Below are positions 1-32,317 of a DNA stretch of 32,317 nucleotides, piece after piece. A program made the position numbers and the translations under genes. Below the pieces are notes generated by a model. It was not told the origin of the DNA. It ran no database searches and saw only the letters and a list, made by a program, of their open reading frames with translations. The stretch lies in assembly GCA_017465625.1 (NCBI GenBank), contig JAFTVV010000011.1:1-32317 (forward strand), read 5' to 3'. The number at the start of each line of letters is the position of its first letter. Position 1 is the stretch's first letter. The stretch comes from Oscillospiraceae bacterium. Its GTDB lineage: Bacteria > Bacillota > Clostridia > Oscillospirales > Oscillospiraceae.

Positions 1-5
1 AAAAT

Positions 6-81
6 GCACCTTTAGCTCAGTTGGTAGAGCAACTGACTCTTAATCAGTGGGTCCCCGGTTCGAGTCCGTGAAGGTGCACCA
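6..81 (+). tRNA. tRNA-Lys (anticodon CTT)
   Basis: A complete 76-nt cloverleaf. The acceptor stem GCACCTT (6-12) pairs perfectly with AAGGTGC (71-77), followed by discriminator A and an encoded CCA. The anticodon stem CTGA/TCAG closes a seven-base loop CTCTTAA, giving anticodon CTT, which reads the lysine codon AAG. The T arm carries GGTTCGAGTCC. It is one base from the next tRNA, so both are probably processed from one transcript that also includes the 5S rRNA. Confidence 0.97.
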
Positions 82-82
82 T

Positions 83-157
83 GGCCCGTTGGTCAAGCGG
101 TTAAGACACCGGCCTCTCACGCCGGTAACGGGAGTTCGATTCTCCCACGGGTCACCA
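83..157 (+). tRNA. tRNA-Glu (anticodon CTC)
   Basis: A complete 75-nt tRNA. Acceptor stem GGCCCGT pairs with ACGGGTC (one G-U pair), followed by A and an encoded CCA. The anticodon stem CCGGC/GCCGG closes the loop CTCTCAC, giving anticodon CTC for the glutamate codon GAG. The T arm is GGGAG-TTCGATT-CTCCC. It lies between tRNA-Lys and the 5S rRNA gene. Confidence 0.97.
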
Positions 158-188
158 AGGTAAATAATGGTTAAAAGCCATTTATATA

Positions 189-304
189 GTTCGTGTTGAT
201 TGCTGTGAGGGTCCACCTGTTCCCATCCCGAACACAGAAGTTAAGCTCACTTGCGCCGACAATACTTGGCGGGCGACTGCCCGGGAAGATAGGTAACGCG
301 AACA
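189..304 (+). rRNA. rrf: 5S ribosomal RNA
   Basis: A sequence of about 116 nt with the hallmarks of bacterial 5S rRNA: terminal helix I formed by GTTCGTGTT (189-197) and AACGCGAAC (295-303), and the conserved internal strings CCCATCCCGAACACAGAAG and TTAAGCTC. It follows two tRNAs and is directly followed by a terminator. No 23S rRNA is visible within the 188 bases upstream, so either tRNAs sit between 23S and 5S or this is a 5S copy linked only to tRNAs. The exact ends are estimated from helix I. Confidence 0.93.
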
Positions 305-308
305 CAAC

Positions 309-337
309 GAGCCAGGCAAACGCCTGGCTCTTTTTTT
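309..337 (+). terminator. Rho-independent terminator of the tRNA-5S unit
   Basis: A 9-bp perfect stem GAGCCAGGC/GCCTGGCTC with a four-base AAAC loop is followed immediately by seven T residues. It ends the tRNA-tRNA-5S transcript. Confidence 0.95.
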
Positions 338-354
338 ACCCTCCGTAATCGCTT

Positions 355-394
355 GTCATTGCGAGGGTGCTAAAAGCACCCGTGGCAATCCGTT
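355..394 (+). repeat. Short dispersed hairpin repeat, TCATTGCGAG...GGCAATCCG type
   Basis: The element begins GTCATTGCGAGGGTGC and ends GCACCCGTGGCAATCCG. Its inner stem GGGTGC/GCACCC (365-370/376-381) sits between outer inverted ends ATTGC/GCAAT. A partial second copy of the right end (CGGCAATCCGTTTCCC) lies at 494-509. The form resembles small intergenic hairpin repeats I recall from several Clostridia; that recollection cannot be checked here. The surrounding 338-571 stretch has no convincing gene. Confidence 0.55.
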
Positions 395-445
395 CTTTTT
401 ATGCCTGCAACAGTCCATACAAAATGTGATTGGTACGTCCATCAT

Positions 446-471
446 CGTAGGGGCAGATATCATCTGCCCGC
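446..471 (+). repeat. GTAGGGG-type hairpin repeat, copy 1
   Basis: CGTAGGGGCAGAT starts an 8-bp perfect stem GGGCAGAT/ATCTGCCC (451-458/462-469) with a three-base loop and ends in CGC. Three related hairpins that start with GTAGGG occur in the window (539-567, 630-657 on the minus strand, 9229-9254). Only the GTAGGG start and the hairpin form are conserved; the stem sequence differs, with changes on both arms. Confidence 0.6.
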
Positions 472-538
472 TAATTGAGGTTTTTCGGAGTTACGGCAAT
501 CCGTTTCCCATATATGCATCTACCTACCGTAAGTCCTC

Positions 539-567
539 GTAGGGACACCCGTCCTCGGGTGTCCGGG
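539..567 (+). repeat. GTAGGG-type hairpin repeat, copy 2
   Basis: GTAGGGACACCC forms an 8-bp perfect stem GGACACCC/GGGTGTCC (543-550/557-564), followed by GGG. It has the same design as the copy at 446-471 but a different stem sequence. Confidence 0.6.
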
Positions 568-571
568 ATAC

Positions 572-617
572 AAAACAGCACAAAATCTGCTTAAATTAGC
601 AGATTTTGTGCTGTTTT
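572..617. terminator. 20-bp perfect inverted repeat, bidirectional terminator
   Basis: Arms 572-591 and 598-617 are exact reverse complements (AAAACAGCACAAAATCTGCT and its complement) around a six-base loop. The arms end in A-runs and T-runs, so transcripts in either direction end in a U tract. It lies about 60 bases downstream of the minus-strand anti-sigma-like gene and most likely ends that operon. Confidence 0.8.
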
Positions 618-629
618 TACGTATTGGCT

Positions 630-657
630 GCGGTCACTTCAGGAGCGGTGACCCTAC
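630..657 (-). repeat. GTAGGG-type hairpin repeat, copy 3 (minus strand)
   Basis: Read on the minus strand, this begins GTAGGGTCACC and closes a 6-bp stem GGTCAC/GTGACC (632-637/648-653) over a ten-base loop. It lies between the end of the anti-sigma-like gene and the 20-bp inverted repeat. Confidence 0.5.
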
Positions 658-680
658 AAAAGTTTTTGGACGTCTCCAAT

Positions 681-1778
681 TTATGGAAGAAACAAAAGTT
701 CCTCTTCATAGAAGATGTTTTCATAACTGCCATCGGAATGCTCCTCTGATACGACCCAGCGCCACCGCACCTGAATGCTGGAAACCTGCTGCGGATCAAT
801 CAGCGTGTTAAATATAAACAGGATTTTCCCGTAGGTGTATGTACCGGCTTTGCGCCAAAGGCTCCCGGAGAGATTGTTTGTCTGTTTGCCTTTAATTACT
901 TTCTGTTGCCCATCGCGGAAGTTTAAAATGACTGATTCACAAATGCGCTCCTGGTTCGCGTTGTTATGGATAGCTAAGCCTTGGCTGGAAAGAGTCGCAA
1001 TGATGCCGCTGCTGCTTTCGAATATTTTTACAGGCGCATAATGGATGGGTTCGATCTGTATACTCGTCCCCAGCACTTCCCACAACAGACTTTCACCCGG
1101 TTCGTATTGGTCGAAGGAGGCGAAGAAGGATGCAATTTTCAATGTTCTCCCGTCGTTTTTACTTTCGATCAGATAGTTATAGCAGGAGCAATATGCCCTT
1201 GTGCCGTTTTTTCGGATATGGGTCATAATGGGATTATTAAAGGAGAAGAAATCCACCGCACCATAGCCGGTGCTTTGGTAGTCGATACCGTTGGGGTTTT
1301 CCACAGTCCAGGTGAGCATCCCAACGCCATTTTCGTCAATCATAAAATTGCAAAGTGTGAAGGTGTTGTTTCTGATTGTGAAGGAGGCATCTACTGAGTG
1401 AATGTAGTCCCCGGATATCTGCTCCGCTTGCGCCCATTCCAAAGTGATGCGTTCCATATCCGGCATTTGGATGGGATTGCCTTGATGGTCTGCCATATGA
1501 GAATTATCGGTGGATATAAAGTCTCCGTAAACCTGCGAAAGTGCTTCGCCGCTGTTATCTGCAGGGTGGAGCACTGCCCAAATGTCGCCCAGCAATCCGG
1601 TAGCGTGGGCAATAGTAACCATACCGCAAAGCAGCGCGATGATGGCCGCGATCAACACGAATCTTCTTCCGAAACGGGGCGTTTTGTGACAGGTGTTTGC
1701 TTTTGCAAGCACCTTCTGCAACGTGTTGTCGGAGGCGTGCAAATGAGAAAAGGCGGATATAAATTGCTGATTCACCAT
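681..1778 (-). CDS. Membrane-anchored protein paired with ECF sigma factor, putative anti-sigma
   Basis: A 365-residue protein with a short cytoplasmic N-terminus (about residues 1-37, including AFSHLHASDNTLQKVL), one membrane segment (about 40-60, LIAAIIALLCGMVTIAHATG) and a large outside domain of about 300 residues. I see no zinc-binding anti-sigma motif (HxxxCxxC). Its start lies 4 bases after the stop of the ECF sigma gene, with the ribosome site GGAGGAGG overlapping the end of that gene, so the two should be translated together. Small membrane proteins directly after an ECF sigma gene commonly bind and silence the sigma factor, and the short N-terminal helix would be the binding part; this is inferred from position and topology. 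The outside domain resembles uncharacterised Clostridia proteins (DUF4179-like) only in general layout, and I cannot assign its ligand. Confidence 0.7.
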   Translation of the reverse strand: MVNQQFISAFSHLHASDNTLQKVLAKANTCHKTPRFGRRFVLIAAIIALLCGMVTIAHATGLLGDIWAVLHPADNSGEALSQVYGDFISTDNSHMADHQGNPIQMPDMERITLEWAQAEQISGDYIHSVDASFTIRNNTFTLCNFMIDENGVGMLTWTVENPNGIDYQSTGYGAVDFFSFNNPIMTHIRKNGTRAYCSCYNYLIESKNDGRTLKIASFFASFDQYEPGESLLWEVLGTSIQIEPIHYAPVKIFESSSGIIATLSSQGLAIHNNANQERICESVILNFRDGQQKVIKGKQTNNLSGSLWRKAGTYTYGKILFIFNTLIDPQQVSSIQVRWRWVVSEEHSDGSYENIFYEEELLFLP

Positions 1779-1782
1779 TTTG

Positions 1783-2256
1783 TTATACCTCCTCCGTCAG
1801 TAGATTTTTGAGCCTTTGCCGTCCTCTGATCAGTCTGGTAGAGACGGTTTTTTCGGGGATGCCCAAAATAGAAGAAATTTCCTTTAATGCATATCCTTCG
1901 TAATAATAAAGCATCAGCACAATGCGGTATTTTTTGTCCATACGCATAACGGTTAAAAATACCTCGCTGATTTGAGGACTTTCAAAGCCCAGCGTTTCGG
2001 CATAATCTTCCAGTGATTCGTGGGTGCGCCAGGGGGCACGGAACAGATTTTTGCACTGGTTGACAGTGACACGCATAATCCAGTTTTTGCGATGCGCTTC
2101 GCTTTCAAATGGTTTGTCGCAATTATAAAGCTTGAGCAAGACATTTTGTGTTACGTCATCTGCGTCAAAGCGATTTTTCGTGTAGCTGAATGCCAGACGA
2201 AAAATAGAATCCTGATACCGCTGAACCACCTGGGGGAAATCGTCATTTAGTCCCAT
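1783..2256 (-). CDS. ECF-type RNA polymerase sigma factor
   Basis: A 157-residue protein, the usual length for an extracytoplasmic function sigma factor with only regions 2 and 4. Region 2 spans about residues 10-75 (YQDSIFRLAFSYTKNRFDADDVTQNVLLKLY matches the core-binding and -10 recognition helices). Region 4 spans about 98-155, with the helix-turn-helix ALKEISSILGIPEKTVSTRL. Start ATG at 2256 has the ribosome site AAGGAGA seven bases upstream. The next gene begins 4 bases after its stop and is the likely anti-sigma. A perfect 16-bp palindrome lies 14 bases upstream of the start. The signal sensed is unknown. Annotators often call this family RpoE or SigW-like; I do not assign a symbol. Confidence 0.93.
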   Translation of the reverse strand: MGLNDDFPQVVQRYQDSIFRLAFSYTKNRFDADDVTQNVLLKLYNCDKPFESEAHRKNWIMRVTVNQCKNLFRAPWRTHESLEDYAETLGFESPQISEVFLTVMRMDKKYRIVLMLYYYEGYALKEISSILGIPEKTVSTRLIRGRQRLKNLLTEEV

Positions 2257-2270
2257 AGCAGTCTCCTTTA

Positions 2271-2286
2271 CAGAAAAGCTTTTCTG
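2271..2286. promoter_or_regulatory. 16-bp perfect palindrome upstream of the sigma gene
   Basis: CAGAAAAGCTTTTCTG is a perfect palindrome between the ECF sigma ribosome site and the divergent transporter gene. It falls in the expected 5' leader of the sigma gene. It could be an operator or a leader hairpin; the sequence alone does not decide. Confidence 0.4.
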
Positions 2287-2316
2287 TTTGTATTACACTT
2301 CAAAAAGCCAAAATCC

Positions 2317-2346
2317 TTCACAGTGGGGAAAAATATTGAATATTAT
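2317..2346 (+). promoter_or_regulatory. Candidate promoter for the symporter gene
   Basis: TTCACA (2317-2322), an 18-base spacer and TATTAT (2341-2346) precede the transporter gene by about 110 bases. Both boxes deviate from consensus and the region is AT-rich, so the assignment is tentative. Confidence 0.35.
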
Positions 2347-2454
2347 ATCATAATTTTTTGTGGCACGGTGAAAAACAAAGAAAATTCCCTTGAAATGAAG
2401 AATAGTGGACTGCCCGGGTGTATCCAAGAGAGAAGACCGAAAGGAGGAATTATA

Positions 2455-3684
2455 ATGAAAAACAATTTTATGAAAAGCTACGGTTTTCTGTTGATGCTTG
2501 TGACGGGCATCGTATCCGGGTGTGTTGTGGGTGCGGTATTTCCGGGGGCGAAAGTGTTTGCGCCTCTGGGACAGGTGTTTATCAACTTTATGTTTTGTCT
2601 TGTGGTGCCGATGGTATTTGCTGCGGTTTCAAGCACGGTGGCCAATATGGAAAGTCTCAGGCAGACCGGAAAAATTATGGGCGTGACCTTGGGCGTTTTT
2701 GTGCTGACAGGATTGCTTGCGGCGGTGTTGATTTTTGTGCTGATGCAGCTGATCCCGCCGGTTTTAAAGCCGTGGACCTCTGTAGCACCGGAAGAAATTG
2801 CACCGCATTCTGACTTTTCGGAGTTGTTCGTGCAGTTCTTTACAGCGGAGGATTTTTCGGGTTTACTCAGCCGCAAGGCAATGCTTCCGCTTTTGTTTTT
2901 TGCGGTACTGTTCGGTTTTGCGGTTCATTTGTGCGGCGGCAAGGCATCGCCTGTGGGCAAAGGATTAAACAGTATGGCGGAGGTGCTTTTGAAGCTGCTG
3001 CAAATTGCAACCTACTATGCGCCTGTTGCATTTTTTGGATTCTTTGCCAATTTGGTGGCTACATACGGACCTGAGATTGCCGGTGCTTATGGCAGAGGCC
3101 TGGCGGTATATTATCCGTTGTGCGCAATTTATATGGTTACGGTGTTTCCGCTGTTTGCACAGCTTGGCGGCGGACGAGGGGGCGCAAAGACGTATTTCAG
3201 ACATATTTTACGGCCTGCAATGGTTTCTTTGGGAACGTGTTCGTCTGTTGCCACTGTCCCAACAAATATGGACGCAGCAGAAAAGGCGGGCATATCCAAA
3301 GAGATTGCCGGAATTGTAATGCCTCTTGGAGCGACGATGCATATGGACGGCTCGTGTTTTTCCTGTGTGCTTAAAATTGCGTTTGTATACGGTGTGCTGG
3401 GTCTGGATTTTACGTGGGGAATGATTCTTCCGGTGCTGGCTGTGGCAGTGGTTTCGTCGGTGGCAATGTCCGGTGTTCCCGGTGGAAGCTACGTAGGGGA
3501 GTATATCATCTGCGTGTTGTTTTTCCCGGGTCAGATGGAATTGGCGTTCCCGATTTTGGTGACCATTGGCAATTTGGTTGACCCTCCTGCAACGATGATC
3601 AACGCAACGGGAGATTTTGTAGTATCTTTTTTGGTGTCCCGGTATGCAGACGGCAAGAAATGGTTAAAAAGAGTAAAAAAATAG
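2455..3684 (+). CDS. Dicarboxylate/amino acid:cation symporter (DAACS family)
   Basis: A 409-residue polytopic membrane protein of the sodium:dicarboxylate/glutamate symporter family (DctA/GltP type). The reading frame opens earlier at 2323, but ATG 2455 is preferred because AAAGGAGG lies just upstream. Family marks: serine-rich loop motif GTCSSVATVPTNM, the TM7 region GATMHMDGSC, and the late motif GNLVDPPATMINATGD that forms the substrate and sodium sites. The usual length is 400-430 residues. Several hydrophobic helices begin near residue 9. It takes up a carboxylate or acidic amino acid with sodium or protons; the exact substrate cannot be read from sequence. It stands alone, divergent from the sigma operon. 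No clear terminator follows. Confidence 0.9.
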   Translation: MKNNFMKSYGFLLMLVTGIVSGCVVGAVFPGAKVFAPLGQVFINFMFCLVVPMVFAAVSSTVANMESLRQTGKIMGVTLGVFVLTGLLAAVLIFVLMQLIPPVLKPWTSVAPEEIAPHSDFSELFVQFFTAEDFSGLLSRKAMLPLLFFAVLFGFAVHLCGGKASPVGKGLNSMAEVLLKLLQIATYYAPVAFFGFFANLVATYGPEIAGAYGRGLAVYYPLCAIYMVTVFPLFAQLGGGRGGAKTYFRHILRPAMVSLGTCSSVATVPTNMDAAEKAGISKEIAGIVMPLGATMHMDGSCFSCVLKIAFVYGVLGLDFTWGMILPVLAVAVVSSVAMSGVPGGSYVGEYIICVLFFPGQMELAFPILVTIGNLVDPPATMINATGDFVVSFLVSRYADGKKWLKRVKK

Positions 3685-3720
3685 AGGATTTGGTGCGATG
3701 CTTTCTTTTTTTCTGAACTA

Positions 3721-3749
3721 TTGTTTTTCTATGTGAACTGTGATATGAT
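3721..3749 (+). promoter_or_regulatory. Sigma-A promoter of the CotH-VTC-DUF4956 operon
   Basis: TTGTTT, a 17-base spacer and TATGAT with an upstream TGA (extended -10). It lies 40 bases ahead of the first start codon. Confidence 0.7.
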
Positions 3750-3788
3750 TAGAAAAATGGCAAATTTTGTAAAGAGAGGAAGTGTACA

Positions 3789-6623
3789 ATGGGCAAGGAT
3801 CGAATAAAAATACTGATTGCCCTGGTTGCGTGCCTGCTTGTGTTTACACTCGCGTTCTTTTTTGTGTCCGAGGGCACAAAAAAGGAAAACGGCGTCACTG
3901 CAGGCAGTGTGGTAATCAGCGAAATTTTGTCTGGTAATACCCTATATCCCGATGATAATGGCGCATATTTAGACTTTATTGAAATTCACAATCCGAATAC
4001 ATATCAGGTGAACCTCTCTGGCTACAAACTCTCTGACAAGGAAACAGCAGTAGGTTATACCTTTTCCGGTGATGCGGTGATTCCTGCAGGTGGCTACACG
4101 GTGGTATTCTGTAACAAGGAAGACCGCAGCGGTGCATACGCCGGATTTGGTATTTCCGCTAAAGGAGACGAAGCAGTATATCTTTATAACAGCGCAAATG
4201 TGCTGATTGACCGCGTCCAGGTGTCTGCAACGGAAAAGAATGTACCCCTGATTCGGGGAGCGGACGGCAACTGGACAGAGGGAAGCTTCGCAACGCCCGG
4301 CTATCCCAATACGCAGGAGGGATTTCAGCAATGGCTTGCTTCTAAGGGAGAAGGGGATTGCACGGTGCGCATTAACGAGGTGCAGACCTCCAACCGCAGT
4401 AGTGTGCTGGGCGGCAATGGGCAGTTTTGCGACTGGATTGAGCTTTATAACTATGGCAGTGAGCCCCAAACATTGACGGGTTTTTATCTGTCTAATGAGG
4501 AGGGCGATCCCTTGAAATGGGCATTGCCGGAGCTGGTGCTGCAGCCGGGCGCGTATCAGGTGATTGCCTGCGCCGGTGACAGTGCAGAAGCCGATGAAGC
4601 TCCCTTCGGACTGTCGAAAAGCGGTTGCACGGTAACGCTTTCCGGTATTTACGGCAATGAACTGAGCAAGGTCGTGTGCCCTGCAATGGCGGCGGACGAA
4701 GCCTATCAATGTGTTGAAAACGGGGAATTTTTGCTCTCCAAGGAGGTAAGTCCCGGTTATCCGAATACGCAGGAGGGCGCGAAGCAGTACCGGGATACCT
4801 GTACTGTGCGTGGCTGTTTGGCAATCAATGAGGTGATGCCCTCCAACAGCCGCTATATGATTCAAAATGACGGCAATTATTATGATTGGGTGGAACTGAA
4901 AAATGTATCTGACCGACCGATCAATTTGGCTGACTACGCCCTGTCGGATCAGGAGGACAATCTGCATCTTTTCCCCCTTCCGGAGAGGACACTCCAACCC
5001 GGAGAGATGATTGTGGTCATTTGCTCCGGCAATACCGCGCTGACAGGCAATTATATCCACGCCCCCTTTGGGCTGAATTATCAGCAGTGCTGGGTTTATG
5101 TGACCCATTTGGAAGAGGGACTTTCCGACGGCTACAGGGTGGAAAATGTACCCTCCGGCGGCAGTGTGGGCAGAAAAGACGGCGAAACGGCGCTGTATTA
5201 TTTTACAACACCCACCCCCAAGGAGGAGAACAAGGGCGGTCAGGCGCAGATTGCAGACACCCCTTTTGTTGAAACCCCGGCAGGCGTGTACAACAACGTG
5301 CAGGGCGTAGAGGTAGTCCTTTCCGGGGAAGGACAGATTCGCTACACCTTAGATGGCAGTGTACCCACTGTAAATTCGCCCCTGTATACCACGCCCCTTT
5401 GCTTGACTTCTACAACCACCGTACGGGCAATCAGCTTTGCGGAGGGGAAGCTTCCCAGCAGGACGTTGACCGCCGGATACATCATCAACGAACAGCACGA
5501 ATTTCCGGTGCTGAGCATCTCTGCAGATCCAAATTCCATTTTTGGCGGCGGTGGCATTTATACCAATTATAATTCTGAGGCAGAAGTGCCCTGTAACGTT
5601 TCCTTTTATGAAGACGGGAACGGCTTTTCCATTGACTGCGGCATTAAAATGCACGGTCACACTGGCCTGATGAATCCCAAAAAGAGCTTTAAAATCAACT
5701 TCCGCAGTCGCTACGGTGAAAAATACCTGACTTATCCCGTATACGGTGAAGATGCCCCTCAGGTTTACGACAGCCTGTGTATTCGGGCAGGACAGGATTA
5801 TCTGTTTGCGTTTTTTCGGGAGGAATTGTTTGTATCTCTGTGTCAGGATATGACCGACGAGGTGCTGACCCAGCGCAGTCGGCACTGCGTGGTGTATATC
5901 AACGGTCAATACTTTGGTATTTACAATCTGAAAGAGGCATTTACCGAACTTTACTATGCCCAAAATCGGGATGTTTCCGAGGAAAGCGTGGAAATTCTGC
6001 AAGCACCGGTGTATCCAAATACGGAGGTTTATGGGTTAATGGCGTATATGCGCACCCACGATCTATCGGTGCAGGAGCACTATGAATATGTCAGCTCTAA
6101 GCTGGATATCGAGAGTATTATTGACTGGATGATTATTGAGGCTTATTGCACCAACGGAGACGTTCAGCAAAACTTGCGATACTTCCGCAGCTCGGAAAAC
6201 GGTTATCGCTATGAGCCTGCGCTGTACGATTTGGACTGGGCGTTTTATTACCACAACCCCTTTGGAACGCTGTTAGACCCCAATACCGAATGGCAGCACG
6301 TGCGCCTGCTTCGACCGCTTTTTGAAAATACAGAATTCAGAGCGCAATTTTTCTCCCGTCTGAGCTACCATTTGGAGCATACCCTCTCTACAGAAAACGT
6401 GCTCAAGCGTATTGATGAGCTGGAAACGACCCTGTTAAATGAAATGTACCGGGAGAAGAGCCGCTGGGGCGGCACAGTGGGCATTTGGAAGGCCCGGGTA
6501 CAGGAACTGCGCAGCTTCATCACCAATCACAATCATCCTGCGCAAATGGTTTATCGCCTGCAGCGGTACGTATGGCTGAGCAGTGAGGAAACCCAGAAAT
6601 ATTTCGGGAGGTGGGTTCAATGA
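3789..6623 (+). CDS. Secreted or membrane-anchored lamin-tail / CotH kinase-like protein
   Basis: A 944-residue exported protein. An N-terminal hydrophobic segment (about residues 7-26) follows a Lys/Arg-containing start and may be a signal peptide or membrane anchor. Three lamin-tail-like domains follow, starting near residues 41 (VVISEILSGN), 191 (VRINEVQTSNR) and 344 (LAINEVMPSN); each has the D-x-(I/V)-E-(I/L) strand and a QPG(A/E) turn. A chitobiase C-terminal-like domain is near 510-565 (IRYTLDGSVPTVNSPLY). A CotH kinase-like domain fills about 570-900, with MHGHTGLMNPKKSFKINF, GIYNLKE and the acidic motif YDLDWAFYYHN near 813. CotH of Bacillus is a spore-coat protein kinase; lamin-tail domains are thought to bind partners outside the cell. 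Ribosome site AGAGGAAG. The stop overlaps the next start (ATGA). Activity on a protein substrate is inference. Confidence 0.88.
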   Translation: MGKDRIKILIALVACLLVFTLAFFFVSEGTKKENGVTAGSVVISEILSGNTLYPDDNGAYLDFIEIHNPNTYQVNLSGYKLSDKETAVGYTFSGDAVIPAGGYTVVFCNKEDRSGAYAGFGISAKGDEAVYLYNSANVLIDRVQVSATEKNVPLIRGADGNWTEGSFATPGYPNTQEGFQQWLASKGEGDCTVRINEVQTSNRSSVLGGNGQFCDWIELYNYGSEPQTLTGFYLSNEEGDPLKWALPELVLQPGAYQVIACAGDSAEADEAPFGLSKSGCTVTLSGIYGNELSKVVCPAMAADEAYQCVENGEFLLSKEVSPGYPNTQEGAKQYRDTCTVRGCLAINEVMPSNSRYMIQNDGNYYDWVELKNVSDRPINLADYALSDQEDNLHLFPLPERTLQPGEMIVVICSGNTALTGNYIHAPFGLNYQQCWVYVTHLEEGLSDGYRVENVPSGGSVGRKDGETALYYFTTPTPKEENKGGQAQIADTPFVETPAGVYNNVQGVEVVLSGEGQIRYTLDGSVPTVNSPLYTTPLCLTSTTTVRAISFAEGKLPSRTLTAGYIINEQHEFPVLSISADPNSIFGGGGIYTNYNSEAEVPCNVSFYEDGNGFSIDCGIKMHGHTGLMNPKKSFKINFRSRYGEKYLTYPVYGEDAPQVYDSLCIRAGQDYLFAFFREELFVSLCQDMTDEVLTQRSRHCVVYINGQYFGIYNLKEAFTELYYAQNRDVSEESVEILQAPVYPNTEVYGLMAYMRTHDLSVQEHYEYVSSKLDIESIIDWMIIEAYCTNGDVQQNLRYFRSSENGYRYEPALYDLDWAFYYHNPFGTLLDPNTEWQHVRLLRPLFENTEFRAQFFSRLSYHLEHTLSTENVLKRIDELETTLLNEMYREKSRWGGTVGIWKARVQELRSFITNHNHPAQMVYRLQRYVWLSSEETQKYFGRWVQ

Positions 6624-7300
6624 AGGACGGCTTCCGACACGAGCATAAATATCTCATTTCCACCCAAAGCGCCGTACTGCTGAAGCACCGTCTTCGGGGT
6701 GTGATGGATCGGGACCCCTATGCAGGCCCGACAGGGCAGTACACCATCCGCAGCTTGTATTTTGATGATGAAAAATTCACTGCATACGATGAAAAACTGG
6801 ATGGTCTTCGGGATCGCGTGAAGTACCGCATACGGTTTTACAACTACAATTTAGACCAGATCCGCTTGGAGAAAAAAGAAAAACACGAGGAGTTGACTCG
6901 CAAAACCGGCGAGCGCATTTCCCGTGAAGAGGCGCTGTACCTGCAAAAGGGCATTCGGGAAGGCGGTTTTACCGGTAGCGGTCCGCTGATGCGGGAGCTG
7001 GAAGCAGGCATTCGCTGTGGGTTGCATCCTGCCATTTTGGTGGACTATGACCGCACGCCGTTTGTGTGCAGTGCCGGTCAGACACGAATCACCGTAGACG
7101 AGCATATTCGTACCCGTCCATACAGTCCGGATTTGATTGCCTCAACCGGGGCGATGGTGCCGGTGCTGGAAGAGGGGATGGCGGTTTTGGAGGTAAAATA
7201 CAACGACTTTCTTCCGGGCTATCTTTCAGAGGTGCTGGAGGAAATTCCCAAAGTGCCTTTGGCTATTTCTAAGTACGTTCTTTGCTTAAATACCATCTAA
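6620..7300 (+). CDS. VTC domain protein, polyphosphate polymerase-like
   Basis: A 226-residue protein of the VTC family (triphosphate tunnel fold, like the catalytic domain of yeast Vtc4, which makes polyphosphate from ATP). Visible marks: the N-terminal HEHKYLI (the E-x-K strand), YTIRSLYFDDE, basic strands RDRVKYRIRFYN and IRLEKKEKHEE, YDRTPFV, and the late AVLEVKYNDFLPGYL with the acidic metal residue. Start ATG 6620 is preferred over the in-frame GTG at 6611 because GGGAGGTG lies at the right distance before it and the start overlaps the previous stop as ATGA. It is soluble and probably works at the membrane with the DUF4956 protein encoded next. Polyphosphate synthesis is inferred from the family. 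Confidence 0.88.
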   Translation: MKDGFRHEHKYLISTQSAVLLKHRLRGVMDRDPYAGPTGQYTIRSLYFDDEKFTAYDEKLDGLRDRVKYRIRFYNYNLDQIRLEKKEKHEELTRKTGERISREEALYLQKGIREGGFTGSGPLMRELEAGIRCGLHPAILVDYDRTPFVCSAGQTRITVDEHIRTRPYSPDLIASTGAMVPVLEEGMAVLEVKYNDFLPGYLSEVLEEIPKVPLAISKYVLCLNTI

Positions 7301-7314
7301 AGAGAGGAAAAAAG

Positions 7315-7980
7315 ATGAGTTTTCAAGATATTATTAAAAATTCCTTTTTGGAAGAGTTTTCTGCCATTTCCGTCAGTACTGCGCTGATTGCGATTGGCCT
7401 TTCCTTTGCACTGAGCCTGTTCATATCCTGGATTTACCGCATCACCTATGGCGGCGTGTGCTACAGCAAAGGTTTTACCCGTTGCCTGATTATGCTGACG
7501 ATGGTCACAACAGTGGTGATCTTGGTGATCTCCTCCAATGTGGTGCTGTCGCTGGGTATGGTGGGCGCATTGTCCATTGTTCGTTTCCGCACAGCCATCA
7601 AAGAGCCTACTGATACGGCATTTCTGTTTTGGGGCATTGCCACTGGTATCATCTGCGGTGCAGGCTACATCGGCGTATCCATACTGGTGACACTGTTACT
7701 GGGCTTGCTGTTTGTTGCTGTACACGCCTTTGCCAAAACGCAAAAACGGGGCAGTTATATGATCGTTTTGCGCTATAGCAAAGGCTGTGAGGCGGTTAAG
7801 ACGGTGGAGCAGCTTCCGCGCTTTGTGCTGAAGAATAAAAACCTGCAGGGCGACCATATAGAACTGGTTGCTGAAGTGGAGCTGACGACACAGGCACTGC
7901 AGACAGTGGAAGCACTGAGCACAGCCGAAGGCGTGCAGGAAATTACCATTATGCGTTCTGTAAGCGGCAGCGTACTGTAA
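7315..7980 (+). CDS. DUF4956 integral membrane protein
   Basis: A 221-residue membrane protein. Start ATG 7315 follows AGAGAGGAAAA. Hydrophobic helices lie at about residues 20-37, 55-75, 100-120 and 122-140, and the family signature GMVGALSIVRFRTAIKEP lies between helices, followed by a soluble tail of about 75 residues. DUF4956 genes commonly neighbour VTC-domain and CotH-domain genes in Firmicutes, as here; I infer that this protein anchors the VTC enzyme or carries its product across the membrane, by analogy with the membrane parts of the yeast VTC complex. It ends at a strong bidirectional terminator. No biochemical role is established to my knowledge. Confidence 0.88.
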   Translation: MSFQDIIKNSFLEEFSAISVSTALIAIGLSFALSLFISWIYRITYGGVCYSKGFTRCLIMLTMVTTVVILVISSNVVLSLGMVGALSIVRFRTAIKEPTDTAFLFWGIATGIICGAGYIGVSILVTLLLGLLFVAVHAFAKTQKRGSYMIVLRYSKGCEAVKTVEQLPRFVLKNKNLQGDHIELVAEVELTTQALQTVEALSTAEGVQEITIMRSVSGSVL

Positions 7981-7986
7981 ATACAA

Positions 7987-8023
7987 ATGACCCCCTTGAA
8001 CAAGGGGGTCATCTTTCTATTTT
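7987..8023. terminator. Bidirectional terminator after DUF4956 gene
   Basis: A 12-bp perfect stem ATGACCCCCTTG/CAAGGGGGTCAT with a two-base loop, then CTTTCTATTTT. It serves the plus-strand operon and probably also the convergent small gene at 8026-8196. Confidence 0.88.
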
Positions 8024-8025
8024 AA

Positions 8026-8196
8026 TCACATTGCAGAGCTGATTTTATTTGTAACAGATTGTGCAGCATCCTCTACTTTTTGAGCGGCTTTTTCCGCCAG
8101 TTTTCTTGTGGGGTTTCCGCTGGGCATCATCATAATCGCTACTGCCCCGGCGGCAGCGCCAACGCCCATAGCGGCTAAAATACCTTTGATGTTCAT
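8026..8196 (-). CDS. Small 56-residue protein, membrane segment plus amphipathic helix
   Basis: A short gene of 56 codons. The product begins MNIKGILAAMGVGAAAGAVA, a glycine/alanine-rich hydrophobic segment up to about residue 23, and continues with a charged helix (RKLAEKAAQKVEDAAQSV). Start ATG 8196 has AAAGGAAGTG at a good distance upstream, and the gene ends next to the bidirectional terminator. The form, a short hydrophobic stretch then a Lys/Glu/Ala helix, resembles YtxH-like small stress proteins of Firmicutes, but it is too short for a firm family call. The function is unknown. Confidence 0.75.
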   Translation of the reverse strand: MNIKGILAAMGVGAAAGAVAIMMMPSGNPTRKLAEKAAQKVEDAAQSVTNKISSAM

Positions 8197-8264
8197 TTGT
8201 ATTCACTTCCTTTCATTTGTATTATGCCCGTAAAAGGTTGCGGTATTTCTTGAAAGGTTTCCCA

Positions 8265-8292
8265 TTGCAATCACAAAAAACTGTGCTATAAT
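8265..8292 (+). promoter_or_regulatory. Sigma-A promoter of the PyrF-like gene
   Basis: TTGCAA, a 16-base spacer and TATAAT, with TGC directly before the -10 box (extended -10). It lies 50 bases before the start codon. Confidence 0.78.
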
Positions 8293-8342
8293 AAAGAAAA
8301 AAGGTATTTTCTGGGACTGAAAATATAAAGGAGGAGTTTTAA

Positions 8343-9221
8343 ATGTCTATGGATCGACTGCAGGAAAAAATCAGAAAGACGAAAAATGTTGCGGTGCTTG
8401 ATTTTGACATAAAACCGGATCAGATTCCCCCTCATATTTTGCGCCAGGAGGTACATTTTGCAAAAGCCTATGCCCGATTTTGCGTGGAGCTGCTGGAAGG
8501 ACTGAAAGGACTTGTACCTGCAGTGCGTTTCAGCTTTTCTGCTTTTGCGTTGCTGGGCGGTGATGGCCTGAGTGCGCTGTCCTTTGTTTCGGAGCAGGCG
8601 CGAAAAATGGGATACTATATTCTGTTGGATGCGCCGGAGGCACTGTCTGCTCAGCGTGCCGAATGCAATGCGGATTTGCTGTTTCAGAATGGGATCACCT
8701 GGAACTTTGATGGTCTGATCATCACCTCGTTTATTGGCAGTGATGCCATTATGCCCTACACGATCCCACTGGAAGATGCAGATAAATCCCTGTTTGTGGC
8801 AGTGCGTACCGGCAATCGCACTGCTCCTGAGCTGCAGGATTTGCTCAGTGGCGGTCGTCACGTTTATGAAGCGCAGGCGGATATCGTCAATCGCTTTAAA
8901 AATCAAAAGGCAACCCGTAGCGGTTATGACCGTGTTGCGCTGATCGGCCCGGCATCGTCTGCGGCTATTTTGAAAAAGCTGCGCGAAAAGTATAAAAATC
9001 TGTTTATTTTAATTGATGGCTACGATTATCCCAACGGTAACGCCAAAAACTGTGCGGAAGCTGCCGACAAGTTAGGACACGGCATTGCTGTTTGCGTGGG
9101 CACATCCGTCACGGCCGCGTGGCAGATATCAGAAAAAGACGGCACGGACTATGTAGAGGATGCAAAAGAGGCTGTCCTTCGGATGAAGAACAACCTGAAG
9201 CGTTATTTCACCATTTTGTAA
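8343..9221 (+). CDS. Orotidine-5'-phosphate decarboxylase-like protein lacking catalytic residues
   Basis: A 292-residue protein with the outline of group 2 orotidine-5'-phosphate decarboxylases (PyrF, last step of UMP synthesis). Matching strands: LVPAVRFSFSAFALLGGDGL (57-75), YYILLDAPEAL (91-101), DGLIITSFIGSDAIMPY (123-139), LFVAVRTGNRTAPELQDLL (150-168), VALIGPASSAAILKKLRE (198-215), FILIDGYD (221-228). The catalytic D-x-K-R-G-D segment reads DAPEAL (96-101): Lys is Pro98 and the second Asp is Leu101. The lysine of VKPQ is Arg62, the PGYGAQGG phosphate loop reads DGYDYPNGNA (225-234), and the SSR phosphate-binding Arg is replaced by GTS (253-255). Decarboxylation is therefore very unlikely. 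Ribosome site AAAGGAGGAG. It is a monocistronic gene with its own promoter, not in a pyr operon. A binding or regulatory role is possible but unproven. Confidence 0.72.
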   Translation: MSMDRLQEKIRKTKNVAVLDFDIKPDQIPPHILRQEVHFAKAYARFCVELLEGLKGLVPAVRFSFSAFALLGGDGLSALSFVSEQARKMGYYILLDAPEALSAQRAECNADLLFQNGITWNFDGLIITSFIGSDAIMPYTIPLEDADKSLFVAVRTGNRTAPELQDLLSGGRHVYEAQADIVNRFKNQKATRSGYDRVALIGPASSAAILKKLREKYKNLFILIDGYDYPNGNAKNCAEAADKLGHGIAVCVGTSVTAAWQISEKDGTDYVEDAKEAVLRMKNNLKRYFTIL

Positions 9222-9228
9222 GCACGAT

Positions 9229-9254
9229 GTAGGGGACAAGTGTTGTCCCCGGGC
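9229..9254 (+). repeat. GTAGGGG-type hairpin repeat, copy 4
   Basis: GTAGGGGACAA forms an 8-bp stem GGGGACAA/TTGTCCCC (9232-9239/9243-9250), then GGGC. It sits between the convergent PyrF-like and lipoprotein genes and could also slow transcription there, though no T-run follows. Confidence 0.55.
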
Positions 9255-9267
9255 AGTAATTCTATGT

Positions 9268-9516
9268 TTAGCGTTTGCTTGCGCCACCGGTTAAGTCTTC
9301 AATCAGACCTTCAGGATTCAGGTGGGTATCGTCCACATTGGTGTCGGGTACGTTCGTACCCATGGTGGGATCAATAATAGGGGTTGTTACCTGAGGAGCT
9401 GTGTTTTGTGTGCCGTTATCGGTTGTGATTTCGGGATTCTCGTCTTTGCCCATACGGCAAGCACACAGCGCCAGCGCCAAAGTGAATACCAGTGCGAAAA
9501 TAGCAAATTTTTTCAT
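9268..9516 (-). CDS. Small secreted lipoprotein
   Basis: An 82-residue protein starting MKKFAIFALVFTLALALCAC. This is a lipoprotein signal peptide with Lys-Lys, a hydrophobic core and a Cys at 18 or 20; Cys20 with Ala19 before it fits the cleavage rule better. The mature part is acidic and rich in Thr, Asn, Pro and Asp, with no recognised domain, so it is probably a disordered surface peptide. ATG 9516 is chosen over upstream in-frame starts because AGGAGG lies directly before it and the signal peptide begins there. The function is unknown. Confidence 0.8.
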   Translation of the reverse strand: MKKFAIFALVFTLALALCACRMGKDENPEITTDNGTQNTAPQVTTPIIDPTMGTNVPDTNVDDTHLNPEGLIEDLTGGASKR

Positions 9517-9567
9517 AATATCCTCCTGTATTTGGAATACATTTTCAGTATTTCCCGGAGAAGGAGA

Positions 9568-9597
9568 TTTATACATTTTAATTTTTAAAATGTTGAA
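9568..9597 (-). promoter_or_regulatory. Candidate promoter of the small lipoprotein gene
   Basis: On the minus strand: TTCAAC, an 18-base spacer and TATAAA, about 50 bases before the start codon. It lies back to back with the ferredoxin promoter at 9605-9633. Confidence 0.45.
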
Positions 9598-9604
9598 ATA
9601 CCCA

Positions 9605-9633
9605 TTGCTATTTTTGGAGTTATCCTGTATAAT
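9605..9633 (+). promoter_or_regulatory. Sigma-A promoter of the ferredoxin gene
   Basis: TTGCTA, a 17-base spacer and a perfect TATAAT, 34 bases before the start codon. Confidence 0.8.
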
Positions 9634-9667
9634 TATCAGGAAATAATAAAAAGGAGAATTCTTTCCG

Positions 9668-10054
9668 ATGAAGAAGTTAATGGTAAAGAAAACCGCAGAA
9701 TGTATGGCTTGTCTGGAATGCGTGCGTGCATGCTCCAATGCCTTTTTTAAGACCTTTGATCCGGACCTGAGCTGTATCAAGGTTGTTGCTAAGGGTACGG
9801 GTGCAAAGCCGATGACCTGTATTCAGTGCGGCAAATGTGCAAAGGTATGCGAAGCCGGTGCTATTACCCAGAATCCCAAGACCGGTGTTTATATGATCAA
9901 CAAGAAGCTGTGCACCTCCTGTGGCAAATGCGTAGAGGAATGCCCGATGAAGGTGATGGTTTGCCCTGCGGAAGGCCCTACCACCAAGTGTATTGCCTGC
10001 GGCATTTGCGTCAAGGCGTGCCCCATGGAAATTCTGGAAATCGTAGAAAAGTAA
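9668..10054 (+). CDS. Polyferredoxin with four [4Fe-4S] binding motifs
   Basis: A 128-residue iron-sulfur protein. Four C-x2-C-x2-C-x3-C motifs are visible, with Cys at 12/15/18/22, 51/54/57/61, 82/85/88/92 and 108/111/114/118, plus extra Cys36 and Cys99. This is the arrangement of electron-transfer subunits such as HydN, HycB and CooF, here in very compact form. No partner oxidoreductase gene lies beside it and it has its own promoter and terminator, so it may be a free electron carrier. Its redox partner cannot be told from the sequence. Ribosome site AAGGAG is 11 bases before the ATG, slightly long. Confidence 0.9.
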   Translation: MKKLMVKKTAECMACLECVRACSNAFFKTFDPDLSCIKVVAKGTGAKPMTCIQCGKCAKVCEAGAITQNPKTGVYMINKKLCTSCGKCVEECPMKVMVCPAEGPTTKCIACGICVKACPMEILEIVEK

Positions 10055-10061
10055 GCTACAT

Positions 10062-10096
10062 AAAAAGCCTGTTGCCAAAGTGCAGCAGGCTTTTTT
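10062..10096 (+). terminator. Terminator after ferredoxin gene
   Basis: A 14-bp stem AAAAAGCCTGTTGC/GCAGCAGGCTTTTT (one G-T pair), a six-base loop and a T-run ending the arm. Confidence 0.88.
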
Positions 10097-10143
10097 CGTT
10101 AGAAAAAAGTGTAACCAAAATGACGATTTTACACCAATTTTAA

Positions 10144-10172
10144 TTGCATATTTGTAACCGTTGTGGTATACT
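10144..10172 (+). promoter_or_regulatory. Sigma-A promoter at the head of the murB-DUF4317 gene run
   Basis: TTGCAT, a 17-base spacer and TATACT, 28 bases before the murB start. It is the only strong promoter I found before a run of thirteen closely packed genes; internal promoters inside coding regions were not excluded. Confidence 0.75.
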
Positions 10173-10200
10173 GTTTAATATCATACACCCGGAGGCGTTT

Positions 10201-11112
10201 ATGACTGAAATGACGGATTTTCAGAGGAAAATATCCACTTTATTACCGGATTTTTCTCTTTCTTTTAACGAACCGCTGAAAAACCACACCTCCTTCCGCA
10301 TTGGAGGACCTGCAGAGGTGATGGTAACGCCCAAGAGCGTACAAGAGTTGTCCCGTATATTGGAAGTGTCCGCTGTATTGGACACAAAACCCTATATATT
10401 AGGCGCAGGAACAAACATTCTGATGCCGGATGAAGGACTGAAAGGACTGACCGTCTGCCTGAAGGACGGCCTGGACGATCTTGCGTTGCTGGATGAGACC
10501 CATATTGCTGTGGGTGCAGGCGTCACAATGACCAAGGCGGCAGTGTTTGCGGCAAATCACGGTCTGTCCGGCATGGAATTTGCCCACGGTATTCCCGGTA
10601 CGGTAGGGGGCGGCGTGTATATGAACGCCGGTGCCTATGGCGGTGAGATTCAGGACATCTGCCAGTGCGTGGATGTGCTGGATACCAAGGGCATTTTGCG
10701 CACCTTCACAAAAGAAGAAATGGTTTTTTCCTACCGGCATAGTCAGTTGGAGACCGAAGGCGGCATTGTTGTGGGTGCTGTTTTTGCCCTTGTAAAAAAG
10801 CCGGTTGAGGAAATTAAGGCGCGTATGCAAGAGCTGATGGCAAAGCGCAAGGCTTCTCAGCCTTTGGATAAGCCATCTGCCGGTTCGGCATTCAAACGTC
10901 CGGTAGGTGGATATGCCGCCGCGCTGATTGACGGTGCCGGGCTGAAGGGCTATCAGGTAGGCGGTGCTGCAGTTTCTGAAAAACACGCCGGCTTTGTGGT
11001 GAATCTGAAGGATGCCACTGCGGCAGATGTGCGCAAGGTACTGCAAGAGGTATCGGACATCGTATTTGAAAAAACCGGCATTCGTTTAGAGCCGGAAGTT
11101 CGGATCTGGTAA
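10201..11112 (+). CDS. murB: UDP-N-acetylenolpyruvoylglucosamine reductase
   Basis: A 303-residue FAD enzyme of peptidoglycan synthesis; it reduces UDP-GlcNAc-enolpyruvate to UDP-N-acetylmuramate with NADPH in the cytoplasm. Marks: N-terminal HTSFRIGGPAEVMV, FAD-binding GAGTNILMPDEGL near 68, GMEFAHGIPGTVGGGVYMNAG, active-site SYRHSQ near 177, the catalytic serine in SAGSAFKRP near 229, and the final EPEVRIW glutamate. Length and the missing extra Tyr loop fit the type II form of Gram-positives. ATG 10201 is chosen over upstream codons for its CGGAGG ribosome site and because the promoter lies just before it. It is directly followed by whiA; in most Firmicutes rapZ and yvcK come between. Confidence 0.97.
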   Translation: MTEMTDFQRKISTLLPDFSLSFNEPLKNHTSFRIGGPAEVMVTPKSVQELSRILEVSAVLDTKPYILGAGTNILMPDEGLKGLTVCLKDGLDDLALLDETHIAVGAGVTMTKAAVFAANHGLSGMEFAHGIPGTVGGGVYMNAGAYGGEIQDICQCVDVLDTKGILRTFTKEEMVFSYRHSQLETEGGIVVGAVFALVKKPVEEIKARMQELMAKRKASQPLDKPSAGSAFKRPVGGYAAALIDGAGLKGYQVGGAAVSEKHAGFVVNLKDATAADVRKVLQEVSDIVFEKTGIRLEPEVRIW

Positions 11113-11146
11113 AAAAGAAGCATTTTACGGAAAGGAGGTCACTCAA

Positions 11147-12061
11147 ATGGCAAGTTCTTTTTCTGCGGGCGCGAAGGTGGAGCTGTGTAAGAGCGCACCC
11201 CAAAAGTCCTGCTGTGCTCTGGCAGAGTGCTTTGGCATTTTGCTGTTTTGCAACAGCTTTGGTGCGGACGGCATTCGCATTATTACCGAAAGTCAGGAAT
11301 TTGCGCAGATGCTGCCCAGATTATTTCGGAAAGCATTTGGGGTGACCTTTGATGTTCAGCCGGAAACCCCGGAGCAGGGCAAGCAGGTGTTTGCTGTTAC
11401 AGACGGGGATAAAATCCGAACGATTATGGGCAGCTATGGTTTTGACGCCAAAAACACGGTTGCATTGCACATCAATCTGCCCATTGTGGAAGAGGATTGC
11501 TGCAAGGCTGCATTTCTTCGGGGTGCTTTTTTGGCAGGCGGCTCTGTAACAGATCCGGGAAAAGCCTACCATTTAGAACTGGCAACCATCCATCAGGGCG
11601 TGTCCCGTCAGGCCTATACCCTGATGCAGGAAGTGTTGGGCTTTTACCCGAAGATTGCCAAGCGTGGCGGTGGACAGGTGCTTTACCTGAAGCAAAGCGA
11701 TCAGATTTCCGACTGCTTAGCCTATTTGGGCGCTTCGGTGGCTTCGATGGGTATTATCGAGGCAAAATTGGAAAAAGAGTTAAACAATAAAGTCAACCGT
11801 CGCTGCAACTGTGACGAGGCCAATACCTCCAAGGTTGTTGAAGCGGCACAGGAACAGCTGAATGCCATTCGCATTTTGCGGGAGAAGGGAATATTGGAAC
11901 AGCTGGCACCTAAAATGCAGCAGGCGTTTATTGCCCGTGAGCAAAATCCTGCGGCTTCTTTGACGGAATTGGCTGCGATGATGGAGCCGCCCATTACAAA
12001 ACCGGCGATGAATCATCGCCTGAAGAAGCTTGTAGAACTTTCCAAGGAGGTTACCCAATGA
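11147..12061 (+). CDS. whiA: DNA-binding protein WhiA
   Basis: A 304-residue WhiA family protein: an N-terminal degenerate LAGLIDADG homing-endonuclease-like fold (AAFLRGAFLAGGSVTDPGKAYHLEL near 120-145) and a C-terminal helix-turn-helix (SLTELAAMMEPPITKPAMNHRLKKL near 265-295). The linker NRRCNCDEANTSKVVEAA is typical. In Streptomyces it controls sporulation; in Bacillus it affects cell division and chromosome segregation. Ribosome site AAAGGAGG. It begins 34 bases after murB, and its stop overlaps the dnaE start as ATGA, so whiA and dnaE are translationally coupled. Confidence 0.95.
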   Translation: MASSFSAGAKVELCKSAPQKSCCALAECFGILLFCNSFGADGIRIITESQEFAQMLPRLFRKAFGVTFDVQPETPEQGKQVFAVTDGDKIRTIMGSYGFDAKNTVALHINLPIVEEDCCKAAFLRGAFLAGGSVTDPGKAYHLELATIHQGVSRQAYTLMQEVLGFYPKIAKRGGGQVLYLKQSDQISDCLAYLGASVASMGIIEAKLEKELNNKVNRRCNCDEANTSKVVEAAQEQLNAIRILREKGILEQLAPKMQQAFIAREQNPAASLTELAAMMEPPITKPAMNHRLKKLVELSKEVTQ

Positions 12062-15000
12062 GCTTTGTGCATTTACACGTTCATACTGAGTATAGCCTTC
12101 TGGACGGTGCTTGTCGCATTGCGGGAATGATGGATCGGGTGAAGGAATTGGGGCAGACGGCCATTGCCATCACCGATCACGGTGTGATGTACGGCTGTAT
12201 TGATTTTTATAAAGTGGCCATGGCGGCTGGCGTGAAGCCAATTATCGGCTGTGAGGTATATGTATCCCGTCGCCGTATGGAAGACCGTGTCCACGGCATT
12301 GACAATGATGCTTATCATTTGGTGCTTTTGTGCAAGGATCGGCAAGGTTATGAGAATCTGTGCCTGCTGGTCTCTGAGGCATTTGAAAGGGGCTTTTACG
12401 GCAAACCCCGTGTGGATTTAGACCTGTTGCGCAAGCATCACGAGGGCCTGATTGCCACCTCTGCCTGTCTGGCAGGCGCAATTCCTCAGGCACTTTTAAA
12501 TGAAGATTATGACGCGGCGAAGGCTTATGCATTGAACCTGAGCGACATTTTTGGACCGGATCACTTTTATCTGGAAATTCAGGATCACGGCATTGCTGAG
12601 CAGCAGCCGGTCAATCAGGGCATTTTGCGCATTGCAAGAGAGACCGGATTGCCTTTGGTTGCCACCAATGATGCCCATTACCTGCGAAGAGCGGATGCCA
12701 AAATGCAGGATGTGCTGCTGTGCGTGCAAACCGGTAAGACTGTGGATGATCCCAACCGTATGCGTTTTGAAACCGAGGAATTTTACCTCAAGAGCGAAGC
12801 GGAAATGCGGGAGCTGTTTCCCACCTGCCCGGAGGCGATAGAAAACACAGCCATGATCGCAGAACGCTGCAATGTGGAATTTGTGTTTAATGAATACCAT
12901 TTGCCTTCTTTCCCTGTGCCTGAGGGCTATACCAATGAGGCGTATTTCCGCAAGCTTTGCGCCGATGGCTTTGTGGAGCGCTATCCGGATGCACCCGAAA
13001 GCTATCGGGAACGTCTGGAGTACGAAATCGGTGTCATTAGCCGTATGGGGTATGTAAACTATTACCTCATCGTATGGGATTTTATCCGCTACGCCAAAGA
13101 AAACGGCATTCCTGTCGGTCCCGGACGTGGCTCCGGCGCTGCTTCCATCGTGGCATACTGTATGCATATCACGGAAGTGGATCCGATGAAGTATGCCTTG
13201 ATTTTTGAACGCTTTTTGAATCCGGAACGGGTGAGTATGCCCGACTTCGATACGGACTTCTGTCAGGAGCGCCGGGGCGAGGTAATTGACTATGTGATGC
13301 GCAAATACGGCGCTGATCACGTGGCGCAGATTGCGACCTTCGGTACGATGGCGGCCCGTGGAGCGATTCGCGATGTGGGACGTGCGCTGAACTTTTCTTA
13401 TGCACAAACCGATGTGGTGGCAAAGCTGGTGCCCACCACACTGCACATCACCTTAAAAGAGGCACTGGAGGTTTCTCCTCAGCTGAAGCAGATGTACGAG
13501 GATGACGAAAAGGTACGGGAGCTGATTGATACAGCCATGTCCCTGGAAGGTATGCCCCGTAACACCTCTACCCACGCCGCCGGTGTGGTGATTACAGCCG
13601 AACCGGTGCGGACGTATGTGCCGCTGTCTAAGAATGACGATACCATCGTCACCCAGTATACCATGACCACCATCGAGGAATTGGGTCTTCTGAAGATGGA
13701 CTTTCTGGGTCTGCGCAACCTGACGGTGATTGAGGATGCCCAGCAGCAGATTCGCCGCAAGCAGCCGGATTTCGACATCAATAAAGTGCCGGATAATGAC
13801 CCTGAAACCTTTAAAATGCTGGCTGAAGGAAAAACCCAGGGTGTTTTTCAGTTGGAATCTGCCGGCATTACCGGCGTGTGCGTCAATATGCGTCCGACTT
13901 CCATTGAAGATATGACCGCTATTGTGGCGCTGTACCGTCCCGGTCCGATGGATTCCATTCCCAAATTTATTGCCAACAAGCTGGATAGCCGCAAGATTAC
14001 CTATAAGACGCCGCTTTTAGAGCCGATTCTGAAGGTCACCTACGGTTGCATCGTCTATCAGGAGCAGGTTATCGAGATTTTCCGATCTCTGGGCGGTTAT
14101 ACCATGGGTCAGGCCGACAATATTCGCCGTGCCATCTCCAAAAAGAAGATGAAGGTCATCGAGTCTGAACGGAAGGTGTTCGTATACGGTGATGCGGAGC
14201 AGGGGATTCCCGGCTGTATTCATAAAGGCGTTCCGGAAGCGGTTGCACAGTCCATTTATGACGAGATCGTGGACTTTGCCAACTATGCATTTAATAAGGC
14301 ACATGCGGTTTGTTATGCGGTGGTATCCTACCAAACGGCGTATTTGAAGTGCCACTATCCCCACGAATATATGGCGGCACTGATGACCTCTGTGCTGGAC
14401 AATGCCATAAAGGTATCCGTATACATCAACGAATGTAAGGAGCTGGGCATTCGGACACTTCCTCCGGATATTAACCATTCTGAAGACAAGTTTACCGTAG
14501 AAGGGGACTGCATCCGATTTGGTATGGGTGCGGTAAAGAATGTGGGACGGGGTCTGATTCGTTCAATGTCTGCCCATCGTGCTCAGGACGGCCCGTTCCA
14601 ATCTCTGGAGGATTTCATCCAGCGAATGGGTGACGAGCTGAATAAGCGTGCTGTGGAAAACTTCATCAAGTGCGGTGCAATGGACAGCTTCGGTTATCAC
14701 CGCAGTCAGCTGCTTGCGGTATATGAGACCATGATGGACTCTATTTCTTCATCCAAAAAGAAGAATCTGGATGGACAAATGGGTCTGTTTGGAATGATGA
14801 ATCAAGATCCGGCTGTGGCCATTCCCATCCCGGATATGGCAGAACGAAGCAAGGCAGAATTGATGCTGATGGAAAAGGAAACCACCGGCATTTACCTGTC
14901 CGGTCATCCGATGGATGATTACCGTGCCTATCTGAAAAATACCCACGTTGTACCGATCGCAGATCTGATGGGCGAGGAATCTGCTTATACCGACGATCAG

Positions 15001-15501
15001 GTGGTCAGTGTTGCAGGCGTGGTACAGGCGGTAAAAATGAAGACCACACGCAACAATTCTATGATGGCATACGTGACCTTAGAGGACGATACCGGTTCGA
15101 TCGAAATGCTGGTATTTTCCAACGTCATCAGTCAGTATGGCAGCTATTTACGGGAGAATGAGCCGGTGGTGGTAACAGGCCGGTTCTCCGTACGGGACGA
15201 CAAAGACCCTCAAATTGTTGTAAACCGCGCCCGTCCGATGTCTGATTTTGCAAAGGGCAATTTTTCGGAAGAGGAGCGGTCTGTCATTGAAAAAGGCACG
15301 CTGTACCTGCGCTTGCCGAATGCGGAAGACGAACGGCTCAATAAGGTCAAAGCCATCTGCGGAATGTTCCCCGGTGAAAACAGCGTGGTGATTTATTTCG
15401 CGGATACCGGCAAACGGATGGGAAGCCGGTGCGCCCTTTATCGCACGATGCTTGCCGAGTTGCAAAACGTGTTGGGCGAAGAGAATGTTGTAGTAAAATA
15501 G
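12058..15501 (+). CDS. dnaE: DNA polymerase III subunit alpha (DnaE)
   Basis: A 1147-residue replicative polymerase subunit, the usual length for the DnaE1/DnaE3-like group. It starts with a PHP domain (HLHVHTEYSLLDGA; AITDHGVMYG near 38), then the polymerase core with PGRGSGAASIVAYC near 355, the metal-binding pair in MPDFDTDF near 394, and LKMDFLGLRNL near 545 carrying the third Asp. A helix-hairpin-helix region follows, and a C-terminal OB domain (VVSVAGVVQAVKMKTTRNN near 980). PHP residues look intact. In Firmicutes this enzyme works with PolC at the fork. The ribosome site AAGGAGG lies inside the end of whiA. The gene is usually followed by pfkA; here a lipoprotein gene follows after 24 bases. 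Confidence 0.97.
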   Translation: MSFVHLHVHTEYSLLDGACRIAGMMDRVKELGQTAIAITDHGVMYGCIDFYKVAMAAGVKPIIGCEVYVSRRRMEDRVHGIDNDAYHLVLLCKDRQGYENLCLLVSEAFERGFYGKPRVDLDLLRKHHEGLIATSACLAGAIPQALLNEDYDAAKAYALNLSDIFGPDHFYLEIQDHGIAEQQPVNQGILRIARETGLPLVATNDAHYLRRADAKMQDVLLCVQTGKTVDDPNRMRFETEEFYLKSEAEMRELFPTCPEAIENTAMIAERCNVEFVFNEYHLPSFPVPEGYTNEAYFRKLCADGFVERYPDAPESYRERLEYEIGVISRMGYVNYYLIVWDFIRYAKENGIPVGPGRGSGAASIVAYCMHITEVDPMKYALIFERFLNPERVSMPDFDTDFCQERRGEVIDYVMRKYGADHVAQIATFGTMAARGAIRDVGRALNFSYAQTDVVAKLVPTTLHITLKEALEVSPQLKQMYEDDEKVRELIDTAMSLEGMPRNTSTHAAGVVITAEPVRTYVPLSKNDDTIVTQYTMTTIEELGLLKMDFLGLRNLTVIEDAQQQIRRKQPDFDINKVPDNDPETFKMLAEGKTQGVFQLESAGITGVCVNMRPTSIEDMTAIVALYRPGPMDSIPKFIANKLDSRKITYKTPLLEPILKVTYGCIVYQEQVIEIFRSLGGYTMGQADNIRRAISKKKMKVIESERKVFVYGDAEQGIPGCIHKGVPEAVAQSIYDEIVDFANYAFNKAHAVCYAVVSYQTAYLKCHYPHEYMAALMTSVLDNAIKVSVYINECKELGIRTLPPDINHSEDKFTVEGDCIRFGMGAVKNVGRGLIRSMSAHRAQDGPFQSLEDFIQRMGDELNKRAVENFIKCGAMDSFGYHRSQLLAVYETMMDSISSSKKKNLDGQMGLFGMMNQDPAVAIPIPDMAERSKAELMLMEKETTGIYLSGHPMDDYRAYLKNTHVVPIADLMGEESAYTDDQVVSVAGVVQAVKMKTTRNNSMMAYVTLEDDTGSIEMLVFSNVISQYGSYLRENEPVVVTGRFSVRDDKDPQIVVNRARPMSDFAKGNFSEEERSVIEKGTLYLRLPNAEDERLNKVKAICGMFPGENSVVIYFADTGKRMGSRCALYRTMLAELQNVLGEENVVVK

Positions 15502-15525
15502 AAAACGCAGCAGGAGGAAGTTGCA

Positions 15526-16839
15526 ATGCTTAGAAAAATCATTTCAATACTGGTCGTTGCGGCAACACTTCTGCTGTGCGGATGTGAATTGGGCACGATT
15601 GATAAGCTATATCACGTACCCAGGCGATCCGAGGACGATAACAACCTGCAGGCAGCGATCAGCGGCGCAATGTCGGAGATGGAGTATTGTGCTCCGGTTT
15701 CCGGAGAGAATCAGCAGATTGTTCAGTCTGTAGACCTGACCGGTGACGGTGTAAAGGAATGTCTTGTTTTTGCCAAAGACAGTGGAAGCCTGCCACTGCA
15801 TATTTTGGTATTTGCTTTGAAGCAGGATACCTATGTTCACGTCGATACGGTGGATTTGGTGGGCTCTGCTTTCGATAAGGTGGAATACGCACAAATCGAT
15901 GGCATCGGTGGGGCAGAGATCATTGTGGGTACACAGGTGAGTGAACAGCTTTCCGGCTCTGCCTTTATGTACAGCTTTTCTGATGGAGAAGCCCGTCAGC
16001 TGGTCAATGCGGATTACCGATATTGGCGCACGGTGGATTTGGACCGAAACGGTATGAGCGAGTTGTTTGTTCTGACCTCCGGGCCCACCGAATCCGATCG
16101 GGGTGTGGTGGCGCTTTACAGTGTTCGATCCGGCATTGTGGAGCGTTCCGTAGAGGTGGCAATGTCAGAACCTGCCGAGAATCTGAAGCGTGTTTTAGTC
16201 GGTAAGCTTCAAAACGGTATACCGGCCGTATTTGTGGCAGGTGCTGTGGACGATCGCGCGCTGATTACGGATATCTATGCTATTTCCGACGGCGTCTTTA
16301 CAAATGTGACCCTTTCTTCCGAGTCGGGGAGCAGTGTGCAAACGATGCGAAATCACTTTGTCTATGCCGACGATATCGACGGTGACGGCATTATAGAGCT
16401 TCCCAAGCTGATGCCTATGCGTGCCATTGATATGACCAATCCGGAGGGCATAGAGAATTTGGTGGACTGGTACACTCTGACCCTGAATGGGGAAAAAGTG
16501 CATAAAATATATACCTACCACAATTTTTTGGGCGGCTGGTACTGCGAGGTGCGTGACACCTTGGCAGAAAACATCAGCGTGATTGATCTGGGTACGGTAA
16601 GCGATTTTTACGTTTGGCAAGGCAATCAGCCGGTCAAGGCTTTTTCCATCTATACCCTGACAGGGCAAAGCAGGGAAGCGCAAAGCACACAGGGAAGCCG
16701 CTTTGTGCTGCATAAAACAGAAACGGTGATTTATTCTGCGCAGCTTCACGAAGGAAGTGTGCAGGCCAAAATCACGCAGCAGGACCTTTTGAGCTGTTTC
16801 CATTTGGTGAAGCAGCAATGGAATACAGGAGAAACATAA
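15526..16839 (+). CDS. Lipoprotein with Asp/Gly calcium-type repeats (FG-GAP/VCBS-like)
   Basis: A 437-residue lipoprotein. The signal peptide MLRKIISILVVAATLLLCGC gives Cys20 as the likely lipid site. Four repeated D-x-(T/D)-x-x-G-x-x-E segments are visible at about 70-78 (DLTGDGVKE), 125-131 (DGIGGAE, degenerate), 171-179 (DLDRNGMSE) and 283-291 (DIDGDGIIE). Such loops bind calcium in integrin-like beta-propellers (FG-GAP/VCBS). This suggests an outward-facing propeller on the membrane. The gene lies 10 bases before a response regulator gene, itself followed by its histidine kinase gene, so a sensing accessory role is suggested by position only. Ribosome site CAGGAGGAAG. Confidence 0.85.
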   Translation: MLRKIISILVVAATLLLCGCELGTIDKLYHVPRRSEDDNNLQAAISGAMSEMEYCAPVSGENQQIVQSVDLTGDGVKECLVFAKDSGSLPLHILVFALKQDTYVHVDTVDLVGSAFDKVEYAQIDGIGGAEIIVGTQVSEQLSGSAFMYSFSDGEARQLVNADYRYWRTVDLDRNGMSELFVLTSGPTESDRGVVALYSVRSGIVERSVEVAMSEPAENLKRVLVGKLQNGIPAVFVAGAVDDRALITDIYAISDGVFTNVTLSSESGSSVQTMRNHFVYADDIDGDGIIELPKLMPMRAIDMTNPEGIENLVDWYTLTLNGEKVHKIYTYHNFLGGWYCEVRDTLAENISVIDLGTVSDFYVWQGNQPVKAFSIYTLTGQSREAQSTQGSRFVLHKTETVIYSAQLHEGSVQAKITQQDLLSCFHLVKQQWNTGET

Positions 16840-16849
16840 GAGGTGCGCC

Positions 16850-17536
16850 ATGAAAAAAGTATTGATTCTGGAAGATGAAGAGAATATCCGCAGTTTTGTG
16901 GTAATCAATCTGAAACGTGCAGGCTACGAGGCGATCGAGGCCGGTACCGGTATGGAGGCTTTGGAAAAACTTCGGGAGCATCCGGATGTGGGTGTGGCGA
17001 TTTTGGATATTATGCTGCCGGATATTGACGGTTTCGAGGTTTGCCGTCGTATTCGCGCAACCACCAAGCAGATTGGTATTATTATGCTTACCGCGCGCAC
17101 ACAGGAGATGGACAAGATTACAGGTCTGATGACCGGTGCGGATGATTATGTGACCAAGCCTTTTTCTCCTGCAGAGCTTACTGCCCGTATAGATGCGCTG
17201 TACCGCCGCATCGGCGGAGAGAGTGGAATGACCTCCGATTTTCTGACCCAAGGACCGTTTGTGATGAATTTGCGTAATCACACGCTGGAAAAATTCGGCA
17301 GCTTCATCAAGCTGACACAGGTGGAATACGCCATTATGAAGCTGTTTATGCAAAATCCCGGTCGTGCCCTTTCCAGAGAGGACATTTTGTCCAGTGTATG
17401 GGGCAAGGATTATGACGGAGAGCTGAAAATCGTGGACGTGAATATTCGCCGTCTGCGTATTAAAATCGAGGACGATACCGCCAATCCCAGCTTCATTACA
17501 ACGGTATGGGGCTTTGGATACAAATGGGGGGCATAA
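16850..17536 (+). CDS. Two-component response regulator, OmpR/PhoB family
   Basis: A 228-residue transcription regulator. The receiver domain (1-115) has acidic E8/D9, phosphorylation site D53 (AILDIMLPDIDGFEV), T81 and K103 (TKPFSPAEL). The C-terminal winged helix (about 130-228) shows ALSREDILSSVWGKDYDGE and VDVNIRRLRIKIEDD, with the final TVWGFGYKW. It is followed by the histidine kinase gene after 3 bases and preceded by the lipoprotein gene. Targets are unknown; the family normally binds direct repeats upstream of its own genes. Confidence 0.95.
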   Translation: MKKVLILEDEENIRSFVVINLKRAGYEAIEAGTGMEALEKLREHPDVGVAILDIMLPDIDGFEVCRRIRATTKQIGIIMLTARTQEMDKITGLMTGADDYVTKPFSPAELTARIDALYRRIGGESGMTSDFLTQGPFVMNLRNHTLEKFGSFIKLTQVEYAIMKLFMQNPGRALSREDILSSVWGKDYDGELKIVDVNIRRLRIKIEDDTANPSFITTVWGFGYKWGA

Positions 17537-17539
17537 TGG

Positions 17540-18955
17540 ATGTCCGTGCTAAAAGCTAAAGGCCTGCGCAGGCGTTGGCTGCTCAATACGGTGGGTGTAG
17601 TTACCGCATTGGGTCTGGTGTGTGTGCTGGGCATTACGGCCGCATTTGCGACCAACTATTATTCTGCGATGGAATCGGATATGCGCTATCGCGCCAAAAC
17701 GACTACGACCTTTTTTGCCGATTACCAGAATATGAACTATAACGACTATTATCAGTCCTGCATTACTTACGCCCATACCTTTGAGGAAAAAAACAACATT
17801 GAGCTTCAGTTTATCAATACCAAGGGCGATCTGGTGGCTTCCTCCTACGGTGAATGGGCGGTGTCTGCGATGACAACGGAGGAAATTCAGCGTGCCATCA
17901 CCACCCGTGGTGTGTGTACGTTTCGTGGCAGCAATCCTCAAACCGGTGAACGCATTATGGCGGTGTCCAGTCCGATTATTTATAAAAACGGTGAAGTGAT
18001 CGGTGTTTTGCGCTACGTCACCTCTACAAGACTGATGGATCGGCAAATTGTCTATATCGGACTGATCAGTCTGTCGGTATTTGCGGTGGTTGTGGCCATC
18101 GTGCTGCTGAGCAGTAACTACTATATCCGTTCCATCCTGCGACCGCTGAACGAGATCATCGATAAGGCGAAAATGATCTCCGGCGGCAGCTACGGCATCC
18201 AGCTTCAAAAGCGTTATGATGACGAGATTGGCGATTTGGCAGATGCCATCAACGAAATGTCTATTAAAATCAGCCAAAACGAGAAAATGCAGACAGATTT
18301 TATATCCTCTCTGTCCCACGAATTGCGCACACCCCTTACAGCAATCACAGGCTGGAGTGAGACGATTCTAAACAGTGAGGATGTGGACGAGGATACCCGT
18401 CGCGGTGTGAAAATCATTCACGGAGAAACAAACCGCCTGACGGAAATGGTGTTGGATCTGTTGGACTTTACCCGTATTCAGGACGGTCGTATGAACCTGA
18501 ATATTGAAACGGCAGATATCCGTAGTGAATTTGAAGATACGGTGTATATGTACACCAACCGGCTTCGTCAGGAGGGCATCAGCCTGCATTATGACGAAAC
18601 CGATGAGGATATTCCGGAAATATCCTGCGATCCCAAGCGTATGCGGCAGGTATTTTTAAATCTTTTGGATAACGCAGCCAAGCACGGTGGCGACGGAAAA
18701 CGGGTGGATGCTTCTATTTCCCGGGAAAACCGGAACGTGGTCATCCGTATTCGGGACTACGGTGCAGGCATTCCGGAGGATGAAATACCGCTGGTGAAGA
18801 AGAAATTTTACAAGGGCAGCTCCAAGGCTCGCGGCTCCGGTATCGGACTGGCGGTGTGTGATGAAATCGTGCAGATGCACGGTGGCACATTAACTCTGGA
18901 GAATGCACCGGGAGGCGGCACCCTTGTTACAGTACTTTTGCCGGAAGCCCGGTAA
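17540..18955 (+). CDS. Sensor histidine kinase
   Basis: A 471-residue membrane kinase. Two membrane helices (about 13-37 and 171-191) enclose an outside sensor domain of about 130 residues with PAS/Cache-like layout (FINTKGDLVASSYG, SSPIIYKNGEVIGVLRYV). A HAMP domain follows (about 192-245), then the dimerisation helix with phosphorylated His260 (SLSHELRTPLTAITGW), and the ATPase domain with the N box NLLDNAAKHGG, G1 DYGAGIPEDE and G2 GSGIGLAV. All key residues are present. Start ATG 17540 follows GGGGGG; an ATG at 17536 is in another frame. Its partner is the response regulator just upstream. Confidence 0.95.
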   Translation: MSVLKAKGLRRRWLLNTVGVVTALGLVCVLGITAAFATNYYSAMESDMRYRAKTTTTFFADYQNMNYNDYYQSCITYAHTFEEKNNIELQFINTKGDLVASSYGEWAVSAMTTEEIQRAITTRGVCTFRGSNPQTGERIMAVSSPIIYKNGEVIGVLRYVTSTRLMDRQIVYIGLISLSVFAVVVAIVLLSSNYYIRSILRPLNEIIDKAKMISGGSYGIQLQKRYDDEIGDLADAINEMSIKISQNEKMQTDFISSLSHELRTPLTAITGWSETILNSEDVDEDTRRGVKIIHGETNRLTEMVLDLLDFTRIQDGRMNLNIETADIRSEFEDTVYMYTNRLRQEGISLHYDETDEDIPEISCDPKRMRQVFLNLLDNAAKHGGDGKRVDASISRENRNVVIRIRDYGAGIPEDEIPLVKKKFYKGSSKARGSGIGLAVCDEIVQMHGGTLTLENAPGGGTLVTVLLPEAR

Positions 18956-18972
18956 GAAAGAGGAACAGATAC

Positions 18973-19959
18973 ATGGCAAATACACAAGAAAAATTCAAAA
19001 CAATGATTGGCGGTCAAGCGCTGATTGAGGGCATTATGATGCGCGGACCGGAAAAGGATGCCATTGTTTGCCGCACTGCAGACGGCTTGAAACTGGATGT
19101 CACGCCCCGGAAACTGCCCAAAAAGGGAAGCATTGCCAAATGGCCACTGATTCGTGGCGTGGTCAATTTCTTCGACTCGCAGGTCACCGGCGTAAAGGCG
19201 CTGATGAAGTCTGCGGATTTTGCACCGGAGGAGGTGCAGGAAAAGCCCTCCAAGCTGGATGTGTGGCTGGAAAAGAAAATGGGCAACAAAAAGTTCCAAA
19301 GCTTTGTAGTGGGCTTTGCGGTATTTTTGGGACTGGCAATGTCTATAGGCCTTTTTTTCCTGCTTCCGATGGTGATCAGCTCCGTACTCACCAACTGGAT
19401 TCACAGCAATCTGCTTCTGAACCTGATCGAAGGCTTGGTTCGAATCATTTTGTTTACAACCTATATCATTTTGGTTTCCAAAATGAAGGATATGAAACGG
19501 GTGTTCTCCTACCACGGCGCAGAGCATAAAACCATCCGCTGTTATGAGGCAGGCTTGCCACTGACGGTCGAAAACATCCAAAAGCAGACAAGACTGCACC
19601 CCCGTTGCGGTACAAGCTTCTTGCTTGTGGTAATGATCTTGTCTATTTTGGTATTCTCTGTTTCTTCTGCGGCACTGCTGAGCGTGATACCCAAGCTGGC
19701 ATTGATGCGTGGAAGCTTCCTGTATAGCCTGATTATGGTGTGCTTTAAGCTTCTGCTGCTGCCCCTTGTTGTGGCATTCAGCTACGAGATCAACCGTTTT
19801 GTAGGACGTCACGACAACCGATTCAGCCGTATGATTACTGCTCCCGGCATGTGGTTTCAAAACTTTACTACCAACGAGCCGGACGACAGTATGATTGAAG
19901 TGGCAATTGCGGCAGTGGAGGCGGTGCTTCCTCAGGAAGAGGGGGCAGACCGTTGGTAA
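18973..19959 (+). CDS. DUF1385 membrane protein (YqhQ family)
   Basis: A 328-residue protein. Marks of DUF1385 are GGQALIEGIMMRGP at the N-terminus, SYHGAEHKTIRCYE near 177 and HPRCGTSFL near 209. Hydrophobic helices lie at about residues 116-135, 149-167, 215-240 and 255-275. Its end overlaps the start of prmC, and in many Clostridia the two genes are neighbours, which is why the family is linked by position to release-factor methylation, though its role is not known to me. Start ATG 18973 is preceded by AAAGAGGAAC. Confidence 0.88.
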   Translation: MANTQEKFKTMIGGQALIEGIMMRGPEKDAIVCRTADGLKLDVTPRKLPKKGSIAKWPLIRGVVNFFDSQVTGVKALMKSADFAPEEVQEKPSKLDVWLEKKMGNKKFQSFVVGFAVFLGLAMSIGLFFLLPMVISSVLTNWIHSNLLLNLIEGLVRIILFTTYIILVSKMKDMKRVFSYHGAEHKTIRCYEAGLPLTVENIQKQTRLHPRCGTSFLLVVMILSILVFSVSSAALLSVIPKLALMRGSFLYSLIMVCFKLLLLPLVVAFSYEINRFVGRHDNRFSRMITAPGMWFQNFTTNEPDDSMIEVAIAAVEAVLPQEEGADRW

Positions 19960-20828
19960 AAAAACTGTCGGACCTGTATATGGAAGGCCGCAAGGCCTTT
20001 GCACAGCAGGAGGATCTGCAAACTGCAGGACTGCTCTCCCGCAATTTGTTGTGCCACATTACCGGCAAGACCAAAGAACAGTTGATTGCAGACGGTCAAA
20101 TGTACGCCGGCGATGATGTTTGCGAAGCTATGGAGCAGGCGGTAAACAGGGTGCTCAGCGGAGAGCCGCTGGCCTATGTTTTGGGGCAGTGGGACTTCTA
20201 CGGTTTGACCCTGACCGTTACAAAGGATGTGCTCATTCCACGGGATGATACCTGTGCAGTTACCGACCTTGCCATCGGACAGGCATTGTTTTTGGAGTCC
20301 GCACCGCGCATTTTGGATCTGTGTACAGGGTCCGGCTGTATCGGCATTGCCATTGCCTCCCGTGTAAAGGATGCAAGAGTCACCTGCGCCGACATTTCCA
20401 AAGAGGCGATGGCGGTTGCAAAAAAGAATATTACCGCCCATAAGCTGGCAGGACGGGTCTCCTGCGTGCAGGCGGATGCGTTGGGAGCACCTGCACCGTT
20501 TTTGGGGAAATTTGATATGATCGTCTCCAATCCGCCCTATATCACAGCACAGGAAATGACGGAGCTGGCAGACAGCGTAAAAAACTTCGAGCCCCATTTG
20601 GCACTTTACGGTGGTACAGACGGGCTGGACTTCTACAGAAGCATCGCAAAAAATTATAAAGCGGCGTTAAAGCCCGGCGGCTACCTGTGCTTTGAATTTG
20701 GTATGGGGCAGGGGGACGACGTATGCCGCATTATGGAAGAAAACGGATATACCATATTGGAACGTTCCAAAGATTATAGCAATATTGAGCGCGCCGTCAT
20801 TGGCCGTTATGACAGAAAGGAAGATTGA
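19953..20828 (+). CDS. prmC: Peptide chain release factor N5-glutamine methyltransferase
   Basis: A 291-residue SAM-dependent methyltransferase that methylates the GGQ glutamine of release factors RF1 and RF2. The N-terminal helical part reads [15 protein letters not shown], followed by the SAM motif [16 protein letters not shown] near 115 and the catalytic NPPY (IVSNPPYIT near 191). A TTG start at 19953 is proposed because GAGGGGG lies just upstream and it covers the conserved N-terminal helix; ATG 19980 would remove nine residues. It overlaps the DUF1385 gene by 7 bases. The usual neighbour prfA is absent; recA comes 2 bases after the stop. Confidence 0.9.
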
Positions 20829-20830
20829 TT

Positions 20831-21937
20831 ATGGCTACGAAAAAGACCTCTTATGAAGCACCTGTGCCTGCATCCGACAAGAAAAAGGCATTGCAGACCG
20901 CACTTTCTCAGATCGAGAAAAACTTCGGTAAGGGTGCGGTAATGCGTTTGGGCGACCGTCCGGAAATGAGTGTGGACGCTATTCCCACCGGCTCTTTGGC
21001 ACTGGATGCGGCGCTGGGAATCGGCGGCGTGCCCAAGGGCAGAATTATTGAAATCTACGGACCGGAATCCTCCGGTAAAACCACGCTGGCTCTGCACATC
21101 TTGGCAGAGGCACAGAAGCTGGGCGGCGAAGTAGCCTTTGTGGATGCGGAGCACGCTTTAGACCCGGTCTATGCCGCCGCACTGGGCGTGGATATCGACA
21201 ATATGCTGGTCTCTCAGCCTGATACCGGTGAGCAGGCACTGGAAATTACCGATGCACTGGTGCGTTCCGGTGCCGTGGATGCAGTGGTTGTGGACTCCGT
21301 TGCCGCACTGGTACCCAAGCAGGAAATTGAGGGCGAAATGGGCGATACCTTTGTGGGTCTGCAGGCACGTCTGATGTCTCAGGCATTGCGGAAGCTGGCA
21401 GGTACGATTGCCAAGACCAACTGCGTGGTTATTTTCATCAACCAGCTTCGTATGAAGATCGGTGTAATGTACGGCAATCCCGAAACCACCACCGGCGGTA
21501 ACGCGCTGAAGTTCTATTCCTCTGTCCGCTTGGATGTACGTCGTGTGGAGTCTTTGAAGGATGGCGGCAACGTCATCGGCAACAAAACCCGTGTAAAGGT
21601 TGTGAAGAATAAGGTTGCACCTCCTTTCCGTGAGGCTGTTTTTGATATTATGTACGGTCAGGGCATCAGCAAGTGGAGCGAGCTGGTGGATATGGCAGTG
21701 CAGATGGATATTATTCAGAAGAGCGGCTCCTGGTTCGGTATGGGAGATGAGCGCATCGGTCAGGGCAAGGAGAGCGTAAAAACCTACCTGCAGGAGAATC
21801 CTGAGATTGCGGAGCAGGTAGAAGCGCAGGTGCGTGAAAATCTGTGGAAGATGAATAACGGCGGCGCAAAAGCACCTGCACGGGCCGCAGAGCGCCCTGT
21901 AGCCGTCAGCGCTGACGATTTTGATGATGAGGCTTGA
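20831..21937 (+). CDS. recA: Recombinase RecA
   Basis: A 368-residue protein. Start ATG 20831 has the ribosome site AAAGGAAG six bases before it, so the in-frame TTG at 20825 is not used. Walker A is GPESSGKT near residue 77, with the Walker B strand VVVDSVAAL and the L1/L2 loop regions as in RecA. The protein coats single-stranded DNA, drives strand exchange and triggers LexA self-cleavage. The C-terminal tail is short and acidic (ADDFDDEA). I saw no canonical LexA box (GAAC-N4-GTTC) directly upstream. It is followed by recX, which starts before the recA stop. Confidence 0.98.
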
Positions 21938-22541
21938 TTCTATTGCCGCCCAACCGGATCGGGTTGGGCGGCACAGAGCCGTTTTTTCCGATGGAACAGT
22001 GCTTCGTCTGTACCGCCAAACGGTGCAGGATTTCGCTCTTTATGAAGGACGGGAGCTGACCGGGGAGGAATACGAGCAGCTTCAGCTTGCCCATCGGGAG
22101 ATGTCTGCCAAAATGCGTGCCGTGCGTATTGTATCAGCCAGCAGCGTATCCAAAAAAGATTTGGAGCAACGGCTCATTCAAAAAGGCGAACATCCCGACA
22201 GCGCCAAAAATGCGGTATCCTGGCTATTAGAAATGGAGCTTGTGGACGACCGTCAGACCGCACAGCAGGTGGTATCCCGTTGCATTGCAAAGGGATACGG
22301 CGTGGCACGGGCAAAGCAGGTGCTTTACGAGAAGCGCATCCCCAAGGAATATTGGGAAGAAGCACTGGCGGATTACCCGGATCAGGTGGAATTTATACAA
22401 AATTACGTAGAAAATCACCTGCCGGAGCAGGCAAATGTGAAAGAAATGAAAAAGGTTATCGACGCACTCTTGCGAAAAGGCCACAGTTATGGTATGATTC
22501 GCCGTGTAATGGATTTGCAGGACGCGTTGGAGGACGAGTAA
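21924..22541 (+). CDS. recX: Regulatory protein RecX
   Basis: A 205-residue helical repeat protein that binds RecA filaments and limits their activity. The C-terminal three-helix repeats are visible ([69 protein letters not shown]). The start is uncertain: ATG 21924 and ATG 21927 lie within the last codons of recA, with no strong ribosome site, so translation may depend on coupling to recA. A strong hairpin lies in its first codons (21945-21972). The stop overlaps the rimO start (TAATG). Confidence 0.9.
21945..21987 (+). promoter_or_regulatory. Hairpin and T-run just after the recA stop, possible attenuator of recX
   Basis: An 11-bp perfect stem GCCGCCCAACC/GGTTGGGCGGC (21945-21955/21962-21972) with a six-base loop starts eight bases after the recA stop. 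A second, overlapping small stem CGGC/GCCG (21969-21972/21978-21981) is followed immediately by six T residues (21982-21987). The two stems share CGGC and cannot form together. This resembles an attenuator that limits transcription from recA into recX, but the terminator stem is short. Confidence 0.45.
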
Positions 22542-23869
22542 TGGCAAAAATCGGATTTATCTCTCTGGGCTGTGCTAAAAACCAGGTAGACTGTGAACGG
22601 ATGATGTTCCGTGTGCAGGAGGCAGGCTTTGAAGTGCAGGGGGATGTAGTGGGCAGTGATGTGGTGATCATCAACACCTGTGGCTTTATCGACTCTGCAA
22701 AGTCGGAAGCCATTGACCATATCCTGCAAATGGCGCAGTTGAAGGAGCAGGGATTGGTCGGTAAGATTTTGGTGACCGGCTGTCTTTCTCAGCGGTATCA
22801 GCAAGAGATTATGCAGGAAATGCCGGAGGTTGACGGTGTGTTGGGCACCGGCAGCTACGATCGGGTGGTGGAGGCTGTGGAAGCACTTCTGCAGGACGAA
22901 AAGGTGGAGCGCTTTGACAGCATTGACGCCCCGGAGGTTGAGACCGGTCGTATTTTGACCACCCCTGAGCATTACGCCTTTATCAAAATTGCAGAGGGCT
23001 GTGACAATCGGTGCAGCTATTGTATCATTCCTTATCTACGGGGCAAGTTCCGCAGTCGGGATATGGACGATGTACTGTATGAAGCCCGTCTGCTGGCGCA
23101 CAGCGGCGTGAAGGAGCTGATTGTGGTTGCCCAGGATACCAGCCGCTACGGCACGGATTTTCCGGAGCACAAACGGTTACTGCCGGAGCTGCTGCGTCAG
23201 CTTTGCGCCATCGACGGTTTTCAGTGGATTCGCATCCATTATGTGTATCCGGATGAGCTGGACGATGAGCTGATCGACGTGATTGCTACAGAGCCGAAGA
23301 TTGTCAAATATTTGGATATACCCATTCAGCACTGTAACGACCGGATTTTAAAGCTGATGAACCGCCGTGGAGATAAGGCGCTTTTGGAGGAGCTGTTTGC
23401 AAAGCTGCGCAGCAGAATCCCGGATCTTGTACTGCGTACCAGCGTGATTACCGGTCTGCCCGGTGAAGGGGAAGAAGAATTTACAGAGCTGTGCGAATTT
23501 TTGAAAAAGCACCGTCTGGAGCGTGTCGGCGCATTCCCGTTCTCGCCTGAAGAGGGCACACCTGCAGCCGAAATGCCCCATCCCGATTTGGAAACCGCAC
23601 AGCATCGTGCGCAGATGATCGAGATGCTTCAGTCCTCCATTATGGACGACTACAATGCTTCGATGCTGGGTAAAATATTGGATGTTTTGGTAGATGGCTA
23701 TGACGAGAGCTATGAGCAGTATTATGGCCGCACCTATGCCGACTCACCGGAGATTGACGGCAGAGTCTGGATTGCTTCCGAGGAGCCTGTCTCCGAGGGA
23801 ACGTTCGTAAAGATTTGTATTGATGCAATTATTGACGGCGATTTGTCCGGCTATATTTGGGAGGAATAA
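22541..23869 (+). CDS. rimO: Ribosomal protein S12 methylthiotransferase RimO
   Basis: A 442-residue radical-SAM enzyme that adds a methylthio group to a conserved aspartate of ribosomal protein S12. The N-terminal UPF0004 domain has the cluster cysteines in LGCAKNQVDCE, NTCGFIDSA and TGCLSQRY. The radical-SAM cluster motif CDNRCSYCIIP lies near residue 154, and a TRAM domain ends the protein (DVLVDGYDES ... FVKICIDAIIDGDLSGYIWEE). The substrate class is RimO rather than MiaB, judged from SLGCAKNQVD. Start ATG 22541 follows TTGGAGG and overlaps the recX stop. Earlier in-frame codons inside recX are not used. Confidence 0.95.
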   Translation: MAKIGFISLGCAKNQVDCERMMFRVQEAGFEVQGDVVGSDVVIINTCGFIDSAKSEAIDHILQMAQLKEQGLVGKILVTGCLSQRYQQEIMQEMPEVDGVLGTGSYDRVVEAVEALLQDEKVERFDSIDAPEVETGRILTTPEHYAFIKIAEGCDNRCSYCIIPYLRGKFRSRDMDDVLYEARLLAHSGVKELIVVAQDTSRYGTDFPEHKRLLPELLRQLCAIDGFQWIRIHYVYPDELDDELIDVIATEPKIVKYLDIPIQHCNDRILKLMNRRGDKALLEELFAKLRSRIPDLVLRTSVITGLPGEGEEEFTELCEFLKKHRLERVGAFPFSPEEGTPAAEMPHPDLETAQHRAQMIEMLQSSIMDDYNASMLGKILDVLVDGYDESYEQYYGRTYADSPEIDGRVWIASEEPVSEGTFVKICIDAIIDGDLSGYIWEE

Positions 23870-23873
23870 AGAG

Positions 23874-24410
23874 ATGACGTTAGCAAGTAAAATCACGTGT
23901 GTGCGGGTACTTTTGATTCCCGCGGTAATGGTATTTATGTACTTATTCGGCAATACCGGTACAGACATTTACCGCTGGATTGCCTTTGCAGTGTTTATCA
24001 TTGCCAGCCTTTCCGACTATGTAGACGGGCAGATTGCGAGAAAATGCAATCAGGTTACCGATTTTGGTAAGTTCCTGGATCCATTGGCCGATAAACTGCT
24101 GGTGATTGCAGTAATGTGTGTGTTCTGTGAATGGAACTTGATGCCTGCCTGGGCACTGATGATTGTTCTGACCCGTGAATTTGCCGTTACCGGTCTGCGT
24201 CTGGTGGCGGTCGGCAAGGGAAATGTTATTGCCGCCGGTTGGAGCGGCAAGGTTAAGACCGCCAGCACTATGATTGGTCTGTGCTGTATGATGGCATTCC
24301 CCACTGTGGAGTGGCTGGGTATTGCCGTGAATGTGGTGATTGTTGTCACCACCGTCTATTCCGGCATTGAATACTTTGTCCAAAACGGCAAGTGTTTGTT
24401 AGGCAAATAA
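23874..24410 (+). CDS. pgsA: CDP-diacylglycerol-glycerol-3-phosphate 3-phosphatidyltransferase
   Basis: A 178-residue integral membrane enzyme that makes phosphatidylglycerol phosphate. The CDP-alcohol phosphatidyltransferase signature D-x2-DG-x2-AR-x8-G-x3-D-x3-D is complete in DYVDGQIARKCNQVTDFGKF followed by LDPLADK. Several membrane helices are visible (for example WIAFAVFIIASL, LLVIAVMCVF). The ribosome site is GGAGG, with start ATG 23874. It is directly after rimO, an arrangement common in Firmicutes, where recA often lies downstream rather than upstream as here. A GC-rich hairpin follows. Confidence 0.95.
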   Translation: MTLASKITCVRVLLIPAVMVFMYLFGNTGTDIYRWIAFAVFIIASLSDYVDGQIARKCNQVTDFGKFLDPLADKLLVIAVMCVFCEWNLMPAWALMIVLTREFAVTGLRLVAVGKGNVIAAGWSGKVKTASTMIGLCCMMAFPTVEWLGIAVNVVIVVTTVYSGIEYFVQNGKCLLGK

Positions 24411-24416
24411 TTAATC

Positions 24417-24441
24417 TGCGCCGGTGCATTGCACCGGCGCA
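24417..24441 (+). other. GC-rich hairpin between pgsA and DUF4317 gene
   Basis: TGCGCCGGTGCA and its exact reverse complement are separated by one base, so at least a 10-bp GC-rich stem with a small loop can form. No T-run follows, so it is not a clear terminator. It could protect the 3' end of the upstream message or lower read-through into the next gene. Confidence 0.5.
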
Positions 24442-24456
24442 AATCAGGAGAGCAGT

Positions 24457-25593
24457 ATGAACGAAAAGGAAATTGGCGAACTTCGTCGCAGAACGCGGCG
24501 GGATCGCAGTAATATGACATCCATTTACGGATGCTACGTCAATGCACAGAAGGAAATTGTCTCTGAATTTCGGCAAAGCGTTGGTATGATGCCGGAAAAC
24601 GAGGCAGAAAAGTATTTTGGACTTTTGAAGAAAACCCTGAGCGGCGGCATTGGAAAGAATCTGATCGATATTAGCTTCCGTACCGCACAGGTGGCAGACA
24701 GCCCCGAGCATAAATTCCTGATGGATCTGCGAAACAGCAGCCTGAAGGACGAGCAGCTGCGGCTGGAGCTTTATCAAAAGATTATTGAACACGTCACATT
24801 TGACGACAGCTATCTGATTCTGCTGGGATTAAACAGCTATGATATGCCCTTTAAAAGCAAGGACGGCGACACACAAAACGATGCCTCATCCGAAGTCTAT
24901 ACTTATATGCAGTGTGCAGTCTGCCCCGTAAAGCAGACCAACGCAAAATTGTGCTACGACACGGAGAACAAGGTGTTTCACGACGGCACACCGGAGCATA
25001 TTGCCTGTGCACCGGAGCTGGGCTTTTTGTTCCCCGCATTTGATGACCGTCAGACGAACATATACGGTGCACTGTTTTACACACGAAGCGCGAAGCACAT
25101 CTACGAGGACGTCATCAACGCACTGTTTAATGTCACGCCCCCCAAGCCTGCCGCAGAGCAGAAGACCTCCTTCGAGGCGCTTTTGACCCGAGCTGTAGGG
25201 GAGGAGTGCAGTATGGAAGTGGTACAGAACGTCCACGAACAGATCTGCCAGTGCATCGAGATCCATAAAGAGAGCAAGGTGGCAGAGCCTCTGCTGATCA
25301 ACAAAGAGCAGGTAAAGCAGGCGTTGACTGCCGGTGGCGTAGGGGAGCAGAAGCTTAGTAAGTTCTCGGTGGAATACGATGAGGTTTTTGGCGCGGATGC
25401 ATTGCTCCATCCTAAGAACATTATCAACAGCCGTAAATTCGAGATTAAAACCCCTGATGTGACCATCAACGTCAATCCCCAGTGTGCGGATTTGATCGAA
25501 ACACGGATCATTGGCGGTGTGAAATATATTCTCATCTGTGCCGATGACAATGTAGAAGTAAACGGTGTCAATATTCACATTAACGAGGAATAA
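24457..25593 (+). CDS. DUF4317 family protein
   Basis: A 378-residue soluble protein of the DUF4317 family. The N-terminus MNEKEIGELRRR and IYGCYVNAQKEIVSEF match the family form I know from Clostridia. A central segment has several cysteines (YMQCAVCPVKQTNAKLCYD), then AFDDRQTNIYGALFYTRS, and the C-terminus is a small beta-rich domain (VTINVNPQCADLIETRIIGGVKYILICADDNVEVNG). Start ATG 24457 has AGGAG upstream. No enzyme motif is visible and the function is unknown. It is the last gene of the long co-directional run and ends at a strong terminator. Confidence 0.82.
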   Translation: MNEKEIGELRRRTRRDRSNMTSIYGCYVNAQKEIVSEFRQSVGMMPENEAEKYFGLLKKTLSGGIGKNLIDISFRTAQVADSPEHKFLMDLRNSSLKDEQLRLELYQKIIEHVTFDDSYLILLGLNSYDMPFKSKDGDTQNDASSEVYTYMQCAVCPVKQTNAKLCYDTENKVFHDGTPEHIACAPELGFLFPAFDDRQTNIYGALFYTRSAKHIYEDVINALFNVTPPKPAAEQKTSFEALLTRAVGEECSMEVVQNVHEQICQCIEIHKESKVAEPLLINKEQVKQALTAGGVGEQKLSKFSVEYDEVFGADALLHPKNIINSRKFEIKTPDVTINVNPQCADLIETRIIGGVKYILICADDNVEVNGVNIHINEE

Positions 25594-25597
25594 GAAA

Positions 25598-25632
25598 CGG
25601 CGTACCGAATGAATCGGTACGCCGACTTTTTA
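25598..25632. terminator. Bidirectional terminator between DUF4317 and cytidylate kinase-like genes
   Basis: An 11-bp perfect stem CGGCGTACCGA/TCGGTACGCCG with a five-base loop, then ACTTTTTATT. The two genes are convergent, so it probably serves both. Confidence 0.9.
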
Positions 25633-26238
25633 TTATTTACCAAGTGCTGATTTGACGATGATATCCACACAAGCCTCTTCGCCTAATGTACTGCTGCTCA
25701 GGCACAAGTCGTAGTTTTGCGCAGTGCCCCAGGAGCGACCGGTGTAGTGCTGATAGTTGACACGGCGGCGCTTGTCTTTTTCCTGCAGACGGTTTTCAGG
25801 GCTCTTGTCCGATTCACCGTAACGGGTGACGATGCGGTGGGCGCGATAGTCAATATCTGCGTGAATGAAAACGTGCAGGCAGTCCTTGCGGTCCTTCAAA
25901 ATGTAGTCTGCATTGCGTCCGACGATGACACAGGGGCCCTTTTCAGCCAATTGCAGAATCACATTGCATTGAATATTCCACAGGAAGTCCGCGGTGGACA
26001 GTCCGTTCATAATGCCGGGAACACCCTGATGGGCAAAGGCGTAAGAGAAAAAGCTCTTGCCGGGAGCGTGTTCGCCGTTTTCTTCCACAAACTGAGGTGC
26101 AAAGCCGGATTCCAGGGCAATCTGATCGACCAATTCCTTGTCGTAGAAGGGAATGCCCAGCTTCTCGGCTACAGCGCGACCGATGGTGCGTCCGCCACTG
26201 CCAAATTCACGACTGATGGTGATGATTTTCTTTTCCAT
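25633..26238 (-). CDS. Cytidylate kinase-like family protein
   Basis: A 201-residue P-loop-like kinase of the family typed as cytidylate kinase-like (Cytidylate_kin2). N-terminal ITISREFGSGGRTIGRAVAEK is the nucleotide-binding segment; this family has G-S-G-G-R-T-I-G in place of a standard GK[ST] loop. It is followed by LGIPFYDKELVDQIA, a GPCVIVGRNADYIL strand, and a lid region rich in Arg/Lys with NYQHYTGRSWGTAQNYDL. It is distinct from the CMP kinase Cmk, and its true substrate is not settled. Ribosome site AAAGGAGG. A near-consensus promoter lies just upstream. Confidence 0.85.
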   Translation of the reverse strand: MEKKIITISREFGSGGRTIGRAVAEKLGIPFYDKELVDQIALESGFAPQFVEENGEHAPGKSFFSYAFAHQGVPGIMNGLSTADFLWNIQCNVILQLAEKGPCVIVGRNADYILKDRKDCLHVFIHADIDYRAHRIVTRYGESDKSPENRLQEKDKRRRVNYQHYTGRSWGTAQNYDLCLSSSTLGEEACVDIIVKSALGK

Positions 26239-26272
26239 ATAGAGAATCCTCCTTTAACCTTTTGATAATTTT

Positions 26273-26301
26273 ATTATAGCGGCAATACCGGCCAATGTCA
26301 A
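26273..26301 (-). promoter_or_regulatory. Consensus sigma-A promoter of the cytidylate kinase-like gene
   Basis: On the minus strand: TTGACA, a 17-base spacer and TATAAT, an exact match to both consensus boxes, 35 bases before the start codon. Confidence 0.92.
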
Positions 26302-26357
26302 ATCCAAAAAAGAAAGAAATGCATAATAAATTCCTGCTCCAAAGGGAATAAAAATCA

Positions 26358-26386
26358 TTGTCACTGCAGGGAAAATGTGGTATAAT
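26358..26386 (+). promoter_or_regulatory. Sigma-A promoter of tex
   Basis: TTGTCA, a 17-base spacer and TATAAT, 30 bases before the tex start. It is divergent from the promoter at 26273-26301. Confidence 0.9.
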
Positions 26387-26415
26387 GTAAAGGATTTTTG
26401 GAACAGGAGAAAGTT

Positions 26416-28572
26416 ATGGAAAATATCATTTCTGTGCTCAGCTTAGAGCTGAAGCAAAAAGAAGAATATGTAAAAAACGTTGTGGAACTTTTGGACGAGG
26501 GCAATACCATTCCTTTTATTGCCCGTTACCGTAAGGAGCTTCACGGAAGTATGGATGATACCACACTTCGTGCGTTGGAAACACGCCTGCAGTATCTGCG
26601 CAACCTGGCAGAACGGAAGCAGGAAGTCATTCATTCCATTGAAAGTCAGGGAAAGCTGACCGAGGAGCTGTCTGCGGAGATTTTAGCCGCCTCAACTCTG
26701 GCAGAGGTGGAGGATTTGTACCGTCCTTATAAGCAAAAGCGGCGCACCAGAGCCACCGTGGCGAAGGAAAAGGGGTTAGAGCCTTTGGCACTGGCCATTT
26801 TTGCCCAAAACGGTGATGATCCTGCCACGTTGGCCGCAGAGTATGTGGACGAAGAAAAGGGCGTGCCCACAGTGGAAGATGCACTGGCAGGCGCATCGGA
26901 CATTATTGCCGAAATGATTTCCGACGACCCGGATATTCGTAAGGCTCTGCGGCAGAAGATGGAGCGTCAGGCGGTCATAACCGTGCAGGCAGTGGACGCA
27001 GAAAAAGAAAGTGTATATGAGCTGTACTACCAGTTTTCTGCCCCCGTATCCCGTCTGCAAAACCATCAGATTCTGGCAATCAATCGTGGCGAAAAAGAAG
27101 AATTTTTAAAGGTGAGCATTGCACTGCCCGGCGTAGAGGGGCAGGCACTGGTCTGCCGTTGCGCCCTGAAGCCCACAGCCCAGATCAGTCAGTTCGTAAA
27201 GGCCGCCGCAGAGGATGCCTATGACCGCCTGATTGCACCCAGTGCAGAGCGTGAAATGCGCAACACGCTGACCGACCGTGCGGCAGAAGCCGCCATCGCC
27301 AACTTCGCCCTGAATCTGAAGCCCCTGTTGCTGGCTCGTCCTGTGAAAGGCTTCGTGACAATGGGATTAGACCCCGGCTACCGCAACGGCTGTAAGGTGG
27401 CAGTGGTGGACGGAACAGGCCGTGTGTTGGATACGGCAGTGGTGTATCCCACGTTCTCCCAAAATAAGAAGGACGAGGCTATTCGCATACTGTCCAACCT
27501 GATCCGTACCCACGGTGTAAAGCACATTGCCATCGGTAACGGTACGGCATCCCGTGAAACAGAGGCAATGACGGTGGAAATGCTGCGGAATCTTCCCGGC
27601 GTAAGCTATATGATTGTCAATGAGGCAGGCGCTTCCGTTTATTCCGCATCCAAGCTGGCGGCAGAGGAATTTCCCAATTACGATGTGAATTTGCGCTCAG
27701 CAGTGTCCATTGCACGTCGTTTGCAAGACCCTCTGGCAGAGCTTGTGAAAATTGAGCCCAAGGCCATCGGCGTGGGGCAATATCAGCACGATATGCCGCA
27801 AAAGCGGTTGGATGAAGCGCTGGGCGGTGTTGTGGAGGATTGCGTAAATGCAGTGGGTGTAGACGTGAATACCGCATCCTACAGCCTGTTACAGCAGGTT
27901 TCCGGTCTTAATAGCACCACTGCAAAGAATATTGTGGCATATCGGGAAGAAAACGGTGCGTTTACCTCTCGCAGTCAGCTGAAAAAAGTCCCCAAGCTGG
28001 GGCCCAAGGCGTTCCAGCAGTGCGCTGGCTTCCTCCGCGTGCCGGAGAGTAAGGATATTATGGATAATACCGGTGTCCATCCGGAGTCCTATGAGGCAGC
28101 ACAGAAGCTGCTGACCTTGTGCGGCTACGAGAAAAAGGATGTAGCATCCGGTAACATCGGTGAGCTTCAAAGCCGCTTTGAAGAGGTTGGCGCAGAAAAA
28201 GCCGCTCAGTTCTGCGGCGTGGGTGTACCCACACTGGAAGACGTGGTAAAGGAATTGATGAAGCCGGGTCGCGATCCCCGTGATGATTTGCCTGCTCCCA
28301 TTTTGCGCACCGATGTACTGGAAATGAAGGATCTGAAATCTGGTATGGTGCTGTCGGGAACGGTACGCAACGTGATCGATTTTGGTGTGTTTGTGGATAT
28401 TGGTGTGCATCAGGATGGACTTGTGCATATCTCCCAGGTGGCAAACCATAAGGTGCGCCATCCCTCCGAGGTGGTCCAGGTAGGGGATATTGTAAAGGTG
28501 ATGGTGCTGGAAGTGGATGAAAAACGCAAGCGCATCAGCCTGACCATGAAAAACCTCCCGAAAGAACAATAA
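26416..28572 (+). CDS. tex: Tex-family RNA-binding transcription accessory protein
   Basis: A 718-residue protein. ATG 26416 is chosen over the in-frame TTG at 26398 because AGGAG lies just before it. Domains: N-terminal helical Tex region, a YqgF/RNase H-like fold (MGLDPGYRNGCKVAVVDGTG near 315), two helix-hairpin-helix units (SGLNSTTAKNIVAYREENGAF; VPKLGPKAFQQCAGFLRV) and a C-terminal S1 RNA-binding domain (LKSGMVLSGTVRNVIDFGVF near 640). The usual length is about 720-770. In other bacteria Tex affects transcription and toxin expression. It is monocistronic, with its own promoter. Confidence 0.95.
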   Translation: MENIISVLSLELKQKEEYVKNVVELLDEGNTIPFIARYRKELHGSMDDTTLRALETRLQYLRNLAERKQEVIHSIESQGKLTEELSAEILAASTLAEVEDLYRPYKQKRRTRATVAKEKGLEPLALAIFAQNGDDPATLAAEYVDEEKGVPTVEDALAGASDIIAEMISDDPDIRKALRQKMERQAVITVQAVDAEKESVYELYYQFSAPVSRLQNHQILAINRGEKEEFLKVSIALPGVEGQALVCRCALKPTAQISQFVKAAAEDAYDRLIAPSAEREMRNTLTDRAAEAAIANFALNLKPLLLARPVKGFVTMGLDPGYRNGCKVAVVDGTGRVLDTAVVYPTFSQNKKDEAIRILSNLIRTHGVKHIAIGNGTASRETEAMTVEMLRNLPGVSYMIVNEAGASVYSASKLAAEEFPNYDVNLRSAVSIARRLQDPLAELVKIEPKAIGVGQYQHDMPQKRLDEALGGVVEDCVNAVGVDVNTASYSLLQQVSGLNSTTAKNIVAYREENGAFTSRSQLKKVPKLGPKAFQQCAGFLRVPESKDIMDNTGVHPESYEAAQKLLTLCGYEKKDVASGNIGELQSRFEEVGAEKAAQFCGVGVPTLEDVVKELMKPGRDPRDDLPAPILRTDVLEMKDLKSGMVLSGTVRNVIDFGVFVDIGVHQDGLVHISQVANHKVRHPSEVVQVGDIVKVMVLEVDEKRKRISLTMKNLPKEQ

Positions 28573-28587
28573 AAGTATGCGCCTTCC

Positions 28588-28657
28588 TTGCAAAATACGC
28601 ATAAGAATAATGCGCCTTCCTTGCAGAAGGCGCATTATTCTTATGCGTATTTTGCAA
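28588..28657. terminator. 32-bp perfect inverted repeat at the tex/nahK junction
   Basis: Arms 28588-28619 and 28626-28657 are exact reverse complements around the six-base loop CTTGCA. The right arm includes the last codons and stop of nahK. The inner core AATGCGCCTTC/GAAGGCGCATT has T-rich flanks on both sides, fitting a bidirectional terminator. The 16-bp string ATGCGCCTTCCTTGCA occurs twice (28577-28592 and 28610-28625). The repeat is far longer than a normal terminator needs. Confidence 0.75.
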
Positions 28658-29762
28658 CCACAGCGTGCATTGCGTCAAACTGCTTCTCCATATCGGAGAC
28701 CAGCTTAAACTGTGTGCGGCAGCGATCCAAATTCTGCTCCGGATAGTGGATGCGGAAATAGTGGTCGCCATCTAAGTAGTCGGTCAGGAAGCGGATACCG
28801 CATTCCAGAGTCATCAGCTTTGCACCCCAGGGCAGGTATTCCAGCTCTGCAGGGGTGAGAGAGCCTTGCGCACCCTGCAAGAATCCACGGGTGTAGGCTT
28901 CGTACAGCTCGATGTCGAAATTAACCTTGCTCAAATCCTTTTCGTCCTCGGCAGAGTGGTTCGCACCGAAACGGATGGAATCGCCGAAATCGTTGATGGA
29001 CAGACCGGGCATGGTGGTGTCCAAGTCAATGACACAGATGCCTTCCTTGGTGGTGCGGTCAATGAGGATGTTGTTCAGCTTGGTGTCGTTGTGGGTGACA
29101 CGGAGGGGGAGCTTTCCATCCCGTAAGGCCTGCATTGCCACAGAGCAGTCGTTTTTACGAGCCATTACAAAGTCAATTTCAGCCTGAACATCCTTTGCAC
29201 GATTCATCTTGTCCGCATTTAAGGCGGCGATGAACTTTTCAAAACGGTTTTCCGTGTCGTGGAAGCGGGCAATGGGTTCGTGGAGGGTTTCAGCAGGATA
29301 GCCCTGAAGCATATACTGGAAGCGACCGAAAGACCGTGCAGATGCCTCAAACAGTGCAGGGGTTGCTTTTTGATAGCAATCGGTGTTTTCGATGAAGTTT
29401 GTAAGCCGCCAAACCTTGCCGGAATTGTCGGTATAGTAATCCTTGCCGTCCCTGGTTTTCACAAGGCTCAGAGTTTCCCGTAAGGGATCGCCACCGGCGG
29501 AAATGATCTGATCTCTCAGATAAGAAGTGATGCCGACCATATTTTCCATGAGTTCCTCAGGATGGGGAAATGCGGCAGAGGAAAGACCCTGCAGGATGTA
29601 GCGAACAGCGTCACCGTCCTGGGGCTGGCAAATCACACAGAAGGTGTCGTTGATGTGGCCCTGACCGTATCGTACAGCACCCATCAGGGTAGCCGGAAAG
29701 TCATAAGCGGCAAGAACCTCCTGCAGTACAGGTGTTTCTTCAGGAATAAAAAGGTTGTTCAT
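28641..29762 (-). CDS. nahK: N-acetylhexosamine 1-kinase
   Basis: A 373-residue sugar kinase of the aminoglycoside phosphotransferase fold. It closely matches what I remember of Bifidobacterium NahK, which converts N-acetylglucosamine or N-acetylgalactosamine to the 1-phosphate with ATP: GQGHINDTF, RYILQGLSSAAFPHPEELM, catalytic LRVTHNDTKLNNILID, metal-binding VIDLDTTMPG, DFGDSIRFGANHSAEDEKDL, and the C-terminal LECGIRFLTDYLDGDHYF and YPEQNLDRCRTQFKLV. These sugars come from mucin and milk oligosaccharides. In Bifidobacterium it belongs to a lacto-N-biose cluster; no phosphorylase or uridylyltransferase gene is nearby here. Ribosome site GGGAGG eight bases before ATG 29762. It is divergent from a PTS IIC-type gene. 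Confidence 0.85.
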   Translation of the reverse strand: MNNLFIPEETPVLQEVLAAYDFPATLMGAVRYGQGHINDTFCVICQPQDGDAVRYILQGLSSAAFPHPEELMENMVGITSYLRDQIISAGGDPLRETLSLVKTRDGKDYYTDNSGKVWRLTNFIENTDCYQKATPALFEASARSFGRFQYMLQGYPAETLHEPIARFHDTENRFEKFIAALNADKMNRAKDVQAEIDFVMARKNDCSVAMQALRDGKLPLRVTHNDTKLNNILIDRTTKEGICVIDLDTTMPGLSINDFGDSIRFGANHSAEDEKDLSKVNFDIELYEAYTRGFLQGAQGSLTPAELEYLPWGAKLMTLECGIRFLTDYLDGDHYFRIHYPEQNLDRCRTQFKLVSDMEKQFDAMHAVVAKYA

Positions 29763-29791
29763 AACACATACCTCCCATTATATTTTTTTAA

Positions 29792-29820
29792 ATCATAGCA
29801 TAATTTAGATTATAATTCAA
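29792..29820 (-). promoter_or_regulatory. Sigma-A promoter of nahK
   Basis: On the minus strand: TTGAAT, a 17-base spacer and TATGAT with TGC before the -10 box. It lies 30 bases before the start codon and 31 bases from the divergent promoter at 29852. Confidence 0.75.
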
Positions 29821-29851
29821 TAAAATTCTGTATTAAAAGCCAAAAATTTCA

Positions 29852-29880
29852 TTGCCATCTAAAATCAGGAGTGCTATAAT
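29852..29880 (+). promoter_or_regulatory. Sigma-A promoter of the PTS IIC-type gene
   Basis: TTGCCA, a 17-base spacer and TATAAT, with TGC before the -10 box. A 10-bp palindrome GGAGGCCTCC lies in the leader, before the ribosome site. Confidence 0.8.
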
Positions 29881-29925
29881 AAGCAACAATCGGAGGAGGC
29901 CTCCGGATTAAGAAAGGAGAAAAAA

Positions 29926-31026
29926 TTGAATCATCAAAAGCAGAAGCAGGGCACAAAAGCCACGCTTCAAAAGTACGCAAAACGGTATTTTATTGACGCA
30001 ATGGGGGCAATGGCAAACGGACTGTTTGCAACACTGCTCATTGGCACAATCATCAAGACCTTAGGTCAGCAGATGGCAAATCTCATTGCGGCAGCCTGGG
30101 CGCAGGACTTTGGCGGCATACTGGTAAAAGTAGGAGACTTTGCCTGTGCTGCTGACGGATGTGCCATGGCAATGGCAATCGGATACGCACTGAAGGCGCA
30201 TCCGCTGGTGCTGTTCTCTTTAGCAGGAGTTGGGTATGCCACCGATGTTTTGGGTGGCGCAGGCGGCCCACTGGCGGTGCTGATTGTGGGCATTGTTGCC
30301 TCGGAAGTGGGAATGCTTGTCAGCAAGAAAACAAAGGTAGATGTGATTGTAACGCCTCTTGTAACCGTGCTGGTTGGTTGCGGTCTGGCGCTGTTGATTG
30401 CCGAGCCTATCGGTAACGGCGCAAAAGCTTTGGGCAGCATCATCACTTGGGCAACTGCGCAGCAACCCTTTTTAATGGGCATGGTAATCTCCGTGGTGGT
30501 GGGTATGATTCTGACACTTCCCATCAGCTCCGCGGCAATTTGTGCAGGATTATTGCTCAGTGGATTGGCAGGCGGTGCGGCTGTTGCCGGCTGCTGTGCG
30601 CAAATGGTTGGCTTTGCGGTTATTTCCTTTAAGGAAAACCGTTGGGGCGGCCTCATTGCACAGGGCTTGGGCACATCGATGCTGCAAGTGCCCAACATTG
30701 TGAAGCATCCCCGTATTTGGATTGCACCCACCCTTGCGTCTGCCATTACAGGGCCGATTGCTACCACTGTATTCAAACTGCAAATGAACGGTGCACCGGT
30801 ATCTGCCGGTATGGGCACCTGCGGTATGGTAGGACCGATCGGTGTCATTTCCGGTTGGTTTGATCCGGTGGCAGAGGGTGCTGTGGCAGTAACGCCCAAC
30901 GCACTGGACTGGCTGGGACTTCTGATGATTTGTATTATACTGCCGGCGGCTTTATCTATGCTTTTTGACCGCATTTTGCGGAAAATCGGCTGGGTAAAAG
31001 ACGGCGATATGAAACTATCCGTTTAA
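29926..31026 (+). CDS. PTS transporter subunit IIC-type membrane protein
   Basis: A 366-residue membrane protein resembling the PTS_EIIC_2 family (annotated as PTS sugar transporter subunit IIC or putative toxin regulator). Features: N-terminal YFIDAMGAMANGLFATLLIGTI, GVGYATDVLGGAGGPLAVL, and late APVSAGMGTCGMVGPIGVISG, with about nine hydrophobic segments. A TTG start at 29926 is proposed because AAAGGAG lies just before it and no ATG is near. No IIA or IIB gene is adjacent, so it may not take part in phosphotransfer, or it uses partners encoded elsewhere. The cargo is unknown; nahK next door hints at an amino sugar but proves nothing. Confidence 0.82.
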   Translation: MNHQKQKQGTKATLQKYAKRYFIDAMGAMANGLFATLLIGTIIKTLGQQMANLIAAAWAQDFGGILVKVGDFACAADGCAMAMAIGYALKAHPLVLFSLAGVGYATDVLGGAGGPLAVLIVGIVASEVGMLVSKKTKVDVIVTPLVTVLVGCGLALLIAEPIGNGAKALGSIITWATAQQPFLMGMVISVVVGMILTLPISSAAICAGLLLSGLAGGAAVAGCCAQMVGFAVISFKENRWGGLIAQGLGTSMLQVPNIVKHPRIWIAPTLASAITGPIATTVFKLQMNGAPVSAGMGTCGMVGPIGVISGWFDPVAEGAVAVTPNALDWLGLLMICIILPAALSMLFDRILRKIGWVKDGDMKLSV

Positions 31027-31029
31027 TGA

Positions 31030-31134
31030 TATGGACATAAAAATGGATGCGTTGTTCTGCCGGGGATCCACATTCCAACTGACAGTAAAATTGTGAACGA
31101 ACTGAGTGATGAGGTTCGGAAACAAGTACGTTAG
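31030..31134 (+). pseudogene. Possible gene-tail remnant after the PTS IIC-type gene
   Basis: An open stretch without a start codon encodes VVLPGIHIPTDSKIVNELSD followed by EVRKQVR and a stop. The composition looks protein-like, but it is short, begins right after an in-frame stop, and the parent gene is not recognised. It may be the 3' end of a deleted gene, or chance. Confidence 0.2.
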
Positions 31135-31156
31135 ACGTATTGTGCAATAATTGACG

Positions 31157-31187
31157 ACGGCCTGGAGTAATCCAGGCCGTTATTTTA
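31157..31187 (+). terminator. Terminator downstream of the PTS IIC-type gene
   Basis: A 10-bp perfect stem ACGGCCTGGA/TCCAGGCCGT with a GTAA loop, then TATTTTA. It lies 130 bases after the IIC stop. Confidence 0.85.
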
Positions 31188-31229
31188 CTGCTGGTCAAAA
31201 AAATACTTTACCGTTTTTACTATCAGTCT

Positions 31230-31258
31230 GTGGACTTTTAGGCCGTTGGTGTTATAAT
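31230..31258 (+). promoter_or_regulatory. Promoter of the XRE-type regulator gene
   Basis: A perfect TATAAT at 31253-31258 with TGT directly before it (extended -10). The -35 position reads GTGGAC, a poor match. It lies 31 bases before the start codon. Confidence 0.6.
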
Positions 31259-31289
31259 TAAGGCACAAAGACGCAAAGGAGATGTGCAG

Positions 31290-32317
31290 ATGGAAATCCG
31301 ATTAGGAGAAAGTATCCGTAAACTCCGCAAAAATGCCGGGTTTACCCAGGAGCAGCTTGCGGAAGCAATGGGTGTGTCAGTCAGCGCAGTCCATAAGTGG
31401 GAGTCTGACAAAGCTACCCCGGAGTTGGAGATGCTGGTAGATCTTGCGGAATTTTTTGAAACTTCTGTAGATGCTATGCTGAACTACGGTTGGCAGAAAC
31501 TAAATATGGGGCAGACCGCAGAACGAATCGGTGCTTTTAGGAATGAGCGCAACTTCGAAGAAGGCATACGCTTTGCGGAGCGTGCCCTCCAGAAATACCC
31601 CAACAGCTTTGATGTGGTCTATGAAAGCGCTCTGCTTTACTTTATGTCCATGATCCACTACCGGGGGAAAAGTGCCCAGAGAGCAATTGAACTTCTTGAA
31701 AAAGCCATTGAGTTAATCGATCAGAACACCGATGAAACTGTTGGTGTTATCACTATTCAGAATCAGATCGCCAGTTGCTATTGTTACCTGGATAATATGG
31801 AAAAAGCCGTTGATGTGCTGAAGCAAAACAACATTGGCGGGTTAAACGATGCCAAGATTGGCTTGTTCCTGTCCCAGGCCCCAGAGAAAGCAGAAGAAGC
31901 CCTTGGCTATCTGTCTGATGCACTGCACAACTATTATGCCCGAATCTATGAGATCTGCATCGGCTATGCGAATGCCTACGGTGCAATGGAACGATTAGAA
32001 CCAATCGAGGATCTGATGCATTGGCTTCTGCATATTGGCTGGGGATTGAAACATCCGGATACTGTCAACATTATCGACAAGACCGATGTGCGAATCTATA
32101 CGATTCTTGCGGAAGTCCGAATGCTGCAAGGCGATGAAGCCGGTGCTGAAAAGTGGCTGAGAGAAGCAAAGAAAGCCGCTCTTAGATTTGACGCCAATCC
32201 GCAGTATCGAACCGCACACGGTATGAAGTATTACCACAGCAGCGAGAAATCCATGTCCTATGATGATATGGGTGACACCGGCATGGCAATGATCGAAAAC
32301 TACATGGCTGATGAAGT
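31290..32317 (+). CDS. XRE-family regulator with C-terminal helical (TPR-like) repeats, truncated by window end
   Basis: The frame stays open for 342 codons from ATG 31290 to the window edge, with AAGGAG eight bases upstream. Residues 1-65 form a Cro/C1-type helix-turn-helix (IRKLRKNAGFTQEQLAEAMG, SVSAVHKWESDKATPELEML). The rest is helical with TPR-like units (EEGIRFAERALQKYPNSFDV; AIELLEKAIELIDQNTDETV; EAGAEKWLREAKKAALRF). Such proteins repress or activate in response to a bound peptide or partner, or act as toxin or phage regulators. The C-terminus is missing, so the partner domain and neighbours cannot be seen. Confidence 0.88.
   Translation, partial: MEIRLGESIRKLRKNAGFTQEQLAEAMGVSVSAVHKWESDKATPELEMLVDLAEFFETSVDAMLNYGWQKLNMGQTAERIGAFRNERNFEEGIRFAERALQKYPNSFDVVYESALLYFMSMIHYRGKSAQRAIELLEKAIELIDQNTDETVGVITIQNQIASCYCYLDNMEKAVDVLKQNNIGGLNDAKIGLFLSQAPEKAEEALGYLSDALHNYYARIYEICIGYANAYGAMERLEPIEDLMHWLLHIGWGLKHPDTVNIIDKTDVRIYTILAEVRMLQGDEAGAEKWLREAKKAALRFDANPQYRTAHGMKYYHSSEKSMSYDDMGDTGMAMIENYMADE

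Follow-up and report, generated by a model that had tools for sequence, protein, structure and literature searches.

The window, by which we mean the whole analysed stretch of 32,317 nucleotides, carries at 8343-9221 a gene related to PyrF2, group 2 of the orotidine 5′-phosphate (OMP) decarboxylases. We call its putative product dead PyrF2. The features of the locus are as follows.

8026..8196, minus strand: YtxH-like small gene, 56 aa, divergent from dead PyrF2 (profile matches and recurrence)
8265..8292, plus strand: sigma-70-type promoter-like site TTGCAA-16-TATAAT, with TG before the -10 (promoter scan)
8327..8334, plus strand: Shine-Dalgarno sequence AAAGGAGG, 8 nt before the ATG (read from the sequence)
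8343..9221, plus strand: dead PyrF2, a putative PyrF2-derived non-decarboxylase, ATG start, 292 aa plus stop
8526..8528, plus strand: Arg62 codon, replacing the first catalytic Lys (E. coli K44) (alignment)
8628..8645, plus strand: codons 96-101, DAPEAL, replacing DxKRxD, with Pro98 for the catalytic Lys and Leu101 for the second Asp
9015..9044, plus strand: codons 225-234, DGYDYPNGNA, replacing the phosphate-gripper loop PGYGAQGG (sequence and alignment)
9099..9107, plus strand: codons 253-255, GTS, replacing SSR, the phosphate-binding Arg being gone (sequence and alignment)

The NCBIfam model for PyrF group 2 (TIGR02127) matches dead PyrF2 with an E-value of 1.5e-23 and 83.3 bits, under the curated cut-off of 110.6, and the PyrF2 structure of Anaerococcus prevotii (PDB 3r89) matches it with an E-value of 3.2e-15. 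Structure prediction gives an OMP decarboxylase barrel. These results bear out the group-2 fold outline that the sequence-only reading had recognized. A Pfam scan up to E 10 returned no family for the protein, PF00215 included; the locus has no PHROGs match that would indicate a phage origin, and no RNA gene or riboswitch was found nearby by Rfam at the gathering score. The ORF shows no frame problem over 8343-9221, a point that had been marked for checking, and a frame error or misassembly is ruled out, as the frame is open in the window and in same-genus orthologues other than that of genome G010. Dead PyrF2 descends from PyrF2 (TIGR02127; 3r89) and has its fold, length and core in common with it, but the catalytic Lys, the second Lys, the second Asp, the loop Pro and the phosphate Arg are all replaced, the score lies under the curated family cut-off, and pyrK-pyrD do not follow downstream.

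PMC3584854 gives the OMP decarboxylase signature as D, K, D, K, D, H, P and R, and PMC12874384 describes the phosphate Arg and the gripper Gln as important residues that hold the 5′-phosphate. The D-x-K-x-x-D of PyrF2 reads D96-A-P98-E-A-L101 in the window, and Arg62, Asp225 and Thr254 stand in place of the strand-2 Lys, the gripper-loop Pro and the phosphate Arg. All four replacements named beforehand (DAPEAL, Arg62, DGYDYPNGNA and GTS) were located, at residues 96-101, 62, 225-234 and 253-255, respectively. The accompanying statement that all signatures are lost holds for the Lys, the second Asp, the loop and the Arg, but the window copy retains Asp22 and Asp96, equivalent to D22 and D71 of E. 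coli. Essential catalytic residues are thus lost within a conserved family, as is expected of a pseudoenzyme. Since the Lys of D-x-K-x-x-D and then the residues holding the 5′-phosphate have been lost, OMP decarboxylation in the known way should not take place.

We compared residues among 75 same-genus rows (duplicates removed), 35 rows of true PyrF2 (DxKRxD) and 34 lysine-less rows of other genera, leaving out a separate motif-less clade; the classes “true” and “lysine-less” were set from the motif itself, so that Lys in the true rows is there by definition. The same-genus row sets number 90, 75 or 76, the 90 including some assemblies held in two collections and the 76 (the window plus loci from among the best 80 of 108) being assigned by similarity. 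Among the best 80 of 108 loci, the catalytic column holds Lys in none of the 76 same-genus rows and Pro in 70, and the second Asp position is Leu in 52 of 75. The replacements therefore recur in the orthologues, where the sequence-only reading had suggested looking for them. Six of the positions that are fixed in the genus (at least 90% of the 75 rows from the best 80 of 108 loci) and unlike true PyrF2 are R62 (72 rows; K in 35 of 35 true rows), P98 (69), R155 (72), D225 (73), N233 (70) and G253 (69). Their counts in the 34 lysine-less rows of other genera are R62 0, P98 0, D225 1, N233 5, G253 11 and R155 12; as the last four occur in some of these rows, part of the change predates the genus. 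The active site of a TIM barrel lies at the C-terminal ends of the strands, and in the predicted model the genus-fixed positions sit in or near the C-terminal halves of the barrel strands.

Other positions have been kept. D96 is found in 65 of the 75 same-genus rows but D22 in only 6, again among the best 80 of 108 loci, and D or E occupies the Asp96 position in 72. The ancestral residues retained include G132, D134, N158, Q165, D166, R214, G245, G247 and W260. In the motif QDLxxGxR (residues 165-172), Q165, D166, L167, G170 and R172 are invariant in 26 rows of a whole-protein search. The same residues are invariant in the 75 same-genus rows from the best 80 of 108 loci, where the conservation is partly built in, one of the two peptide patterns by which these loci were found being the QDL motif itself. 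“Umbrella” is the name of a loop in yeast OMP decarboxylase in PMC12874384, and residues 165-172 would correspond to that loop; in the predicted model the umbrella loop is the part of lowest confidence (166-170 under 50).

The sequence-only reading had also claimed a strong promoter and ribosome site. Both sites were located, and TATAAT is identical between the window and its three nearest relatives. The upstream region holds 6 promoter-like sites vs 3.0 ± 1.7 in shuffles, which makes the promoter scan weak taken alone. By the same rule, 19 of 28 same-genus loci, including the window, have such a site in the 150 nt upstream, a count made without a shuffled control. A promoter-like site and a Shine-Dalgarno sequence are kept in most of the same-genus loci examined.

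Selection on the gene was estimated by simple NG86 counts of dN/dS, and the conclusion rests on close pairs. Between the window copy and its 92% identical orthologue L089, dN is 0.045 and dS 1.21 (near saturation), a ratio of 0.037, and 13 close same-genus pairs give 0.07-0.21 (median 0.123). The comparison genes gave 0.051 for TruA (3 pairs), 0.079 for WhiA (3), 0.063 for DnaE (6) and 0.243 for MurB (3). The altered protein is thus under purifying selection among close pairs, as is expected of a pseudoenzyme that selection maintains. Over 574 same-genus pairs with dS of 0.2-1.5 the median is 0.34 and the maximum 0.87, and distant pairs of lysine-less rows give 0.5-0.8; we attribute the higher ratios of distant pairs to saturation and composition. 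In genus g37, whose copies read DxMRGD, six close pairs give 0.03-0.07, and one pair of another genus gives 0.22.

The window's genome (G000; 1.70 Mb in 47 contigs, 80% complete) has a separate group-1 PyrF with an intact DLKLHD motif, which settles another point that had been raised for checking. It lies on contig C12 in the order pyrK-pyrD-pyrF-pyrE, with pyrB next; the names pyrK and pyrD rest here on similarity to the operon of locus L216, whose genes were domain-scanned. Group-1 PyrF (PF00215) belongs to the same superfamily of ribulose-phosphate-binding barrels as dead PyrF2, but it keeps its motif and sits in a pyr operon, and dead PyrF2 has no PF00215 match. A second group-2 PyrF was not found in this genome. 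A weak PF00215 match on contig C36 was rejected as a second PyrF, its ORF being presumably a ribulose-phosphate epimerase, a name given by reading and from no family scan. In the window's genus, group-1 PyrF is present in 18 of 20 genomes and pyrE in 12 of 14, the same two genomes, G008 (68% complete) and G035, lacking both. Dead PyrF2 has a match in 27 of 36 same-genus genomes (10 of the 13 that are at least 90% complete) and none in G021 and G035; it is dispensable in part of the genus. In G010 (L032/L174) dead PyrF2 is split between two frames, and the adjoining phosphatase/GNAT gene is open.

Other genera of the family carry DSMRGDVG, DTMRGDID, DAMRGDAP and similar motifs. In the 34 lysine-less rows of other genera, the catalytic Lys is replaced by Met in 24, Asn in 4, Ser in 3, Ala in 2 and Gln in 1, and most of the remaining residues are kept: D22 in 29, K44 in 27, D71 in 29, D76 in 26, the loop Pro in 26 and the phosphate Arg in 29. 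The signatures were therefore not lost together, as the sequence-only reading had it, but stepwise, the relatives showing that the catalytic Lys went first. We built a tree of 84 rows, 24 of them from the same genus, by a quick method with SH-aLRT support only, which may draw long branches together. The window's genus forms one clade (99) nested in the lysine-less clade (100), and the latter joins two rows of true PyrF2, L086 and L088, on a branch with support 100. Row L162 falls among the DxMRGD rows, outside the window's genus. Fourteen rows belonging to other genera and families form an additional clade (97) in which the motif is likewise lost or garbled; this points to at least one more loss, given the caution about long branches. 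By this tree there are 3 state changes, pointing softly to at least two independent losses of the Lys. The motif-less clade aligns badly: two rows have K at the catalytic column but no other part of the motif, and nine rows have a gap. A separate PyrF2-like set with garbled motifs comprises L169, L177, L180-L183, L189, L190 and L192-L198.

Profile searches for PF00215 covered 80 genomes, and those for pyrE (TIGR00336) and pyrB (TIGR00670) covered 62. Twenty-six lysine-less genomes of other genera, with the motif read and the separate odd clade left out, were followed through all three. No group-1 PyrF, pyrE or pyrB was found over the cut-offs in 13 of the 26 (G287, G347, G382, G698, G664, G475, G642, G502, G505, G616, G435, G555 and G498), an absence that rests on drafts, some of them only 70-87% complete. 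Genomes G756 and G628 of genus g37, which lie outside the PF00215 search, have no pyrE or pyrB over the cut-offs. Auxotrophy would be expected in the genomes without pyr genes. The other 13 (G766, G558, G604, G564, G509, G451, G526, G711, G605, G731, G629, G537 and G472) have group-1 PyrF and pyrE, and 12 of them have pyrB (absent from G711, 73% complete). Thus, in half of the followed lysine-less genomes, pyrE and a different PyrF are present and the altered protein is still retained. The 12 genomes with intact PyrF2 (G438, G621, G453, G430, G569, G494, G060, G091, G208, G277, G358 and G295) all have pyrE, 11 have pyrB (absent from G438) and none has group-1 PyrF. In the odd motif-less clade, G376, G692, G747 and G574 have group-1 PyrF, pyrE and pyrB, and G370 has none of them.

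The neighbourhood also differs between the classes. Of 56 intact PyrF2 loci with enough sequence, 25 have PyrK and 24 have PyrD in the 1.5 kb downstream, and runs of pyrF2-pyrK-pyrD-phosphatase/GNAT are seen in L214, L216, L240, L241 and L245-L248; none of 33 lysine-less loci from other genera has PyrK or PyrD. A phosphatase/GNAT gene lies within 300 nt downstream in 27 of these 33 loci, next in 11 of 15 odd-clade loci, and in 5 of 73 same-genus loci (from the best 80 of 108); such neighbour counts are lower bounds, because the sequence of some loci stops short of where a downstream pyrD or phosphatase could lie. The distances in the 27 loci, -3 to 16, make translational coupling of lysine-less pyrF2 and phosphatase/GNAT likely. 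The protein has a His_Phos_1 and a GNAT domain; the curated models closest to it, all under cut-off, are alpha-ribazole phosphatase, PspA and GpmB, and its nearest PDB chain is the phosphatase 1h2e. Examples of the histidine phosphatase-GNAT fusion are L199:8864-9865 and L216:9627-10769, and such genes either follow dead pyrF2 or end pyrF2-pyrK-pyrD operons. In a genome-wide search, three of 28 same-genus genomes, G001, G010 and G728, gave a strong match (E < 1e-50), and the window's genome, 80% complete, gave none even at 1e-8. The gene was therefore rejected as a partner in the window's own genome, and its loss from most of the genus makes it an unlikely partner of dead PyrF2 here.

The small divergent ORF upstream is the second recurrent neighbour. 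It falls short of membership in the YtxH-like family PF12732 (22.5 bits, E 1.6e-4, gathering score 37.5), and a second copy matches no family; a profile of the ORF's relatives served for the neighbour counts. The ORF is divergently placed, no more than 700 nt upstream, at 64 of 74 same-genus loci (from the best 80 of 108), at 23 of 32 lysine-less loci from other genera and at 7 of 15 odd-clade loci, but at 0 of 57 loci of true PyrF2. At 0.7-1.5 kb it is found in 2 of 57 true loci, and in the wider locus L214 it is about 1 kb away, so it may have neighboured pyrF2 before the Lys was lost. Part of the linkage may be plain inheritance of gene order, since wider surroundings are shared in the genus. 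Among 63 same-genus loci we found murB in 40, dnaE in 39, whiA in 36, ecfT in 35, truA in 32, a clpC-like gene in 32 and a ferredoxin-like gene in 20; ecfT and the clpC-like and ferredoxin-like genes were domain-scanned, and murB, dnaE, whiA and truA are names that we assume by reading. In the window, genes for CotH kinase/lamin-tail, VTC-domain and DUF4956 proteins lie upstream of dead PyrF2 (3789-7980, plus strand), where about half of the same-genus loci have ecfT-truA-clpC-like instead, a rearrangement or insertion. Downstream, as in some other genera, is a ferredoxin-like gene of 128 aa with several 4Fe-4S motifs (9668-10054, plus strand), which we treat as a neighbour only, and the window starts with tRNA-Lys (ctt), tRNA-Glu (ctc) and a 5S rRNA gene (6-304, plus strand).

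Taken together, the gene product is probably a one-time group-2 OMP decarboxylase that has given up this reaction and been kept for a ligand-binding job. That this job would be regulatory is inferred from loss of catalysis together with conservation. The conserved umbrella loop and the new polar set at the mouth argue that dead PyrF2 may still bind something. The “different, non-decarboxylase job” proposed by the sequence-only reading is supported by purifying selection and the newly fixed mouth residues. The ancestral setting would be the operon pyrF2-pyrK-pyrD-histidine phosphatase/GNAT, as seen in near relatives. Judging from gene distribution, an Oscillospiraceae lineage may then have lost de novo pyrimidine synthesis, while pyrF2 and phosphatase/GNAT stayed a tight pair. 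The catalytic Lys would have become Met (DxMRGD) with the other catalytic and phosphate residues mostly kept, a pattern seen in the relatives whose place in the order is suggested by the tree. A protein at this stage looks as if it would bind a nucleotide but leave it unconverted. Because the other catalytic residues are mostly kept, the likely order is loss of the pathway, replacement of Lys by Met and, last, rebuilding of the pocket. The pattern of residues shows this remodelling on the branch leading to the genus, with Arg62, Pro98, Arg155, Asp225, Asn233 and Gly253 fixed; as the phosphate Arg and the gripper loop went, the ligand probably changed. Some lineages, this genus included, may later have gained a pyr operon with group-1 PyrF that did not displace the dead copy. 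Dead PyrF2 would bind a small molecule under the umbrella loop and pass its state to a partner, which could be the divergently encoded YtxH-like peptide or, in relatives, the phosphatase/GNAT encoded in the same direction. We put forward only tentatively the fuller version, in which a ligand-gated regulator outlived its pathway, first as a Lys-to-Met nucleotide binder working with phosphatase/GNAT and then rebuilt in this genus for a ligand without 5′-phosphate and working with the YtxH-like membrane peptide, the change having recurred in the order.

A new enzyme, with the remodelled mouth (Arg62, Asp96, Arg155, Asn158, Asp225 and Asn233) as its active site and with another reaction and substrate, would also fit the polar residues fixed around the C-terminal strand ends in the model, the purifying selection and the D or E at Asp96 in nearly all same-genus rows from the best 80 of 108 loci. 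The OMP decarboxylase barrel has precedents for taking up new reactions, and two of them retain D-x-K-x-x-D, a motif that is gone from dead PyrF2. We consider a new enzyme the main rival but the less likely reading: no metal- or cofactor-binding signature was recognised by eye, no neighbour points to an obvious substrate, and the relatives pass through a DxMRGD stage resembling binding without turnover. The barrel might instead be a structural or tethering scaffold, e.g., bound by the YtxH-like small protein, with the pocket irrelevant, and the divergent ORF at 64 of 74 same-genus loci (from the best 80 of 108) and no true PyrF2 locus would fit this. However, the genus has several fixed residues at the pocket mouth, the small ORF is missing at the other 10 of the 74, and a shared promoter region suffices to keep both genes side by side, which makes a scaffold unlikely.

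A leftover gene in slow decay would account for the lack of a match in 9 of 36 same-genus genomes, the split copy, the fast divergence (40-67% identity to the window among 25 relatives) and the median dN/dS over all 574 pairs. It is nearly refuted by the dN/dS of the window copy and the 13 close pairs, and the kept promoter-like and Shine-Dalgarno sites, the newly fixed residues and the open frames in many genera speak against it too, so that we regard decay as very improbable. The sequence-only reading had preferred selection over decay, and the window pair's ratio and the positions newly fixed at the barrel mouth side with it. Hardly credible at all is an OMP decarboxylase working by an unusual mechanism. 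The overall fold and the Asp22 and Asp96 of the window copy would allow it, but the Lys has become Pro, the phosphate Arg and gripper loop are gone, the window's genome has a group-1 PyrF, and the 13 lysine-less genomes without group-1 PyrF have no pyrE over the cut-off either, leaving no sign of OMP supply.

Pseudoenzymes as such are already known, and searches of open-licence PubMed Central papers turned up no description of such an OMP decarboxylase homologue. OMP decarboxylase is one of the most proficient catalysts, and dead PyrF2 offers a natural case for what its barrel can do without its chemistry. Pseudoenzymes are usually seen as end points only, whereas here living relatives seem to offer the whole series, from the intact enzyme in its operon, through an intact Lys without pyrE/pyrB and Lys to Met, to a rebuilt pocket. 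Locus L231 (G521, 96% complete) has an intact DAKRGD, no pyrE or pyrB over the cut-offs, and phosphatase/GNAT directly after pyrF2. G521 is an apparent early intermediate and looks like a first step away from the intact state. Finally, DxMRGD copies pass the Pfam OMPdecase cut-off in genomes that yielded neither pyrE nor pyrB, and pathway predictions may therefore credit such genomes with a pyrF unable to work in the known way.
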